A program made the translations under genes and the position numbers. The notes under the pieces were generated by a model. The model saw only the letters and a list, made by a program, of their open reading frames with translations. It was not told the DNA's origin and searched no databases. From an uncultured Pelagibacteraceae bacterium (lineage in GTDB: Bacteria > Pseudomonadota > Alphaproteobacteria > Pelagibacterales > Pelagibacteraceae), in assembly GCA_902605035.1 (NCBI GenBank), contig CACLBB010000004.1:30576-94575 (forward strand): a stretch of DNA of 64,000 bases. Direction: 5' to 3'. Numbering within the stretch: position 1 is the stretch's first letter; each line of letters opens with the position of its first letter. Shown here one piece after another: positions 1 through 64,000 of this stretch.

Positions 1-396
1 TAGTATAATATAATGATTAAATTTTTTGTTAACTTTCTCGTATACTAATTCTTTAAAGAAAAAACTTGCAAAAGTATAAAGCAGTAATGCACCTAAAGAA
101 ATTGAAACAACAGATACCAAAGTACCTATCCACTTTCCAAATAAAATTCCGGAGATAATTAATAATGGTGACCCAAATCCAAGCAATGATACCCAAATTA
201 TAGAAAATAAAAAAAATATTATTATGTTGAAATATAAACTTCTTCCAATAAATTTTTCAACATTAATTTGAATTTCTTTATAATATAAAAAATCATTCAA
301 TCTATTGAATTCAATTTGAGAAAAAATAAAATAAAGGAATATAAGTAAAATGAGTAAATATGAAATGCCTAAAAAAAATTTTAACTTTTTGCTCAT
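1..396 (-). CDS. VTT/TVP38 (DedA-like) membrane protein, partial
   Basis: The reading frame starts at ATG 396 and stays open to the window edge (132 codons), so the C-terminal part is missing. It begins with a charged MSKK start and a hydrophobic helix (about residues 7-26). A second hydrophobic stretch follows (about 55-75) and runs into a Gly-rich motif, GFGSPLLIISGILFGKW, then a third (about 95-115). The motif is typical of the SNARE-associated/VTT fold of TVP38/TMEM64 and DedA proteins, which are inner-membrane proteins linked to lipid scrambling or envelope homeostasis. It is divergent from rpmH, with 50 bp between the two starts. The family call rests on the motif and hydrophobic pattern; the substrate is unknown. 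Confidence 0.7.
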   Translation of the reverse strand, partial: MSKKLKFFLGISYLLILLIFLYFIFSQIEFNRLNDFLYYKEIQINVEKFIGRSLYFNIIIFFLFSIIWVSLLGFGSPLLIISGILFGKWIGTLVSVVSISLGALLLYTFASFFFKELVYEKVNKKFNHYIIL

Positions 397-446
397 AATT
401 TACCTGTACAATAGACAACAATTAAAATATATACCTTTAAATATTT

Positions 447-581
447 ATGAAAAGAACTTATCAACCAAGTAATCTAGTCAGAAAAAGAAGGCACGGTTTT
501 AGAGCGAGAATGGCCACTAAGGCCGGGAGACAACTTATAGCTAGAAGAAGAGCTAAAGGTCGAAAAACAATATCAACATAG
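447..581 (+). CDS. rpmH: 50S ribosomal protein L34
   Basis: The 44-codon frame encodes the textbook L34 sequence, starting [20 protein letters not shown] and ending in a basic [12 protein letters not shown] tail. L34 is a small, highly basic protein of the large ribosomal subunit. It is followed 8 bases later by the rnpA start, then yidD and yidC, the standard bacterial rpmH-rnpA-yidD-yidC order. No Shine-Dalgarno sequence is evident upstream; the ATG is fixed by the conserved N-terminus. Confidence 0.97.
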
Positions 582-589
582 TTGGATTA

Positions 590-936
590 ATGGTCAGGCT
601 TGAAAGTTTAAAAAAGAGCTACCAATTCAAAAAGGTGCTAAAGCAAAAAAAATTTCATACTGAATACTTTTCATTATTTGCTGCAAAAAGTTTTTATAAA
701 CCAAAAAATAAATCAGATTTACTTATTAGTTTTGTTATGAAAAAAAAATTGGTAACTCAGTAAAAAGAAACAGAATTAAAAGAAAATTAAAAGCTATAGT
801 CCATAAATTGATAAAAAAAAGAGGTGCAATTAGTAGAGATTATACTTATATAGTTTTTGGTAAATCGAATGCTTATATTACGAAACAAAGTGTTCTTGTG
901 CCACTAATGATTAAATGTTTTAACAAAGTTAAATAA
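590..936 (+). pseudogene. rnpA: RNase P protein component, frame broken in an A-tract
   Basis: From ATG 590 the frame reads a normal RnpA N-terminus, then hits a run of nine A (740-748) and stops at TAA 761-763 after 57 residues. Reading on in the +1 frame after the A-run gives the family signature IGNSVKRNRIKRKLK and a full C-terminal half ending at TAA 934-936. One extra A would restore a 115-residue protein of normal length. RnpA is the protein subunit of RNase P, which matures tRNA 5' ends, and is essential in most bacteria. A real null is therefore unlikely. A sequencing or assembly indel, or slippage on the homopolymer, explains this better. Confidence 0.9.
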
Positions 937-1197
937 ATGTCAAAAATAATTATAACTTTAAATATTTGGATAATAAATTTTTATCAATATTTTATTTCAC
1001 CCTTTTTAGGATGCAAGTGTAGATATTTACCGACTTGCTCAGAATATTATAAAGAATCACTTAACGCTTTTGGATTTTATAAAGGCTCAATTATGGGTAT
1101 TAAAAGAATATTAAGTTGTCATCCTTTTAAAAAGCTAGGTGGTGGATCTGGATTAGATCTAGTGCCAAATAAAAAAAAATTTAAAAAGGAAAATTAG
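937..1197 (+). CDS. yidD: Membrane protein insertion efficiency factor YidD
   Basis: This 86-residue protein has the YidD core: an N-terminal amphipathic or hydrophobic segment (residues 5-25), then the Cys-rich motif CKCRYLPTCSEY and the RILSCHPF region. YidD assists YidC/Sec in inserting inner-membrane proteins. Its ATG directly follows the rnpA stop (TAA at 934-936) and its own stop is followed at once by the yidC ATG, so the three are almost certainly translated from one mRNA. The family length is about 70-90 residues. Confidence 0.95.
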   Translation: MSKIIITLNIWIINFYQYFISPFLGCKCRYLPTCSEYYKESLNAFGFYKGSIMGIKRILSCHPFKKLGGGSGLDLVPNKKKFKKEN

Positions 1198-2874
1198 ATG
1201 GACAATAAAAATGTTTTTGTAGCTATAGCTTTATCAATGTCCGTTTTGCTTTTTTGGGCTGCATTTTTTGAAACACCTCAACAAACAAGTAAAAGTGTTT
1301 CTCAAAATAAAGAGGTTAATGAAAATGTAATTACCCCTAGTATAGATACTGCTTTAAAGATTAAAACAATTTCTAGGGAAGAGTCTATAGCGAATTCTAA
1401 AAGAGTAAAAATTGAAAACAATAATATTACCGGTTCTCTCTTATTAAAAGGTGGAATAATTGATGATATTTCTTTTAAAAATCATAAACAAAATTTAAAA
1501 AATAAAAAGAATGTAGAATTTTTAAATCCAGCTGAGACTAAAGATGGATTTTATGCAGAAACTGGTTGGACAAGTATTAACGATAAAATAAAAGTACCTA
1601 ACAAAGACTCTGTATGGAAAACAATAGGAAATAATACTTTAACAGAAAATCAACCTGTTATCCTTGAGTGGAATAACGGTAATGGAATAATATTTAAAAA
1701 AATAATTGAGCTTGATAATAAGTTCCTTTTTAAAATTACACAACAAGTCCAAAATAATACAAATAAATCAATTGATCTTTATCCTTATGCGCAGTTAACT
1801 AGAAATAAAATACCTGATGATATTCAAAATTTCTATATATCTCATGAGGGATTTATTGGTGTTTTTGACGAAGAGTTAAAAGAAGATGATTATGATGATA
1901 TAGAGGAAAAAAAAATAATTAGAGATGCAAACGAGGGATGGCTGGGAATTACAGATAAGTTTTGGGTAATGGCTTTAGTGCCTGCCCTAGGAGAAAATTT
2001 TAAATCTACATTTTTATACAACGATTCTTTTAAAGCTAATTATATTTTAAATAATCCAACTACCATTAACCCCTCTTCAGAAGGATCAAATGATGTAAGA
2101 CTGTTTGTTGCGGCTAAAGAGGTTGAAACAATAGACTCATATGCCGAGAATGAAAATATAAATAAATTTGATTTAGTTATTGATTGGGGGTGGTTTTATT
2201 TTTTTACAAAACCACTCTTTTTCGTAATTGATTATTTATTTAAATATTCTGGAAACTTTGGAGTCGCGATTGTTATAATTACGATAGCAATTAGATTAAT
2301 ATTTTTCCCTCTCGCCAATTATTCTTTTAGATCAATGGCAAAAATGAAGGCGGTACAACCTGAAATGATGAGATTAAAAGAATTACACAAAGAAGATAAA
2401 GTTAAACTGCAACAAGAAATGATGTCTCTTTACAGAAAAGAAAAAATTAATCCAGCCTCAGGTTGCTTACCAATTCTTATTCAAATACCTTTCTTTTTCG
2501 CAATATATAAGATGCTATTTATATCTTTAGAAATGAGACATCAGCCTTTTTTCGGATGGATTAAGGATTTATCGGATAGAGATCCTACTTCTATCTTTAA
2601 TTTATTTGGGCTAATTCCATGGGATCCGCCAAGTTTTTTAATAATTGGGATTTGGCCTATTTTAATGGGAGCCTCAATGTGGGTTCAACAAAAATTAAAT
2701 CCCGCGCCTGCTGATCCGGTTCAAGCAAAAATTTTTGCTTTTTTTCCACTTTTTTTAACTATCATTTTAGCTTCTTTTCCCTCTGGACTAGTAGTGTACT
2801 GGACAATAAATAATATTCTCACTATCGCTCAGCAGTGGGTAATAATGAGACAGACAAAAGTTAAAACTAATTAA
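1198..2874 (+). CDS. yidC: Membrane protein insertase YidC
   Basis: A 558-residue YidC of the Gram-negative type. It has an N-terminal transmembrane anchor (about residues 5-24), a large periplasmic beta-sandwich domain (about 60-330), then the five-helix insertase core. The core contains IAIRLIFFPLANYSFRSM, including the conserved hydrophilic-groove Arg, and ends near VVYWTINNILTIAQQ. YidC inserts and folds inner-membrane proteins alone or with SecYEG. The argB start follows the stop with no spacer. In many Alphaproteobacteria the GTPase gene engB lies between yidC and argB; it is absent at this position. Confidence 0.97.
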   Translation: MDNKNVFVAIALSMSVLLFWAAFFETPQQTSKSVSQNKEVNENVITPSIDTALKIKTISREESIANSKRVKIENNNITGSLLLKGGIIDDISFKNHKQNLKNKKNVEFLNPAETKDGFYAETGWTSINDKIKVPNKDSVWKTIGNNTLTENQPVILEWNNGNGIIFKKIIELDNKFLFKITQQVQNNTNKSIDLYPYAQLTRNKIPDDIQNFYISHEGFIGVFDEELKEDDYDDIEEKKIIRDANEGWLGITDKFWVMALVPALGENFKSTFLYNDSFKANYILNNPTTINPSSEGSNDVRLFVAAKEVETIDSYAENENINKFDLVIDWGWFYFFTKPLFFVIDYLFKYSGNFGVAIVIITIAIRLIFFPLANYSFRSMAKMKAVQPEMMRLKELHKEDKVKLQQEMMSLYRKEKINPASGCLPILIQIPFFFAIYKMLFISLEMRHQPFFGWIKDLSDRDPTSIFNLFGLIPWDPPSFLIIGIWPILMGASMWVQQKLNPAPADPVQAKIFAFFPLFLTIILASFPSGLVVYWTINNILTIAQQWVIMRQTKVKTN

Positions 2875-3744
2875 ATGCCAGAAAAAATTTCTTTAGAGGC
2901 ATTAAAAAAATTTTGGCCTGAAAAAGCTCCAGACATTAATGTTGTTCAAAAATATGTAAAAAAATATGAAAAAGAAAAAATTGTTATTAAGTACGGAGGA
3001 AATGTACTGATAGATAGAAATGTATTTAATAATTTTATTTCTGATATAAATGTTCTAAATAAGTTAGGTCTATCTATAATAGTTGTTCACGGAGGAGGAC
3101 CGAGAATTAAAAGAGAGTTAGAAAAAAAGAAAATTGTTTCAAAATTTATCAATGGCTTAAGAGTTACTGATAAAAATATAATTAACACTGTCGAAGAAGT
3201 ATTAATTGATTTCAATAATGATATAGTTAATTCTTTAAAAAAATTAGGTTCAGAAGCAACTTCATTTCACACAAAAAAAGAAAATATAATTGAGGTTGAG
3301 CCAGAAAGAGAAGAGTTGGGGTTTGTAGGAATTCCAAAAAAGATTAATTTAAATTTAATTGAAAAAGCACTTAAAGAAAATAAAATTCCAATTATTGCTC
3401 CATTAGGTTTGGGCAAAAATAACCAAACTTTCAATATAAATGGTGATACAGCTGCAAGTGCTATAGCTAAAAAACTAAAATCTAGAAGACTAATCTTAAT
3501 GACGAACGTGGAAGGAGTTTATGATGATAGAAAAACTCTAATCTCAGAAATTAAACCATTTGATATCGAGAATTTGATTAAACTAAAAATAGTTGAAGGA
3601 GGAATGATTCCAAAAATAGAAAATTGCGTAGATGCAGTTGAAAATGGAGTCAGAGGTGTTGTAATTCTTGATGGGAGAAAACCACACTCAATTCTTCACG
3701 AAATATTTTCTGATACAGGTTCTGGAACATTAATAAGAAAATGA
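2875..3744 (+). CDS. argB: Acetylglutamate kinase
   Basis: ArgB phosphorylates N-acetylglutamate in arginine synthesis. The 289-residue protein shows the amino-acid-kinase signatures: IVIKYGGNVL near the N-terminus, IVVHGGGPRIKREL for substrate binding, and INGDTAASAIAKKLKS plus LMTNVEGVYDD in the nucleotide-binding half. The length is normal for the family. Its ATG abuts the yidC stop, and its own stop overlaps the next ATG by four bases (ATGA at 3741-3744), so translational coupling is likely. Confidence 0.95.
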   Translation: MPEKISLEALKKFWPEKAPDINVVQKYVKKYEKEKIVIKYGGNVLIDRNVFNNFISDINVLNKLGLSIIVVHGGGPRIKRELEKKKIVSKFINGLRVTDKNIINTVEEVLIDFNNDIVNSLKKLGSEATSFHTKKENIIEVEPEREELGFVGIPKKINLNLIEKALKENKIPIIAPLGLGKNNQTFNINGDTAASAIAKKLKSRRLILMTNVEGVYDDRKTLISEIKPFDIENLIKLKIVEGGMIPKIENCVDAVENGVRGVVILDGRKPHSILHEIFSDTGSGTLIRK

Positions 3745-4406
3745 ACGATTTAAACAATATAAAGTATTGGTTATTTGACTTAGATAACACTTTGTACGAC
3801 GGCGCCACTAAAGTTTTTGATCAAGTTGATAAAAAAATGACGAAGTTTATTTCCAAAAAATTAAATATTGGGCAAAATGAAGCAAAAAAAATACAAAAAA
3901 ATTATTTTCAAGAATATAATACTACCTTAAACGGAATGATTAAAAATCATAAAATTGATGCAGATGAATTTTTAGAATTTGTTCACGACGTAGATCTCAA
4001 TTTTTTAAACAAAGATGAAGTTTTAGAAAGAGAAATTAAAAAACTAGAGGGAAAAAAAATCATATTCACAAACGGCTCTAGGGCACATGCAGAAAATGTT
4101 ACAAAAAGAATTGGAATAGATAAGCTTTTTGATGGAATATTCGACATAAGGGACTCTGAATTTATACCCAAGCCATCAAAAGAGCCTTATAAAAAAATAG
4201 TAGAAAATTACAAAATTGAGCCACAATATTGTATATTCTTTGAAGATATAGCAAGAAATTTAAAGCCAGCGCATGAATTAGGAATGAAAACTGTTTGGAT
4301 AAAAAACAATGAACCCTGGGCAGCGGAATTTTCAGATGCCAAGTTCGTAAATTACAAAACCGACAAACTTGTAAATTTTTTAAAGGAGATTAATGAAACC
4401 AGATGA
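3741..4406 (+). CDS. HAD-family hydrolase, pyrimidine 5'-nucleotidase type
   Basis: This 221-residue HAD-superfamily phosphatase has motif [13 protein letters not shown] (the two catalytic Asp), motif [14 protein letters not shown], a motif III Lys in the [10 protein letters not shown] region, and motif [19 protein letters not shown]. The N-terminal DxDNTLY form and the position between argB and dapD match the pyrimidine 5'-nucleotidase-like HAD often found there in Alphaproteobacteria. The substrate is inferred from family only. It overlaps argB by 4 bases and dapD by 14 bases. Confidence 0.85.
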
Positions 4407-5220
4407 ACTAGAAAAGATTATTAATAAGGCGTTTGATGATAAGCAAAAAGTATCTGAGAAATCAGATAAAAAAATATTAGATGCAGTTAATGAAACGATA
4501 GAGCTTACTGATAAAGGAATAGTTAGAGTAGCAAATAAAAAAAATAACTCTTGGATAGTGAATCAGTGGGTAAAAAAAGCAATTTTGTTAAGTTTCAGAA
4601 TTAACAAAATGACAATGTCGAAAGGTCCCTACACTACTTGGTATGATAAAGTTCCAGGAAAATCAGTTATGTGGAACGAAAATGATTGGAAGAAAGCTGG
4701 CTACAGACATGTTCCAAATGGTGTCGTTAGAAAAGGATCTTTTATAGCAAAGAATGTAGTACTTATGCCCTGTTTTGTTAATCTTGGAGCTTACGTTGAT
4801 GAAGGAACAATGATAGATACTTGGGCTTCAGTAGGATCGTGCGCTCAAGTAGGAAAAAATTGCCATGTTTCTGGAGGAGCAGGAATAGGGGGAGTTCTGG
4901 AGCCACTTCAAGCTGGTCCAGTTATAATAGAAGATAATTGTTTTATTGGCGCTCGATCAGAGATAGCCGAAGGTGTACTTGTCCAAGAAGGAGCTGTTAT
5001 ATCAATGGGTGTATATATTGGCGCATCAACTAAAATTGTAGAAAGGGAAACGGGAAAAGTTAGTTTTGGAAAAGTTCCAGCCTACTCTGTTGTAGTTCCA
5101 GGTTCAATGCCTAACAAAAAAAACCCTGATGGTCCTTCACTATACTGTGCAGTAATTGTAAAAAAAGTTGATGAAAAAACTAGAAGCAAAACTTCAATAA
5201 ATGATTTACTTAGAGATTGA
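4393..5220 (+). CDS. dapD: 2,3,4,5-tetrahydropyridine-2,6-dicarboxylate N-succinyltransferase
   Basis: DapD succinylates tetrahydrodipicolinate in the succinylase branch of lysine/diaminopimelate synthesis. The protein (275 residues) has an alpha-helical N-terminal domain and then the hexapeptide-repeat left-handed beta-helix (about residues 105-220), with turns such as [17 protein letters not shown] and the conserved [11 protein letters not shown]. The length is typical. It lies in frame order with dapE, the next step but one of the pathway, and the dapE start overlaps its stop. Confidence 0.96.
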
Positions 5221-6383
5221 TGCCCAATTTTAATGAATTAAATTTAGCTAAAGAACTTATTCGCTTTCCTAGTGTCACTCCAAGAGATGTTGGAGCAATA
5301 AATTTTTTAAGTAAAAAATTAAAATCTTTAGGTTTCAAATGTAAAATTTTAGAATTTAAAGATAATAAAAATAAAAGTAAGCCAATAAAAAATTTGTATG
5401 CCAGGCTAGGAACAAAACAACCTAATCTTTGTTATGCTGGACATACAGATGTAGTTCCACCAGGAAACATAAAAGACTGGACAGTAAATCCCTTCAAGCC
5501 AACAGTTAAAAAAAATCATTTAGTTGGTAGAGGTGCTAATGATATGAAAAGCTCTATAGCGTGTTTTGTAACTGCTGTAAGTAAATTTTTAAAAGATAAT
5601 CCAAAATTTAACGGCTCTATTAGTTTTCTGATAACTGGAGATGAAGAAGGTTATGCTATTAATGGCACTAAAAAAGTTGTTGAATATTTGAGAAAAAAGA
5701 GAGAAAAAATTAATTTTTGTATTGTAGGAGAGCCAACAAATCCTAACAAACTTGGAGAAATGATAAAAATTGGAAGAAGAGGAAGTTTAACTGGTAAAAT
5801 TGAAATTTCTGGTGTTCAAGGTCATGTAGCTTATCCTCATCTTTTAAATAATCCTATCAATACTCTAGTAAGTATTTGCAAAAAATTAAAAGAGAAAAAA
5901 CTAGATAATGGAAACAAAAATTTTCAACCTTCAAACTTAGAATTTACAAGTATAAATGTTGATAATAAAGCACACAATGTTATCCCAGCTAAAGCTAGAG
6001 CACAATTCAATATTAGATACAACAATTTTCATACAGCAAATACTTTAAAAAAAAAGATTAACAAAATTATCAAATATTTATGTAAAAAAAATAAATGTAC
6101 TTTTAAAATAGAATATCTAGCTAATGGGGACTCTTTTTTAACAAAACCGGGAAAAACCATCTATATGGCTAAAAGAATAATTAAAAAAATAACTAAAAAT
6201 AATCCTATATTTTCAACAACTGGAGGAACTTCTGATGCCCGTTTTATAAAAAAAATTGCTCCATGTCTTGAATTTGGATTAGTAAACAAAACAATGCATA
6301 AAGTAGATGAGTGTGTTTCAGTTTCTGACCTTAAGAAACTTACAAATATTTATAAAAATATTTTAATAGAGTATTTTAAGTGA
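5220..6383 (+). CDS. dapE: Succinyl-diaminopimelate desuccinylase
   Basis: DapE hydrolyses N-succinyl-LL-diaminopimelate to LL-diaminopimelate. Metal-site motifs of the M20 peptidase fold are visible: AGHTDVVPPG, GRGANDMKSS, the catalytic Glu pair in ITGDEEG, VGEPT, and TTGGTSDARF near the C-terminus. The ATG at 5220 shares its A with the dapD TGA (TGATG). A TTG at 5217 in the same frame would add one residue, but the ATG is preferred. The length of 387 residues is normal. The C-terminal half is unusually Lys-rich, as elsewhere in this genome. Confidence 0.95.
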   Translation: MPNFNELNLAKELIRFPSVTPRDVGAINFLSKKLKSLGFKCKILEFKDNKNKSKPIKNLYARLGTKQPNLCYAGHTDVVPPGNIKDWTVNPFKPTVKKNHLVGRGANDMKSSIACFVTAVSKFLKDNPKFNGSISFLITGDEEGYAINGTKKVVEYLRKKREKINFCIVGEPTNPNKLGEMIKIGRRGSLTGKIEISGVQGHVAYPHLLNNPINTLVSICKKLKEKKLDNGNKNFQPSNLEFTSINVDNKAHNVIPAKARAQFNIRYNNFHTANTLKKKINKIIKYLCKKNKCTFKIEYLANGDSFLTKPGKTIYMAKRIIKKITKNNPIFSTTGGTSDARFIKKIAPCLEFGLVNKTMHKVDECVSVSDLKKLTNIYKNILIEYFK

Positions 6384-6832
6384 AATTGTACAAAATCAAA
6401 AAATCAAATATTGATAATAGAGGCTTATATGCTAATCGAGATATCAAAGATGGAACAAAAATAATTGAATACAAAGGTAAAATTGTCACTAAAAAAAAAG
6501 TAGAGGAAAATTCTAAATTTGATAATGACAAAGCAATATACCTATTTAATCTAAATAAAAAATATGATCTTGATGGTGATTTTAAATTTAATACTGCAAG
6601 ATTAATTAATCATTCTTGTAACCCAAATTGTGAAGTTGCTGGAACTGGTTTGAAAATTTGGGTTTATGCAATTAGAGACATAAAACAAGGCGAAGAATTA
6701 TCTTATGATTACGGGTTTGGTTATGATGAATATTACAAAGATTTTCCTTGTAGATGTGGATCAAAAAATTGTGTTGGATATATTGTGCGAGAAGGCTCTA
6801 GATGGAGAATAAAAAAACAGAAATCGATATAA
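6380..6832 (+). CDS. SET-domain protein lysine methyltransferase
   Basis: A 150-residue stand-alone SET domain. It has the N-terminal NRGLYANRDIKDGTKIIEYKG segment, the AdoMet-binding INHSCNPNCEV motif (about residues 75-88), the catalytic GEELSYDYGF motif, and a post-SET zinc-type cluster CRCGSKNCVG. SET enzymes methylate protein lysines; bacterial targets are mostly unknown. The start is GTG at 6380, overlapping the dapE TGA as GTGA. It sits between dapE and a glycosyltransferase gene, which gives no clue to the substrate. The family call is firm, the role is not. Confidence 0.92.
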   Translation: MKLYKIKKSNIDNRGLYANRDIKDGTKIIEYKGKIVTKKKVEENSKFDNDKAIYLFNLNKKYDLDGDFKFNTARLINHSCNPNCEVAGTGLKIWVYAIRDIKQGEELSYDYGFGYDEYYKDFPCRCGSKNCVGYIVREGSRWRIKKQKSI

Positions 6833-7551
6833 TACTACCAAATTATAATAGTTCTGAATACATAGATGAAACTATTCAAAGTGTACTAAAACAAAATTTT
6901 ACAAATTGGAGATTAATTATAATTGACGATTTTTCAAATATTTACACACAAAAAAAAATAAAAAAATACGAAAAATTAAAAAAAATTAAAATTTATTGGT
7001 TAAAAAAAAATAGGGGTGCTGCCTATTGTAGAAATTTTGCAATAAATAAATCAAAATCAAAATACTTAGCTTTTTTAGACTCAGATGATATTTGGAAAAA
7101 AAATAAATTAAAATTACAATTAAATTATATGAAAAAAAACAACTATGACTTTACATATACATGTTATGAAACTTTTGGGATTAAATCTAGAAAAATTGTG
7201 CCACCGATCAAATTTAATTTTGATAATTTCATAAAAAATACATCTATAGCTACCAGTACAATGATGATTAAGAGAAAATTGGCAAAAGATACAAAATTTA
7301 CTGACACTAAAATTTGTGAAGACTATTATTTTAAATGTAAAATTTTAAAAAAAGTTAAATTTGCTTATTGTTTAAAAAAAAATTTAACAAATTACAGGAT
7401 AAGGAAAAATTCATTACAAAGTAATAAATTCAAAAATCTTTTCTGGATTTGGATGATAAACTATAAGTATAATAGATTAACTTTTGTTGAAAATTTAAAC
7501 TCATTATTAAATATATCTTTAAACTCAATAAAAAAATACGGTTTCAAATAG
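6802..7551 (+). CDS. Glycosyltransferase family 2
   Basis: This 249-residue GT-A fold enzyme begins with IDIILPNYNSSEYIDETIQS, the nucleotide-sugar-binding start of GT2 enzymes. It carries LAFLDSDDIW, the metal-binding DxD-type motif, at about residues 90-99. The C-terminal third is very Lys/Asn/Phe-rich with no recognised motif. GT2 enzymes build surface polysaccharide or modify lipids; the donor and acceptor cannot be told. The ATG at 6802 overlaps the SET gene by 31 bases, and no better start is visible before the catalytic domain. It ends one base before the stop of the convergent truA gene. Confidence 0.85.
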   Translation: MENKKTEIDIILPNYNSSEYIDETIQSVLKQNFTNWRLIIIDDFSNIYTQKKIKKYEKLKKIKIYWLKKNRGAAYCRNFAINKSKSKYLAFLDSDDIWKKNKLKLQLNYMKKNNYDFTYTCYETFGIKSRKIVPPIKFNFDNFIKNTSIATSTMMIKRKLAKDTKFTDTKICEDYYFKCKILKKVKFAYCLKKNLTNYRIRKNSLQSNKFKNLFWIWMINYKYNRLTFVENLNSLLNISLNSIKKYGFK

Positions 7552-8292
7552 TTAATATTTTATTTTAGCAAGATATAAACCATGTGCTGGAGCCGGGGGT
7601 GCACACATTTTTCTGTTTTTAGATAAAAACGCCTTTCTAAAATCTTTTAAATTCCATTTTCCTTCTCCTAGATATTTTAAGGAACCTACCATAGATCGAA
7701 CCTGTTGTTGTAAAAAGGACTCAGACTGAAAAGTTAAAACAATATTATGCTTGTTTTGTTTTATAGTAGCATTTTTCATAGTTTTAATTGGAGATTTGGC
7801 CTGACAGGAAGAAGCTCTAAATGTTGAAAAATTGTGAGTCCCTTTTAAAATACTTGCTCCTCTTTTCATAATTTTTACATCAAGTTTTTTCTTTATATGC
7901 CAGGCTTTATTTTTCTCTAAAACTAAAGACGAATACCTGTTAATAATAAAATATTTGTATATTCTTTCACGAGCGCTATGCCTAGCATGAAATCCATTTT
8001 GTTTTTTTTTTATACTTAAAATAGAAATTGAATATTTACTTAAAAAAAAATTAATAGAATTAATAAAAGTATCTTTATTAATTATTTTACCATTCGTTTT
8101 AAAATGAGCTGACTGTTCACTCGCATGAACACCTGCATCTGTTCGGCCTGATCCAATAATTTTAATTTTTTCTTTTAAAAATTTTGATAAAACTTTTTCT
8201 AGAACTTCTTGAACTGAAAGACCGTTTTGTTGGATTTGCCATCCAACAAAATTTGTTCCTAAGTATTCTACAATAATTTGATAGGTAATCAT
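7552..8292 (-). CDS. truA: tRNA pseudouridine(38-40) synthase
   Basis: TruA converts U38-U40 in tRNA anticodon arms to pseudouridine. The catalytic Asp is residue 52 in GSGRTDAGVHASEQ. FHARHSARERIYKYFI and the C-terminal QQVRSMVGSLKYLGEGKW region are also family signatures. The length of 246 residues is normal. The ATG at 8292 overlaps the fmt stop by one base, so def-fmt-truA form a tight run on the minus strand. Its 3' end abuts the GT2 gene with no spacer and no hairpin terminator between. Confidence 0.95.
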   Translation of the reverse strand: MITYQIIVEYLGTNFVGWQIQQNGLSVQEVLEKVLSKFLKEKIKIIGSGRTDAGVHASEQSAHFKTNGKIINKDTFINSINFFLSKYSISILSIKKKQNGFHARHSARERIYKYFIINRYSSLVLEKNKAWHIKKKLDVKIMKRGASILKGTHNFSTFRASSCQAKSPIKTMKNATIKQNKHNIVLTFQSESFLQQQVRSMVGSLKYLGEGKWNLKDFRKAFLSKNRKMCAPPAPAHGLYLAKIKY

Positions 8293-9209
8293 TAATTTAT
8301 TGTTTCACCCTGTTTAATTTTATTGCCCAACAAAAATTTGCTTATTAACTGTCTGCTTTTTCCCTCTTTTTGAATTTCAATAATTTTTATTGATTGTTCT
8401 TTGCAAGCAATTGTAATTTGATCATCAATTATTTTTCCTGCATTTCCGCTTTTGGTTACTATTTCTGCTTTCCATACTTTATATCTTTCATTTCGGTATT
8501 CAAACCAGGCGCCTGGATTCGGATTCAAGCCATTAATTTTAGCTAGAATTTTTTTTGCAGTTTGATTCCAATTAATTTTTCCTTCTGATTTCAAAATTTT
8601 TTTTGCATAAGTTGCTTCTTCATGGTTTTGTTCTAGAAATCTTGCCGCCCCTTTCTCTATTTTATTTAAAGCGTTTAGAATAGAATTTGCGCCTAATTTA
8701 GATAGAACTTTTGATAAAGTTAAAGAGTCTATTTTTTCATTTATTTGTATCTTATCTTGATGCATTACCGGTCCAGAGTCTAATTCTTCAACTATTTTCA
8801 TGATACTTATACCAGTTTGATTATCTAAATTCATAATTGCTCTTTGAATGGGGGCAGCACCCCTCCATTTAGGAAGCAAAGAGGCGTGCACATTAATAAA
8901 ACCAAATTTTGCAAGATTTAAAAATCTTTTCGGAATAATCTTTCCATAAGCTACCACAACCACGATATCTGGCTTTAATTTTTTCAAATAATTATATTCC
9001 TTATTATCTAAATTGTCAGGAGTTCTTAAATTTAATGAATGTGTTTTTGCAAAATTCTCAACACTTGAAGGGAAAATTTTTTGACCACGATTTGCCTTAC
9101 TAGCAGGTTGAGAATATACGGTTAAAACTTTATGATTAGAATTTATTAAAGACTCTAAAGTTGGCACTGAGAACTCCGGTGTTCCCATGAAAACAATTTT
9201 TTGTGACAT
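8292..9209 (-). CDS. fmt: Methionyl-tRNA formyltransferase
   Basis: Fmt formylates initiator Met-tRNA using 10-formyl-tetrahydrofolate. The N-terminal domain shows KIVFMGTPEFSVPTLESL, the active-site region INVHASLLPKWRGAAPIQ and IMKIVEELDSGPV. A shorter C-terminal OB-type domain follows NGLNPNPGAWFEY. The length of 305 residues is near the usual 310-315. It lies 5 bases downstream of def, the gene for the enzyme that removes the formyl group, which is the standard pairing. Confidence 0.96.
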   Translation of the reverse strand: MSQKIVFMGTPEFSVPTLESLINSNHKVLTVYSQPASKANRGQKIFPSSVENFAKTHSLNLRTPDNLDNKEYNYLKKLKPDIVVVVAYGKIIPKRFLNLAKFGFINVHASLLPKWRGAAPIQRAIMNLDNQTGISIMKIVEELDSGPVMHQDKIQINEKIDSLTLSKVLSKLGANSILNALNKIEKGAARFLEQNHEEATYAKKILKSEGKINWNQTAKKILAKINGLNPNPGAWFEYRNERYKVWKAEIVTKSGNAGKIIDDQITIACKEQSIKIIEIQKEGKSRQLISKFLLGNKIKQGETIN

Positions 9210-9214
9210 TGGTT

Positions 9215-9736
9215 TTAGACTATTACTCTCTCAATTTCTTTTTTGTGTTTTACAAGTTTTTTAATTATCATATCCTTTTTAAGTTTAGACAAATAGTCAA
9301 TAAACAAAATTCCATTAAGGTGATCGACTTCATGCTGAATACATGTAGCTAGTAATCCTTCTGCTTTAAGTTCTTTTTGTTTGCCATTCAAATCTACATA
9401 CTTAAGAGTGCACTCAGCTGGTCTTTCTATTTCTGCGAATTGACCTGGCAAAGATAAACATCCTTCTTCATAAACTGAAGTTTTTTTAGATTTATGTAAG
9501 ATCTCAGGGTTTATAAAAAATAAAGGTTCTCTATTTTCTTTATCCTTTGAAATATCAATTACTACTAATCTTTTTAAAATTCCAACCTGAACAGCTGCTA
9601 AACCAATTCCAGGAGCGGCATACATTGTTTCTAACATTTCCTGCATTAATTTCTTTATACTATCATCTACTTTTTCTAATGGTTTGCAAATTTTCCTTAA
9701 AATTGGATCAGGTTCAATTAAAATGTTTCTCTTCAT
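9215..9736 (-). CDS. def: Peptide deformylase
   Basis: Def removes the N-formyl group from nascent proteins. All three metalloenzyme motifs are present: GIGLAAVQVG (motif 1), EEGCLSLPG with the metal-ligand Cys (motif 2), and CIQHEVDHLNGILF with the HExxH ligands (motif 3). The length of 173 residues is normal. It starts with ATG at 9736, 19 bases downstream of the stop of a 581-residue envelope-type protein. Together with fmt and truA it forms a translation-related minus-strand operon. Confidence 0.97.
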   Translation of the reverse strand: MKRNILIEPDPILRKICKPLEKVDDSIKKLMQEMLETMYAAPGIGLAAVQVGILKRLVVIDISKDKENREPLFFINPEILHKSKKTSVYEEGCLSLPGQFAEIERPAECTLKYVDLNGKQKELKAEGLLATCIQHEVDHLNGILFIDYLSKLKKDMIIKKLVKHKKEIERVIV

Positions 9737-9755
9737 TCTTATATATATATTTTAA

Positions 9756-11489
9756 TTAAGATCTTTGTGGTAGTGCTGAAATTAAAATATCGTTTCTTAT
9801 TTTTCTTAAATTATTTTGATTTAAAAGATGCGTGATAAAATAAATTGTTTCTGGGTCTAAGCTATAAGCCTCATCTTCGCCAATTATTTCAACTAACTTT
9901 AGTGTTAAAAAGGCCGATTCTTTATTTTTTTCAAGCTTAAGTAAATCGTTAGGTATGCTGTATTGTTTGGAAATTTCTTGATAATCGAATTCCCTAGGTA
10001 TATCAAAACCATCTTTTGCTAGCGACTCGACTAAAGCTAAGTCTTTTGCTGAAAAAAAATATTTTCTATTTTTCTTTATTTTCTTGAAAATTTTTAAAAA
10101 GTCTTTTTGAGCCTTTTTTTGATCTATTTCATTCTGAAAATATTTTATCACTCTTGACCTATGTAGTATTTTGTCATCATACTTAATTTTTCCCAATAAA
10201 AACTCCTCTTCAGGTATTATATTTTTTTGTACTACTTCTATATAAGACTCCGAAACTTCGTCTAAATTAATTTCTTTTAATCTATCACTTAATATCTTTA
10301 CGAAAATATTTGATAAATCATCTTTTTGAAATAAATCTTTAAGTAAAAATAATAATTTTATTTTATTCTCTTCATTGTCAGAAAGTAAATATTTTTGATA
10401 AATTAAAGCTCTCGCATCAATATTATCAAATGTCTTATAACTATCCTCTGCTTCGATTAAACTTTTAAGATCAAAAGAGATATTTGAATAAATATCAAAA
10501 ATTTTCTTCTTATCAAACTGATTTTTATTTGCTGCTATTTCCAAACTTTTTAATTTTTCTTTGTCCCTGTTATCTTCTAATTGTATTAAATTTGCAGAAT
10601 TTAAATAGTCCCAGATTACTTTTTTGGTACTTTCCTTGGGTTCAAATTTAAAATTATTAATCGTTATGCTAGATAGGTAAAAATAAAGTAAATTGTCTTC
10701 TCTAATTTTTTTAGTTGTTTTATTAGTCACTCCTAGTAGAAAATTAATCTTATCATCAAAAAAATTGTCAGATTTTTTTTCCTCTCTCAATATATCTAAT
10801 TGTAATTGTGCTTCGCCTAATTTTTTTTTGTAAACTAAACAATAAATTTTAAATTTTTCTAAATAAGAATCTTTAATTTCTTTATCTAAAAAACTAGTTT
10901 TTTCACAACCATCTTTAATGTTTGCTTTTGCAATGTTGCTATCAACTAAATATTGAATAAGTTTTTTTTTGTTAGGAAAAGTTTCGTTTTGTTTAAGAAA
11001 CCTTTCTATGAGGTCTATTCTTTTATTTTCTATTAACCATTTTATTTTAAGATCAAGAAACTCTTTTTCTTTCATGCCTTTAGGTGGATAGGCAAAGGAT
11101 AAAATTGTATTTTCAAATAATTTAGATGCTGTATTTGAAAGTTTTATTTTTTCTATCCTTTTAAAGCTTGACCTTACTTGCTCAGCATCAGTTTCAATCC
11201 ACATATTTAAATTAAAATCATTATCTGCAGGATCGTAAATACCAAAAATTTTAATATTTTCTGTCTCTTCTGAAATTTTATCTTCAATTTTTATATTATT
11301 TAAAATGGGAGTGTTTGAAATTTTCAAATTATTTTTTGGTTTTAACCTTTCTTCATCTTGAATAATTATCTCGTTATTCTCTTTTTTGGACTTATTCCAT
11401 ATATCTATTTGATCTTCCGCAAGTAATATCGAAGAGTAGCATATAAAAATTAGAAAGCTTATGAATTTATTTAAGCTTTTTAATTTCAT
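9756..11489 (-). CDS. Large exported protein of unknown function
   Basis: I do not recognise this protein. From ATG 11489 (a four-codon longer start at 11501 also exists) it is 577 residues. It starts MKLKSLNKFISFLIFICYSS and continues through ILLAEDQ, a plausible signal peptide with cleavage near residue 25. The rest is charged, Lys/Glu/Asp-rich and probably mostly helical, with no cysteine motif or catalytic signature I can name. It starts inside the end of a 60-residue membrane-anchored protein and precedes def-fmt-truA. This suggests a periplasmic or outer-membrane-associated helical-repeat protein, possibly acting with its small neighbour. Confidence 0.75.
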   Translation of the reverse strand: MKLKSLNKFISFLIFICYSSILLAEDQIDIWNKSKKENNEIIIQDEERLKPKNNLKISNTPILNNIKIEDKISEETENIKIFGIYDPADNDFNLNMWIETDAEQVRSSFKRIEKIKLSNTASKLFENTILSFAYPPKGMKEKEFLDLKIKWLIENKRIDLIERFLKQNETFPNKKKLIQYLVDSNIAKANIKDGCEKTSFLDKEIKDSYLEKFKIYCLVYKKKLGEAQLQLDILREEKKSDNFFDDKINFLLGVTNKTTKKIREDNLLYFYLSSITINNFKFEPKESTKKVIWDYLNSANLIQLEDNRDKEKLKSLEIAANKNQFDKKKIFDIYSNISFDLKSLIEAEDSYKTFDNIDARALIYQKYLLSDNEENKIKLLFLLKDLFQKDDLSNIFVKILSDRLKEINLDEVSESYIEVVQKNIIPEEEFLLGKIKYDDKILHRSRVIKYFQNEIDQKKAQKDFLKIFKKIKKNRKYFFSAKDLALVESLAKDGFDIPREFDYQEISKQYSIPNDLLKLEKNKESAFLTLKLVEIIGEDEAYSLDPETIYFITHLLNQNNLRKIRNDILISALPQRS

Positions 11490-11649
11490 TTGTAATATCA
11501 ATTTTAAAATTTTGTTTTGGGGTTGGAAAATTTATTTTTTCTATCAAAAATATTCCTATGACTAAGATAAATAAAACTAGAATTATCTTTAATATTATCT
11601 TTACAATTGATCCGCTAATACTTTGATTTCGATTGTATTTAAGTTGCAT
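11467..11649 (-). CDS. Small single-pass membrane protein
   Basis: A 60-residue frame with one strong transmembrane helix (about residues 16-39, IVKIILKIILVLFILVIGIF). It has a basic N-terminus and a short charged C-terminal tail, IDITNEIKKLK. Its end overlaps the start of the downstream exported protein by 23 bases, and 61 bases separate it from the divergent aroK start. The clean hydrophobic pattern and operon position argue that it is real. No family is recognised. It may anchor a complex with the exported protein. Confidence 0.6.
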   Translation of the reverse strand: MQLKYNRNQSISGSIVKIILKIILVLFILVIGIFLIEKINFPTPKQNFKIDITNEIKKLK

Positions 11650-11710
11650 AGTTAAAAAATATATTTAAACTGAAAAAATAAGACATATTTGTGATAAATC
11701 AAATTTAAAA

Positions 11711-12238
11711 TTGGTAAAATTATTGAAAAAAAACCTTGTATTAACTGGAATGATGGGTGTTGGAAAATCAACCATCGGTAAAATGCTTGCAAAGAAGCTC
11801 AAACTTAATTTTGTTGATATCGACAATCTCATTGAAAAAAAAGAAAAGAGCACAATAAAAGAAATATTTAATAATAAAGGTGAAGATTATTTTAGAAAAA
11901 TTGAGGTAAAAATTACTCTTTTGGAATTAAAAAAATTCAATTCAGTAATAGCTTTAGGAGGGGGGGCTTTTATTAATAATTCGATAAGAAAAGAAATAAT
12001 TAATTCTTGTGTAAGTTTTTGGTTAGATCTTGATTTAAAGCATTTATCTCAGCGATTAAAAAAAACAAAAAAAAGACCTTTATTAAATAAAGATAATTTT
12101 AAAAGTTCAATTAATAAAATTTACTTAGAAAGAAAGAAAACCTATAATGAGTCAAATTATAGAATCATATGTAATTCCGAAGAGAAGAAAAATATCGTAG
12201 AAAAAATAATAAAACTTTATGAAGATTCATCAAATTAA
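11711..12238 (+). CDS. aroK: Shikimate kinase
   Basis: AroK phosphorylates shikimate in the chorismate pathway. Walker A is GMMGVGKSTIGK at about residues 13-24, followed by FVDIDNLIEKKEKSTIKEIF for shikimate binding and IALGGGAF. KKTKKRPLL in the lid is also typical. The length of 175 residues is normal. No ATG is available before the P-loop; TTG 11711 or TTG 11723 must be used, with 11711 giving the longer conserved start. It overlaps aroB by 20 bases. Confidence 0.93.
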   Translation: MVKLLKKNLVLTGMMGVGKSTIGKMLAKKLKLNFVDIDNLIEKKEKSTIKEIFNNKGEDYFRKIEVKITLLELKKFNSVIALGGGAFINNSIRKEIINSCVSFWLDLDLKHLSQRLKKTKKRPLLNKDNFKSSINKIYLERKKTYNESNYRIICNSEEKKNIVEKIIKLYEDSSN

Positions 12239-13331
12239 ATTTAAAAATCAAAATCAAACCTATTCAATTTTGATTGGAAACAATATTTTTAAAATATTAC
12301 CTGCTAAAATAAAATCTATATGTCCGAAAACAAAAAAAATAGCTCTAATTTTTGATAAGAATTTACCTGCTAAATATAAAAAAAGTCTTTCGAATAATTT
12401 GAAAAAATATGACCTAACGATTTTAAATCTAAATCCTAATGAAAAAATGAAATCTTTAAAATCTGTAAATTATTTTTTAGACAAACTATTTTCAAAAAAT
12501 TTTAATAGAAGTGATCTTGTGATAGGTGTTGGAGGAGGCATTCTAGGTGATCTTACAGGATTTGTTGCTAGTATATTTAAAAGAGGCATAAACTTCATAA
12601 GTTTACCTACAACTTTGTTATCTCAAGTAGATGCAGCAATTGGAGGAAAAACCGGGGTTAATTCTGCTTATGGTAAAAATTTAATTGGATCATTCTCTCA
12701 GCCAAAGTTAGTTTTAAGTGATACATGTTTTTTAAAAAGTTTAAAAAAAAAAGAGATGGTTTGTGGATATGCAGAAATTCTAAAACATGCAGTAATAAAA
12801 GATAAAATATTTTTTAACTGGTTATATAAAAATACAAAATATATTTTTTCACAAGACTCAAAAAAATTAATTTATGCAATAAAAAAGAGTTGTAAAATTA
12901 AATTATTATTCGTCAATAAAGATACAAATGAAAAAAATTATAGAATGATTTTGAATTTTGGCCATACTTTTGCGCATGCTATAGAAGTTAAAAATAAATA
13001 CTCAAAAAAAATTACACATGGAGAGGCAGTGCTAGCAGGTATGATTTTAGCTACTAAACTTTCAATTATTAAAAAAGCATGTGATCAAAAAACTTTAAAT
13101 GATCTTCTAAAGATCTATAAAATGAACAAACTAAATTATACCTTTGAAAACTATAGTAGTCCTAAAGAAATAATTAAATTAATACCTTATCTTAAGAATG
13201 ATAAAAAAAACATAGATGAAAAAATTAATTTTATATTATTAAATAAAATTGGAAAAACAAGTTTACCAAATAAAAATAAGATATCGATAAAAAAATTAAA
13301 AAAATTAATAAAATTTTTTACTCGATGCTAA
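12219..13331 (+). CDS. aroB: 3-dehydroquinate synthase
   Basis: AroB converts DAHP to 3-dehydroquinate using NAD and a metal ion. Signature segments are VGGGILGDLTGFVAS, LPTTLLSQVDAAIGGKTGVN, the metal ligands in GYAEILKHAVI, NFGHTFAHAIE and THGEAVLAGM. The length of 370 residues is normal. The aroK-aroB pairing is standard. Its last 14 bases overlap the end of the convergent bolA gene. Confidence 0.96.
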   Translation: MKIHQIKFKNQNQTYSILIGNNIFKILPAKIKSICPKTKKIALIFDKNLPAKYKKSLSNNLKKYDLTILNLNPNEKMKSLKSVNYFLDKLFSKNFNRSDLVIGVGGGILGDLTGFVASIFKRGINFISLPTTLLSQVDAAIGGKTGVNSAYGKNLIGSFSQPKLVLSDTCFLKSLKKKEMVCGYAEILKHAVIKDKIFFNWLYKNTKYIFSQDSKKLIYAIKKSCKIKLLFVNKDTNEKNYRMILNFGHTFAHAIEVKNKYSKKITHGEAVLAGMILATKLSIIKKACDQKTLNDLLKIYKMNKLNYTFENYSSPKEIIKLIPYLKNDKKNIDEKINFILLNKIGKTSLPNKNKISIKKLKKLIKFFTRC

Positions 13332-13572
13332 TTTCTAAAGCATGTATTTTTGTCTTCAAATCCTCTTTTAATATATCCATAATCAATTTTTGAGCACTTA
13401 ATCTTGATATCGATTTTAAATATAAAGATCTCATTTTGAGGTGAAGGTGGTATTTTTCCTCTGAAAAAAACTTATGGCTTTTGTGCTTATGAGAATTATC
13501 AATAATTTCCAAATTTTGAAAATCAATTTTATTTTTTAGTTTTTTTTCAATTTCTTTGAGATAATCTTTCAT
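13318..13572 (-). CDS. BolA family protein
   Basis: The conserved protein begins at ATG 13572 (MKDYLKEIEKKL) and has 84 residues. An upstream in-frame ATG at 13638 would add 22 residues of unlike, hydrophobic sequence that overlaps the divergent J-domain gene, so it is rejected. The BolA fold is recognisable from NSHKHKSHKFFSEEKYHLHLKM, split here as a His-rich strand, and SRLSAQKLIMDIL. BolA proteins pair with monothiol glutaredoxins in Fe-S handling or affect morphology. Location next to a J-domain gene and cobS is common in Alphaproteobacteria. Confidence 0.85.
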   Translation of the reverse strand: MKDYLKEIEKKLKNKIDFQNLEIIDNSHKHKSHKFFSEEKYHLHLKMRSLYLKSISRLSAQKLIMDILKEDLKTKIHALEISIE

Positions 13573-13606
13573 TTGTAGAAATTTAATATATAGGAATAAA
13601 TCTAAT

Positions 13607-14122
13607 ATGAAAATAATATGTGACTGGAAAAATTGCAAAGAAATAGGTTCTTATAAAGCTCCTGTGGAGAGAGATAATAGTAAAAAATTTAGACTTCTAT
13701 GTTTAGAACATATCAAACTTTTCAATAAAAATTGGAACTATTTTGAAAATATGAATGAACAGGAAATTGAGTTTTTTATCAAGTCTGATCTCACTTGGCA
13801 TAAGTCTACAAAACATTTCGGCTCATCAGAAAATTTTTTTAATATCTTATGGAATAACGCTTTGGATGATAAGCTTAACATATTTAAGGGGTCAAATTTC
13901 AAGGAGTTTAAGAAATCAAAAATCTCACAAACTGACAAGGATGCCCTTGAGGTGATGGACTTAAATGATGCGGCAAAATGGGAAGAAATTCACTCAAAAT
14001 TTAAAAGCCTTGTTAAAAAATATCATCCTGATAAAAACCAAGGTAATAAAAAATTTGAAGATAAGCTGAAAAAAATTACTTTAGCTTATAGCCAGCTAAA
14101 AAAAACATTAGGGAAAAAATGA
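13607..14122 (+). CDS. J-domain (DnaJ-like) protein upstream of cobS
   Basis: A 171-residue protein. The N-terminal part has a small Cys pair ([10 protein letters not shown]) and a further Cys in RLLCLEH, possibly a metal site. The C-terminal 65 residues form a J domain: [40 protein letters not shown] contains the HPD motif that activates DnaK-type chaperones. The AAA+ gene cobS starts inside its stop (4-base overlap). The fixed order J-protein, CobS, CobT suggests a chaperone-like client relation with the CobST ATPase; this is inference. Confidence 0.88.
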
Positions 14123-15096
14123 GTGCAGAACAGTTTTTAACTAAACCAGATATAAAAATTTCTGTAAAACAAACTTTCGGTTTCGATAGTGAAATGGAAA
14201 TCAATGCATTTTCAAAAAAAAATGAATATGTTCCTAAGATAGACTCAGATTATAAATTTGACAAAGATACTACATTAGCCATTCTAGCTGGCTTCTCATT
14301 TAATAAGAGAGTTTTGATTCAAGGCTATCATGGTACTGGTAAGTCTACTCATATTGAGCAAGTTGCAGCAAGATTAAACTGGCCATGTGTAAGAGTAAAT
14401 TTAGATAGTCATATTAGTCGTATAGATTTAATTGGTAAGGACGCAATTGTATTAAAAGATAATAAACAAATTACAGAGTTCAAAGAAGGTATTTTACCTT
14501 GGTCAATTCAAAACCCTGTTGCTCTCGTTTTTGATGAATATGATGCTGGACGACCAGATGTGATGTTTGTAATACAAAGAGTTCTTGAAAGTGAGGGAAA
14601 TTTTACTTTATTGGATAAAAACAAAATCTTAGAACAAAACGATTTTTTTAGAATTTTTGCTACAACAAATACAGTAGGACTCGGGGATACTTCTGGTTTG
14701 TATCATGGAACACAACAAATTAATCAAGGTCAAATGGACAGATGGAATATTGTATCAACTCTTAACTACCTTCCGTTTGAAAAAGAGCTTGAGATTATTT
14801 TAGCAAAAAATAAAAGTTTTAATAACAAGGAGGGAAAAGAAGTTTTGTCAAATATGATAAAAGTCGCTGACCTCACACGAAAAGGTTTTATTAATGGAGA
14901 TATCTCTACTGTAATGAGTCCTAGGACTGTAATGCACTGGGCGGAAAATACTTCAATTTTTAGCGATAAAGGTTATGCCTTCAGAGTAACCTTTTTAAAT
15001 AAATGTGATGAATTAGAAAAGAAAATTATTTCTGAATACTACCAAAGATGTTTTGGGGAGGATCTTCCTGAGTCTTCTATTAATGTAGTCTTGTAA
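14119..15096 (+). CDS. cobS: AAA+ ATPase, cobaltochelatase CobS family
   Basis: A 325-residue AAA+ protein with Walker A YHGTGKST (about residues 75-82), Walker [11 protein letters not shown], sensor-like [11 protein letters not shown] and [10 protein letters not shown]. The N-terminal CobS-type region (residues 1-50) precedes it. In aerobic B12 synthesis CobS and CobT form the ATPase that drives cobalt insertion by CobN. No CobN or other corrin gene is in this window, and SAR11 bacteria are generally thought to lack de novo B12 synthesis, so the partner of this pair is open. cobT follows after 3 bases. Confidence 0.9.
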
Positions 15097-15099
15097 AAA

Positions 15100-16896
15100 G
15101 TGGAAAAAAAAACTGAAAAATTAGAAAATTTTAAGACAGCAATAGGGTCGACGATCAAATCTCTTTCAAATACAGAAAATATTGAGATTTCATTCGGTAA
15201 AGAAAATATAAAATCAGAAAAAATCAATGTTAAATTACCTAAGATCGAAAAAATAAATAATAAAATAAATTTTGATCAAATTAGAGCATTAGCTGACTCA
15301 GAGTCTTTAAAAATTAGATACAGTAATTTTAAAACATTTAAATCTTATGAACCTGACGGAAACATTTCTAAAAAATTGTATCAAATAGCTGAGCAAATTA
15401 GATATGAAAAGCTTGGATCAGATAAGTTTAAAGGAGTAAAAAACAATATTCAAAAATATTACCGAGAAAGAGTACATTCATTAGACCTGAAAAGAAGTGA
15501 AGATAAAATTATCGAGTCTTTTGAAAATTATTTAAGAGGAAAGTTTTTTGATACCAAAAACAATAAAGAATTAGAAAAAAAACTTAAAACTTTTAAAAAA
15601 GATTTAGATTGTAAGTTTAAGAATAAAATAAAAGAATTACATAAATTAATTCGCGATCAAGCTGAATACAATTCAATGGTATCCAACATAATTTCAGATA
15701 TGAGCCTAGATGACAATTATGAGGACGAAAATAAAAAAGATGATGATAATAAAGATCAAAAACCTAGTGATACAAAAAACGAGGAACAGAAGACACAAAA
15801 ACAAGAGCAAATTAATCAAGAAATGTCGATTGAGTCAGGAGTTCCTGAGCTAGAAAATGAAGCAAGTGAGTCAGATCAAGATGTAGAAGAAATTGAAATA
15901 AAAGATAAATCTAATTCTGAGTTTAGAAAAAAGATTAAAAAAAGCTTAGGAGATACAAAATATAAAACTTATACCGAGGAATTCGATGAAATTGTTAAAG
16001 CAGAAGATTTAGAAACTGAAGACGAATTAATCAGATTAAGAAAAAATTTAGATCAACAATTACTTCAATTAAAAAATTTCATTTCAAAACTTGCAAACAA
16101 ATTACAAAGAAAACTTTTAGCTAAACAAAATAGGTCATGGAATTTTGATTTAGAGGATGGTCTTTTAGATACTTCTAAACTACCTAGAATTATAATGGAT
16201 CCCTTTAACTCTCTCTCATTCAAAAAAGAAAAAGATATAGAATTTAAAGACACTTTAGTAACAATTTTAATTGACAATTCTGGCTCTATGAGAGGAAAAC
16301 CTATCTCAGTAGCTGCAATTTGTGCAGATATTCTTGCAAGGACTTTAGAGCGTTGTTCAGTGAAAGTAGAAATACTAGGATTTACAACTAAACATTGGAA
16401 GGGTGGTTTGTCTCGTGAAAAATGGATGAAAAATAAAAAACCAAACTTACCAGGTAGATTGAATGATCTTAGACATATTGTTTACAAATCTGCTGATAGT
16501 CCTTGGAGGCAAACAAAAAAGAACATGGGCCTGATGTTGAAAGAGGGATTGCTTAAAGAAAATATTGATGGAGAGGCTCTCAAATGGGCTTACAATAAAA
16601 TGTCCAAAAGAAAAGAGGATAGAAAAATATTAATGGTAATTTCAGATGGTGCTCCAGTAGATGACTCAACTCTATCAACAAATACAAGTGATTACTTGGA
16701 AACAAATTTAAAAAATGTGGTCAAATGGATTGAAAACAAGACGAATATAGAACTTTTAGCAATTGGAATAGGACATGATGTTACAAGATACTATAATCAA
16801 GCTATAAAAATTACGGATGTACAAGATTTGGGTGATGTAATGATAAATCAACTTACAGATCTATTTGTTGAAAAAAATAGAAAAACACTACACTAA
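15100..16896 (+). CDS. cobT: VWA-domain protein, cobaltochelatase CobT family
   Basis: This 598-residue protein starts with GTG 15100, three bases after cobS. It has a helical N-terminal part, a strongly acidic linker (about residues 205-270, rich in Asp/Glu/Lys/Gln), and a C-terminal von Willebrand A domain (about 385-595). The MIDAS sequence is [11 protein letters not shown], with the later metal-site ISDGAPVDD. CobT docks on CobS through such a domain. Family and operon are clear; the cellular role without CobN is not. It ends 8 bases before the convergent transporter gene. Confidence 0.9.
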
Positions 16897-16904
16897 TAGA
16901 CTTA

Positions 16905-17465
16905 CTATCTTTTAATTTCCGAAAAATCTTTAACACTACTTAATAAAAGCCTAAAAGGTATTAACATTGATAAAGCAATAAATAATTTTACTGCCAAATC
17001 TCCAAATGCTAATGATACCCATGGGATACCGGTTGAGTAAAAAGAGATTGAAAAAAACAGAAAAGTGTCAACAATTGATCCTATAATTGAAGAAGTTAAA
17101 GGTGCAACATACCAAGATTTTTTCCTTAATATGTCAAATATATTTACATCTAAATTTTGTGCTACAAAAAAAGCTACTCCAGAACCAATTGCTATTCTTA
17201 TAGATATAACGTCTGTAAAATTTGTTGAGATGAATAATGTTAAAAGTATTCCAATAAAAAAACCTATATATACTATTTTTCTAGCAACCATTTTTCCATA
17301 GGCTCGATTTGCTAAGTCAGTAATCAAGAATGTAACAGGATAACTAAAGGCTCCATAAGTGAGCAACTCCTGAAGACCGAAATATTGAATTGGAAATTGG
17401 ACAAGATAATTTGAAATAACTACCACTAAGCCCATTAAAGTAGCCAGTTTGTAAAATAGACTCAT
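16905..17465 (-). CDS. VUT/YhhQ-family transporter, probable queuosine precursor uptake
   Basis: A 186-residue integral membrane protein with about six hydrophobic helices. It carries the family features LTYGAFSYPVTFLITDLANRAYGKMVARKIVY and the later SSIIGSIVDTFLFFSISF (each visible around residues 35-68 and 123-140). YhhQ proteins import preQ0/preQ1 for tRNA queuosine. The stop-start junction with rpmB (17465/17466) has no spacer. Substrate is inferred from family. Confidence 0.82.
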   Translation of the reverse strand: MSLFYKLATLMGLVVVISNYLVQFPIQYFGLQELLTYGAFSYPVTFLITDLANRAYGKMVARKIVYIGFFIGILLTLFISTNFTDVISIRIAIGSGVAFFVAQNLDVNIFDILRKKSWYVAPLTSSIIGSIVDTFLFFSISFYSTGIPWVSLAFGDLAVKLFIALSMLIPFRLLLSSVKDFSEIKR

Positions 17466-17744
17466 TTAAGATTTTGAGGAGATAAAAGCTTTTAGTTTTT
17501 TAACTTTTTCTGATAATTTATTTTTTTTTGCTGTTAACAAGTATTTGTCTAAACCTCCTTTAAAATCAACTGTTCTCAAAGCTGCATTTGTTACATTGAG
17601 CTTTATATTTTTTTTAAGAATGTCGCTTTTAAAGTTCACTTTTTTCAAGTTAGGTAAAAACCTACGCTTAGTTTTATTTTTAGCGTGACTTACGTTATGA
17701 CCTTTTAATGGTGATATTCCAGTGAGTTCGCATCTTTTAGACAT
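17466..17744 (-). CDS. rpmB: 50S ribosomal protein L28
   Basis: The L28 N-terminus MSKRCELTGISPLKGHNVSHAK fixes the start at ATG 17744; an upstream ATG at 17756 would add four unlikely residues. The protein has 92 residues and includes KTKRRFLPNLKKVNFKS and NAALRTVDFKGG, both typical. L28 is a large-subunit ribosomal protein. It follows pyrD on the minus strand after 39 bases. Confidence 0.96.
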   Translation of the reverse strand: MSKRCELTGISPLKGHNVSHAKNKTKRRFLPNLKKVNFKSDILKKNIKLNVTNAALRTVDFKGGLDKYLLTAKKNKLSEKVKKLKAFISSKS

Positions 17745-17783
17745 AATATTTACCATGCTGTATAATTCTTGTTAATCGTGAGG

Positions 17784-18830
17784 TCAAGCGTTTATTCCAA
17801 CCACTTGTCTAATATTTTTAAAATTTTCTTTTTTTAAAATTGTAATTAACTCTTTTTTTATATCTTTTACTATGCCAGGACCTTTATAAACCATGCCAGT
17901 ATATAATTGTACTGCATCCGCTCCTGCGGCAATCTTTTCAAATGCACTTTGACCAGAGTCGACACCTCCTACTCCAATGATTTTGATTGTACCTTTAGTT
18001 TTTTTATAAAATTTCTTTATCAAATTAGTGGAAATATCTTTAAGAGGTTGCCCGGATAATCCACCAAGTTCATCTTTTTTTATATCTGATAAATTATCTC
18101 TATTAGTATCAGTTGTATTTGATACAATAATTCCTTGAACATTATATTTTTGAATTAACTCTATGATTGACTCGATTTCGCTATCCTTAATATCTGGTGA
18201 TATTTTTATAGCGATCGGAGTTTCAATTTTTTTTTCTTTTTTTAAATTATTTATACCTGATAATAACTTTTCCATTTCTTCTTTCTTATGGAAATTTCTT
18301 AAGCCTTGAGTATTAGGTGAAGAAATATTTATTGTCACGTAATCTGAAAAAATAGATAAATTTGAGAGACATGTTAGATAATCTTCTAATTTATTTATTG
18401 TATCTTTATTTGGACCAATATTGACTCCTAAAAAACCGTTAGGCTGATTCTTTGAAATTCTTTTTGAAATAACTTCTGATCCGTGATTATTGAATCCTAA
18501 TCTATTTATTAATGCCTTATCTTTCTCTAGTCTAAAGATCCTTGGTTTTGGATTTCCTAATTGTCTCTTTGGTGTGATTGTTCCTACCTCTATTAAACCA
18601 AATCCAAATTTAAATAGCGAGTTGTAAACTTCTGCACTTTTATCAAATCCAGCTGCCAAACCTATAGGGTTTGGTAACTTTTTATTAAATAAATCAATTT
18701 CTAAAATTTCTTCTCCTTCAACATCGAATAAACTTTTAGGTAAGATATTTGCTTTTAAAGACTGAATTGCTAAATCATGAGCTACTTCAGGGTCTAAAGA
18801 AAAAATATAAGGTCGTAAAAGAGAAAACAT
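17784..18830 (-). CDS. pyrD: Dihydroorotate dehydrogenase (quinone), class 2
   Basis: PyrD oxidises dihydroorotate to orotate in pyrimidine synthesis, passing electrons to quinone at the membrane. The 348-residue length with an N-terminal amphipathic extension marks class 2. Motifs include NPIGLAAGFDKSAE, RLGFNNHG, NISSPNTQGLRN with the catalytic Ser, and the FMN-binding IIGVGGVDSG near the C-terminus. Its ATG shares a base with the lysS stop (TAATG). Confidence 0.96.
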   Translation of the reverse strand: MFSLLRPYIFSLDPEVAHDLAIQSLKANILPKSLFDVEGEEILEIDLFNKKLPNPIGLAAGFDKSAEVYNSLFKFGFGLIEVGTITPKRQLGNPKPRIFRLEKDKALINRLGFNNHGSEVISKRISKNQPNGFLGVNIGPNKDTINKLEDYLTCLSNLSIFSDYVTINISSPNTQGLRNFHKKEEMEKLLSGINNLKKEKKIETPIAIKISPDIKDSEIESIIELIQKYNVQGIIVSNTTDTNRDNLSDIKKDELGGLSGQPLKDISTNLIKKFYKKTKGTIKIIGVGGVDSGQSAFEKIAAGADAVQLYTGMVYKGPGIVKDIKKELITILKKENFKNIRQVVGINA

Positions 18831-20398
18831 TAATTATTATTAATTTTATTATTTATTAATTCAATTGTTTCATTAAGTCCAAAGAAACTTATAAAAAAAC
18901 CCATTCTAGGTCCATTTTCTTCACCAAAAACAACCTCGTAAATAAGTTTGAACCAGTTTCTTAAATTTTTTTCATATCCATTTTCTTTTCCTACGGTATA
19001 CACAAAAGTCTGTATTTCCTCTGGACTTAGAGACTTATCAATTTTTTTTAACCTGATAACTAAATTTTCTAATGCTTTTTTCTCAATCGAGTTAGGTTTC
19101 TTAAATCTTTTATTTGGTTTAACTTTATCTATGAAATAATTTATTGCATATTCAGTTAAGCCGTCCAGAATAGGATAATCTTTTGGATTTATCTCTTTAT
19201 GAAATCTATTTATAAATTTCCAAAGTATTTCTTTACTATCTGCATTACTTGAGCCTACTAAATTTAGTAACATTGAAAAAGGCATAATGATTTTTTCTCG
19301 AGGTGGGTTTCCTTTATGTATATGCCAAACGGGATTTAAAATTTGATCTTTATCTTCTTGAGCTGGAAACTTTTCTATATAAGAAAGATATTCATCCACA
19401 GTTTTTGGCACAACTTCAGAATACAATTTTTTTGCTCTTTTTGGATTAGGATACATATACAGAGATAAACTTTCTGGTGAAGCGTATCTTAGCCATTGTT
19501 CAATTGTAATTCCATTTCCTTTTGATTTAGAAATTTTTTCCCCTTTTTCATCTAAAAATAACTCATAAGCAAATCCGTTTGGAGGTGTTTTTCCTAATGT
19601 TCTGCAAATTTTATTTGATAATATTGCACTTTCAGTAAGATCTTTTCCATACATTTCAAAATCAACATCAAAAGTAAACCAACGCATAGCCCAGTCTACT
19701 TTCCACTGTAATTTACAATTTCCATCTAAGATATTGGTATCAATTTTCTCACCATTGTTATCAAAAGTTACCCTTCCAGATTTTTTATCTAAATCCAATA
19801 ATGGTATTTCAAGAACTTTGCCTGTTTTAGGACAAATAGGTAAAAAAGGACAATAGGTTTTCCTTCTTTCTTCTCTTAAAGTAGGCAATATAATATTCAT
19901 TATATCTTCATATTTTTCTAAAATTCGCATTAAAGAATTATTAAAAACACCTTTTCTATAATTCTCTGTAGAACTTTTAAAAATAAATTCAAAATTGAAT
20001 TTTTTTAAGAATTTTTTAAGCATTTCATTGTTATGTTCCCCAAAACTATTAAATTTTTTAAAAGGATCTGGAATAGCTGTAAGAGGTCTGCCTAAGTTAT
20101 TTTTTAAAATAGTGTCATTAGGAATGTTGTCTGGAACCTTTCTTAAACCATCCATGTCATCAGAAAAAGTAATTAGCTCATGATCTATTTCTTTTATGTG
20201 ATTAAGAACATTGATCATCATAGTGGTTCTAGCCACTTCTCCAAAAGTGCCTATATGGGGTAATCCACTTGGCCCATATCCTGTTTGAAATGTAATTTTA
20301 TTTTTTTTTTTAATTATATCTTTTCGATCTTTTAAAAGCTTTCTTACCTCTACAAATGGCCAAGAAGATGTTGATTGAATTAAGTTGTTATCAAGCAT
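18830..20398 (-). CDS. lysS: Class I lysyl-tRNA synthetase
   Basis: A 522-residue class I LysRS (often called lysK). It has the HIGH-type motif GPSGLPHIGTFGEVAR near residue 45 and the KMSKS-type KISKSKGNG near residue 292, which class II LysRS lacks. It charges tRNA-Lys. Class I LysRS is usual in Archaea and many Alphaproteobacteria, so here it supports the taxonomic call rather than recent transfer. The gene heads a minus-strand run with pyrD, rpmB and the VUT transporter. Confidence 0.95.
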   Translation of the reverse strand: MLDNNLIQSTSSWPFVEVRKLLKDRKDIIKKKNKITFQTGYGPSGLPHIGTFGEVARTTMMINVLNHIKEIDHELITFSDDMDGLRKVPDNIPNDTILKNNLGRPLTAIPDPFKKFNSFGEHNNEMLKKFLKKFNFEFIFKSSTENYRKGVFNNSLMRILEKYEDIMNIILPTLREERRKTYCPFLPICPKTGKVLEIPLLDLDKKSGRVTFDNNGEKIDTNILDGNCKLQWKVDWAMRWFTFDVDFEMYGKDLTESAILSNKICRTLGKTPPNGFAYELFLDEKGEKISKSKGNGITIEQWLRYASPESLSLYMYPNPKRAKKLYSEVVPKTVDEYLSYIEKFPAQEDKDQILNPVWHIHKGNPPREKIIMPFSMLLNLVGSSNADSKEILWKFINRFHKEINPKDYPILDGLTEYAINYFIDKVKPNKRFKKPNSIEKKALENLVIRLKKIDKSLSPEEIQTFVYTVGKENGYEKNLRNWFKLIYEVVFGEENGPRMGFFISFFGLNETIELINNKINNN

Positions 20399-20490
20399 AA
20401 CTATGGTTTATTAAATTTTATGTAGAAAATACAGATATAATTATACGATATTAAGTTGAATTTTATAACTATTTAAATAATCTCAAATTC

Positions 20491-21939
20491 ATGGCTACAA
20501 ACAAAACTGTTTTTTTTCTAATTGGAATTTTGCTCCTCGTGCTTGGGACTTCAATGTTGATTCCTTATAGTATGCAATTAATATACCGGGAAGATAGCCA
20601 TAGCTTTATATCATCAGCATTTATTACCATTTTTATAGGAATACTTTTTATTTTAGCAAATTTGGATAAAGAATTTAAGCTTAATTTAAAACAAACATTT
20701 TTTTTTTCAACTTTTGCTTGGTTAATGGTTGCGATATTTGGAAGTTTACCTTTCCTTTTATCGCCCAAAGAATTTTCTTTCAGTGAAGCATTTTTTGAAA
20801 GTATGTCTGGTATTACTACTACTGGAGCAACGATAATAACTGATTTAGATAATAGTCCTAAAAGTATTTTATTGTGGCGAGCTATAATGCAATGGCTAGG
20901 TGGAATAGGAATAGTTGTTATGGCTATAACAATTTTGCCACTGCTAAAGGTTGGTGGAATGCAATTATTTAAAATGGAAGGTTCTGATACGGCTGAAAAA
21001 ATATTGCCAAGAACCACTGAGGTAGCATTTATCATTATATCTACTTATTTTGTTTTGACTTTGATTTGTGGGTTCTTTTATTGGATTTTCGGAATGTCTA
21101 TATTCGACAGTATTTCTCATGCTATGACTACAATTGCTACAGGTGGTTTCTCAACACATAACGACTCAATTGGGTTTTTCAAAAATTCAAATATAGAGAT
21201 AATTGCAAGCATTTTTATTATTTTAGGAAGCATCCCTTTTATTTCATATTTAAAATTCGTTCATGGAAACAAAAAAATATTTTTTCAAGATGTTCAAATT
21301 AAAGGTTTAGTTTATCTACTTTTAATATCAGTATTTATTATGTTTTTATATTTATTGTTTATTGGTTATGAAAGTAATATTTTTGACAAAATTAGAATTT
21401 CATCTTTTAATGTAATATCAATTCTATCTGGCACAGGCTATGTAACTGATGACTTTGGACTATGGGGAAAATTTTCTTTAATTTTTTTTCTATTTCTTAT
21501 GTTTGTTGGAGGTTGTGCTGGTTCTACTGCATGTGGAATTAAAATATTTAGATTACAAATGTTATTTATCTTTTTAAAAAATCAGGTAAAAAAATTAATA
21601 TCTCCAAATGTTGTTATCATTACGAAATATAACAATCAAAAAATTTCAGATAGTTTTATTAATTCTGTTATTATATTTATCTTTTCTTTCCTTTTTATTT
21701 TTTTTATTATAGCTATGCTTTTATCAGTATCTGGGTTGGATTTTTTGACGTCAATATCAGGAGCGGCTAGCGCCATATCAAATGTAGGACCTGGACTAGG
21801 AGATGTTATAGGTCCTAATGGAAACTATAAAGCTATTCCTGACTTATCTAAGTGGATTTTAGCTGTGGGAATGTTACTAGGTAGACTGGAACTTTTTGCT
21901 GTACTAATTTTATTTTTTCCATCTTTTTGGAGGAGTTAA
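20491..21939 (+). CDS. trkH: Trk-type potassium uptake protein TrkH
   Basis: This 482-residue protein has the four pore-loop repeats of TrkH/KtrB: GITTTGATI, TIATGGFSTH, LSGTGYVTDDFG and AISNVGPGLGDV. Each is flanked by hydrophobic helices. It forms the K+-conducting membrane subunit; the usual cytoplasmic NAD/ATP-binding partner TrkA is not in this window. Length matches the family. It is followed without spacing by an MFS gene, whose ribosome site lies inside the trkH 3' end. A TATAAT sequence at 20436-20441 may belong to its promoter. Confidence 0.95.
   Translation: MATNKTVFFLIGILLLVLGTSMLIPYSMQLIYREDSHSFISSAFITIFIGILFILANLDKEFKLNLKQTFFFSTFAWLMVAIFGSLPFLLSPKEFSFSEAFFESMSGITTTGATIITDLDNSPKSILLWRAIMQWLGGIGIVVMAITILPLLKVGGMQLFKMEGSDTAEKILPRTTEVAFIIISTYFVLTLICGFFYWIFGMSIFDSISHAMTTIATGGFSTHNDSIGFFKNSNIEIIASIFIILGSIPFISYLKFVHGNKKIFFQDVQIKGLVYLLLISVFIMFLYLLFIGYESNIFDKIRISSFNVISILSGTGYVTDDFGLWGKFSLIFFLFLMFVGGCAGSTACGIKIFRLQMLFIFLKNQVKKLISPNVVIITKYNNQKISDSFINSVIIFIFSFLFIFFIIAMLLSVSGLDFLTSISGAASAISNVGPGLGDVIGPNGNYKAIPDLSKWILAVGMLLGRLELFAVLILFFPSFWRS
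21929..21935 (+). promoter_or_regulatory. Ribosome binding site deciding a TTG start
   Basis: GGAGGAG lies inside the last codons of trkH, four bases before TTG 21940. It is one of the few strong Shine-Dalgarno matches in the window. It supports the TTG over the in-frame ATG at 21982 as the start of the MFS gene. Confidence 0.7.
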
Positions 21940-23295
21940 TTGAAAAATTTAAATAGTTTAAAATTATATCTAGATAAAAGAATGAAACGAATTTTTTTAT
22001 TCGGTTTCATAAGTGGATTTCCTTGGGTTCTAATAGGAAGTGCATTAAGTTTATGGTTAAAAGAAAACGATTTAAGCAGGAGTACTATTGGATGGGCTGG
22101 TTTAATTTTTGGAGTTTATGCTATAAATTTTTTGTGGGCACCATTGGTAGATAGACTTAAGATACCATACTTAAGTAAAGTAATTGGTCATAGGAAATCA
22201 TGGATAATTTCAATGCAAATTATTATTTTAATTTCTCTAATATTATGGAGCACATTGAGTCCTACTGAAAATCTTTGGTTGATAATATTAATCGGTTTAA
22301 GTATTGCAATTTCCTCTGCCACTCAGGATATAACTATTGATGCATTGAGAATAGAACAAATCAATGAAAATGAGTCTAAAACTATGGCCGCAGGAGCAGC
22401 TATTCAGGTCGTCGGATGGTGGACAGGGTATAAAATTGGTGGTGTGATTTCGCTTATGACAGCAGAATATTTTCAACAAATAGGATTTGAAAATTACTGG
22501 CAGTTATCCTTTTTAGTTCTTGGATTGATCGTGATGATATCTAGTACTGCTCTTTTTTTTGTTCCTGAAAAAAGTTCATATTTAAGGACATCAATTCAAG
22601 AAGAAAGAGATAAAAAACTTTTTAAAAAATTTAAAATAAAAAATCATTTAACAAAAGTTTTTGCTTGGTTATATGGCACAGTGATTAATCCACTTATAAG
22701 TTTTTTCAAAAAAAATTCTATAGGTGTCGCGTTAGGTCTTTTAAGCTTCATATTTTTATTTAAAATTGGTGAAGCTTTTTTAGGGAGGATGTCAATAATT
22801 TTTTATAAAGAGCTTGGTTTTTCTAAAACTGATATAGCTCTTTATTCAAAAGGAATTGGTTGGATGACAACAATTACCTTTACTTTACTAGGCGGACTTT
22901 TTGCTATTAGAATGGGATTATTTAAAGCTATGTTAATTTCAGGAATAATTATGGCTTTGACTAATTTAATGTTTTCTGTGCTTGCTTGGGTGGGTAGTTC
23001 AGAAATTTTATTTGCTTTTACAGTATTAATTGATGATTTAGCGGCTGCTTTTGCAACAGTAGCATTTGTTGCATTTATTTCTGCATTAGTTGACAGAACT
23101 TACACCGCTACTCAATTTGCTTTACTTGCATCAATTGGAACTGCAGGTAGAACTTTATTCGCATCTTCATCAGGAGCATTGGTAGACTGGCTTAATGGAG
23201 ACTGGGGAGTATTTTTTATAATTACAGCACTCATGGTCATTCCCTCTCTACTATGTCTTATGGCAATAAAAAATAAATTAAAATTAAATGAGTGA
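21940..23295 (+). CDS. AmpG-like MFS transporter (muropeptide permease family)
   Basis: A 451-residue transporter with about 12-14 hydrophobic helices. AmpG/PAT-family features include FISGFPWVLIGSALSLWL near the N-terminus, GVYAINFLWAPLVDR, and SSATQDITIDALRIEQ. AmpG imports anhydro-muropeptides for peptidoglycan recycling. The downstream gene encodes an NlpC/P60-type cell-wall peptidase, which fits that role. The start is TTG 21940, directly after the trkH stop, backed by a strong ribosome site. Confidence 0.85.
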   Translation: MKNLNSLKLYLDKRMKRIFLFGFISGFPWVLIGSALSLWLKENDLSRSTIGWAGLIFGVYAINFLWAPLVDRLKIPYLSKVIGHRKSWIISMQIIILISLILWSTLSPTENLWLIILIGLSIAISSATQDITIDALRIEQINENESKTMAAGAAIQVVGWWTGYKIGGVISLMTAEYFQQIGFENYWQLSFLVLGLIVMISSTALFFVPEKSSYLRTSIQEERDKKLFKKFKIKNHLTKVFAWLYGTVINPLISFFKKNSIGVALGLLSFIFLFKIGEAFLGRMSIIFYKELGFSKTDIALYSKGIGWMTTITFTLLGGLFAIRMGLFKAMLISGIIMALTNLMFSVLAWVGSSEILFAFTVLIDDLAAAFATVAFVAFISALVDRTYTATQFALLASIGTAGRTLFASSSGALVDWLNGDWGVFFIITALMVIPSLLCLMAIKNKLKLNE

Positions 23296-24028
23296 TCTTT
23301 TTACTAATATAGCCCCAGTAGCTAATTTATACAAAAAAGCTTCAATTAAATCTGAAGTGGTAAGTCAAATTCTGTTTGGAGAAAGATTTACAATTCTAAG
23401 TAGATCAGGTAAATGGTTAAAAATTAGAATTATTGAAGACGGGTACAAAGGTTACATTAAAAAAAATAGTTACTATTCAAATATAAAACCTACTCATAAA
23501 GTAAGTAGTTTAAGAGCAAAAGTTTATAAATTTCCTAATCTAATTAAAAAAACAAGTGAACTGACTTTTGGCTCAAAGATAAAAATATTAGAAAAAAAAT
23601 CAAAATTTTTTAAATTTCATAAAGGATGGATAAATAAAAATGATGTAAAACCTATTTCTTACAGAGAAAATAACCCCTTCAGAAAAATATCTATATTTGA
23701 AAACGTTAGATATACATGGGGAGGAAAATCTTTTAAAGGAATTGATTGTTCAGCTTTAATTCAGGTTTTTTTAAATTTTAATAATAAATTTTGCCCAAGA
23801 GACACTAAAGACCAGCTTAAATTTTTCAAAAAAAATATAAAATTAAAAAAGTTAAAGAAAAACGATATTATTTATTGGAAAGGCCATGTAGCTCTAGCTC
23901 TTTCCAGTAAAAAACTTATTCACGCATACGGCCCAATGAAAAAGACAGTTATTATGGGAATTAATCAAACAATCGAAAGAATTCAACAAACTGCTAAATT
24001 AAAGGTGATCGGAATTAAAAGATTATAA
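23288..24028 (+). CDS. SH3b - NlpC/P60 peptidase
   Basis: This 246-residue protein has two N-terminal bacterial SH3 segments (about residues 8-60 and 72-120) and a C-terminal NlpC/P60 cysteine peptidase domain. The catalytic Cys is residue 154 in GIDCSALIQVF. The His is residue 200 in WKGHVALAL, and a second polar residue lies in LIHAYGPMK. Such enzymes cut murein-peptide D-Glu/diaminopimelate bonds. No signal peptide is visible, so it may act in the cytoplasm on peptides brought in by the AmpG-like protein, which it overlaps by 8 bases. Confidence 0.9.
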   Translation: MSDLFTNIAPVANLYKKASIKSEVVSQILFGERFTILSRSGKWLKIRIIEDGYKGYIKKNSYYSNIKPTHKVSSLRAKVYKFPNLIKKTSELTFGSKIKILEKKSKFFKFHKGWINKNDVKPISYRENNPFRKISIFENVRYTWGGKSFKGIDCSALIQVFLNFNNKFCPRDTKDQLKFFKKNIKLKKLKKNDIIYWKGHVALALSSKKLIHAYGPMKKTVIMGINQTIERIQQTAKLKVIGIKRL

Positions 24029-24130
24029 AAGGCAAAGGCAGCTTCAGTCTCCCTCCACTGCCCTTAATGCTAAATTAAATGATTCGAGCTTTAAGTTTAA
24101 GACTCTTTATAGTTGTATGTGGATAATGAT
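24029..24130. other. Intergenic stretch before the tRNA-Ser fragment
   Basis: This stretch has no reading frame of useful length. It contains a weak inverted pair GGCAG (24037-24041) and CTGCC (24058-24062) without a T-run. It is the sequence that originally lay 3' of the tRNA-Ser gene before the insertion described below. Confidence 0.4.
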
Positions 24131-24199
24131 TGGCGGAGAGAGAGGGATTCGAACCCTCGAAACGGTTTCCCGTTTACACGCTTTCCAAGCGTGCGCCTT
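24131..24199 (-). pseudogene. Displaced 3' fragment of tRNA-Ser(GGA)
   Basis: These 69 bases are identical to 25039-25107, the 3' part of the intact tRNA-Ser(GGA). They run from the encoded CCA through the acceptor 3' strand, T arm, variable arm and anticodon arm to the edge of the D arm. Beyond 24199 the match decays to a few bases (one mismatch, then CC, then none). The 5' third of a tRNA is missing, so this copy cannot be functional. This is what is left when an element integrates in a tRNA gene and carries its own copy of the 3' end. Confidence 0.9.
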
Positions 24200-24209
24200 A
24201 AACCTTACC

Positions 24210-24276
24210 CTTTAGAGTGCTTGCCAATATTGCACCAAAACCCTGCACTTTAGAGTGCTTGCCAATATTGCACCAA
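24210..24276. repeat. Two tandem 29-bp direct repeats
   Basis: Positions 24210-24238 and 24248-24276 are identical 29-mers with a 38-bp period. They sit just inside the tRNA-fragment end of the element. The second copy is preceded so as to form an inverted repeat GCACT (24245-24249) / AGTGC (24254-24258). Such direct repeats near an att site could be arm-type integrase or excisionase binding sites. Two copies are too few to call a CRISPR array. Confidence 0.8.
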
Positions 24277-24303
24277 TAATTTTCAAAATTAAAAATTTAA
24301 TTA

Positions 24304-24993
24304 GTGACGACCTACCGGAGTCCAATTAAAATCAAGTTATGAGATTTAAATCTGATGATTTAATATTTGGCATAGAAGCAAAGAGGTTGCGAGACGTGTT
24401 TAAAAAATGTCCACATGACACTCTTAACAAAGTATTTTTTAGAGAAGAACTTAAAATTAGCAAAAAAAAATCTGATGAAATATTAGATGAAATGATTAAA
24501 GAAAAATATTTTATAAAAACAGATTATAAAGATGAGCTACAATTTCTAATTAAAGGAAACGCATTTCGGAATTTAAAATTTATAAAACCTATTACCAAGA
24601 AAGTTGCTCAAAAGTACGTTGAAGAACTTATAGATCGAGCACAAAAAATGAATAACGATGAGTATTATATTATGTATGTTGATGAAATTTACGCCTTTGG
24701 AAGCTTTATAACTGACTCTCCAGATTGCCAAGATATAGATCTATATATATCCTTAAAAAAGAAAGAACATATTTCAAATGAGGAAGCTAGAAAAATATCT
24801 ACTAAAAGAGCACCTCGTGCCACGAATTTTTTAGAACAACTAACTTGGGCATCAATAATTGAGCCTAATAAATTTTTAAAATCAAAAAATAAATACTTAA
24901 GTTTTCATGAGCAAGCAGATGCTGATAATGCATCAAATGGAAATTTAAAATTATTATGGAAAAAAACACCTTAACGCCGACCAGGTGACGACC
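24304..24993. repeat. 9-bp direct repeats flanking the cargo gene
   Basis: GTGACGACC occurs at 24304-24312 and again at 24985-24993, 27 bases before and 11 bases after the nucleotidyltransferase-like gene. It is GC-rich against an AT-rich background, so chance is less likely than usual. It could be a target-site duplication or a site for a bound protein. Confidence 0.45.
24339..24974 (+). CDS. Nucleotidyltransferase-fold protein with N-terminal helical (possible winged-helix) domain
   Basis: A 211-residue protein and the only gene in the tRNA-Ser insertion. Residues 1-90 look helical, with a pattern compatible with a winged helix. The central motif YAFGSFITDSPDCQDIDLYI fits the minimal nucleotidyltransferase pattern, GS followed about ten residues on by DxD, with both Asp present. 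The C-terminal part contains a Trp and Lys-rich tail. NTases of this type occur in toxin-antitoxin pairs, in phage defence and as RNA-modifying enzymes, but no partner gene lies beside it. The function is unknown. No clear ribosome site precedes ATG 24339. Confidence 0.7.
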   Translation: MRFKSDDLIFGIEAKRLRDVFKKCPHDTLNKVFFREELKISKKKSDEILDEMIKEKYFIKTDYKDELQFLIKGNAFRNLKFIKPITKKVAQKYVEELIDRAQKMNNDEYYIMYVDEIYAFGSFITDSPDCQDIDLYISLKKKEHISNEEARKISTKRAPRATNFLEQLTWASIIEPNKFLKSKNKYLSFHEQADADNASNGNLKLLWKKTP

Positions 24994-25038
24994 AAACAGT
25001 TCTATTTAATATATCAGTTGTGTATGACCTTTAAAAAA

Positions 25039-25128
25039 TGGCGGAGAGAGAGGGATTCGAACCCTCGAAACGGTTTCCCGTTTACACGCTTTCCAAGCGT
25101 GCGCCTTCAACCACTCGGCCACCTCTCC
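25039..25128 (-). tRNA. tRNA-Ser (anticodon GGA)
   Basis: On the minus strand a 90-nt tRNA folds with a 7-bp acceptor stem (GGAGAGG against TCTCTCC, last pair G-U), a D arm, the anticodon stem CACGC/GCGTG with loop TTGGAAA (anticodon GGA, reading UCC/UCU), a long class II variable arm with CGG/CCG pairing, the T arm GAGGG-TTCGAAT-CCCTC, discriminator G and encoded CCA. Its first base overlaps the stop codon of the upstream glycosyltransferase gene, so it is probably processed from the end of that long transcript. Confidence 0.96.
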
Positions 25129-26150
25129 TATTCATAATCGTCAATAGCTTTAATAAACTTTTCTATGAACTCTTTGTTTGTAGGTAGTTTATTTTTCTTA
25201 ATATCTTTTTGAATTTTTTTATAGTTTTTTTTTATGTGATTAAGCACACCGAAAAAACTTAAAAAATTTCTTTTTGCTACAAATATTCCTTTTTTTTCAC
25301 CAATTACATGTTGAATATCTTGAAAAATTACTACAGGTCTTTTTCTAGCCAAAGCCTCTAATAAAGCCATAGGATGTCCTTCAGTAAAAGATGGTAAAAC
25401 AAAGATATTATTATTATCATAATATTTAATTAATTTGCTTTTATTACTTTCAGTAGGATGAATTTTTATGTTGCTTTGATTTATTTTATATGAAGTTTGT
25501 TTTTCTGCTCCCACTATATCCAAAGAAATATGTTTTCTATTTTTGATTAAATTCGCTAATGAGAAAATTCCTTTTTCTATCCTTATTCTACCAACATATA
25601 ATAACTTAAATTTTTTAATTTCTAAATTTTTTGGTTTTCTTAACCATATACTGTCTATTTGAGATGGCTGTATAATTTTACCTTTTTTTCCCTTGAGGAT
25701 ATATTTTCTGCAACTTATCAAATTAGAAATTAAAGAGACAATTTCAAACATAAGATGGTAAATAAAATAACCAATTCTTCCAAAAATTGATTTATATTCT
25801 CCATAACCGTCGCTTCTTAAATAAACTATTGGTGTCTTTCCAAAAAATCTTAGAAATAAACAAATAGTAAATGTATAAGGTGAAATAGAAATTATTAAAA
25901 ATTTTGCTCCTTTGTTTTTTGAAGCAGAAATAACCTCTTTTATATATGAGAAAATATTCGAAAATGTCTTAATCTTTTTAATTTTTATTTCGTGAGTTCT
26001 TTTTTTGTTTGATTTTCTACCAAAAAAAAATACTTCGTACTTTTTATTAAGTCCCTCTGGTGTTGATTTCAAGTCTATATTGTCACAAAAAAATCTATTC
26101 CTACTTGATGAAATGCTTTCATTTGAAAAAATAAATAATTTTTTTTGCAT
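25128..26150 (-). CDS. Glycosyltransferase family 4 (GT-B)
   Basis: A 340-residue GT-B enzyme. The C-terminal donor domain has [20 protein letters not shown] and the conserved EX7E region in [20 protein letters not shown]. The N-terminal acceptor domain is divergent, with a hydrophobic stretch (about 135-160) that may associate with the membrane. The likely start is ATG 26150, sharing its A with the lepA TGA (TGATG); a TTG one codon upstream is an alternative. It follows lepA and runs into tRNA-Ser. The sugar and acceptor are unknown. Confidence 0.83.
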
Positions 26151-27958
26151 CAAGTCTCTTTATTTATTTTTAAGACACCAATGAAAGCTTCTTGGGGTAT
26201 TTCAACTTTTCCAAATTGTTTTGATCTAGCTTTACCTTTTTTTTGTTTATCTAGTAATTTTCTTTTACGATCTGTCGCTCCACCACCGTGAATTTTTGTT
26301 AATACGTCTTTTTTAAAACCTTTTATAGACTCTCTAGCCACAATTTTTCCACCTATTGCTGCTTGAACAGGAATCATAAAGTTGTGTCGCGGTATTAAAT
26401 CTTTTAATTTTTCACAAACCTGTCTGCCAGTTTTTTGAGCAAAGTCTTTATGAATAATCATCGCCAAAGCGTCAACCGGCTCTGAATTAACTAAAACGCC
26501 AAGTTTAACTAAATCGCCCTCTTTATAACCAGATATTTCATAATCAAAACTTGCGTAACCACTAGAAACAGATTTAAGCTTATCATTAAAATCAAAAACG
26601 ACCTCATTTAAAGGTAGGTCATATGACAAAACTGCTCTGTTTCCTGAGTAAGATAGATTTGTTTGAACTCCTCTTTTATCTTGGCAGATTTTAATTATAG
26701 AACCCAAATACTCATCTGGCGTTATTACTGTAGATTTAATCCAAGGCTCCTCAATTTTGATAATTTGTGAAGGATCAGGCATATTTGAGGGATTTTGTAA
26801 ATCAAGAACTTCTCCTTTAACCTTATGAACCTTATAAATTACTCCAGGAGTTGTTGTAATTAAATTAACATCAAATTCTCTTTCTAATCTTTCTGTAATA
26901 ATTTCAAGATGTAGTAGTCCCAAAAATCCACACCTAAATCCTAAACCTAGAGCGCTTGAAGACTCTGGTTCATAAGAGAAACTTGCATCGTTCAACTTTA
27001 ATTTTGCTAAACCATCTTTTAATTTTTGATATTCAGAGCTATCTACCGGAAATAAACCACAAAATACAACAGGTTTACTTGGTTTGAAACCTGGCAAAGG
27101 ATCGCTAATAGGTTTTTGAGAGTCACATATTGTATCGCCTACTTTTGTTTCTGATAATGATTTAATGCCTGTAATTATAAATCCTATTTCTCCTGAATTT
27201 AATTCTTCGATATCGTTTGGTTTAGGCGTGAATACTCCAACTTTTTCAATTATGTATTCTTGATTGTTTGACATTAGTTTAATTTTCATATTTTTCTTTA
27301 ATTTTCCATTTATGACACGAACTAATATAACAACTCCTAAATAACTGTCATACCAGCTGTCCACTAGTAAACATTTAAGTTTTTCTTCTGACTTACCTTT
27401 AGGCGCAGGCAATTTACTTATGATTGCTTCTAAAATGTTTTCAATTCCTTCGCCAGTTTTACCGGAGCATGAGATCGCGTCAGTTGTTTCTATACCAACA
27501 ACATCCTCAATTTCTTTTTTTGTTTTTTCTATATCTGAAGCAGGTAGATCAATTTTATTCAAAACAGGGATAACCTCATGATTTATTTCAAGAGCTTGAT
27601 ATACGTTTGCCAATGTTTGGGCTTCTACACCCTGAGTGCTGTCAACAATTAATAAAGATCCTTCGCAAGCAGTTAAAGATCGACTTACCTCATAACCAAA
27701 ATCTACGTGTCCAGGAGTATCAATAATATTTAATATATAATTTTTTCCATCTTTTGCTTTATAATTTAGTTTTACTGTTTGGGCTTTGATTGTTATTCCC
27801 CTCTCTCTCTCAATATCCATCGAGTCTAGGACTTGTTGTTTCATCTCACGATCACTAAGTCCTCCACATTTATGAATTATTCTATCAGCTATGGTAGATT
27901 TTCCATGATCAATGTGCGCAATTATAGAAAAATTACGAATTCTTTTTATATCTGACAT
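26150..27958 (-). CDS. lepA: Elongation factor 4 (LepA)
   Basis: LepA is a ribosome-binding GTPase that acts on stalled or initiating ribosomes. G-domain motifs are [39 protein letters not shown] and [10 protein letters not shown]. The EF-4-specific C-terminal domain includes [18 protein letters not shown] and [22 protein letters not shown]. The length of 602 residues is standard. It begins with no spacer after pheT in the minus-strand translation operon. Confidence 0.97.
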
Positions 27959-30361
27959 TTAGGACCTAATAGAAGCGCCAGTCTTCTCTTTGACCACTTC
28001 AATAATTTTTTTGCTAATTTGATCTAAATCTTTTTCACTTAAAGTTTTATCATCTGCTTGAAGAGTTACATTAATAGCTACTGATTTTTTATCTTTAGGA
28101 ATATTCTCGCCCTCATAAACATCAAATGTAGTTACATTTCTAATTATCGAGCTATCTATCTCCTTAATTATTTTTTCAAGTAGCCCAATCTTAAATATCT
28201 TGTCAATCACAAAAGCAAAGTCTCTTTCAGATTTTTGAAAATCGGATACTTGGAAACTTTTTTTTGTTTGTCTAATTTTTTTATTTGGTTCTAGAATGTT
28301 TTTTAAAAAAATTTCTAGCCCATAAATATTAGGCTCTTTGAAATCTAATTTTTTAATAATACCAGGATGTATCTCTCCAAAGTAAGCAAGTAAAGGACCT
28401 TTTTCTGATTTTAAATTAATTGAACCAGATCTGCCAGGGTGAAAATATTGTTCTGTATTATCACTTATAAAAAGACTTTGCTCAGAAATTCCTAGTTCAA
28501 TAAGTGTTTGAATTGCATCGGCCTTTAAATCAAATACATCAACATTTCGCTCTTTTTCAATCCAACTTTTTCTGTTAACTTTTCCTGATTTGAGTGCACC
28601 AACAACTATTTGTTGCTCACCAGGATTTTTACCAAAAAATGTCGGACCTATTTCGAACAGAGAAAGGTCTTCATAACCTCTGTCTTGATTTTTTTTTAGA
28701 TGAATTGCAAGATTTGAAAATATTGATCTTCTTAAAACATCTAAGTCAGATGAAATAGGATTAAAAATGGAAATTTCCTTTTCTCCTTTGGAAAATTGTT
28801 TATCAATTTTTGAATCAGTAAATGACCAAGTAACTGTTTCCAAGTATCCTTTTGATGCTAAAGATCTTTGAGATAAATGAAATAATTTTTGTTTAAAGTT
28901 TAAAGTTTCACTTTCTCGTTTTCTTTCTGGCTCTACTAATTTAATTTTTTCAAAACCCTTAATTCTTATTAATTCTTCAATTAAATCCACATCTTGGCTG
29001 ATATCTGGTCTCCAAGAAGGAATTTCTACATTTAAATCTTTCTTACCTTTTTTGCATTGAAATCCTAAAGATAAAAATATTTTTTGTGCTTCATTAATAG
29101 TAATTGGAATCCCTATTAAGTTTTCAAATTTATTAGTGTCAAATTTAATGATGTTATTTTTTTGAGTATTTTTTCCGGTAATAATAAATTTACTGACTTG
29201 GCCACCACAGATTCTAATGATTAATTCAGCAGCAATTTCTAATCCTCGAGAAACAAAATTAGGGTCGACTCCTCTTTCAAACCTATACTTAGCGTCCGTA
29301 TCAATTGCTAAGTCACGAGAAGTTTTTCTAATTGAAGAGGGTAAGAAGTAAGCAGACTCAAGAAGAATATTTTTTGTTTCAAACTCCGTTGATGTTTTAG
29401 TTCCGCCTATTATACCCCCTAGTCCTAGCACACTAGATTTGTCAGTAATTACACACATTCCTTTTTTGAGTTTATATTTATTGTTATCCAAAGCTTCAAA
29501 TTCCTCACCTTCTTTTGAGTCTCTCACTATAATTTCTTTATCTATTTTATCTGCATCATACGCGTGTAATGGACGATTTAAGTCAAACATCACATAATTT
29601 GTTATATCGACTACTGCTGAAATTGGTTTTAAACCTAAAACTATAAGTTTATTTTTAAGCCACTCAGGACTCTCTTTATTAACAATATTTTTTATATAAC
29701 AACTTCCAAAAGTTAAGCATCCTTGATTGGGGTCTTTTTTGATTGATGTCTTTATCAAATGTTCTGTAGTTTGTTTTAATTTTCTTTTTTTTAGTGGTAT
29801 TAGTTTTCCAATGCCTGAGGATGATAAATCTCTTGCTATACCACGTATACCCAAACAATCGGCTCTATTAGGTGTAACTGAAATATCGATGACCTTTTCA
29901 GATTTGCTTCTAAAATAACTTTTTCCAATTTCGCTTTCTTTAATTTTTAGTTCAATTATCCCATCACTTTCGTTTGATAGATTTAATTCACTTTCTGAAC
30001 AAAGCATGCCTTTTGACTCTACGCCTCTAATCTTAGCTACTTTTAATTGAAATTTTGTTTTAGGAATAACTGCTCCTGGTGGAGCATAAATTGTTAAAAG
30101 ACCATCTCTAGCATTCGATGCTCCACAAACTACTTTTAAAATTTCTTTTCCGCCAATGTCAACATCACAAACTTTTAATTTGTCAGCATTAGGATGTTTT
30201 TCGGTTTTTATAATTTTAGCGATTTTAAATTCACCAAATTCTCCTGGGTTATTTTTGACTCCTTCAACCTCTAGACCTATATTGGTAAGTTTATCAATAA
30301 TTTCACTTTCTTTAGCTTTGGTTTGTAGATGTTCTTTAAGCCATGGAAGAGTTATTATCAT
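27959..30361 (-). CDS. pheT: Phenylalanyl-tRNA synthetase beta subunit
   Basis: This 800-residue subunit of the alpha2-beta2 PheRS has an N-terminal tRNA-binding OB domain (about residues 40-150, with [15 protein letters not shown]). It is followed by the B3/B4 editing domain, the B5 DNA-binding-like domain ([13 protein letters not shown] region), the catalytic-like core and a C-terminal anticodon-binding FDX-ACB domain (about 705-800). Its ATG overlaps the pheS stop by four bases. Confidence 0.96.
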
Positions 30362-31425
30362 TTACTAAGACCTCTGTAGTTAGTTGGTACATCTAAAGGA
30401 TCAAATCCAAAATGACTTAACCATCTATAATCTGTTTCAAAAAATGCCCTTAAATCATTAATGCCGTATTTAAGCATCGCAAGACGATCGATTCCCATTC
30501 CAAAAGCAAAGCCTTGATATTGTTTTATATTAACTTTCACGTTCTTAAGAACATTTGGGTGAACCATTCCACAGCCTAAAACTTCAAGCCATTTATTACC
30601 TTCTCCAATTATAATCTTGTCATTTTCAACTTTGTAACCGATATCAACTTCTGCAGAAGGTTCTGTGAAAGGAAAGTGACTTGGTCTAAATCTCATTTTC
30701 ACATTTTTTACTTCGAAAAATTCTTTTACAAAGTAATCTAAACAGCCTTTTAAATGTCCCATCGTTATGTTTTTATCAATGTGAAGTCCTTCAAGCTGGT
30801 GAAACATCGGTGCATGAGTCTGGTCACTATCACAACGATAGGTTCTTCCAGGAACTATGATCTTAAAAGGAGGTTTTCCATTAAGCATAGTTCTAATTTG
30901 AACTGGAGAAGTATGTGTTCTTAACAACAGTTTTTTATTTTTCTCTAAGTAGAAAGTATCATGCATGTCTCTAGCAGGATGGTCTTCTGGAGTATTTAGT
31001 GCAGTGAAATTATTATACTCCGTCTCTACGTCTGGTCCCTCCGCAACTGAAAAACCTATTTCAGAAAATATAGAAGAAATCTCATCAATAACCTGAGACA
31101 CTGGATGAATTTTACCTTGACGATATGCCCTAGTTGGTAAAGTTATATCAACTTTTTCATTTTTTAATTTTTCATTAATCTCTAAATTCTCAATCTCAAA
31201 ATTTTTTTGTTCAATTTGATTTGTTATATCATCTTTTATTTTATTTAATTTCGAAGCGAATTCTTTTCTCTGCTCAGGATTAAGAGAGCCTAAAGTTTTA
31301 AATTGTTTGGTAATTTGACCATTTTTTCCGAAAAATTCAGTTTTAATATTTTGTAATTCTTCTTTAGTTTTGATGGCACTAATTTTAGCATCAAAAATAG
31401 AATTTATTTTATCTAATTCACTCAT
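30358..31425 (-). CDS. pheS: Phenylalanyl-tRNA synthetase alpha subunit
   Basis: The catalytic subunit of PheRS, 355 residues. It has an N-terminal coiled coil (about residues 1-85) and the class II aaRS core. Signatures include [21 protein letters not shown] read here as [28 protein letters not shown], the motif 2 region [19 protein letters not shown], and motif 3 [16 protein letters not shown]. The region 31426-31475 between rplT and pheS holds no gene. Confidence 0.97.
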
Positions 31426-31475
31426 TGGGTATTTTGATTTTTTATATTAAGTTGAGATTAAATCAAAGGCCCTTA

Positions 31476-31832
31476 TTAACTAAAGGATGATTGAACCTTT
31501 TTTACTATAGATTTAAAGACTTCTGGATTATTATAAGCCAATTCTGCTAACACTTTTCTGTCTAATTTTATGTTGGATTTAGCTAAGCCACTAATGAATT
31601 TTGAGTAAGTAATACCTTCAACTCTAACGCCAGCATTAATTCTCTGTATCCATAAAGTTCTAAACTCTCTTTTTTTGGCTTTTCTGTCACGATAAGCATA
31701 TTGCATCGCTTTTTCCATTGCTTGTCGAGCAATACGGATAGTATTTTTTCTTCTTCCATACTGTCCTTTAACAGTTTTTAAAATTTTTTTATGTTTTGCT
31801 CTACTTACTACACCACGTTTTGTTCTAGCCAT
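31476..31832 (-). CDS. rplT: 50S ribosomal protein L20
   Basis: L20 organises 23S rRNA early in large-subunit assembly. The 118-residue protein has the basic N-terminal tail [19 protein letters not shown] and the globular part with [14 protein letters not shown], both typical. It follows rpmI after one base. In E. coli L20 represses the infC-rpmI-rplT mRNA; whether such control exists here cannot be seen. Confidence 0.97.
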
Positions 31833-31833
31833 T

Positions 31834-32040
31834 TTATCCTCTTAAATTATATGGCATATACGATTTAACGATTTTAGAATCTTGTTTAGACATAATCGTA
31901 GTGCCTCTTTGTTTTCTTATTTGTGAATTAGTTCTTTTAATCATTCCGTGCCTTTTTCCAGCTTGTGGCATTTTTATTTTACCTGAAGCTGTAAATCTAA
32001 ATCTTTTTTTCGCAGAGCTTTTAGTTTTTAATTTTGGCAT
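31834..32040 (-). CDS. rpmI: 50S ribosomal protein L35
   Basis: A 68-residue basic protein starting [20 protein letters not shown], the standard L35 N-terminus, with [20 protein letters not shown] following. It sits in the conserved infC-rpmI-rplT order, 58 bases downstream of infC. Confidence 0.97.
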
Positions 32041-32098
32041 AATTATTCGGACTTATATAGGCAATGATTAATCTTTACAAGATGATATTATCTTTAAT

Positions 32099-32644
32099 TT
32101 AGATGGGTTGAATGATCATTACCATTTGCCTTCCCTCAAATTTAGGTTTGCTTTCAATCTTTGCAATATCTTTTGTTTCTTCGATAATTCTATCCATCAA
32201 ATTTTTACCTAATTCTGTATGTTGCATTTCTCTTCCTTTGAATTTAACAGTAAATTTTACTTTATCTCCTTTAGTGATGAATTTTTTTGCATTTTTAATT
32301 TTAAAATTATAATCATGGGCCTCAGTTCCTGGTCTGAGCTTAATCTCTTTAAGTGAAACCGTTTTCTGCTTTTTCTTTGCTAAGTTCGCTTTTTTTTGCA
32401 AATCATATTTATATTTTCCTATATCCATAATTTTACAAACAGGAGGGTTTGCGTTTGGTGAAATCTCTATTAGATCTAAACCTTCTTTTTTTGCTAATTC
32501 AATTGCTTTGCTTAATTGCATTGTACCGAGATTATTACCATCACTTCCTATTGCTTGGACATCCAAAGCTCTTATTCTTTCATTGGCTCTTGGCCCTTGA
32601 GGTTTACTTCTTCTATGAAAATAATTTGATTTTGTGTTTGACAC
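32099..32644 (-). CDS. infC: Translation initiation factor IF-3
   Basis: IF-3 keeps subunits apart and checks start-codon pairing. The 181-residue protein has the N-domain (RANERIRALDVQAIGSDGNN), the basic linker (KKANLAKKKQKTVSLKEIKL) and the C-domain (KDIAKIESKPKFEGRQMVMI). It starts with ATG, whereas E. coli infC starts with a rare AUU used for autoregulation, so that form of control is not apparent here. It directly follows the thrS stop. Confidence 0.96.
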   Translation of the reverse strand: MSNTKSNYFHRRSKPQGPRANERIRALDVQAIGSDGNNLGTMQLSKAIELAKKEGLDLIEISPNANPPVCKIMDIGKYKYDLQKKANLAKKKQKTVSLKEIKLRPGTEAHDYNFKIKNAKKFITKGDKVKFTVKFKGREMQHTELGKNLMDRIIEETKDIAKIESKPKFEGRQMVMIIQPI

Positions 32645-34564
32645 TTAATTTAAAGGTAGCTTGTTTGCCTTGAGCATATTCTTTATTAATTGTTCTCTTT
32701 TTATTGTTTCTTGTTTTTCGGAACCTAATCGTCTAATTGAAACTGTATTATCAGAAACTTCTTTTTTTCCACATACAACAATTATTGGAGTCTTCGCAAG
32801 AGAGTGTTCTCTTATTTTGTAATTTATCTTCTCGTTTCTTAAATCCACGTCACATTTTATACCTTCTTTGAACAATTCTTCAAATAATTTTTTCACATAT
32901 TCTTTATTTTCTTCTGCTATTGTACATATAACTACCTGTGCTGGAGATAACCAGAAAGGCAGTTTTCCAGCGTAGTTTTCAATGAGAATTCCAATAAATC
33001 TTTCCAATGAACCGAATAAGGCTCTGTGCAACATCACTGGAACTTTTTTTGTGCCATCTTTATCTACAAATGATGCGCCTAATCTATTTGGAAGGTTTAA
33101 ATCGACCTGCAAAGTTCCACATTGCCAATCTCGACCTATAGCGTCCCTAAGAACAAACTCAATTTTTGGCCCATAAAATGCTCCTTCACCTTTATTTATT
33201 GTGTATTCAAGATTTGATTTTTTTATTGCAGATAATAATGCAGCCTCAGATTTGTCCCAAACACTATCATCCCCTACTCTTTTTTCAGGTCTATCTGAAT
33301 ATTTTAATATTACGTTTTCAAATCCCAGAGCCTTATAAATTTCTAATATCAAATTTGTAACAGCTAAAGACTCTTGTGTTATCTGATCCTCTGTACAAAA
33401 TATATGGGCATCATCTTGAGTAAAAGCTCTAACTCTTAACAATCCGTGAAGAGCACCAGATGGTTCATACCTATGAACTTTTCCAAATTCAGATAATTTA
33501 AGAGGCAAATCTCTATAACTTTTTAACCCTTGATTGAACACCTGAACACATCCTGGGCAATTCATAGGTTTAATTGCAAAGACTTTTTCATCAGGTGTCT
33601 CAGAAGTATACATATGTTCTCCAAATTTTTCCCAATGTCCCGACTTTTCCCAAAGAGTTTTGTCTAAAAGTTCTGGAGTATTAATCTCTTTATATCCTGC
33701 TAATCTTTGCTTTGCTCTCATAAATTCAACAAGTCTTTGGAATAATGTCCAACCTTTCTCATGCCAGAATACAGATCCAGGACTTTCCTCTCTAAAGTGA
33801 AACAGATCCATTTCTTTACCCAATTTTCTATGATCTCTTTTTTCTGCCTCTTCTAATCTGTTTAGATAGTCATCCAAATCTTTCTTTGAACTCCAGCAAG
33901 TTCCATAAATTCTTTGAAGCATTTCATTATTTGAGTCACCTCTCCAGTAAGCGCCAGAAACTTTCGTAAGTTTAAAAGCCTTACCAATTTTACCAGATGA
34001 AGACAAATGTGGTCCTCTGCAAAGATCGTGCCAAGTATCTCCATGATGATAAACTGAAAGCACTTCGCTTTTTGGTATAGCATCAATAATTTCTGCTTTG
34101 TATTTTTCTCCAATTTTTTTAAAATGATTAATGGCTTTATCTCTTTCCCACACTTCTCTTCTAGTTTTTACATCACGATCAATTATTTCTGACATTTTAG
34201 TTTCAATTTTTTTTAAATCCTCGTCAGTAAATGGCTCTCTCCTCGCAAAATCATAGTAGAATCCATCCTGAATTACAGGTCCAATAGTTACCTGAGTACC
34301 GGGGTATAATTCTTGCACTGCCATAGCCATTATGTGTGCTGCGTCATGCCTTATAACTTCTAAACCCTCTTTATCTTTATTTGTAATTATTCTTACTTTA
34401 GAATTATTTTTTATTTCAAAGCTTAGATCTTTTAATTCCCCGTCTACCTCCATAATCAGTGCAGCTTTTTCTAGAGATTTACTAATTTTTTTTACTAACT
34501 CCAAACCATTGATAGATTTAGCGAAAGAGATTTTTTTTCCATCTAATAATTGTATTTGAGGCAT
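32645..34564 (-). CDS. thrS: Threonyl-tRNA synthetase
   Basis: ThrRS of 639 residues. It has an N-terminal TGS domain (residues 1-60), an editing domain with RHDAAHIMAMAV and the second site CRGPHLSSSG, and the class II catalytic core with zinc-binding Cys in KPMNCPGCVQVF. The HRYEPSGALHGLLRVRAFTQ motif 2 is present. A C-terminal anticodon domain (about 535-639) completes it. All expected domains are present. It lies between a glycosyltransferase gene and infC with no spacers. Confidence 0.97.
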   Translation of the reverse strand: MPQIQLLDGKKISFAKSINGLELVKKISKSLEKAALIMEVDGELKDLSFEIKNNSKVRIITNKDKEGLEVIRHDAAHIMAMAVQELYPGTQVTIGPVIQDGFYYDFARREPFTDEDLKKIETKMSEIIDRDVKTRREVWERDKAINHFKKIGEKYKAEIIDAIPKSEVLSVYHHGDTWHDLCRGPHLSSSGKIGKAFKLTKVSGAYWRGDSNNEMLQRIYGTCWSSKKDLDDYLNRLEEAEKRDHRKLGKEMDLFHFREESPGSVFWHEKGWTLFQRLVEFMRAKQRLAGYKEINTPELLDKTLWEKSGHWEKFGEHMYTSETPDEKVFAIKPMNCPGCVQVFNQGLKSYRDLPLKLSEFGKVHRYEPSGALHGLLRVRAFTQDDAHIFCTEDQITQESLAVTNLILEIYKALGFENVILKYSDRPEKRVGDDSVWDKSEAALLSAIKKSNLEYTINKGEGAFYGPKIEFVLRDAIGRDWQCGTLQVDLNLPNRLGASFVDKDGTKKVPVMLHRALFGSLERFIGILIENYAGKLPFWLSPAQVVICTIAEENKEYVKKLFEELFKEGIKCDVDLRNEKINYKIREHSLAKTPIIVVCGKKEVSDNTVSIRRLGSEKQETIKREQLIKNMLKANKLPLN

Positions 34565-35725
34565 TTATTTTATATTTAGCAATTTTTTATACTCTCTTAA
34601 AGTCGAATCACACATTACTTCAACATCAAATTTTTTAGATATGTTTTTTCTACCCTCGTTTCCTATAGAATGCAATGTATCTTGATCCAATTCAATTACA
34701 CTATTCAAATTTTTAGCAAGGTGGCGTGGATCATCATGTTTATATAAATAACCTGATTTGCCTTTTAAAATAGTTTCCTTCGACCCTCCAAGATCACTGG
34801 CTATAATAGGTTTTCCCATAGCTTGAGCCTCAACTGATACTCTACCAAATGCTTCTGGTTTTATTGAAGCGGAAACCACTACATCAGACAAAGAATAAGC
34901 CAAAGGCATTTCTTTACAATGATCAATAAATTTTATTTTTTGACCCAATCTATATCTTTGAATCAAGTCGATAAGTTTTTTTTTGTAAACTTTTCTTCCT
35001 TGATCTGAGCCTAAAATTATTGCTTGAAAATTCATATTATTATAATCCTCAATTAAAATGTTTAAAGCTTCAATTAGTTTTTCTTGGCCTTTCCATGAAG
35101 TCAGTCTACCTGGCATAAGTATAGTAAATCTATTTGGATAAAGTTCCCACTCCTTTCTTAGTTTTTCTTGTTTCAAAATTGAAATATTTTTTTGATTATA
35201 ATAATCAATATTAATTCCTCTAAATATAACTCTTAATTTTTTTTTTTTAGTAAGATATTCAGTATAATTTTCATTTATATGATTAAAGATAAAATTTGAA
35301 CCTGCTATGGTAAGCTTAGATCTTAGCATTATACTATTATAAAATTTTTTTAAATCATTTTTAAAATTATAAGTTCCATGGAATGTCGTAACAAAGTTTG
35401 CCCTGGTTAGTAAACATGCTAAATAACATGACCAAGCTGGAGCTCTACTTCTAGCATGAACTATATTAATCTTATTAATCACTATCAAAATTGATAAAGC
35501 TAAAACATTAAATAGAATTAAAAGTGGATTTTTTGAGTGAACAGGTAAGCGAAAAATTTTTACTTTGTCTTTTTTAACAAATTTTAATAATTGTCCACCT
35601 GAAGTAGCAATGAATGAACCACAATCTTTTTCAGCTAGATAGTGAGCAATATCATAACAGCCTGTTTCAGCTCCACCATACCCAAGCTTAGGAATAACTT
35701 GTAGAACTTTTATTTTAGGTGTCAT
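34565..35725 (-). CDS. Glycosyltransferase family 4 (GT-B)
   Basis: A 386-residue GT-B enzyme. The N-terminus has VIPKLGYGGAETGCYDIAHY, typical of GT4 acceptor domains. The C-terminal domain has MPGRLTSWKGQEKLIEALN and the EX7E motif in KPEAFGRVSVEAQAMGKPII followed by ASDLGG. It probably adds a sugar to lipopolysaccharide or another surface glycan; specificity cannot be read. It abuts thrS and appears to head the minus-strand translation operon, with a 41-base divergent gap to the hydrolase gene. Confidence 0.88.
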   Translation of the reverse strand: MTPKIKVLQVIPKLGYGGAETGCYDIAHYLAEKDCGSFIATSGGQLLKFVKKDKVKIFRLPVHSKNPLLILFNVLALSILIVINKINIVHARSRAPAWSCYLACLLTRANFVTTFHGTYNFKNDLKKFYNSIMLRSKLTIAGSNFIFNHINENYTEYLTKKKKLRVIFRGINIDYYNQKNISILKQEKLRKEWELYPNRFTILMPGRLTSWKGQEKLIEALNILIEDYNNMNFQAIILGSDQGRKVYKKKLIDLIQRYRLGQKIKFIDHCKEMPLAYSLSDVVVSASIKPEAFGRVSVEAQAMGKPIIASDLGGSKETILKGKSGYLYKHDDPRHLAKNLNSVIELDQDTLHSIGNEGRKNISKKFDVEVMCDSTLREYKKLLNIK

Positions 35726-35766
35726 AAGTATTGTTATATATTAACAAATTAAATAAATAACCTAAT

Positions 35767-36522
35767 ATGAAAAAATTTAAGTATTTAAAAATCTCAAAGA
35801 CCAAAAAACTAAGATATATCGACAATTATTACAAAAAAAAACTTTATATTATTTTTTTACCTGGCTTTATGTCTGATATTGAAGGTTTAAAACCTCAAAC
35901 ATTTAAACGTTTTGCTATTAAAAAAAAATTGGGTTATTTGGCTTTAGAATATTTAGGTCATGGAAAATCTTCTGGAGAATTTACCAAAGGAAATATCTCT
36001 ATTTGGACATCGAATGTAAAATCTTTAATAAAAAAAATTGTAAAAAAAAATAATTTTATTTTAATTGGATCAAGTATGGGTGCTTGGATAGCAATTAATC
36101 AATTTAAATATTTTAAAAAACAAATTAAAGGATTTTTGGGAATAGGTTCTGCGCCCGAATTTCTTACTAAATTAATGTGGAATAAATTTCCAAAAAAAAC
36201 TAAAATTGAAATCATAAAAAAAGGAGTTAGCGTTATCGATGCTGGTCAATACAAATATCCAATTACTTATCAACTCATTAAAGATGGTAAAAAAAACAAG
36301 GTTTTATCTAAAAGAATTGTCTCTAAAATTAAAATAACAATGGTACACGGTAAAAGAGATGAGGTTGTACCTGTGTCATTCTCTAGGAAAGTATTATCAA
36401 TTTTTAATAAAGCTAAAAAAAAATTAGTAATAATTAAAAAAGGCGACCATAGTTTATCTGATCCAAAATTTTTAAAAATAATAATAAAAGAGTTAGACAG
36501 AATTATTGTTGATATAATTTAA
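35767..36522 (+). CDS. Alpha/beta hydrolase
   Basis: A 251-residue alpha/beta hydrolase. The nucleophile elbow is LIGSSMGAWIAI (Ser at about residue 103), the acid lies in GKRDEVVPV and the His in KKGDHSLSDP, so the triad looks complete. The oxyanion region is IFLPGFMSDIEGLKP. It resembles short serine hydrolases annotated as carboxylesterase or acyl-protein thioesterase-like; the substrate is unknown. It overlaps the convergent SDR gene by 30 bases. Confidence 0.85.
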   Translation: MKKFKYLKISKTKKLRYIDNYYKKKLYIIFLPGFMSDIEGLKPQTFKRFAIKKKLGYLALEYLGHGKSSGEFTKGNISIWTSNVKSLIKKIVKKNNFILIGSSMGAWIAINQFKYFKKQIKGFLGIGSAPEFLTKLMWNKFPKKTKIEIIKKGVSVIDAGQYKYPITYQLIKDGKKNKVLSKRIVSKIKITMVHGKRDEVVPVSFSRKVLSIFNKAKKKLVIIKKGDHSLSDPKFLKIIIKELDRIIVDII

Positions 36523-37368
36523 ACCTTCTTTGTAAGTTGGAAATTTTAAATTTAATTTAAAAAAATTTTTCATCTTTTTATTACTTACTTTTTTTGAGTC
36601 TTTGTAAAAGTTTTTTAACATTTGATTTTGGATATCGTCGACATTTAAAGTTTGAGGTTTTTTAATTCCTAATAACTTTACACCATGCATTATTACTTCC
36701 TCATTAGAAGACGGTTTGTCATCGGAGATGTTGTAAATCTCTCCCTTTTTTAAATTTTGAAGAGATTTAAACAAAACATTGGCTATATCATCTAAATGTA
36801 TTCTAGAGAAAAAATGATTTTTTTTATTAATTATATTTGCTTGACCTGATTTTAATCTACTTAAAATATTGTATTGGCTAGAGTAGATTCCTGAAAGTCT
36901 AAAAATTTGTATTGGCAAGTCGTTTTGTTTGTAAAGTTTAATCCATTCTTCCTCAGCTTTTAAACGATCTTTCCCTGTCGGTGAAGTAGGATTAGTATCA
37001 CTTTTTTCATTCACCCAATTACCATTGTGATTACCGTAAACACTTGTGGCAGAAAGATAAGTAATCCATCTAGACTTAAGATTAATTAATTTTTCTTTAA
37101 AATTTTTTATTACAATATCATGTCCATCTTGTGGAGGGATTGAAATTAAAATATAATTTGCAGTTTCTAAACTTTTAATTAAATTTTTATCAAAATTATT
37201 ACCAGTGAAACAAAAGTTGTGATAATTAATATTTTCAAATTTTTTAATTCCTGATTCTTTTCGAGAAGTAACGTTTAGTTTAAAAAGAATTTTTTCATCT
37301 TTAATTTTAGTTATAAAACTTTTTGCAACTTGTCCAAAACCGAAACAAAAAATTTTTAAATCGTTCAT
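36493..37368 (-). CDS. NAD(P)-dependent SDR/epimerase-like protein (YeeZ type)
   Basis: A 291-residue Rossmann-fold protein starting KIFCFGFGQVAKSF, a shortened dinucleotide-binding Gly motif. It has the extended-SDR core LSATSVYGNHNGNW (Ser and Tyr) and IFRLSGIYS. The form matches the YeeZ-like atypical extended SDR group. The reaction is unknown. Its ATG shares a base with the gltB stop, so it is probably translated after gltB. Confidence 0.8.
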   Translation of the reverse strand: MNDLKIFCFGFGQVAKSFITKIKDEKILFKLNVTSRKESGIKKFENINYHNFCFTGNNFDKNLIKSLETANYILISIPPQDGHDIVIKNFKEKLINLKSRWITYLSATSVYGNHNGNWVNEKSDTNPTSPTGKDRLKAEEEWIKLYKQNDLPIQIFRLSGIYSSQYNILSRLKSGQANIINKKNHFFSRIHLDDIANVLFKSLQNLKKGEIYNISDDKPSSNEEVIMHGVKLLGIKKPQTLNVDDIQNQMLKNFYKDSKKVSNKKMKNFFKLNLKFPTYKEGLNYINNNSV

Positions 37369-40300
37369 TAACTTACTTTTTTTACTGGTTGTGTTAAGCT
37401 AATCGGATTGTCTAATTTATCAAGCATTTCAATTGGACAAACTTGTTTAAATTTTTTAATTTCCTCATTAAAATTTTGAAGTATTTTTTTTGCCACTAAA
37501 GAATTTGTTTCCGCAAAAAATTCTTTTAGATTATCCTTTAGGAAATGTTTCCAGTAATCAGTTTCGATTAATTGCCAAATTATAGAAGAGGGATTTGCAA
37601 AATTTTCAAAATTATTTTTGTGATCATATACAAAAGCCATGCCACCTGTCATTCCAGCTCCGAAATTATCTCCTACTTGGCCTAGTATTATTGCTGTTCC
37701 TCCTGTCATATATTCGCAACCGTGTGCTCCACATCCCTCAATAACAGCTTGACCTCCAGAGTTTCTAACAGCAAACCTTTCTCCAGCTTGACCAGATGCA
37801 AATAGTTTTCCTGAAGTTGCACCATACAAAACTGTATTTCCGATAATTGTATTTTCTTTTGAAATAAGTTTACTTTTTTTAGGTGGATAAACAACTATTG
37901 TTCCCCCTGAAAGTCCTTTGCCCACATAGTCATTGCTATCTCCCTCAACAATTAATTTTATTCCTTTAGTCAAAAAAGCTCCAAGGGACTGTCCTGCTGA
38001 CCCATGAAGTTTAATTTCAATAGTGTCTGTAACTAATTGATTATGTCCATATTTTTTATATACATAGTGAGATAGTCTAGTTCCAACCGATCGGAAAGTG
38101 TTTTGAGTATTATATTCAAAACTGTTTCGCTCGGAAGTTATAATTTTGTCTTTTATATCAGACCATATTTTTTCGTCCAAAGTTTCAGGAACTGGATTTA
38201 TTATTTTTTCTTTACAAAATCTTGGATTTTCACCAGGATCTGTTTGAACTAATAAAGGATTTAAATCCAAATCATCTAAATTTGGAGATCCTTTATTAAC
38301 TTGTGATAATAGATCTGTTCTTCCAATAATTTCATTTATAGATTTATAGCCAAGACTGGCCAGAATTTCTCTAACCTCTTGTGCCACAAAAGTAAAAAGA
38401 TTAACTACCTTCTCTGGTGTTCCAGTAAATTTATCTCTAAGTTTTTTATCTTGGCTACATACACCTACTGGGCAAGTATTAGAGTGACATTGTCTCACCA
38501 TAATACACCCCATAGCTACCAGAGAAGAAGTTCCAAGACCATACTCCTCTGCTCCCATCATGGCAGCAATTACTATATCTCGTCCAGTTTTTAACCCACC
38601 GTCAGTTTTCAATGTAACTTTGTGTCTTAAATTATTTAAAGTTAGAATTTGATTAGCCTCAGTAAGACCCATCTCCCAAGGAACTCCAGCATATTTAATA
38701 CTTGTTTGAGGACTTGCTCCTGTTCCTCCTGAATGACCAGAAATGAGTATGATATCTGCTTTTGCCTTAGCTACTCCAGCAGCTATAGTTCCTATACCTG
38801 TAGAAGCAACTAGTTTTACACTTACTCTTGCTTTAGGGTTAACTTGTTTTAAATCGTAAATTAGCTGGGCTAAATCTTCTATAGAATAAATATCATGATG
38901 AGGTGGGGGAGATATCAAAGTTACTCCTGGAGTAGAGTGTCTTAATCTCGCAATTTCTTTTGTGACTTTAAAGCCTGGTAGTTGACCTCCTTCTCCTGGT
39001 TTAGCACCTTGAGCCATTTTTATTTCGATCTCATTAGCGTTATTTAGATAGTCTACGGTAACACCAAACCTAGCCGAAGCAATTTGTTTTACTCTAGAGT
39101 TGGCGCTGTCTCCATTAGGTAAAGTTTTGAATCTTTTTGCATCTTCTCCACCCTCTCCGCTACAAGATGCACCTTGTATTCTATTCATGCCGATAGCTAA
39201 TACTTCATGAGCCTCGGCTGATAAAGCTCCATGAGACATACTTCCACTTCCGAATCTTTTTAATATTTCATTTACTGGTTCAACTTCATTGATGTTTATC
39301 AATTTTTTATTTTCTTTAAATTTTAATAAGTCCCTTAAATTGATTGGTGGTAAACTTTGTATACCTTTGGAGTATTGTTTGTATAATTCGTACGATCCTT
39401 TACCAACTGCATTTTGTAGCAAATGTATTAAATTGCCCTGGTATTGATGATCCTCGCCACTTTTTCTGTATCTATAAAGACCTCCAATTGGCAGCGTGTA
39501 TATATTTTTTTTTGAAAATTTATCATGAAGCTTTTTTATTTTTTCCTCAATACCACTTACACCTATACCAGAAATTCTTGATAGCATTCCTGGAAAGTAA
39601 TCTGAAACTATTGCTCTGCTTAACCCTACAGCCTCAAAATTACATCCACCTCTATATGAGCTTATTACAGAGATACCCATTTTCGACAAAATTTTTAAAA
39701 GGCCTGCATCAATAGAATTTTTATATTTTAAAATACAGTTTTCAAAATCAGATTTACCAAAAAGTTTTTTTTCAAATCTTTGATGAATACTATCTATAGC
39801 TAAGTAAGGATTTATAGTTGTGGCCCCTACACCAATTAATACTGCAAATGAGTGGGTGTCTAAAGCATCAGAGCATTCAACATTTAAAGAACAATAGCCT
39901 CTTAGTCCGTTTTTAACTAAATGAGAGTGAACTGCCCCTACTGATAAAATACTTGGAATACTTGCCTTTTTATCAGAAATTTCCTTATCAGAAAGTATGA
40001 TTACACTGCTACCCTCTCGAACAGCGGTTTCACACTCTTCCCTAATTAATTCTAATCTTGTTTTTAAAGAAGAATTGACTTCAAAGGTACAATCAATAAT
40101 TTTTATTTTTTTTGAAAATATTTTGTTAAATTTTTTAAATTGAGAATTAGTTAAAATAGGACTATCTAGAACAAATATATCTTCTTCAGTTAAATTATCA
40201 AAATCAAGAATATTTCCAAGATTCCCAAATCTTGTTTTTAAACTCATAACCTTGTTTTCCCTTAATGAGTCAATAGGAGGGTTGGTAACCTGACTGAAAT

Positions 40301-41864
40301 TTTGTCTAAAATAATGTGATACCGGTCTATAATGACTAGATAATACAGCAACTGGGGTATCATCTCCCATGGACCCTGAAGCTTCTTTCCCCTCTTCAGC
40401 CATCGGATGTAAGATAAGTTCTAAATCTTCAATGCTTAATCCAGATAAATATTGTCTTTTTCTTAAATCTTCTCCTTTAAACTTGGGTTGTTCATTTTCA
40501 GTCAAAATTTTTCTTTCAAGATCGACTATTTGCTTGTTATACTTTTTATAGCCTTTAGCTAAGTAGTCTTTTAACTCTTTGTCTTTAAAAAGTTTACCTT
40601 TTTTTAAATCAATAGCTATAATTTGACCAGGCCCTAGTTTACCTTTTTCAATAATATTTTCCTCAGGAATTTGAATCATGCCTGACTCTGAGCCTGCAAA
40701 AAATAAATCGTCAGACGTGATAGAATATCTAAGCGGCCTTAATCCATTTCTATCAGTAGATGCTAAAACCCACTTAGAATCAGTAGCACATACCGCTGCC
40801 GGACCATCCCAAGGTTCAATCGTGCTATTCAAAAAATTAAAAAAGTCTTGGTGGTTTTTTGGTACAGTTTTACTTCTTTTAGACCAGGCGTCTGGTATCA
40901 TCATTAATTTTATCAAGGGAGCAAGTTTGCCTGAGTGAGTTAAGAGTTCAAAAACATTATCCAAAGCGCCAGAGTCTGATGTGCTGCAAATGACTGGTTT
41001 CAAGTCCTTAACATCTTTAAATAATGGACTAGACATATCTTGCTCATGAATCTTCATCCAATTGATATTCCCCTTTAATGTATTTATTTCTCCATTATGG
41101 GCTAATGTTCTAAATGGTTGAGCTAAATCCCAACTAGGAAAAGTATTAGTTGAGTAACGCTGGTGAAAAATAGCAAATCTAGAGGTCAATTTTTCGTCAT
41201 TAAGATCTGGATAAAATTCAGCTAACATTTCTGCCAAAAACATTCCTTTATATACTATAGATCTTGAACTGAATGAGCATATGTAAAAATTTTTAAGCTG
41301 ATTTTTTCTAGCCAGTTTTTCTATTTTTTTTCTTGTTTCAAACAAATCTCTTTCTAAATCATTTGTTTTCATTTCTTCATTTTTTTTAAACATAACTTGA
41401 GCAATTTCTGGTCGACTTTGTTCAGCAGTTTTTCCTAAAACACTTGAGTTTATTGGAACTTGCCTCCATCCATAGATGTAATAATTTTGTTTAAGTAAAA
41501 TTGACTCAATTATTTCTCTACACTTTTCTTGATCACTGTAATCAGTTCTAGGTAAGAAAACCATACCAACACATATTCTTTTTTTGTCATCTAAAGTATT
41601 TCCAGTTGTTGCAATTTTTTCTTTGAAAAATTCTGGTGCAATTTCAATTTGAATACCTGCTCCATCACCTGATTTGCCATCTGCATCAACTGCTCCTCTG
41701 TGCCAAATAGCTCTCAATGCTTTGATGCCATACTCGACAATTTTTCTAGATTTTTTCCCGTTGGTCGATGCTACAACTCCTACACCACATGCATCATGTT
41801 CCATATTTTCACTGTAAGAATAATTTTCTTGTAAAACTTTTTTATTTTTTTCGTAAATATTCAT
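37368..41864 (-). CDS. gltB: Glutamate synthase (NADPH) large subunit
   Basis: GltB makes two glutamates from glutamine and 2-oxoglutarate. The 1498-residue protein has a 25-residue propeptide ending before the catalytic Cys26 (HDACGVG). It continues with a class II glutamine amidotransferase domain (about 26-430), a central domain, the FMN-binding synthase domain (about 830-1200) with GEGGEDAKRFK and the 3Fe-4S cysteines in CIMVRQCHSNTCPVGVC, and the C-terminal GXGXG beta-helix (about 1250-1430). It lies 3 bases downstream of gltD, the reverse of some gltB-gltD operons. Confidence 0.97.
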   Translation of the reverse strand: MNIYEKNKKVLQENYSYSENMEHDACGVGVVASTNGKKSRKIVEYGIKALRAIWHRGAVDADGKSGDGAGIQIEIAPEFFKEKIATTGNTLDDKKRICVGMVFLPRTDYSDQEKCREIIESILLKQNYYIYGWRQVPINSSVLGKTAEQSRPEIAQVMFKKNEEMKTNDLERDLFETRKKIEKLARKNQLKNFYICSFSSRSIVYKGMFLAEMLAEFYPDLNDEKLTSRFAIFHQRYSTNTFPSWDLAQPFRTLAHNGEINTLKGNINWMKIHEQDMSSPLFKDVKDLKPVICSTSDSGALDNVFELLTHSGKLAPLIKLMMIPDAWSKRSKTVPKNHQDFFNFLNSTIEPWDGPAAVCATDSKWVLASTDRNGLRPLRYSITSDDLFFAGSESGMIQIPEENIIEKGKLGPGQIIAIDLKKGKLFKDKELKDYLAKGYKKYNKQIVDLERKILTENEQPKFKGEDLRKRQYLSGLSIEDLELILHPMAEEGKEASGSMGDDTPVAVLSSHYRPVSHYFRQNFSQVTNPPIDSLRENKVMSLKTRFGNLGNILDFDNLTEEDIFVLDSPILTNSQFKKFNKIFSKKIKIIDCTFEVNSSLKTRLELIREECETAVREGSSVIILSDKEISDKKASIPSILSVGAVHSHLVKNGLRGYCSLNVECSDALDTHSFAVLIGVGATTINPYLAIDSIHQRFEKKLFGKSDFENCILKYKNSIDAGLLKILSKMGISVISSYRGGCNFEAVGLSRAIVSDYFPGMLSRISGIGVSGIEEKIKKLHDKFSKKNIYTLPIGGLYRYRKSGEDHQYQGNLIHLLQNAVGKGSYELYKQYSKGIQSLPPINLRDLLKFKENKKLININEVEPVNEILKRFGSGSMSHGALSAEAHEVLAIGMNRIQGASCSGEGGEDAKRFKTLPNGDSANSRVKQIASARFGVTVDYLNNANEIEIKMAQGAKPGEGGQLPGFKVTKEIARLRHSTPGVTLISPPPHHDIYSIEDLAQLIYDLKQVNPKARVSVKLVASTGIGTIAAGVAKAKADIILISGHSGGTGASPQTSIKYAGVPWEMGLTEANQILTLNNLRHKVTLKTDGGLKTGRDIVIAAMMGAEEYGLGTSSLVAMGCIMVRQCHSNTCPVGVCSQDKKLRDKFTGTPEKVVNLFTFVAQEVREILASLGYKSINEIIGRTDLLSQVNKGSPNLDDLDLNPLLVQTDPGENPRFCKEKIINPVPETLDEKIWSDIKDKIITSERNSFEYNTQNTFRSVGTRLSHYVYKKYGHNQLVTDTIEIKLHGSAGQSLGAFLTKGIKLIVEGDSNDYVGKGLSGGTIVVYPPKKSKLISKENTIIGNTVLYGATSGKLFASGQAGERFAVRNSGGQAVIEGCGAHGCEYMTGGTAIILGQVGDNFGAGMTGGMAFVYDHKNNFENFANPSSIIWQLIETDYWKHFLKDNLKEFFAETNSLVAKKILQNFNEEIKKFKQVCPIEMLDKLDNPISLTQPVKKVS

Positions 41865-41867
41865 AAA

Positions 41868-43307
41868 TTATGCAGCTTTTATTTTTTTCTCAGCTTTGTT
41901 TTGAAGATATTTTTCAATCTGTATAGCTGCGTCTCTTCCATCTCTAATTGCCCAGACAACTAAAGATGCACCTCTTACAATATCTCCTGCAGCAAAAACT
42001 CCTTTCAGATTGGTTTGCATTGTCTTTAAATCTATCTTAATTGTTCCCCATCTAGATACTGTTAGATCCTCAGCGCCAAAAAGTTTTGGTAAATTTTCTG
42101 GATCGAAACCTAATGATTTAATAACTAAGTCTGCAGACACTTTAAACTCTGACCCATTTTGAATTATTGGCTTTTTTCTCCCAGAAGAATCAGGTTCTCC
42201 TAGAATAATTTTATTTACTTCCACTTCTGATACTTTTTTTTCACCAATAAATCTTTTAGGACTAGTGAGCCAAATAAACTCTACACCTTCCTCTTCTGCA
42301 TTACCAACTTCCCTAGCAGATCCTGGCATATTTTTTTTATCTCTTCTATATAAACATTTTACTGATTTTGCTTTTTGCCTTACTGCAGTTCTAACACAGT
42401 CCATCGCTGTATCTCCTCCACCAATAACAACAATATTTTTTCCTTCGGCATTTAAAGTTCCATTGTCAAATAATTCTACTTTATCACCCAGTCCTTTTCT
42501 ATTTGAAGCCGTTAAAAAATCCATTGCAGGAAAAATATTGTTTAAGCTTTGCCCAGGCACATCTATTTCCCTTGGTTTATAAACTCCTGTTGCTACCAAG
42601 ATTGCATCATGTTTCTCTTTTAATTGGTAAAGCGTTTTGTCCCTTCCAACCTCAAAATTTTGAACAAACTTAATCCCACTTTCTTTCAAAAGATTTGTTC
42701 TTCTTTCTACTACCGACTTTTCCAATTTAAAATTTGGAATACCATAAATTAGTAAACCTCCAGGTCTATCGTATCTATCGTAAATTGTAACTTGGTAGCC
42801 AGATCTTCTTAATTCCTCAGCACAAGCCATACCCGCGGGGCCTGCTCCAATAATTCCTACAGATTGTGCTAGCTCTTTTTTAACTTGCACAGGTTTTACC
42901 CAACCTTTTTCCCAAGCAGTGTCCGTAATAAATTTTTCAATTGAACCTATAGTAACAGTTCCATGACCAGATTGTTCGATCACACAGTTTCCTTCACAAA
43001 GCCTATCTTGCGGACAAATTCTTCCACAAACTTCAGGCATGTTATTTGTGCTTTGAGAAACTTCATAAGCTTCTTGTAATCTTCCCTCGGCTGTTAATTT
43101 TAACCAATCTGGTATATTGTTGCTTAAGGGGCAGTGTATTTGGCAGAAAGGTACACCACATTGAGAACATCTACTTGATTGTTCTTTAGCTTTTCCACTA
43201 ATAAACTCATTGTAGATTTCATTAAAATCACCACTCCTATTTTTCACATCTCTTTTAGGAGGTAGCTCCTTTTTTAATCCTACAAACTGAAGCATTTTTT
43301 TTTTCAT
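41868..43307 (-). CDS. gltD: Glutamate synthase (NADPH) small subunit
   Basis: GltD feeds electrons from NADPH to GltB. The 479-residue protein has the N-terminal 4Fe-4S cysteines CSQCGVPFCQIHCPLSNN and CGRICPQDRLCEGNCV. The FAD-binding GIIGAGPAGMACAEELRRSG follows, then the NADPH-binding VVIGGGDTAMDCVRTAV and the second FAD motif AAGDIVRGASLVV. All domains are present. It heads the gltD-gltB-SDR run, and three palindromes lie in its upstream region shared with uppP. Confidence 0.97.
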   Translation of the reverse strand: MKKKMLQFVGLKKELPPKRDVKNRSGDFNEIYNEFISGKAKEQSSRCSQCGVPFCQIHCPLSNNIPDWLKLTAEGRLQEAYEVSQSTNNMPEVCGRICPQDRLCEGNCVIEQSGHGTVTIGSIEKFITDTAWEKGWVKPVQVKKELAQSVGIIGAGPAGMACAEELRRSGYQVTIYDRYDRPGGLLIYGIPNFKLEKSVVERRTNLLKESGIKFVQNFEVGRDKTLYQLKEKHDAILVATGVYKPREIDVPGQSLNNIFPAMDFLTASNRKGLGDKVELFDNGTLNAEGKNIVVIGGGDTAMDCVRTAVRQKAKSVKCLYRRDKKNMPGSAREVGNAEEEGVEFIWLTSPKRFIGEKKVSEVEVNKIILGEPDSSGRKKPIIQNGSEFKVSADLVIKSLGFDPENLPKLFGAEDLTVSRWGTIKIDLKTMQTNLKGVFAAGDIVRGASLVVWAIRDGRDAAIQIEKYLQNKAEKKIKAA

Positions 43308-43355
43308 AAATTCTTCGAAAATTAATCGAAAATACCAGAAATGTGTAGCATATTT

Positions 43356-43374
43356 AGGTAAGTAAAACTTACCT
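43356..43374. promoter_or_regulatory. Perfect 8-bp inverted repeat upstream of gltD
   Basis: AGGTAAGT (43356-43363) and ACTTACCT (43367-43374) flank a 3-base AAA centre, 49-67 bases before the gltD start. On the plus strand it is followed by a short TTT only, and no plus-strand gene ends there, so a terminator is unlikely. It may be an operator or a hairpin in the gltD leader. Confidence 0.55.
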
Positions 43375-43411
43375 TTTATTGTAAAAACCCTTAATTTAAG
43401 TGAATAATTAC

Positions 43412-43428
43412 TGCATACCTGTTATGCA
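43412..43428. promoter_or_regulatory. 17-bp dyad, operator-like (NtrC-type spacing)
   Basis: TGCATACCTGTTATGCA is a perfect 6-bp inverted repeat with a 5-base centre. It starts and ends with TGCA over 17 bp, the same size and ends as NtrC-family enhancer sites, though the inner bases differ. It lies just upstream of the uppP -35 and about 105 bp upstream of gltD. A link to nitrogen control of gltBD is inference. Confidence 0.5.
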
Positions 43429-43430
43429 TT

Positions 43431-43458
43431 TTGACGTCATTAAATGAACAAGCATAAT
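43431..43458 (+). promoter_or_regulatory. Sigma70-type promoter for uppP
   Basis: TTGACG (43431-43436) and CATAAT (43453-43458) are separated by 16 bases and lie 15 bases before the uppP ATG. Transcription would start about 8 bases before the ATG, so the mRNA would be nearly leaderless. The -35 lies within the palindrome TGACGTCA (43432-43439). Confidence 0.6.
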
Positions 43459-43472
43459 TATTAAAAAATAAT

Positions 43473-44231
43473 ATGATTGAAATATTAATTTTATCTTTTG
43501 TTCAAGGGATCACTGAATTTATTCCAATTAGTTCTTCTTCTCACCTCATCATAATATCGGAGTATTTTAATTTCGATAATCAAAAATTAGAGATTGATGT
43601 TGGTTTACATATTGGTTCTTTTTTTGCCGTCATAATTTTTTTTAGAGAGGATATATTTAGCTTTATTAAAAATAAGAATCTTTTTCTTAAAATAATAGTA
43701 GGTTCCATACCAGTGATGATTGTAGGATATTTATTGATTAAATTTGATTTAATTAATCAAATTAGAAATATAAAAATTATTGGATGGACAACTCTAATTT
43801 TTGGTTTATTACTTTATATCAGTGATAAATTTGGTATTAATCATAATATTGAATCAAATTTTAAATTCAGAACAGCTTTGTTTATTGGATTAATGCAAAT
43901 TTTATCTTTAGTACCAGGAGTTAGTAGATCAGGAATATGTATTACCGGGGCTCGCTTCTTAAAATATTCAAGATATGACTCTGCTAAAATTTCATTTTTA
44001 TTATCAATACCTACTTTAGGTGCGGTATCTATTTATGGATTGGATAAACTAATTCAAACAGAGAGTCTAGATTTTTCATTTTTTATTGTATTATCAATAG
44101 CTTTCTCATTTTTTTTTTCATATATTACCATAAAATATTTTTTAGAATACATTAAAAACTTTAGCCTCAATATTTTTGTAATTTATAGGATTATTCTTGG
44201 AACTATTTTATTACTTATAGCTTATTTATAA
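43473..44231 (+). CDS. uppP: Undecaprenyl-diphosphatase UppP
   Basis: UppP (BacA) dephosphorylates undecaprenyl pyrophosphate to recycle the lipid carrier for peptidoglycan. The 252-residue membrane protein has the catalytic QGITEFIPISSSSHLII near the N-terminus, with Glu15 and the Ser cluster, and the second catalytic motif LVPGVSRSGICITGAR. About eight hydrophobic helices are visible. Length is typical (250-275). It has its own promoter and is followed by a non-coding stretch and tRNA-Arg on the other strand. Confidence 0.95.
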   Translation: MIEILILSFVQGITEFIPISSSSHLIIISEYFNFDNQKLEIDVGLHIGSFFAVIIFFREDIFSFIKNKNLFLKIIVGSIPVMIVGYLLIKFDLINQIRNIKIIGWTTLIFGLLLYISDKFGINHNIESNFKFRTALFIGLMQILSLVPGVSRSGICITGARFLKYSRYDSAKISFLLSIPTLGAVSIYGLDKLIQTESLDFSFFIVLSIAFSFFFSYITIKYFLEYIKNFSLNIFVIYRIILGTILLLIAYL

Positions 44232-44367
44232 AATAAACGTTAATAATAAAATTATAAAAAAAACGATTAAAAAAAAAACTACTACACTTTTCTGAAGCGA
44301 TAAATTTAAAAAAAGTTTCATAAAGATTAATTATAACTAAATTCAATATCTTTCAATATTTTAATAT
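44232..44367. other. AT-rich non-coding stretch after uppP
   Basis: No reading frame, strong hairpin or T-run terminator is evident here. It separates the convergent uppP and tRNA-Arg. Confidence 0.4.
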
Positions 44368-44444
44368 TGGTGCGCCTGCTAGGATTTGAACCCAGAACCT
44401 CCTGGTCCGTAGCCAAGCGCTCTATCCAGTTGAGCTACAGGCGC
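44368..44444 (-). tRNA. tRNA-Arg (anticodon ACG)
   Basis: On the minus strand a 77-nt tRNA folds with acceptor stem GCGCCTG/CAGGCGC, a D arm with GCTC/GAGC, an anticodon stem CTTGG/CCAGG around loop CTACGGA (anticodon ACG, probably edited to ICG), T arm CTGGG-TTCAAAT-CCTAG (one weak pair), discriminator A and encoded CCA. It stands alone between uppP and the O-antigen ligase-like gene. Confidence 0.96.
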
Positions 44445-44516
44445 TATTATCGTAAAAGTAAGTTTATCATAAAAAGAAATTTGCATTTGTTCAAATCAAA
44501 TTATACATAATATAAT

Positions 44517-45878
44517 ATGAAATTATTTATGCTTAATAAATTTAAAGCCCTTAATATTTACAACACACTTACTTTATTAATTGCAATAATACCATTTAGT
44601 TTTATAGCAGGCAATCTAGTTTTGAATTTAAATATAGTTATTCTAATAATTATTGCCTTAATAACTTTCAGAGGAAAAATATTCAAATTTAAATATGATT
44701 TAATAGATAAATTAATTTTAGTTTTCTTTGCATACATTATTTCAATTTCATTAATAAATTTTTTTTCAAATTTATCAGAAAATAATAACGATCTCGATTT
44801 AATGATTCTAAAAAAATCATTTTTTTATTTGAGATTTTTGATTTTATATTTTGTTATAAGATATCTTCTAAGGGAAAATAAAATTAATTTCAAAGTTTTA
44901 TTTTTTTCAGCTTCAATTTGTTGTTTATTCGTTTGCTTAGACATAATTTATCAATATTTTTTCGGTTTCGATATTTTTGGCATTGAATACGTTGACAGAA
45001 GAAGAATGTCTGGTCCATTTGGAGATGAATTAATTGCTGGTTCTTATATACAGAGATTTTCTTTATTCTTAATTTTTTCAGTTTTTTTAATTGAAAGGGT
45101 AAAAAACAAAAAAATTCACTTTTTATTAATATCAAATATAATTTTATTATTAATATTTTCCATAATTTTATCAGGAAATAGAATGCCTTTAATTCTTTTA
45201 TTGTTTACTTTTTCCTTAATCTTTATTGTAGAAAATTATTTAAGAAAATTTTTTATACCCTTTATTATTATTTCTATAATTTCGTTTTTATCAGTCTATA
45301 ATTTTAATCAGAGTTACAAAAAACATATAAACCGTTATTACGATCGTGTAACAGAATTTGTTATTTTTTTTTCCGATATCTATTCAAAAGACAAAGAAAC
45401 AAAGAATAGATACGATAGTAAAAGATACGTAATAAATATTAACGGTAAAAAAGTCCAAATACCAAATGTGTACGTTAAAGAATTTGAAGCTGGTTATAAA
45501 ACTTGGCTTTTAAATAAATTTGTAGGTGATGGCGTTAAATCTTTTAAAAAAAATTGTCAAATGACGAATGTAATAAATTGTGGTCCACATCCTCATAATT
45601 ATTATCTAGAAATTCTAGCTGATTTAGGATTAGTTGGGCTTATACTATTGTTGTTAATTTCCTTTATTTCAATTTACAAGTCTTTAAAGATGAAATTCTC
45701 TTATTTAGACAAAAGATATCAATACTTTATAACTCCTTTTATTTTTTTGTTTTTTGTGGAAATCTTTCCCATTAGAACGACTGGTAGTTTTTTTTCTACA
45801 GGAAATGCAACATATTTTTTCTTAATATTGTCTATATTAATTGCTTTATCTAAAAAAGAATTTAAGATTAGGGTTTAA
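44517..45878 (+). CDS. O-antigen ligase (WaaL/Wzy)-like membrane protein
   Basis: A 453-residue protein with about 10-12 hydrophobic helices and one large periplasmic loop (about residues 265-365). The loop contains CGPHPHNYYLEILADLGLVG, the Wzy_C family motif HPHNxYLxxLaexGlvG, followed by more helices. Proteins of this family ligate or polymerise O-antigen or other glycans on lipid carriers in the periplasm. Whether it is a ligase or a polymerase cannot be decided. It overlaps the thiolase start by one base. Confidence 0.85.
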   Translation: MKLFMLNKFKALNIYNTLTLLIAIIPFSFIAGNLVLNLNIVILIIIALITFRGKIFKFKYDLIDKLILVFFAYIISISLINFFSNLSENNNDLDLMILKKSFFYLRFLILYFVIRYLLRENKINFKVLFFSASICCLFVCLDIIYQYFFGFDIFGIEYVDRRRMSGPFGDELIAGSYIQRFSLFLIFSVFLIERVKNKKIHFLLISNIILLLIFSIILSGNRMPLILLLFTFSLIFIVENYLRKFFIPFIIISIISFLSVYNFNQSYKKHINRYYDRVTEFVIFFSDIYSKDKETKNRYDSKRYVININGKKVQIPNVYVKEFEAGYKTWLLNKFVGDGVKSFKKNCQMTNVINCGPHPHNYYLEILADLGLVGLILLLLISFISIYKSLKMKFSYLDKRYQYFITPFIFLFFVEIFPIRTTGSFFSTGNATYFFLILSILIALSKKEFKIRV

Positions 45879-47056
45879 TGGATCACAATAAAATTGTAAT
45901 AACGTCAGCGGTAAGAACAGCAGTGGGTACTTTAGGTAAGGCTTTAAAAAATATTCCCGCAGAGTCTCTCGGGTCTGCAGTAATTTCCGAGGTGTTAAAA
46001 AAATCTAAATTAAAAGAAAATGACGTAGACGAGGTAATTTTAGGGCAAGTCTTAACTGCAGGAACAGGTCAAAATCCTGCAAGACAAGCATCAATGAAAT
46101 CTGGGATACCCAAAGAAAAACCAGCTTATTTGGTAAATCAAGTTTGCGGTTCAGGTTTAAGATCAGTAGCTTCGGCATTTCAAAGTATTAAATCTAAAGA
46201 CTCAAAAATTATTATTGCTGGAGGACAAGAAAATATGTCTCAAGCTCCTCATGCTATTCACTTAAGAGATGGAAAAAAATTAGGTGATACTGAAATAATA
46301 GACACAATGATTAAGGATGGTTTGTGGGATGCATTTCATGGATATCATATGGGTGTGACAGCTGAAAACGTAGCTACAAAGTTTCAAGTAACTAGGGAAG
46401 ACCAAGACTCCTTTGCTTTAAGATCTCAAGAGAAAGCTTTAGACGCTCAAAAAAAAAATAAATTTAAAGATGAAATAATCAATATTAAAATTAAATCGAA
46501 AAAAAATGAAATTAATTTTTTAAAAGATGAGCATCCAAGAGATGGAATTAATCTTGATGCACTTTCGAGATTAAAACCAGTTTTTAAAAAAGATGGGACT
46601 GTAACAGCTGGTAATGCTTCAGGTATAAATGATGGAGCTGCTGCGGTTGCTCTTATGACAAACGATGAGGCTGAAAAAAAAAACCTACGAAAACTTGTAT
46701 CAATAAAGTCTTGGGCAAGTTGCGGAGTAGATCCTGCTGTAATGGGGACTGGGCCAATCCCGGCTTCTAAAAAAGCCTTAGAAATAGCTGGATGGTCTGT
46801 AAAAGATGTAGACTTATTTGAATTTAATGAAGCATTTGCTGCTCAAAGTATTGCAGTTTTGAGAACGCTTTCTGTTCCAGAAGAAAAAGTAAATGTCAAT
46901 GGAGGTGCAATAGCCTTGGGGCATCCAATAGGAGCTTCTGGCACTAGAATACTTGTAACTCTCATTCATGAAATGATAAGAAGAGATGTAAAAAAAGGAT
47001 TAGCGTCATTGTGTATCGGTGGAGGAATGGGTATTGCAATGTGCATTGAAAGATAA
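45878..47056 (+). CDS. Acetyl-CoA acetyltransferase (thiolase)
   Basis: A 392-residue thiolase with all active-site motifs: the nucleophile Cys in NQVCGSGLRSV, AGGQENMSQAPH, FNEAFAAQSI, the His in NGGAIALGHPIGASG, and the second Cys in GGGMGIAMCIER. It condenses two acetyl-CoA to acetoacetyl-CoA or runs the reverse reaction. The biosynthetic type (AtoB/PhaA/PhbA) fits length and motifs. No phaB or phaC lies nearby. It begins inside the stop of the upstream gene (TAATG). Confidence 0.95.
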   Translation: MDHNKIVITSAVRTAVGTLGKALKNIPAESLGSAVISEVLKKSKLKENDVDEVILGQVLTAGTGQNPARQASMKSGIPKEKPAYLVNQVCGSGLRSVASAFQSIKSKDSKIIIAGGQENMSQAPHAIHLRDGKKLGDTEIIDTMIKDGLWDAFHGYHMGVTAENVATKFQVTREDQDSFALRSQEKALDAQKKNKFKDEIINIKIKSKKNEINFLKDEHPRDGINLDALSRLKPVFKKDGTVTAGNASGINDGAAAVALMTNDEAEKKNLRKLVSIKSWASCGVDPAVMGTGPIPASKKALEIAGWSVKDVDLFEFNEAFAAQSIAVLRTLSVPEEKVNVNGGAIALGHPIGASGTRILVTLIHEMIRRDVKKGLASLCIGGGMGIAMCIER

Positions 47057-47190
47057 TGGAAATATCGAAACCTTATAAAGGAAAAAAGAAACGTAAATTA
47101 AAAAAGATGCCATTTACTGTAAAAGGCTACATTCTTTATTACGCCTTTTTTTGGATATTAATTATTTCTATTTATTTAGCTTACTACTAA
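47056..47190 (+). CDS. 44-residue cationic single-pass membrane protein
   Basis: A short frame whose ATG shares a base with the thiolase stop (TAATG), the same coupling seen at many real gene pairs here. The first 18 residues are very basic (GKKKRKLKK), followed by a hydrophobic helix (about residues 22-44, with YILYYAFFWILIISIYLAYY). It ends five bases before the deacetylase ATG at 47196. Gene-to-gene packing and the clean pattern of basic head plus helix suggest a real microprotein. No family is recognised. Confidence 0.6.
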   Translation: MEISKPYKGKKKRKLKKMPFTVKGYILYYAFFWILIISIYLAYY

Positions 47191-47195
47191 ATCCA

Positions 47196-48089
47196 ATGCA
47201 AATTCCAATTGTTAATCATCCAGATTACGTTGCTAAAATTAATGACGACAACAAATTTCCAATAAAAAAATTTGGCGCCCTTGCGAAACACTTGCTTAAA
47301 TCTGGAGTAGTAAAAAATTTTCATATTCCTAAAGAGTGTTCAACAGAAACTATGCAAACTTCACATTCTTTAAAATATATAAATGATATAAGAAATAAAA
47401 CCTTAGATATTAGGGCACAAAAAAAAATTGGTTTTCCGATTAATGATAGTGTGGTTAGAAGATCATTTGTTGCTACAGGAGGTACAGTCCTTGCAAGCAA
47501 GTTAGCTTTGGAGTCAAAAATTGCGTGCAATACTGCGGGCGGTAGTCACCACGCTACCTTTGATAGCGGTGCAGGATATTGTGTATTTAATGATGTGGCT
47601 GTAGCGGCAAATTATTTGAAAAGAAATAATTTTGCTAAAAAAATTCTTATTCTAGATTTAGATGTTCATCAAGGCAACGGTAACTCTGAAATTTTTAAAA
47701 ATGACAATGATGTTTTTACTTTTAGCATGCACTGTGCATCAAATTATCCTGCAAAAAAATCTAAGAGCAATCTTGATATTGAGCTCGCTGAAAATATGGA
47801 AGATACAGAATATATAAATATACTTAATGCGAATTTAAAAAATCTTAATAAAAATTCTTTTGACTTCGTGTTTTACATCGCTGGTGTTGATATCCATTTT
47901 GAAGATAGGTTAGGAAAACTTAAAATTACAGATGAGGGAATTAATAAAAGAGATCAAATTGTAATTGAAAACTTTTATAAAAAAAATATCCCTTTATGTG
48001 GAGTACTTGGTGGAGGTTATAATAAAAGCTTTGACAAACTCGTTGAACTTCATTCTATGCTTCACAAAAATTGTGCAAAAATTATTTAG
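47196..48089 (+). CDS. Histone deacetylase-family (acetoin utilisation/amine deacetylase-like) enzyme
   Basis: A 297-residue zinc deacetylase of the arginase/HDAC fold. Motifs include AGGSHHATFDSGAGYCVFND (paired active-site His), the metal ligands in ILDLDVHQGNGN, a second Asp in IAGVDIHFEDRLGKL, and GVLGGGY. The start is ATG 47196 (MQIPIVNHPDY); an upstream TTG at 47151 would add unlike sequence overlapping the small gene before it. Bacterial members deacetylate polyamines, small acylated amines or proteins. The substrate is unknown. Confidence 0.9.
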   Translation: MQIPIVNHPDYVAKINDDNKFPIKKFGALAKHLLKSGVVKNFHIPKECSTETMQTSHSLKYINDIRNKTLDIRAQKKIGFPINDSVVRRSFVATGGTVLASKLALESKIACNTAGGSHHATFDSGAGYCVFNDVAVAANYLKRNNFAKKILILDLDVHQGNGNSEIFKNDNDVFTFSMHCASNYPAKKSKSNLDIELAENMEDTEYINILNANLKNLNKNSFDFVFYIAGVDIHFEDRLGKLKITDEGINKRDQIVIENFYKKNIPLCGVLGGGYNKSFDKLVELHSMLHKNCAKII

Positions 48090-48202
48090 TTATAAATTTT
48101 TCGTCTTGAAAGATATTTTTTAAGTAAGATTTTTTGAACCAAAAAATCATTTTTAAGGTTCAAATCCTTTTTTTTAAAAAGTCTGCTAATAATCCATTTC
48201 AT
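48086..48202 (-). CDS. Possible 38-residue basic microprotein
   Basis: A minus-strand frame from ATG 48202 gives 38 residues, rich in Lys, Arg, Leu and Ile, starting MKWIISRLFKKKDLNLKN. It overlaps the end of the deacetylase gene by four bases on the opposite strand. No ribosome site is clear. It could be real or chance; AT-rich DNA makes Lys-rich frames common. Confidence 0.25.
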   Translation of the reverse strand: MKWIISRLFKKKDLNLKNDFLVQKILLKKYLSRRKIYN

Positions 48203-48243
48203 AACTTTATTTTCTAATTTTTATTGGCCAAAAAAGGAGATAA

Positions 48244-48297
48244 ATGTGTCAAAAAATGATCTTAATAACTAATTGCTTCAATTTTTGCATTTATTAA
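48244..48297 (+). CDS. Possible 17-residue leader peptide upstream of aceE
   Basis: ATG 48244 follows a good ribosome site (AAAGGAGA at 48233-48240, 3 bases of spacing) in a genome where such sites are scarce. The frame encodes MCQKMILITNCFNFCIY and stops 31 bases before the aceE ATG. An overlapping GTG frame (48246) also follows the same site. It may be a leader peptide or a decayed start; the three Cys are notable. Confidence 0.3.
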   Translation: MCQKMILITNCFNFCIY

Positions 48298-48328
48298 TTG
48301 ATAAATATTTAATAAATTCTAACTTGAT

Positions 48329-51300
48329 ATGGCTCAAAATATTGCAGTTCCGGATATTGGTGATTTTAAAGATGTAGAGGTAATTGAGGTTCTAGTAAAG
48401 CCAGGTGATCAAATAAATAAAAATGATCCAGTAGTTACAATAGAAAGTGATAAATCTAGTCTTGAAATCCCATCGCCTTCTTCAGGTGAAATTAAAGATT
48501 TAAAAGTTAAGATAGGAGATAAAGTTTCGGAGGGAAGTATTTTAGCTACTATTGAGAGTGGTCAATCAACACGTTCAATTACAAAAGAAGAGCCAAAGAG
48601 AGAACCTATTAAAGAAGAACCAAAGAAAAATGGAAATTTACATCCTGTTAAACAAATAAAAAAAGTTTTTGCTGAGCCCGCTTTAAAAGATGACATTGAT
48701 CCAGTTGAAACTAACGAATGGATAGATTCATTAAATTCTGTAATTGAAAACGATGGCGCACCTAGAGCTAGTTATTTATTAAATAAAGTAATCGATCAGG
48801 CTTATAAATCTGGATTAGTATTGCCTGACACTAGAACTACTCCTTACATAAATACCATTCCTCCTGAAATAGAGGTAAAATCTCCTGGTGATCAAAATAT
48901 AGAAAAAAAATTAAGAGCTTATATTAGATGGAATGCAGCTGCGATGGTGGTTAAAGCTAACAAAAAGAGTCCTGAATTAGGTGGCCACATTGGAACATTT
49001 GCATCTGCTGCAACTCTTTACGATGTTGGAATGAATCATTTTTGGAGAGCAAAAAATAATAAATTTGGAGGTGACTTAATTTATTTTCAAGGTCATTCAG
49101 CACCAGGAATGTATGCAAGAGCATTTTTAGAGGGAAGATTGACTGCTTCCCAATTAGATGGTTTCAGACAAGAGGTAAATAAAGGAGGTCTCTCTTCATA
49201 TCCTCACCCATGGTTAATGCCTAACTTTTGGCAATTCCCTACAGTATCAATGGGGTTGGGACCTATAATGGGAATTTATCAAGCGAGATTCTTAAAATAT
49301 TTAATTAATAGAGGTTTAGTAAAAGACGAAGGAAGAAAAATTTGGGTCTTTTTGGGAGATGGTGAAATGGATGAGCCAGAGTCACTGGGAGCAATAGGTT
49401 TGGCTGCAAGAGAAAAATTGGATAATTTAATTTTTGTTATTAATTGCAATTTACAAAGATTGGATGGACCTGTTCGTGGAAATGGCAAAATAATTCAAGA
49501 ATTAGAAGGAAGCTTCAGAGGTTCTGGTTGGAACGTGATTAAAGTAATCTGGGGCACATACTGGGATCAATTATTAGCAAAAGATAAAACAGGCCTTTTA
49601 ATAAAACGTATGAACGAATGTTTAGATGGAGAATATCAAGCTTTTAAAGCAAAAGGTGGAGCTTACGTAAGAGAAAAATTTTTTGGTAAATACCCTGAAC
49701 TTAAAGAACTCGTTTCTGCTATGACTGATAAGGACATATGGAGATTAAACAGAGGAGGGCATGATCCCCATAAAGTTTATGCTGCTTATCATGCTGCTAT
49801 GCAAAACACAGGCTCGCCTACTGTAATTTTAGCCAAAACTATTAAAGGTTATGGAATGGGCAAGACTGGTGAAAGTGTAAATACTACTCATCAACAAAAA
49901 AAATTAGATGAGCAAGATTTACTTTACTATAGAGATAGATTTCAGGTCCCATTAACTGATAAACAAGTAAAAAACATAGAATACTACAAACCTAAAGAAG
50001 GCTCAGAAGAAATTAAATATTTAAAGGATAAAAGATTAAAACTTGGAGGATTTATTCCAGAAAGATCATCTTTTGCTAAACAAATCAAAACACCGCCAAA
50101 AGATATTTTCGATGCTTTTATGAAATCAACTGGGGAAAAAGAAATGTCTACTACTATGGCACTTGTTAGAATGATGACGGCTTTATTGAGAGATAAGAAT
50201 GTTTCTCCAAGATTAGTTCCTATTATTCCCGATGAAGCAAGAACTTTCGGCATGGAAGGATTTTTTCAAAAAATTGGAATTTATGCTCACGAGGGTCAAA
50301 AATACGAACCTGTTGATTCAGAGCAGCTAAGCTCTTACCGAGAAGATAAAAGTGGTCAAGTATTGGAAGAAGGTATTAATGAGTCTGGAGCAATGTCTTC
50401 ATGGATTGCTGCTGGAACTGCATATACTAATCATGATATCGAAATGATTCCTATTTACATTTTTTATTCTATGTTTGGATTTCAAAGAGTAGGTGATCTT
50501 GCTTGGGCTGCTGGAGACTCACAAGCTAGAGGATTTTTAATTGGAGCTACAGCAGGACGAACGACTCTCGCAGGAGAAGGTCTTCAACACCAAGATGGTC
50601 ATAGTCATTTATTAGCATCAAATATTCCAAATTGTATTAGTTATGATCCAACGTTTGCTTACGAAATGGCAACAATATTTCGAGAAGGAATTAAAAGAAT
50701 GCACGAAAAAAAAGAAAATATTTTTTATTATATCACAGCAATGAATGAAAACTATTCACATCCTGAAAAACCTAAGGAAAGTGATGAGGGTATTTTAAAG
50801 GGTATGTATTTATTTAAAGAAGGCGGAAACAAAGGAAAGACAAAAGTTCAATTACTTGGATCAGGAACAATACTTAGAGAAATTATTGCAGCTTCAAAAA
50901 TTTTATTAAAAGAATACAACATTGATGCTGATATATGGAGTGTAACTAGCTTTAATGAACTTAGAAAAGACGGGATGGAAATTGAGAGAGCAAATCTATT
51001 AAACCCCAAAGAAAAGTCAAAAAAAACTTATGTGCAAAAATGTTTAGATAAGCGAGATGGGCCAATTATTGCAGCTTCGGATTATACTAGAGCCTTTGCT
51101 GATCAGATAAGGCCTTACACTGATAAAACGTTTTACTCATTTGGGACTGATGGTTACGGAAGAAGTGACACGAGAAAAAATTTAAGAAAATTTTTTGAAG
51201 TTGACAAAGAGCACATTGTTGCTTTCACACTTAGTGCTCTTGCAAAAGAACAACTTATTGGATCTAAGGATGCAGACAAAGCTATTAAAAAATTCAAAAT

Positions 51301-51334
51301 AGATAAAGATAGAGATTTTCCTGCTTATTTATAA
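48329..51334 (+). CDS. aceE: Pyruvate dehydrogenase E1, homodimeric type, with N-terminal lipoyl domain
   Basis: A 1001-residue protein. Residues 1-77 are a complete lipoyl domain with the modified Lys42 in ESDKSSLEI. Residues about 78-113 are a charged linker. The remainder (about 887 residues) is full-length AceE, with ThDP motif GDGEMDEPESLG ending at an Asn region (VINCNLQRLDGP), and HQDGHSHL in the second half. E1 decarboxylates pyruvate and passes acetyl to lipoate. A lipoyl domain on E1 itself is unusual; it resembles the E2 lipoyl domain encoded next. Most Alphaproteobacteria use PdhA/PdhB instead. It is followed directly by E2. Confidence 0.94.
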   Translation: MAQNIAVPDIGDFKDVEVIEVLVKPGDQINKNDPVVTIESDKSSLEIPSPSSGEIKDLKVKIGDKVSEGSILATIESGQSTRSITKEEPKREPIKEEPKKNGNLHPVKQIKKVFAEPALKDDIDPVETNEWIDSLNSVIENDGAPRASYLLNKVIDQAYKSGLVLPDTRTTPYINTIPPEIEVKSPGDQNIEKKLRAYIRWNAAAMVVKANKKSPELGGHIGTFASAATLYDVGMNHFWRAKNNKFGGDLIYFQGHSAPGMYARAFLEGRLTASQLDGFRQEVNKGGLSSYPHPWLMPNFWQFPTVSMGLGPIMGIYQARFLKYLINRGLVKDEGRKIWVFLGDGEMDEPESLGAIGLAAREKLDNLIFVINCNLQRLDGPVRGNGKIIQELEGSFRGSGWNVIKVIWGTYWDQLLAKDKTGLLIKRMNECLDGEYQAFKAKGGAYVREKFFGKYPELKELVSAMTDKDIWRLNRGGHDPHKVYAAYHAAMQNTGSPTVILAKTIKGYGMGKTGESVNTTHQQKKLDEQDLLYYRDRFQVPLTDKQVKNIEYYKPKEGSEEIKYLKDKRLKLGGFIPERSSFAKQIKTPPKDIFDAFMKSTGEKEMSTTMALVRMMTALLRDKNVSPRLVPIIPDEARTFGMEGFFQKIGIYAHEGQKYEPVDSEQLSSYREDKSGQVLEEGINESGAMSSWIAAGTAYTNHDIEMIPIYIFYSMFGFQRVGDLAWAAGDSQARGFLIGATAGRTTLAGEGLQHQDGHSHLLASNIPNCISYDPTFAYEMATIFREGIKRMHEKKENIFYYITAMNENYSHPEKPKESDEGILKGMYLFKEGGNKGKTKVQLLGSGTILREIIAASKILLKEYNIDADIWSVTSFNELRKDGMEIERANLLNPKEKSKKTYVQKCLDKRDGPIIAASDYTRAFADQIRPYTDKTFYSFGTDGYGRSDTRKNLRKFFEVDKEHIVAFTLSALAKEQLIGSKDADKAIKKFKIDKDRDFPAYL

Positions 51335-52588
51335 ATGACAAAAATAAAAATTTCTGTTCCTGACATGGGAGACTTCAAAGATGTAGAAATTATTGAAGTT
51401 CTGGTTAAAAATGGTCAAAGTATTAATAAGAACGACTCTCTAATTACACTTGAAAGTGACAAATCGAGTGTAGAGGTGCCGTCTACCCACTCAGGTAAAA
51501 TAGAAAAAATAAATGTATCTATTGGAGATAAAGTTAATAAAGGTGACATAATTTTAACTCTTGACTCAGCTGAAAATACGAAAGAAACAAAAAAGGAAGT
51601 AAAAGTATTAGATAAAGAAACAGAAGATACAGAAGTTTTACAAAAAACTCCCACTATGGCAGCATCTTCTCCTGATGTTCCAAAAATTGGTAAAAGTTCA
51701 GCAAGCCCAAAAGTAAGAAAATTTGCTCGAGAACTTGGGGCTGATATTTCTGCTGTGCAAGGAACTCAAAGATCGGGTCGTGTATCTGAAGATGATGTAA
51801 AAAAATTTGTAAGATCGCAAGTTACTGTAAGCCAAGGTAAAGTCGAGGGGAAAAAATATGTCGAAGAGTATTCTCATGAAGAGTTTGGCGAAATTCAAAT
51901 CAAAGATATACCAAGAGTAAAAAAGTTATCTGGACCCCATTTAGTTAGATCTTGGACTGAGATTCCTCATGTAACACAACATGAAGAGATAGATATTACG
52001 GAGATGGAGCAGTTTAGATCTTCCTTATACGACTATTATACAGGTGAAAAAATAAAAGTAACACCTTTAGCATTTATCGCAAAAGCTCTAGTTAGTGCGC
52101 TAAAAGAGTTTCCAAATTTCAATGCATCTATTGACATGAACTCAGGTAAAATTATATATAAAAAGTATTTTCATATTGGTTTCGCAGTAGATACCCCTCA
52201 TGGTTTGATGGTTCCTAAATTAAGAGATGCAGAGCAACTAAGTATTCAAGAAATAGGTGAAGAACTTAAATCAATTAGTAAGCTTTGTAGAGATTTAAAA
52301 ATTGACAAAAAAGAATTTTTTGGTGGTTCCATGACTATTTCAAGTTTAGGCGGTATAGGTGGAACCTTTTTTACTCCAATTATCAATCCTCCTGAAGTTG
52401 CAATTTTAGGTGTAGGAAAAAGTTTTAATAGATTAGTGAAATTAAAAGGCAAAATTGTTTCTAGAAAAATTTTACCTATTTCTTTATCTTATGATCATAG
52501 AATAATTGACGGAGCAGAGGGTGCAAGATTTTGTGTTTATTTAGGCGAATGTTTAGGTAAAGATTTCGCTTTCAAGCTTGCTGTTTAA
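51335..52588 (+). CDS. aceF: Pyruvate dehydrogenase E2 (dihydrolipoamide acetyltransferase)
   Basis: A 417-residue E2 with one lipoyl domain (residues 1-78, Lys43 in ESDKSSVEV), a flexible linker, a peripheral-subunit-binding domain (about 125-165, ASPKVRKFARELGADIS) and the catalytic domain (about 190-417) with SYDHRIIDGAEG near the end. It transfers acetyl from lipoate to CoA. With one lipoyl domain here and one on E1, the complex still carries two per E1-E2 pair. Its ATG follows the aceE stop with no spacer; no lpd (E3) gene follows. Confidence 0.95.
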   Translation: MTKIKISVPDMGDFKDVEIIEVLVKNGQSINKNDSLITLESDKSSVEVPSTHSGKIEKINVSIGDKVNKGDIILTLDSAENTKETKKEVKVLDKETEDTEVLQKTPTMAASSPDVPKIGKSSASPKVRKFARELGADISAVQGTQRSGRVSEDDVKKFVRSQVTVSQGKVEGKKYVEEYSHEEFGEIQIKDIPRVKKLSGPHLVRSWTEIPHVTQHEEIDITEMEQFRSSLYDYYTGEKIKVTPLAFIAKALVSALKEFPNFNASIDMNSGKIIYKKYFHIGFAVDTPHGLMVPKLRDAEQLSIQEIGEELKSISKLCRDLKIDKKEFFGGSMTISSLGGIGGTFFTPIINPPEVAILGVGKSFNRLVKLKGKIVSRKILPISLSYDHRIIDGAEGARFCVYLGECLGKDFAFKLAV

Positions 52589-52611
52589 CTTAAATTACAA
52601 TAATAAGCCTC

Positions 52612-53514
52612 ATGAATAAAAAATTGATCTCATTGATTTGTGCTGTCTCTTGCTCATTTTTATGGGGTACTGCATTTATTGCTCAAGATATGGGTATGGA
52701 TTATATCGGACCCTTTTCTTTTACCACAGGAAGAATGTTTTTAGGTTTTATTGCATTAATCCCTTTTTTTTTTATTTTTGAATTTAAAAAAATTAAAGAA
52801 AGAAAATTTTCTTATAACATAATTCTAATTTATCTAGCTCTTCTTGGATTTTTTCTTAGTGGAGGATTTGCATTACAACAATACTCTTTACTCTATACAG
52901 ATGTTGCAAATGCAGCAGTATTCACAATATTTTATGTCCTAATTGTTCCTGCTATATCTTTTTTTTTGTTTTCTAGAAAGATCCATTGGTCTGTTTGGCC
53001 TTCAGTGTTTGTTTGTATAATTGGAGGATTTTTACTTACTGAAATAAATAACGTAATAGTAAGATTAGGTGATTCATTAGTTTTGCTAGGAGCTTTTTTT
53101 TGGGCTTTTCACATTGTTTGTTTATCAAAATTTTTAAAATTGTTTAATTATCCTATTACTATTACTATGGGAACTTGTCTGATTGGTTCGTTAATTGCTT
53201 TTATCCCGTCTTTAGCTTTTGAAAACATAACATTAGGAAATTTAATGATGGAAAAAAATGAGCTTCTTTATGCTGGTGTTTTATCTAGTGGAATAGCTTT
53301 TTTATTACAAGCTTATAGTCAGCAAAATTTGTCTCCAGCACCTGTCGCAATCATTTTTTCTTTGGAAGGTGTCTTTGCTGCAATATTTGGATGGATATTA
53401 TTAAACCAATTCTTAAGTGATATTAAAATATTTGGAATATTATTAATATTAGTAGCTGTAATTTTCTCTCAAGTGGTGCCAATTTATGATAAAAAAACTT
53501 ATGGACGAAACTAA
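52612..53514 (+). CDS. DMT-superfamily (EamA) transporter
   Basis: A 300-residue protein with ten hydrophobic helices arranged as two EamA repeats. The first starts LICAVSCSFLWGTAFIAQDM; the second around AFFWAFHIVCLSKF. Segments such as SPAPVAIIFSLEGVFAAIFGW are typical of the second repeat. Such transporters export amino acids, nucleosides or other metabolites; the substrate is unknown. It follows aceF after 23 bases and overlaps the thioesterase gene. Confidence 0.88.
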   Translation: MNKKLISLICAVSCSFLWGTAFIAQDMGMDYIGPFSFTTGRMFLGFIALIPFFFIFEFKKIKERKFSYNIILIYLALLGFFLSGGFALQQYSLLYTDVANAAVFTIFYVLIVPAISFFLFSRKIHWSVWPSVFVCIIGGFLLTEINNVIVRLGDSLVLLGAFFWAFHIVCLSKFLKLFNYPITITMGTCLIGSLIAFIPSLAFENITLGNLMMEKNELLYAGVLSSGIAFLLQAYSQQNLSPAPVAIIFSLEGVFAAIFGWILLNQFLSDIKIFGILLILVAVIFSQVVPIYDKKTYGRN

Positions 53515-53875
53515 AAAAGGTTTTATGCAGAGTATTGGCGATTTGTCTTTTAAAAAGATAGATGAAACAAATTTTGAATTTAGTATCAAAATTTTAGAAA
53601 ATTTTTTAAATACCGGTGGTATCGCTCATGGTGGTTTTATCGCAACTATAGCTGACACCGGAATGGGAAATGCTGCTCATATTGCCGCTGGAAATAAAAG
53701 GTGTGTTACAATTAACTTGGACATTAAATTTATATCAGCTGGAAAACTGAACGAAAAATTAATTGGAAAAGTAAAAGTTTTAAAAAAAACAAATACACTA
53801 GTTTTTATTTCAAGTGAAATACACGGATTAGACAAAATTGTTGCAACTGCCTCGGGAACTTGGAAAATCCTTTAA
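53486..53875 (+). CDS. Hotdog-fold thioesterase (PaaI-like)
   Basis: A 129-residue hotdog-fold protein with the PaaI signature TGGIAHGGFIATIADTGMG, in which the HGG turn and following Asp form the thioesterase active site. LDIKFISAGKL follows. It probably hydrolyses acyl-CoA thioesters. ATG 53486 overlaps the EamA gene by 29 bases; an in-frame ATG at 53501 (MDETKKGFM) reduces the overlap and is equally possible. Substrate unknown. Confidence 0.87.
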   Translation: MIKKLMDETKKGFMQSIGDLSFKKIDETNFEFSIKILENFLNTGGIAHGGFIATIADTGMGNAAHIAAGNKRCVTINLDIKFISAGKLNEKLIGKVKVLKKTNTLVFISSEIHGLDKIVATASGTWKIL

Positions 53876-54021
53876 CTTTTTTTTCTCAACTTTTTAATTC
53901 CACAGTCTTTACACTTTACTGTTTCTGTTGATCCACCAGGTCCAAAGCTAAAATTAATATCTATCTTCTCAAATCTGTGGATACCAATATAACAAAATAA
54001 CAAATACAACCACTTGATCAT
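53872..54021 (-). CDS. 49-residue small protein with a CxxC pair
   Basis: A minus-strand frame from ATG 54021 to TAA 53872-53874. It has a hydrophobic N-terminal segment (about residues 4-14), a central FSFGPGGSTETVK, and a Cys pair CKDCG followed by a basic end (KKLRKKS). It overlaps the convergent thioesterase stop by four bases. The CxxC plus basic tail suggests a metal knuckle, although a zinc site would need two more ligands; a His and another Cys lie in the first third. No family is recognised. Confidence 0.55.
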   Translation of the reverse strand: MIKWLYLLFCYIGIHRFEKIDINFSFGPGGSTETVKCKDCGIKKLRKKS

Positions 54022-54043
54022 AATTTTAACAAAAATTTATATT
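54014..54043 (+). promoter_or_regulatory. Candidate promoter for an 18-residue microprotein
   Basis: TTGATC (54014-54019) and TATATT (54038-54043) are 18 bases apart. Transcription would begin near 54050, just ahead of the AAGGAGG site at 54053-54059. Confidence 0.4.
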
Positions 54044-54052
54044 AATAAATTC

Positions 54053-54059
54053 AAGGAGG
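54053..54059 (+). promoter_or_regulatory. Consensus Shine-Dalgarno for the 18-residue gene
   Basis: AAGGAGG, a full anti-16S match, lies 7 bases before ATG 54067. Most genes in this window have no such site, so it marks the following short frame as likely translated, and well translated. Confidence 0.7.
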
Positions 54060-54066
54060 TAATTAA

Positions 54067-54123
54067 ATGTCAGGTTGGGAAATACTAATAGTAGTAGCCA
54101 TTATATACGCAGTAGTAAATTAA
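54067..54123 (+). CDS. 18-residue hydrophobic microprotein
   Basis: The frame encodes MSGWEILIVVAIIYAVVN and stops at TAA 54121-54123. It is one short transmembrane-length hydrophobic segment with a polar cap (SGWE). A consensus ribosome site at ideal spacing and a plausible promoter precede it. It stands alone between the thioesterase and the convergent TRAP permease gene. It could be a small membrane regulator, for instance of the adjacent transporter, or a type I toxin-like peptide; nothing in the sequence decides this. Confidence 0.6.
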   Translation: MSGWEILIVVAIIYAVVN

Positions 54124-54159
54124 TACTTTAAAAAAAACTTTTTATCAAAAATCTTTTTT

Positions 54160-56496
54160 TTAAAAGGGTATCTTTTTTCCAAATTTAAAATTTGTATATC
54201 CAAAAATTATTAATAGTAATATTGCAAAAGGATAAACTATAGATTTATTTGGTCTTTCTGGATTTTCAATTTTAAAATTGCTTATGATGTCACCCATTTG
54301 AATGCCAGATTTTTTTGCCTCCCCTTTCCAATTTAATTTATCAACAATAAGTTGTTCATTCTGATCTACTAATGTCACTCCGTATTCTTCAAGATTGTAA
54401 TCATTTTCAAACTTCCCTTTATCAATAACAAACAGTTTATATCTTTCTCCGTATTCAGTAACTCGAGTTACTTTTATGTGAACTTCATTTGAGGGATCAA
54501 AAGATAAATTTTGAATACTTTCTGCTGAGAGCTTTTGTTCATTGAATTTTGGATAGAATTTACCTAGTACATAGTCTGGAGCTAAGAAGGATAAAGATAT
54601 GATTAAAAAAGCTATAGTTTCGTACCACCTTAATTTATTTATGAACCATTGTTGTGTGGCTGCAGTAAAAACTAAAATACCAATTAGAGAAGTTGCTATT
54701 ACTAATAAAGCTTGCCAGATGCTATCTACGCCGATTAATAAAAGCTCATGATTAAATAAAAAAACTATAGGTAAGATCCCGGTTCTTAAACTATACCAAA
54801 TAGCTTGAAGCCCTGTTCTTAGAGGATCGCCACCAGAAATTGCTGCTGCTGCATATGATGCCAAACCAACTGGAGGTGTAACATCGGCCATCAATCCAAA
54901 GTAAAATACAAACAAATGAACCGCGATTAACGGAAAAATAAAGCCTGAAGCATTTCCAACATCAACTAAGACTGTTGCCATTAACGATGCCACTACAACA
55001 TAATTTGCGGTCGTAGGTAGACCCATTCCAAGAAGTAAACAAAGAATAATAGTTAATAAAATTAATATAATTACATTATCTCTAGCTATCGTCTCGATGA
55101 CTATAATTAAATTTGTACTTAATCCTGTAGATCCAACTGCTCCTACAATTATACCTGCGGTAGCGATTGCTATTCCAACTCCAACCATATTAATCGCACC
55201 TTTTTGAAGACCTACAATAGTTTGGTTCCACCACTCGATTAATCCAATTTTATAATCTGAGTTTTTGATAATACGATTTATCAAATTCACTAAGATTAAA
55301 GATATCGTAGCATAAAAAATTGAAAAACCTGCCGTGTATCTCATGTAGACAAGTAAAAAAATTAATACAAAAATTGGTATTAAAAAATGTAGTCCAGATA
55401 AAAAGGTTCTCTTAAGATGAGGAACATCAGCATCATCCATTCCTTTAAGCCCTAATTTAAGAGCCTCTAGATGGGATATATAAAATAAAGCAATGTATGA
55501 AATGATGGCTGGTAAAAAAGCATGTTTGACAACTTCAAAATAAGTAACGCCTATAAAACTTGCCATAACGAAAGCCGCGGCTCCCATAACTGGTGGCATA
55601 ATTTGTCCGTTTACAGATGATGAAACTTCAATTGCTCCAGCTTTCTCTTGGGAGAAACCAGTTTTTTTCATTATAGGAATTGTAAAAGTTCCTGTTGTGA
55701 CTGTATTTGCTATTGAAGAGCCCGAAATCATACCTGTCATTCCAGATCCTAAAATAGCAGCTTTAGCTGGACCACCTCGCATCTTACCAACCATGGCAAA
55801 TGCTAAATCTAAGAAATATTTTCCTCCTCCAGCTGTTTCTAGTAAAGCTCCAAAAAGAACGAATAAAAATATAAAATCAACAGAAACACCTATAGGTATT
55901 CCAAAAATAGCTTCTTGATCAAACCATTGGAAACCAACTAATCTTTTAACAGATAGACCCCCATGAGAAATAATATCTGGCGCATATTTACCAAAATAAG
56001 AAAATAAAAGAAAACAGATTGCGATTATTACTAATGGTAATCCGATTGCTCTTCTTGTGGCCTCTAACAGTATTAAAATACCTGTTGCCCCAATAATAAG
56101 CTCTACAGGAACTTTAAATCCAAATATCTCTTTAACTAAAAGTATCCCTCCCCTATTAACAAGATCATCATAGAAAAAATAAATATAAAGACAGCAGAAT
56201 GCAGCTATAATACTTATAAGAATATCGAAAACTGATATTTTTTTTCCTCTTACTATCGGAAAAATTAAAAATGTTAGTGTTAAAGCAAACCCGAGATGTA
56301 TGGCTCTAGCGGGTAAGCCTTTGAACATTCCAAAGTTTAACCAAAAAGGAAAAGGAGAAGCATACCAAAGCTGAAACAATGTCCAGAGAATAGCTATCCC
56401 AAAAACTATCTTTAAATGAATACCTGATAAATTTCTTGTTGGTGAAATATCTTCTTGAATTTTGTCTTTAATCTTACTTTGAATAGTTTGATTCAT
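54160..56496 (-). CDS. TRAP transporter fused permease (4TM/12TM), TAXI type
   Basis: A 778-residue fusion of the small (DctQ-like) and large (DctM-like) TRAP membrane subunits, with about 16-18 hydrophobic helices. The DctM part includes GSGMTGMISGSSIANTVTTG and GLPTTANYVVVASLM, and a second half with MADVTPPVGLASYAAAA, all typical of the TAXI branch. The C-terminal soluble stretch (about 655-760) corresponds to the DUF3394 region of such permeases. Uptake is driven by an ion gradient using the TAXI binding protein encoded upstream. The substrate is unknown. Confidence 0.93.
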   Translation of the reverse strand: MNQTIQSKIKDKIQEDISPTRNLSGIHLKIVFGIAILWTLFQLWYASPFPFWLNFGMFKGLPARAIHLGFALTLTFLIFPIVRGKKISVFDILISIIAAFCCLYIYFFYDDLVNRGGILLVKEIFGFKVPVELIIGATGILILLEATRRAIGLPLVIIAICFLLFSYFGKYAPDIISHGGLSVKRLVGFQWFDQEAIFGIPIGVSVDFIFLFVLFGALLETAGGGKYFLDLAFAMVGKMRGGPAKAAILGSGMTGMISGSSIANTVTTGTFTIPIMKKTGFSQEKAGAIEVSSSVNGQIMPPVMGAAAFVMASFIGVTYFEVVKHAFLPAIISYIALFYISHLEALKLGLKGMDDADVPHLKRTFLSGLHFLIPIFVLIFLLVYMRYTAGFSIFYATISLILVNLINRIIKNSDYKIGLIEWWNQTIVGLQKGAINMVGVGIAIATAGIIVGAVGSTGLSTNLIIVIETIARDNVIILILLTIILCLLLGMGLPTTANYVVVASLMATVLVDVGNASGFIFPLIAVHLFVFYFGLMADVTPPVGLASYAAAAISGGDPLRTGLQAIWYSLRTGILPIVFLFNHELLLIGVDSIWQALLVIATSLIGILVFTAATQQWFINKLRWYETIAFLIISLSFLAPDYVLGKFYPKFNEQKLSAESIQNLSFDPSNEVHIKVTRVTEYGERYKLFVIDKGKFENDYNLEEYGVTLVDQNEQLIVDKLNWKGEAKKSGIQMGDIISNFKIENPERPNKSIVYPFAILLLIIFGYTNFKFGKKIPF

Positions 56497-56524
56497 TTTA
56501 ATTAAGATACATTATTCTAAAAAA

Positions 56525-56553
56525 AAAGGCCCAAGAAATATTGGGCCTTTTTT
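56525..56553 (-). terminator. Intrinsic terminator between TAXI binding protein and permease
   Basis: AAAGGCCCAA (56525-56534) and TTGGGCCTTT (56541-56550) form a 10-bp stem with a 6-base loop. On the minus strand a long T-run follows (from A-runs at 56518-56527). It lies between the binding-protein stop and the permease start, and would lower permease expression relative to the binding protein. The plus-strand reading also ends in a T-run. Confidence 0.88.
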
Positions 56554-56573
56554 AATTTAACTAAAAAGTCGAA

Positions 56574-57578
56574 TTACATTAATCCAGCTTCTTTATAATA
56601 CTTAATTGCACCTGGATGTAATGGAGCTGATAAACCATCAGCTATCATGTTTTTCTTTTCCAGTGGCCCAAAAGCAGGATGTTGATCTCTGAAAGAGTCA
56701 AAGTTTTCAAAAACTGCTTTAGTTACTAAGTATACAAGTTCTTCAGAAACGTCAGCGCTAGTTACAACAGTAGCTTTTACACCAAAAGTTGTAGCGTCTT
56801 TTTTCTGATTTGAGTAAGTTCCTTTTGGAATTACAGCTTTAGCGTAATAGTCAGCTCCATCAATTAAACCTTGGACTGGCGCACCAGTAAGATTTATTGG
56901 GCTTGCTTTAGCTTTACAAGTTGCTGCTTGTTCCATAGCTCCATTAGGAAATCCTACTGAATATCCAAACGCATCTATTTTGCCATCACAAAGAGCTTTA
57001 ACTTGTTCAGAAGATGTAAGTTCAGTCGTAGCTTTGAACATACTCATGTCTGCTCCCATAGCTTTCATAAGCTCTTCCATAGTTCCTCTTTGACCAGAAC
57101 CTGGGTTACCTATGTTTACCGTTTTTCCTTTGAGGCTTTTAAAATCTTTAATTTTAGATTTTTTACTAGCCCATATTTGAAATGGCTCGTTGTGCACTGA
57201 GAATACAGCCCTTAAATTGCTGAACTGTTTACCTTCCCATTTGCTTGATCCGTTGTAAGCATGATATTGCCAGTCTGACTGGGCAACACCAAATTGAAAC
57301 TCACCATCTTTAATTTGTCCAATATTATAGTTTGAACCTCCTGTAGAAGGAGCAGTACATCTATAAGCTTTAGCTGTACCTTTTTTTCTACCGTGGTCAG
57401 CACTTATTGCTGATTTGTGAAGCATTTTACAAATAGCGTTACCAGTTTGAAAATAAACTCCAGTAGGTCCGCCAGTTCCTATTGTGAAGAACTCTGCAGA
57501 TTTCGCAATAGAAGTAATAGAGCTTGAAAAAGCAAACATTACTAAAATAGCTGAAATCAATGATATTATTTTTTTCAT
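56574..57578 (-). CDS. TAXI-family TRAP transporter solute-binding protein
   Basis: A 334-residue periplasmic protein with a signal peptide (about residues 1-27, MKKIISLISAILVMFAF then cleavage near AKSA). The TAXI family features follow: FFTIGTGGPTGVYFQTG, the Gly-rich VNIGNPGSGQRGTMEELM, and AFGYSVGFPNG. It captures the ligand for the fused permease. GGGAG-like GGGAG (on the minus strand as GGGAGATCATATG) precedes the start. An aminotransferase gene lies just upstream on the same strand, so the ligand may be an amino or keto acid; that is inference. Confidence 0.93.
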   Translation of the reverse strand: MKKIISLISAILVMFAFSSSITSIAKSAEFFTIGTGGPTGVYFQTGNAICKMLHKSAISADHGRKKGTAKAYRCTAPSTGGSNYNIGQIKDGEFQFGVAQSDWQYHAYNGSSKWEGKQFSNLRAVFSVHNEPFQIWASKKSKIKDFKSLKGKTVNIGNPGSGQRGTMEELMKAMGADMSMFKATTELTSSEQVKALCDGKIDAFGYSVGFPNGAMEQAATCKAKASPINLTGAPVQGLIDGADYYAKAVIPKGTYSNQKKDATTFGVKATVVTSADVSEELVYLVTKAVFENFDSFRDQHPAFGPLEKKNMIADGLSAPLHPGAIKYYKEAGLM

Positions 57579-57642
57579 ATGATCTCCCGTTTGTTAATGT
57601 AATAATTTAACTATGGATAATGGAGAAGGTCAAAGAGAATCT

Positions 57643-58878
57643 TCAGAGTTTTTTAGCCCAAATTGATAATTTTTTGATACCCTCAACTACATTTGGTGCA
57701 TACTTTTCAATAATTTTGTGATTTAGTATTTTACCGTTAAAATTGGCGTTGAGAAATTCAGACCCGTCAAAATCAATGTAGCATAATCTTGTTAACATCT
57801 TTTTTTTACTAAAACCAAAATCAGATGCTGGCAACATAGCTACACCAGTTTCATCCAAAATAACTTCACATAATTCTATTGAGCTTTTAAATTTCTTATT
57901 TGGAAATTCCGGCATTAAATAAAATGCTCCTTGAGGAGGATTTATTAAAATTTTGTTTGATTTAAGATTGTTATAAACATAATTGCCAACTGACTTTAAT
58001 ATATTTATGGTTTTAGATTTATACTCTTTAAAATCTCCTTCATAGGCTTCGACAGCCGCGAATTGTGCAGGACTATTGACAGTAGAATACGATTCACTTG
58101 CTAAAGTTTTTATATTATCTAGGAGATTTGATAATTTATTTGGCACAGCAAAAAAGCCTACTCTCCAACCCCCTGCTCCACACCATTTACTTAAACCGCC
58201 ACTTATAAATGTTTTTTCTGGATAAAACTGAGAAATAGACTCATACTTATTGCAAAATGTTAAATCAGTATAAATTTCATCAGATAAAACTATTAGATCA
58301 TATTTTTTAGCAACTACAGCTAATTCTTTTAAATTTTTACATATTGTTCCTGAAGGATTATTTGGAGAATTGAGAATAAATATTAAATTTTTACACTTAA
58401 TTGATTTAATTTTTTTTTCAAGTTGTTGAGCTGTAGGAAACCAATTATTTTCTCTTGAGGTTTGAATCCAATGAACTTTATTTCTTCCAATAATGGCTTG
58501 AGGTTCGTAAGATACCCAACTAGGCGCTGAAAGTATTATTTCTCCATTAAACGCTACGTGTAACAAAAGCATAGCCTCCTTAGAACCAGGAGTTATTACA
58601 ATATTTTCTTTTGGATAGTCTACTCCTATTTTTTTTCTTAAGTCTTTGGATATTGACTCTCTTAATCTCTTAAGTCCTTGGATGGGTAAATATTCTTTTT
58701 TATGAGCATTTTCTTTTAATGCATTAACAATTTTTTCTGGCACAGGAAATGGTGATTGACCGAAACCAAATTGATAAACTTTTTTCCCTTTTTGTATAAG
58801 CTCTTTGCATTTTTCATTAATTACTAAAGTTGAAGACGGCTTGAGCCTTAAGATATTTTTCTTAGTTAATTCTTTCAT
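57643..58878 (-). CDS. PLP-dependent aminotransferase, class I/II
   Basis: A 411-residue fold-type I aminotransferase. It has FGFGQSPFPVPEKIVNAL near the N-terminus, NSPNNPSGTICKNL, the DEIYTDL region for the PLP ring, and the Schiff-base Lys in SGGLSKWCGAGGWRVGFFA. Aspartate- or alanine-type enzymes are closest by motif; substrates are not readable. It lies 64 bases upstream of the TAXI binding protein on the same strand. A 10-bp perfect inverted repeat abuts its start codon. Confidence 0.9.
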   Translation of the reverse strand: MKELTKKNILRLKPSSTLVINEKCKELIQKGKKVYQFGFGQSPFPVPEKIVNALKENAHKKEYLPIQGLKRLRESISKDLRKKIGVDYPKENIVITPGSKEAMLLLHVAFNGEIILSAPSWVSYEPQAIIGRNKVHWIQTSRENNWFPTAQQLEKKIKSIKCKNLIFILNSPNNPSGTICKNLKELAVVAKKYDLIVLSDEIYTDLTFCNKYESISQFYPEKTFISGGLSKWCGAGGWRVGFFAVPNKLSNLLDNIKTLASESYSTVNSPAQFAAVEAYEGDFKEYKSKTINILKSVGNYVYNNLKSNKILINPPQGAFYLMPEFPNKKFKSSIELCEVILDETGVAMLPASDFGFSKKKMLTRLCYIDFDGSEFLNANFNGKILNHKIIEKYAPNVVEGIKKLSIWAKKL

Positions 58879-58901
58879 AATAGCTTTTATTAAAAGCTAT
58901 T
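58879..58901 (-). promoter_or_regulatory. Perfect 10-bp inverted repeat abutting a start codon
   Basis: AATAGCTTTT (58879-58888) and AAAAGCTATT (58892-58901) flank a 3-base ATT centre, and the aminotransferase ATG begins at the next base on the minus strand. In the mRNA this would fold into a hairpin ending at the start codon and covering the usual ribosome-site position. It could equally be an operator in DNA. Confidence 0.55.
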
Positions 58902-59045
58902 TCTTTCTATACGGGGAGTAAGGGTTTTAAGTCAATTCAATTTTGATATTAGAACATTTGACAAATTGATTCGGTCATGTTTTAATCCTATTTTGTTCTC
59001 AACATTGGTCTACATATAGTATAAAAATATTTACCTAACACAAGA

Positions 59046-61511
59046 ATGCAAAACTCTTCTCAAAAAATCATTGCTCTTTTGGGGCCAACAAATACCGGTA
59101 AAACTCATATAGCAATTGAAAAAATGCTCAAATTTGACTCAGGTATCTTTGGATTGCCTCTAAGACTTTTAGCAAGAGAAATTTATGACAAATGTGTAGA
59201 AAAGGTTGGTTTAGAAAAAGTTGCTTTAATTACAGGAGAAGAAAAAATTATTCCAAATTCTGCTACCTATTTCATTTGCACAGTTGAGTCTATGCCAAAA
59301 GATAAAGTAGTAGATTTTATTGCGGTCGATGAAATTCAAATGTGCGCTGATCGTGAAAGAGGTCATATCTTTACTGAAAGATTGCTTAATGCTAGAGGTC
59401 AAAAACTAACAATGTTTCTTGGGTCGCAAGTCATGCGCAATATCATAAATAGTCTGATTAAAAATGTAGAATTTCAAAAAAAGGATAGATTTTCAAAATT
59501 AAGTTACTCTGGTTACAAAAAAATATCTAGATTAGATAGAAAAGTAGCAATTATAGCTTTTTCAATTGAAGATGTTTACGCGATCGCTGAACTTGTAAGA
59601 AGACAGAAAGGAGGAGCTGCTGTTATCATGGGATCTTTAAGTCCAAAAACAAGAAATTCACAAGTTGGACTTTATCAGTCAGGTGATGTTGATTATCTTA
59701 TAGCAACAGATGCGATAGGAATGGGATTGAACATGGATATAAATGAAATTTACTTCTCCAATTTGAAAAAATTTGATGGAAAGAAAACAAGAAGACTGAA
59801 TTTAATCGAATTATCTCAAATAGCAGGCCGAGCAGGGAGATTCAAAAATGATGGAGGATTTGGAACAACTGGAGATTGCGAAAGTTTGAACTCGGATGAA
59901 ATTGATAATATCGAAAAACATCATTTGCCAGAAACAAAAATGATTTATTGGAGAAATTCTAATTTAAATTTTAAGAGTCCCGATAAGCTTATTACATCTC
60001 TTGAGCTAAAACCTAGTAGGAAAGATTTGCTTCGAACAAATGACTCTTTGGATGAAAGTGTTTTAAGACACTTTTTAAAAAAAGGAGCAAATAATGTTCT
60101 GTATCATAAAAATTTGAATTTACTTTGGGAATGTTGCCAAATACCTGATTTTGAAAAAAAAGCCTACGGCCAACATTTAAACACTGTTGATAAAGTATTT
60201 CAATTTTTATCGACAAGAAAAAAGAAAATCCCTAATAAATTTATGAAGGAGCAACTCAAAGGTTTAGAAAAAGATCATGGTAATGTCGATCTTTTATCAC
60301 ATAGGTTATCAAATGTAAGAACTTGGTCGTATGTTTCAAATAAAAAAAATTGGGTTGAAAATTCAGATTATTGGATTCAATTGACAAAAAGTATAGAAGA
60401 TAAATTATCAGACAAATTACACAATGAACTTACTAAAAGTTTTATTGATAAAAAAATTAGCATTTTATCTAGAAGTTTAAAACAAGATTTAATTTTGAAA
60501 ACAGAAATTAATGAAGAAAACAAAATTTTTATAGATGGGCAATTAATTGGAGAGTTAAAAGGGCTTAAATTTTTGATTGAACTGACTGCAAAAACTTTAG
60601 ATACAGATATTAAATCAATAAAAAAAGCAGCTAGAAAAGGAGTAAAAGAAGAATTAGATAAAAGAGTAACAGATATTATTGAAAAAAAAGAAGTTAGCAT
60701 TGATTTGAATAGTAGGTTTATCTGGAAAGGCAACCCAATTGGAAAGCTTAAAAAAGGATATAATTATCTAAACCCTGATGCTGAAGTTATTGCCGATGAG
60801 TCTCTTGAAGAAGAGACAAAAATAAAATTGGAAAATTTTCTTAAAAAATGGTTGCAAAATTATATAGATAATATACTTGGTGATCTAATAAATCTAACTA
60901 AACAGAAAGCCGACAATCAATACCTTAGAGCACTAGTTTTTCAACTTTACGAAAATAACGGTGTTATTAAGAGAAGTGAAATTGATAACATTGTTAAATT
61001 AATACCAACTAATGAAAGAAAAAAGTTGTGGGGCATGGGTATTAAAATTGGAAGATATCATATTTATTTGCCTAAAATGTTGAAACCAAAAGCAGTAGAA
61101 TTTCGAATTTCATTATGGAAAATATTTCATAATCTGTCGGACCATGACGAAATACCAAAATCAGGTTTAAATTTTATCAACAATAAAAATTATGAAAAAA
61201 ATTTTTTATTATTGTGTGGTTTTGAAAATTTTAAAGAATTTTTTGTAAGAATAGATATATTAGAAAAGTTATTTATAAAAATTTTAAACAATTCTAAGGA
61301 TCGTAAATTCAAGATTAACTCTGATATGATGAATTTATTAGGGTGTACCAAAGAAAATTTTTACAAATTAATGACTTATATGAATTATAAAAAAGATAAA
61401 ACTGAGGATACTTATATCTTTAAAGGAGAAAAGAAGGGTACAGGCAAATTTATTAAATTTGACAAAAAGGAAAATCCATTTAAAAAGCTTTTATCTTTAA
61501 ACTTAAAATAA
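59046..61511 (+). CDS. SUV3-like superfamily 2 RNA helicase
   Basis: An 821-residue helicase. Walker A is LLGPTNTGKTHIA at about residues 11-23, the DExx box is VDEIQMCADRERG, and motif VI is LSQIAGRAGRFKNDGG. FGLPLRLLAREIYDK is typical of mitochondrial SUV3 and its alphaproteobacterial relatives. SUV3 unwinds RNA for degradation or surveillance. The C-terminal half (about 450-821) is Lys-rich and of unclear fold. It heads a plus-strand run with TerB-like, fdxA and carD genes. Confidence 0.9.
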   Translation: MQNSSQKIIALLGPTNTGKTHIAIEKMLKFDSGIFGLPLRLLAREIYDKCVEKVGLEKVALITGEEKIIPNSATYFICTVESMPKDKVVDFIAVDEIQMCADRERGHIFTERLLNARGQKLTMFLGSQVMRNIINSLIKNVEFQKKDRFSKLSYSGYKKISRLDRKVAIIAFSIEDVYAIAELVRRQKGGAAVIMGSLSPKTRNSQVGLYQSGDVDYLIATDAIGMGLNMDINEIYFSNLKKFDGKKTRRLNLIELSQIAGRAGRFKNDGGFGTTGDCESLNSDEIDNIEKHHLPETKMIYWRNSNLNFKSPDKLITSLELKPSRKDLLRTNDSLDESVLRHFLKKGANNVLYHKNLNLLWECCQIPDFEKKAYGQHLNTVDKVFQFLSTRKKKIPNKFMKEQLKGLEKDHGNVDLLSHRLSNVRTWSYVSNKKNWVENSDYWIQLTKSIEDKLSDKLHNELTKSFIDKKISILSRSLKQDLILKTEINEENKIFIDGQLIGELKGLKFLIELTAKTLDTDIKSIKKAARKGVKEELDKRVTDIIEKKEVSIDLNSRFIWKGNPIGKLKKGYNYLNPDAEVIADESLEEETKIKLENFLKKWLQNYIDNILGDLINLTKQKADNQYLRALVFQLYENNGVIKRSEIDNIVKLIPTNERKKLWGMGIKIGRYHIYLPKMLKPKAVEFRISLWKIFHNLSDHDEIPKSGLNFINNKNYEKNFLLLCGFENFKEFFVRIDILEKLFIKILNNSKDRKFKINSDMMNLLGCTKENFYKLMTYMNYKKDKTEDTYIFKGEKKGTGKFIKFDKKENPFKKLLSLNLK

Positions 61512-61901
61512 ATGAAAACATTAGACAAAGATAGTGTAATAGGTGTTGCTGCATTACTTGTGCATGCCGCTAATATTGATGAAAAATACTCAGATAAAGA
61601 AAAGATCCTTATTAAAAATTTTATTTCATCTTATTTAAATGATGAAAATAATGAAGATATTTTAAATAAAGCAGAAGAAATCGAAAAAAATTCAAATCAA
61701 CTAATAAATTATACAAACATTATTAAAAAAAATACTGTAGAAACTAAATCAGATATTATTGAACATTTATGGAAAATAATTATATCTGATGACTCCATTG
61801 ATATGTATGAGTCAAATTTAATGCGTAGAATTTGTGGACTAATTTATTTTCCGGATAAATTATGCGCAGAAATAAAACTAAAACTAATAAATAAAAAATG
61901 A
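61512..61901 (+). CDS. TerB-like protein
   Basis: A 129-residue all-helical acidic protein. The N-terminal [20 protein letters not shown] and the repeated acidic [13 protein letters not shown] match the TerB fold, a pair of four-helix repeats with Asp/Glu metal-binding positions. The role of stand-alone TerB-like proteins is poorly known. It starts directly after the helicase stop and overlaps fdxA by four bases (ATGA), so it is surely co-translated with them. Confidence 0.75.
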
Positions 61902-62239
61902 CATATATCGTAAAAGATGAATGCATCAAATGTAAGCTAACAGATTGCGTAGAAGTCTGTCCTGTAGATTGTTTTTATGAAGGAGAAAATATGCTAGTTA
62001 TAAATCCAGACGAATGTATTGATTGTGGTGTCTGCGAGCCTGAGTGTCCAATCGATGCTATAGTAGCAGACACACACGAGGAAACTAAAGATATGGAAAA
62101 ATGGTTGTTGCTAAATAAAAAGTTTTCTGCAAAATGGCCTAATATTTCCAAAAAAAAGGAACCTATGGAAGACCACGAAAAATTCAAAGATATTAAAGAT
62201 AAGTTTGATAAACATTTTTCAGAGAAACCAGGAAAATAA
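61898..62239 (+). CDS. fdxA: 7Fe ferredoxin FdxA
   Basis: A 113-residue ferredoxin with [18 protein letters not shown] providing cysteines for a 3Fe-4S cluster (with the last Cys of the second set), and [15 protein letters not shown] for a 4Fe-4S cluster. The C-terminal tail (about residues 60-113) is charged. FdxA ferredoxins carry electrons in the cytoplasm. In Alphaproteobacteria fdxA commonly sits beside carD, as it does here, five bases away. Confidence 0.95.
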
Positions 62240-62244
62240 ACTAA

Positions 62245-62928
62245 ATGCCAAAAAAGAAAAAAACTAAAAAACAAAAAAAAACTAAATTAGAGAAAAAAGA
62301 AAAAAATCTTAAAATTAAAGCTAAAATAAAAACTGTAGGAAAGTTTGTAGAAAAAAAACCACAAACACTTGGACCTGATGAAAAGCCTGAAATAAAAAAA
62401 GTAAAAAAACAACCTTCAGAAAAACGAATTTACAATTTAAAGGAATATGTGGTTTATCCAAAACATGGTGTAGGAAAAATTACAGCTGTTGAAAAAGCCA
62501 CAATAGGTGAAATAGACATTCAATTTTACAAAATATTTATTGAAAAAGAAAAACTTACTTTAACAGTGCCTATAAATCAGCAATCCAAACTCAGACCAAT
62601 TTCATCAATAAATCAAATCAATAAATGTGTTTCTATTTTGAAGACTAAGCCTAAAATCAAAAGAACTATGTGGAGTAGACGAGCTCAGGAATATGACCAA
62701 AAAATTAATTCTGGAAAAATATATGAGTTAGCAGAAGTGGTAAAAGATTTAAATAAGAACACAGATATAATTGCTGACCAATCTTACTCAGAGAGACAAC
62801 TTTTTGAAAAAGCGTATGAAAGATTAAAATCTGAATTTGAGGCTGTGCTTAAAGTGAGTCCTGAAGATGTTCAAAAAAAAATGGATAAAGCACTAGGAAG
62901 AACTCAAGTGATAGATACAGCGGAATAA
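62245..62928 (+). CDS. carD: CarD-family transcriptional regulator
   Basis: A 227-residue protein. Its first ~60 residues are almost all Lys, Thr, Glu and Pro (MPKKKKTKKQKKTK start). The conserved CarD/TRCF RNA-polymerase-binding domain follows: EYVVYPKHGVGKITAVEK, then a helical DNA-binding half with SRRAQEYDQKINSGK and LAEVVKDL. CarD stabilises promoter open complexes at rRNA and other promoters. The basic N-terminal extension exceeds the usual length (about 160-170 residues). A bidirectional hairpin terminator follows 2 bases after the stop. Confidence 0.93.
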   Translation: MPKKKKTKKQKKTKLEKKEKNLKIKAKIKTVGKFVEKKPQTLGPDEKPEIKKVKKQPSEKRIYNLKEYVVYPKHGVGKITAVEKATIGEIDIQFYKIFIEKEKLTLTVPINQQSKLRPISSINQINKCVSILKTKPKIKRTMWSRRAQEYDQKINSGKIYELAEVVKDLNKNTDIIADQSYSERQLFEKAYERLKSEFEAVLKVSPEDVQKKMDKALGRTQVIDTAE

Positions 62929-62930
62929 AA

Positions 62931-62965
62931 AAAACGCCCTTTTTAAAAATAAAAAGGGCGTTTTT
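62931..62965. terminator. Bidirectional intrinsic terminator
   Basis: AAAACGCCCTTTTT (62931-62944) pairs with AAAAAGGGCGTTTT (62951-62964) across a 6-base loop. It has T-runs on both strands, since the flanks are A-rich on one side and T-rich on the other. It serves carD on the plus strand and the 23-residue gene on the minus strand. Confidence 0.88.
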
Positions 62966-62976
62966 AAAAAGCGAAA

Positions 62977-63048
62977 CTATCTTCTTCTTCTTCTTCTTCT
63001 TGCTTTTTTTGCTTTTTTCTTTTTAGCTTTTTTTCTACGTTTAGCCAT
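62977..63048 (-). CDS. 23-residue hyperbasic (Lys/Arg/Ala) microprotein
   Basis: ATG 63048 is preceded on the minus strand by GGGAG at a spacing of 7 bases (through GGGAGAAAAGATG), a good ribosome site for this genome. The frame starts MAKRRKKAKKKKAKKA and ends with seven Arg, then TAG. Every residue after Met is Ala, Lys or Arg. A shared hairpin terminator 12 bases beyond the stop supports transcription as its own unit. The composition matches histone H1-like or nucleic-acid-compacting peptides, but the CTT-type DNA repeat could also be simple-sequence drift. No family can be named. Confidence 0.6.
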   Translation of the reverse strand: MAKRRKKAKKKKAKKARRRRRRR

Positions 63049-63257
63049 CTTTTCTCCCTTGTTTTAAACAAATCTTAATGATTCGTTTGTTAAAATAAAC
63101 TTTAATTAATTTAATATTCATGTCAATTATTAAATGATTTGCAATTTTTGTTTTAAAATTAATTTTTTTATCTTTTTTTAAGTTTTTATCTTTAATTAAA
63201 AAAAGTTAGCAATATCAATGATTTTTTAACCATCTAATTTAATTAATTATTTAATAT

Positions 63258-64000
63258 TTAGTAAAGATTTTCTAATTGTTGTTTATAATTTTTAACTATT
63301 TCTTTTCTTTTTAACTTAAGTGTTGGTGTTAACATTCCATTATTAATTGTAAATTCTTCATGAATTTGTACAAATTTTTTTATTTTTTCAATTGTTGTAA
63401 AGTTTTTGTTTATATTTTCTAAAATTATTTTTATTTTTTCACTTTTAATTTCTTTTTCAGTTACAATTAAAGCTACAAGATAGTTTTTTTTATCGCCATA
63501 CACAAAAGCTTGCTTAATTAGCTCATTTAAACAAAGAATATTTTCTAATTTGCTTGGAGATATGTTATCTCCTCCTAAATTAACAATAATATCTTTTTTT
63601 CTATCAGTAATTTTTAAAAAACCATTACTATCTATCTCACCTATATCTCCAGTATGTAACCATCCATTTTTTAAAACTTCTTCCGTTTCTTCTTTTTGAT
63701 TCCAATATCCCAACATTACATTTTCACCTTGAACAAGAATTTCACCATCTTCAGCAATTTTAACTTTATTTGTTTTAAAAGGTGGACCTACTGTTTCTAC
63801 TCTTACTCTACCCGGTATATTACAACTTACAACTGGTGAAGTTTCTGTTAATCCATACCCTTGTAAAGTAGGAAGACCTATCGCATTTAAGAACTCACCT
63901 ACATTTTGATCTAAAGGTCCTCCTCCTGATACAAATGCTAATAAATTTCCTCCAAATTGGCTTCTGATTTTTCTCCTAACTAATATCTGGCAAATAAAAT
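63258..64000 (-). CDS. AMP-forming long-chain acyl-CoA synthetase, partial
   Basis: The reading frame is open from the window edge to TAA 63258-63260 (about 247 codons), so the N-terminal part is missing. The ANL-family motif GYGLTETSPVVS lies at about 63810-63850. It is followed by GEILVQGENVMLGYWNQKEET, the hinge and ATP motif TGDIGEIDSNGFLKITDRKKDIIV, and a C-terminal domain. The enzyme activates fatty acids as acyl-AMP, then acyl-CoA. The first Met at 63716 lies inside the catalytic core and is not the start. Confidence 0.9.
   Translation of the reverse strand, partial: FICQILVRRKIRSQFGGNLLAFVSGGGPLDQNVGEFLNAIGLPTLQGYGLTETSPVVSCNIPGRVRVETVGPPFKTNKVKIAEDGEILVQGENVMLGYWNQKEETEEVLKNGWLHTGDIGEIDSNGFLKITDRKKDIIVNLGGDNISPSKLENILCLNELIKQAFVYGDKKNYLVALIVTEKEIKSEKIKIILENINKNFTTIEKIKKFVQIHEEFTINNGMLTPTLKLKRKEIVKNYKQQLENLY

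Follow-up and report, generated by a model that had tools for sequence, protein, structure and literature searches.

A small recombinase-less cassette at tRNA-Ser(GGA) in SAR11 carrying a single gene for a predicted winged-helix, minimal-nucleotidyltransferase-like protein

SAR11 are among the most abundant bacteria of the ocean. They have been portrayed as having almost no recognisable mobile elements or prophages (PMC7771536). The closest described systems to the locus reported here are the additive flexible islands of Ca. Actinomarinales (PMC7771536) and those at tRNA-Lys of Ca. Methylopumilus in the Methylophilaceae (PMC10872708), in which small gene cassettes are added at a tRNA gene, each leaving a direct repeat of the tRNA end. 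Tycheposons, found in Prochlorococcus and Methylophilaceae, are likewise cargo elements that target tRNA genes in streamlined marine bacteria; they are 4–200 kb in length and carry a tyrosine recombinase (PMC10872708). CALINs, which are arrays of integron cassettes lacking an integron integrase (PMC11389934), offer a parallel in principle, being arrays of small cargo cassettes that rely on a recombinase encoded elsewhere. At the protein level, the nearest counterparts are the minimal nucleotidyltransferases (MNTs) of type VII toxin-antitoxin systems, such as MntA and HI0073, which have a nucleotidyltransferase (NTase) fold with a GS-x9/10-DxD motif. In Legionella, the GSX10DXD motif of MntA-type enzymes is required for AMPylation of HEPN (PMC11586414).

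The window analysed is a 64,000 nt stretch of DNA from an uncultured Pelagibacteraceae bacterium with a 1.0 Mb assembly. It carries an intact tRNA-Ser(GGA) gene and, 908 bp away (start to start), a copy of the last 74 nt of that gene, in which neither ARAGORN nor the Rfam tRNA model recognised a tRNA (Table 1). The initial annotation had described a lone gene within this tRNA insertion, and only one ORF longer than 60 aa does lie between the fragment and the full tRNA-Ser; it begins with ATG, ends with TAA and specifies a protein of 211 aa. A 38 bp tandem duplication next to the tRNA fragment has shifted the right-arm repeat pair of this cassette from its usual offset. The insertion is probably a miniature tRNA-Ser(GGA) cassette that lacks an integrase and is mobilised in trans, with a stand-alone winged-helix, MNT-like NTase of intact motif as its single cargo.

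Table 1. Features of the tRNA-Ser(GGA) cassette; positions are those of the window.
Feature	Position	Strand	Basis
Cargo gene, 211 aa winged-helix + minimal nucleotidyltransferase-type protein (predicted)	24339..24974	+	ORF, AF2 models, Foldseek, invariant GS...DxD
N-terminal winged-helix domain (predicted), residues about 1–69	24339..24545	+	Model secondary structure; AspA/TubR/IclR/MarR wHTH matches, weak E-values
Nucleotidyltransferase domain (predicted), residues 84–211, with G121-S122 and D132-x-D134	24588..24971	+	Domain model, PDB matches
tRNA-Ser(GGA), intact 90 nt target gene	25039..25128	-	ARAGORN, Rfam tRNA
Copy of the 3′ 74 nt of tRNA-Ser, attachment-site remnant bounding the cassette	24131..24204	-	Sequence comparison
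Inserted cassette, 834 bp (908 bp including one 74 nt core)	24205..25038		Left anchor directly joined to tRNA in other genomes of the genus
Left-arm direct-repeat pair GGTCGTC-ACCT-GGTCGGC, 11 bp period	24976..24993	-	Same positions (+45/+56 from tRNA 3′ end) in other cassettes having the arm
Right-arm repeat pair GGACTCC-GGTA-GGTCGTC, 11 bp period	24306..24323	-	At -89/-78 from the core in other cassettes
38 bp unit, two copies (tandem duplication), in the right arm beside the tRNA fragment	24200..24275		Single copy in the sister cassette of G299

Searching 151 genomes of the genus at the DNA level showed that the left anchor and the tRNA gene are conserved, with different DNA between them. 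Many genomes have an empty site, in which the anchor is joined directly to the intact tRNA. Mapping of the site revealed 22 cassettes, 0.5–2.1 kb in length, in 21 genomes, and every one is bounded by the same 74 nt tRNA 3′ end. Their cargos are unrelated, and most are secreted or surface proteins: autotransporter-like proteins (578–579 aa, called by composition and without a Pfam match), trypsin-like proteases (matching Pfam Trypsin_2), lipoproteins and other small secreted or lipoprotein-like proteins. Units are arranged in tandem in five genomes (G138, G237, G135, G211 and G299), and in G299 the NTase cassette adjoins an autotransporter-like one. The locus has the features of an additive island: a direct repeat of the tRNA end at its far boundary, alleles of a single site that are empty or hold different cassettes, and tandem arrays. 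No recognisable recombinase was found among the cassette ORFs by inspection, or by Pfam searches of representatives.

Several variants of the locus were seen. Rows of different cassettes, with at least two cargo units split by 74 nt tRNA-Ser ends, occur in L060 (G138:C23), L049 (G237), L183 (G299:C19) and L181 (G211:C9). Between the anchor and tRNA-Ser, four loci (L058, L060, L062 and L072) have a conserved ORF for a 78 aa hydrophobic protein beside the anchor, inserted without a tRNA fragment, and two others (L051 and L059) have a methyltransferase-like gene on the strand opposite to most cargos, again with no tRNA fragment adjoining the anchor.

Alignment of the cassette ends showed two conserved arms, the left one immediately 3′ of the tRNA and the right one ahead of the core. 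In most of the cassettes that have arms, these contain paired direct repeats of 7 bp, GGTCGTC or a variant of it, at an 11 bp period and at positions +45/+56 and -89/-78. The rule is not universal, since five cassettes with autotransporter-like cargo have no recognisable left arm or left repeat pair. Using a sequence-only model, strong right-arm matches (E < 1e-8) were found only at this tRNA among 169 genomes of the genus. Paired arm repeats of this kind resemble the arm-type sites of tyrosine integrases and, by analogy, may have the same role.

Cassettes have moved between species. In a comparison of the window genome with G299, the NTase gene has a dS of 0.28 (bootstrap 95% interval 0.17–0.43), against 1.1–3.0 for six adjacent genes, all upstream of the tRNA because the downstream genes were not recovered in the G299 assembly. 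An autotransporter-like cassette is more than 99% identical in three genomes (G233, G135 and G070) of different species with saturated flanks, with a dS of 0.01 compared with 1.3–1.4 for the flanking gene, and identity falls from 99% to 47–80% at the tRNA boundaries on both sides. Low divergence within cassettes beside high divergence of the flanks, with identity ending at the tRNA, indicates that transfer had site-specific boundaries. Homologous recombination is frequent in SAR11 (PMC7542561), and the 74 bp repeats could act as homology, so that the cassettes might have spread by ordinary exchange through the repeated tRNA, the repeats being scars of a lost integrative element. The failure to find a cognate integrase fits this explanation, but the sharp drop in identity at both tRNA boundaries of recently transferred copies does not, and exchange alone would not maintain paired-repeat arms at fixed positions over unrelated cargos. 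We consider it unlikely.

Under the preferred interpretation, of a cassette mobilised in trans, a tyrosine integrase encoded elsewhere is most likely to be what moves it. Where a tyrosine recombinase is seen in genomes of the genus, there is mostly a single one, and this lone chromosomal enzyme is a candidate mobiliser. The only tyrosine recombinase found in the source genome (L133 3386–4300, G000:C1) adjoins a glycosyltransferase-like gene. In Ca. P. ubique, an integrase has been reported in hypervariable region 2, also beside a glycosyltransferase-like gene (PMC2217521). No arm repeats were found near the lone chromosomal integrase. Serine recombinases were ruled out as mobilisers, as they are absent from all 16 genomes of the genus in which they were sought. 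Phage records and viral contigs contained no element with both arms and an integrase. The junction and core patterns had no matches in viral contigs, and a looser arm pattern hit 36 of these, none of which matched the arm model, indicating chance hits. An attP-like query, with the arms joined to the core, matched phage records only in tRNA-Ser-like sequence across the core. Two recombinases, of about 306–325 aa, are present in more distant genera of the order. One SAR11 genome carries a probable small prophage or satellite, with an integrase and a helicase/primase-like gene, ending near tRNA-Met (L134, G094:C4, about 6700–11700).

A broader and more tentative possibility is that tRNA-Ser is the site of an integron-like exchange of cassettes in SAR11. 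These interchangeable units, mostly of one gene and with conserved att arms, would depend for both excision and insertion on an enzyme acting in trans, the single tyrosine recombinase retained by most SAR11 genomes, and the NTase cassette would supply a stand-alone, DNA-binding nucleotidyltransferase.

The motif in the cargo protein is G121-S122, nine residues, then D132-I133-D134 (GS-x9-DxD), as the initial annotation had recognised, including retention of both Asp. The best sequence matches, to DUF6932 (PF22014; E = 6e-5, 24 bits) and Polbeta (PF18765; E = 8e-4, 20 bits), lie over the motif region, and both are below the gathering scores of 27 and 26.9 bits, respectively. Together with a near-threshold match to NTP_transf_2 (E = 0.024), they span residues 96–170. 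Of the families initially named for a search, NTP_transf_2 gave this near-threshold match, AbiEii (DUF1814) was not matched in Pfam at E values up to 10, and NCBIfam gave no relevant match to the window protein, its MntA model included.

Homologues were detected by tblastn in 21 plasmid records, from Arthrobacter relatives, Curtobacterium, Methylocapsa, Aeromonas, Bradyrhizobium, Rhizobium and Sinorhizobium, and several align across most of their length at 22–29% identity. In an alignment of the window protein with nine plasmid homologues from Actinomycetota, Alphaproteobacteria and Gammaproteobacteria, residues G121, S122, D132, D134, R100 and N105 are invariant in all ten sequences. The Gly, Ser and both Asp are likewise invariant in an alignment of homologues from genome contigs, so the motif is not a chance occurrence. 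Spacing varies slightly, the Arthrobacter homologues having GSX10DXD. Sequences in the multi-family alignment diverge too far for degenerate-pattern scanning. The winged-helix NTase represents a distinct, unnamed subfamily that has retained the Gly, Ser and both Asp across phyla. The same gene occurs in a close relative, the uncultured Pelagibacteraceae genome AH-321-A05 of the same genus, which places the host in SAR11. Against its sole close copy, the NTase gene has a dN of 0.09 and a dS of 0.28 (dN/dS about 0.3, from one sequence pair), consistent with purifying selection on the coding frame. Viral contigs and phage records held no close relatives of the protein. A housekeeping origin was ruled out, since only one weak match besides the window's own gene was found in 337 genomes of the class; homologues are sporadic, in keeping with the mobile nature first proposed for the gene.

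An AlphaFold2 model of the full-length protein, built from six sequences derived from the window and the locus (pLDDT 87.5), shows a winged helix at the N terminus and an NTase fold after it; the NTase domain modelled alone gave a pLDDT of 89.9 and a pTM of 0.84. A β-strand (112–120), the GS helix (121–124) and the DxD strand (133–141) are placed as in Pol-beta-type enzymes. With the domain as query, Foldseek returned the nucleotidyltransferase 2rff first, then MntA (7ae9) and AAD(9), with HI0073 and AadA slightly lower, and the full model also matched the winged-helix proteins AspA and TubR. Both parts of the earlier architectural proposal, an NTase fold behind a possible winged helix, are thus supported by prediction. 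Since Foldseek E-values were above 0.001 and TM-scores about 0.4, the assignment rests on the motif, the topology and the consistency of the matches. The protein is consistent with a winged helix joined to a Pol-beta-type NTase fold, with the GS loop helix and DxD strand of that superfamily, and is a distant match whose nearest folds are those of minimal nucleotidyltransferases.

On the strand where a third catalytic carboxylate would be expected from the topology, there is an invariant Ser188 and no conserved Asp or Glu, a position that varies among minimal members. With no evident third acidic residue, full NTase activity is not assured. The protein could instead regulate transcription through its winged helix, with an NTase domain that has lost catalysis and now senses a ligand. 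The N-terminal winged helix and the lack of a clear third carboxylate in any homologue would suit such a regulator, but invariant Gly, Ser and both Asp in distant homologues are hard to explain without catalysis, making it improbable.

From genus to genus the homologues have different neighbours, and only lineage-specific ones recur: an SOS peptidase or a pRiA4b ORF-3-like gene in Arthrobacter relatives and, in Bradyrhizobium, an ORF that has no significant Pfam match. A conserved operon partner was accordingly ruled out. The absence of a HEPN or AbiEi-like partner, remarked upon initially, extends from the one-gene cassette to the surroundings of the homologues, where annotation and Pfam disclosed none; the adjacent HEPN gene of type VII systems and the AbiEi or MenA gene of AbiE and MenT systems are both missing. 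As an orphan MntA-like enzyme, the protein might act alone as an antitoxin or regulator and nucleotidylate an RNase toxin, of HEPN or similar type, whose gene lies elsewhere or arrives on incoming elements. The MntA antitoxins and HI0073 are among the nearest folds to the domain, and MntA-type enzymes have GSX10DXD as their active-site motif (PMC11586414). Against this, no homologue examined has a HEPN partner next to it, and the MntA NCBIfam model was matched by one homologue only, at 14.3 bits with a cut-off of 60 bits, so that we doubt this explanation.

If the gene were a single-gene anti-phage or cassette-protecting device, its winged helix would sense foreign DNA or RNA and its NTase domain would nucleotidylate tRNA or protein, disabling cell or phage in a MenT-like or abortive infection manner. 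The gene is mobile, sporadic and lone, PADLOC gave sub-threshold matches to two candidate defence models (PDC-M63A and PDC-S09), and one sister cassette (L064, G197:C10, 642–2133) holds ORFs of 184 and 196 aa, which by eye resemble a restriction-type pair and have no Pfam match. The PADLOC matches are weak and limited to the NTase motif region, however, AbiEii is not matched, and the antitoxin gene that a constitutive toxin would require is absent. Most sister cargos are secreted, lipoprotein or autotransporter-like, the plasmid homologues lie outside defence clusters, and in a cassette family whose members share arms but exchange cargo, being cargo is in itself little guide to a defence role. 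Such a role is rather unlikely. Under the preferred reading, of a stand-alone enzyme, the protein would bind DNA through its winged helix, possibly including its own regulatory region, and the NTase domain would modify a protein or RNA target by adding a nucleoside monophosphate. A benefit to host or cassette may follow, and a regulatory or defence role is conceivable.

Relative to MntA and HI0073, the protein has an additional N-terminal winged helix and a C-terminal extension, has no HEPN partner, and falls below the curated cut-offs for MntA and NTP_transf_2. The cassettes are of a known kind, the tRNA-repeat additive islands, from which they differ in having a 74 nt core, conserved paired-repeat arms and mostly one-gene cargo. 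They differ from tycheposons in size and in carrying no recombinase, and from CALINs and integron cassettes in having a tRNA end, with arm repeats, as their boundary; by eye, the arms are unlike attC. No prior report of SAR11 tRNA-Ser cassettes was found in the literature searched, most subscription papers being outside it, nor was a description of gene transfer by such small recombinase-less cassettes.

The conservation of the Gly, Ser and both Asp across phyla makes the substrate of the NTase a concrete biochemical question, but the cassette family is the more interesting result. Recombinase-less cassettes of up to 2.1 kb that cross between SAR11 species would explain part of the flexible genome, and would provide a minimal, testable att system. 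Small cassettes that move between species without a recombinase of their own represent an economical form of gene transfer.

What the first reader, a model, noticed from the sequence alone, without database searches (positions are those of the whole stretch)
54053..54123. 18-residue membrane microprotein with consensus ribosome site
MSGWEILIVVAIIYAVVN is preceded by AAGGAGG at 7 bases and a plausible promoter, in a genome where most genes lack Shine-Dalgarno sites. Such a short gene would escape standard gene finders. It lies next to the fused TRAP permease and may be a small regulator of a membrane protein, or a toxin-like peptide.
Basis: partly seen in the sequence, partly recalled or inferred. 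Interest (0 to 1): 0.6.

Follow-up and report, generated by a model that had tools for sequence, protein, structure and literature searches.

The report
Hidden 18-residue membrane peptide gene, SAR11
A gene only 18 codons long in the abundant ocean bacterium SAR11 is real: its reading frame and strong ribosome-binding site are conserved in dozens of relatives at several different chromosomal places, so these streamlined genomes carry a tiny, overlooked membrane peptide whose job is unknown.

Summary
MSGWEILIVVAIIYAVVN (54067-54123, +) follows AAGGAGG by 7 bases, in a genome where GGAGG precedes about 0.5% of long ORFs. SD and ORF are islands of conservation (74-78% identity against 43-50% around them), third codon positions vary most, pN/pS is 0.42 (0.30-0.56), and Ser2 is written with both TCN and AGY codons. 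At least 62 of 169 congeneric genomes carry it, and so do other genera of the family; a scan of 84,980 species found the MSGWEIL form as a stand-alone gene only in SAR11 records.

The suggested link to the TRAP permease fails. The gene is missing beside the TRAP-side neighbour in 14 of 45 relatives, and elsewhere it sits behind tRNA-Ser, inside an array of duplicated tmRNA 3' ends, or at other places. It is a self-contained mini-gene that changes position. The product is a hydrophobic helix with one invariant glutamate and no positive charge: most likely a small membrane accessory or regulatory peptide (partner unknown), less likely a toxin-like or mobile-cassette peptide. Type IV pilin mimicry is not supported: 57 of 62 carriers lack detectable pilins. 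Resemblance to TatB is not specific. Existence of the gene: about 0.95; function: unproven.

The parts
54067..54123 (+). 18-codon micro-ORF MSGWEILIVVAIIYAVVN
   Evidence: Sequence; frame and sequence conserved in dozens of relatives; pN/pS 0.42, CI 0.30-0.56
54053..54059 (+). Shine-Dalgarno AAGGAGG (extended GGAGGTAAT 54055-54063), 7 bases before ATG
   Evidence: GGRGGTAAT kept in nearly all relatives at this site; identity 0.745 against about 0.47 upstream; strong SDs rare in this genome
54019..54024 (+). candidate -10 box CATAAT (overlaps the start codon of the divergent 49-aa gene)
   Evidence: Pattern match not above chance; CATAATTNTAAC conserved in relatives but ambiguous
53872..54021 (-). 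divergent 49-aa gene with a C..H..CxxC pattern (MIKWLYLLFCYIGIHRFEK...CKDCG), possible zinc-ribbon-like; no Pfam match
   Evidence: in 45 of 101 congeneric genomes sampled, 31 of them with a micro-ORF beside it
54160..56496 (-). fused TRAP (TAXI-type) permease DctM + DUF3394, convergent with the micro-ORF; neighbour, not a required partner
   Evidence: Pfam PF06808, PF11874; synteny

Best explanation
It is a genuine, unannotated protein-coding micro-gene: a short stand-alone gene with a near-perfect SD and an 18-residue product. SHOWN: coding-type conservation of the frame; conserved SD; one copy per genome as a rule; product about 14-20 residues, N-terminus mostly S-G-(W/F/L/V)-E, then 12-13 hydrophobic residues, no positive charge in the core; at least four different genomic positions, so it does not depend on one neighbour. 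INFERRED: the peptide is made at a high rate, inserts into the inner membrane as one short helix (fMet-Ser-Gly-Trp and Glu5 at the interface), and acts through the conserved N-terminal face and Glu5 as an accessory or regulatory subunit of a membrane protein complex of unknown identity. The complex is not encoded next to it.
For: SD and ORF identity 0.745/0.784 against 0.43-0.50 in flanks; codon-position identities 0.774/0.886/0.627. pN/pS 0.33 in 23 distinct sequences, permutation p=0.0008 for the third-position excess; 0.42 (bootstrap 0.30-0.56) in 68 sequences, codons 2-7 0.28. Ser2 as TCN in 37 and AGY in 27 sequences; Glu5 in all 68 (the set was collected with a motif that requires Glu5; diverged copies in G049, G014 and G039 shift or lack it); 1 charged residue in 884 beyond Glu5. 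Strong matches in 62 of 169 congeneric genomes, and in g6, g9, g10, g12 of the same family. Pattern scan of 84,980 species: 40 of 43 hits are SAR11/Pelagibacteraceae micro-ORFs; the other 3 are N-termini of larger proteins. No reliance on TRAP: positions after tRNA-Ser(GGA), near ssrA and elsewhere. SD weakly structured. Known small membrane proteins are often regulators of transporters and signalling (PMC11539335, PMC7267776; abstracts).
Against: No expression data; nothing shows that the peptide is made or where it goes. Distribution is patchy: absent, or too diverged to find, in roughly 60% of congeneric draft genomes and most other SAR11, so it is not a universal subunit. One relative (G066) has a stop at codon 4 (L137). 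The hydrophobic core tolerates wide substitution (pN/pS 0.53), as membrane toxins do. Moving between tRNA and tmRNA flanks is more like cargo or a selfish element than a fixed subunit.
Confidence: 0.55

Rival explanations
1. A toxin-like or addiction peptide (type I toxin-like, Ibs-sized) or an anti-phage cassette peptide that acts on the membrane and rides in tRNA/tmRNA-flanking insertion sites.
For: Size and hydrophobicity match IbsC (19 aa; 15 residues with at least 10 hydrophobic ones suffice for toxicity, PMC8309996); patchy distribution; in many genomes it lies in the hypervariable array of duplicated ssrA 3' ends; five other unrelated-looking SD-led hydrophobic 16-21-mers sit 16-18 nt before the same hairpin; tandem copies in G009 and G425.
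Against: No antisense RNA gene found or tested; the SD is exposed and the leader barely structured; sequence strongly constrained at the N-terminus (pN/pS 0.28), whereas type I toxins show little sequence conservation; no positively charged C-terminus, though IbsC, ShoB and DinQ also lack one (PMC8309996).
Confidence: 0.22
2. It mimics or joins the Tat translocase: a TatA/B-like transmembrane helix without the amphipathic part, binding TatC through its glutamate.
For: Among 1,252 ORF N-termini of the own genome, TatB (MPQIGWLEILAVVIVAILVLGPKEF) ranks second against the micro-family profile, 14.3 bits; both have a Glu before a short hydrophobic run.
Against: A type IV pilin ranks first (14.6 bits) and a PnuC-like N-terminus shares MSGWEILAVV exactly (L175), so the likeness is not specific. 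Tat is detected in 113 of 169 draft genomes, with or without the micro-gene, so co-occurrence tells nothing.
Confidence: 0.07
3. A leaderless mimic of the mature type IV pilin N-terminal helix (Glu5 at the same position) that acts on pilus assembly.
For: Top profile match in the genome is a prepilin, mature start FTLIELLVVVAIIGILAAV.
Against: Prepilin N-terminal motif PF07963 is found in only 12 of 169 genomes; 57 of 62 micro-carriers have none detected, including G197 (98% complete), G172, G166 and G062.
Confidence: 0.03
4. Not a peptide gene: an RNA element, a leader or attenuator peptide, or chance.
For: Short AT-rich intergenic setting.
Against: Codon-pattern conservation; at the window site the next gene downstream is convergent, so there is nothing to attenuate; chance expectation near 0; no Rfam match at the site.
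Confidence: 0.03

Closest known systems
Bacterial small membrane proteins (AcrZ, MgtS, YohP and others; PMC11539335, PMC7267776, PMC12719787)
   Same: Single short hydrophobic segment, own mini-gene, missed by gene finders, conserved without catalytic residues.
   Different: Even shorter (18 aa); no known partner; no neighbour link; in SAR11, whose genes mostly lack SD sites; moves between tRNA/tmRNA flanks.
Type I toxins of the Ibs kind (IbsC, 19 aa; PMC8309996)
   Same: Length, hydrophobicity, tolerance of the core to substitution, occasional tandem copies.
   Different: Conserved N-terminal SG(W)E; exposed SD; no antisense RNA identified; toxicity not tested.
TatB / TatA transmembrane helix (PF02416)
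   Same: Glu before a short hydrophobic run, EILAVV in common with the host's TatB.
   Different: No GP hinge, no amphipathic helix; the likeness is shared with pilins and PnuC, so not specific.
Mature type IV pilin N-terminus (PF07963)
   Same: Glu at position 5 and VVAII core.
   Different: No prepilin leader, no globular domain; most carriers have no detectable pilins.

Membership tests
bacterial small membrane protein (under 50 aa) | protein-coding conservation of the frame | tested here: met
   pN/pS, codon-position identity, Ser codon-box switch
bacterial small membrane protein (under 50 aa) | hydrophobic transmembrane-type segment | tested here: met
   99.6% of residues 6-17 in the set AVILMFYWCGT, 1 charged residue in 884 after Glu5; true membrane insertion not tested
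bacterial small membrane protein (under 50 aa) | translated and located in the membrane | not testable with these tools
   needs ribosome profiling, proteomics or tagging
type I toxin-antitoxin (Ibs-like) | antisense RNA antitoxin encoded opposite or nearby | not tested
   only a promoter-pattern scan, not above chance; no RNA-seq
type I toxin-antitoxin (Ibs-like) | translation of the toxin mRNA normally held back by structure or antisense | tested here: inconclusive
   leader barely structured, SD weakly paired; antisense not tested
type I toxin-antitoxin (Ibs-like) | overexpression is toxic | not testable with these tools
   needs an expression experiment
Tat A/B/E | TM helix plus hinge plus amphipathic helix | tested here: not met
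   ORF ends after the hydrophobic run in all sequences
type IV pilin | prepilin leader and N-methylation motif with downstream domain | tested here: not met
   starts with Met at mature position 1, 18 aa only
type IV pilin | occurs in genomes with type IV pilus genes | tested here: not met
   57 of 62 carriers have no PF07963 match; drafts, so some may be missed
TRAP transporter small subunit or accessory | linkage to TRAP genes | tested here: not met
   family found at tRNA-Ser, ssrA and other sites; TRAP without the micro-ORF in many relatives

The most novel reading that the evidence does not exclude
SAR11 genomes carry a mobile class of SD-led hydrophobic 14-21-residue peptide genes that hop between tRNA-Ser, ssrA and other sites; near ssrA they are coupled to copies of the tmRNA 3' hairpin and form the end modules of a cassette array grown by duplicating the tmRNA 3' end, possibly as anti-phage or addiction peptides.
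Probability: 0.2. Interest if true: 0.82.

Novelty: new member of a known kind. Interest (0 to 1): 0.62.

Why it matters
SAR11 is among the most abundant bacteria and its genomes are called extremely compact. A conserved 18-codon gene with one of the strongest ribosome sites in such a genome shows that annotation misses functional genes there, and gives a defined target for ribosome profiling and small-protein proteomics. The association of such genes with tRNA-Ser and duplicated tmRNA 3' ends also points to an unrecognised insertion hotspot.

Tried and rejected
TRAP partner: rejected by synteny. Type IV pilin mimic: raised by the profile scan, then not supported by co-occurrence. Tat: co-occurrence uninformative because Tat is general in the genus. 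Attenuator or leader peptide: nothing downstream on the strand at the window site. Structured RNA: no Rfam match at the site; mRNA fold not better than shuffles. Phage origin: no match to the pattern in viral contigs. Literature: nothing found on small ORFs in SAR11 in the library held. One row of the first profile alignment (A2) was shortened by one codon by me; it served only to build search model R1, and R2 and R3 used unaltered sequences.

Full report
Observation. The ORF, the AAGGAGG and the 7-base spacing are as described. I put together 991,812 bases of the same assembly from stretches. Of 931 ORFs of at least 100 aa, 5 have GGAGG and 32 any strong 5-mer SD upstream of the first ATG (start choice is crude, so these are estimates). 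AGGAGG plus a 14-25 aa hydrophobic ORF occurs once in intergenic DNA and never in 60 simulations. The promoter is not better than chance by pattern.

Conservation. A divergent 49-aa ORF (53872-54021, minus) served as anchor; it is found in 45 of 101 congeneric genomes sampled. In 31 of these 45 the adjoining space holds a micro-ORF with GGRGGTAAT and mostly MSGWEIL..., e.g. MSGWEILIVVAIIYAIVN, MSGWEILIVLAIVYAIVN, MTGVEVIVVTFIVFAFLNQ; in 14 the 49-aa gene stands without it, in most of them directly behind TRAP. G009 has two in tandem. Identity is 0.745 in the SD stretch and 0.784 in the ORF, against 0.43-0.50 on both sides; codon positions 0.774/0.886/0.627. pN/pS is 0.33 (23 sequences) and 0.42 (0.30-0.56, 68 sequences). 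Serine 2 is kept through both codon boxes. Glu5 is in all 68, but those were gathered with a motif that asks for Glu5; more diverged copies at the same site (MEILAVVILLVLVM, MLEILIVIVVIAAIV, MSMLVFVVITYVIINS) shift or lack it.

Distribution. Sequence-only profiles of SD+ORF find strong matches (E at most 7e-6) in 62 of 169 congeneric genomes. A broader profile over 397 genomes of the order gives a clear gap: all matches but one have E of 2e-10 or better, with carriers in genera g1, g6, g9, g10 and g12 of one family and none in the other family. A pattern scan of 84,980 species returned 43 places: 40 are stand-alone micro-ORFs in records named Pelagibacteraceae or Pelagibacterales; the other three continue into larger proteins. 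No viral contig matched.

Position. Besides the window site, the gene follows tRNA-Ser(GGA) (G063, G142, G027, G060, G087), sits within a few kb of ssrA directly before a copy of the tmRNA 3' hairpin GGGGCACCTRGCAACAGAACGCCCC (G007, G148, G189, G180; the same hairpin follows it in G172, G141, G077), or lies elsewhere. At several of these other sites a TATAAT box lies about 20-25 nt before the SD. Hence neither TRAP nor the 49-aa gene is an obligate partner.

The ssrA array. The hairpin occurs 1-4 times per genome, nearly always on one strand and within a few kb; the first copy is the tmRNA itself, later copies delimit variable small genes. Such duplications of a tmRNA 3' end are what site-specific insertion leaves behind (inference; no integrase was looked for). 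Five other SD-led hydrophobic ORFs (MAEVFIVIVIIGYFFG, MIEVLILVMALAMITN, MLMVLIGLVVLTAFIN, METFVFGVIVIGIVLHFFG, MDPVVTIAALIAFAYLLDSII) end 16-18 nt before such a hairpin; their own conservation was not tested.

Function. The product is a 12-13 residue hydrophobic run after SG(W)E, net negative. A profile scan of the host's ORFs ranks a prepilin and TatB first. The pilin idea fails the co-occurrence test (12 of 169 genomes have PF07963, 57 of 62 carriers none), and a PnuC-like start shares MSGWEILAVV, so sequence likeness does not name a partner. I take a membrane accessory or regulatory peptide as most likely, with a toxin-like or cassette peptide as the main rival. IbsC, 19 aa, shows that peptides of this size can act on the membrane (PMC8309996). 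Expression, location and partner remain untested.

Limits. Genomes are mostly incomplete single-cell or metagenome drafts, so absence is uncertain; diverged versions (e.g. G049, G039) escape the profiles, so 62 of 169 is a lower bound. Pairwise pN/pS over related sequences is not tree-corrected.

Noticed in passing
L125-L131, L242-L261 (downstream of ssrA in congeneric genomes): The tmRNA 3' hairpin is duplicated, 1-4 copies mostly on the same strand within a few kb, separated by variable small genes: looks like an insertion hotspot or cassette array at ssrA.
   Followed up: partly
L244, L247, L248, L249, L255: Five unrelated-looking SD-led hydrophobic ORFs of 16-21 aa, each ending 16-18 nt before a tmRNA-type hairpin.
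   Followed up: partly
L322 (G425:C2:5025-5202) and L005 (G009): Tandem micro-ORF copies: two identical MGALEVIAVVAVLYWFMNK in G425; MEILIMVLIVVALTK followed by MSGWEILIVVAIIYAIAN in G009.
   Followed up: no
L137 (G066:C22:7213-7278): A relative's copy carries a premature stop at codon 4; another GGAGGTTA follows just before the contig ends.
   Followed up: no
53872-54021: 49-aa minus-strand gene with C..H..CxxC pattern, conserved in about half of the congeneric genomes sampled, no Pfam match.
   Followed up: partly
whole genus: Prepilin N-terminal motif found in only 12 of 169 genomes, yet 6 copies in this genome (contig C3): type IV pili look like a patchy accessory trait here.
   Followed up: no
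G000:C9:42524-42577 (outside the window): Another intergenic ORF of this genome with a consensus SD (AGGAGGTATCT), MKTKILNQNSKQLKKNF, basic rather than hydrophobic.
   Followed up: no
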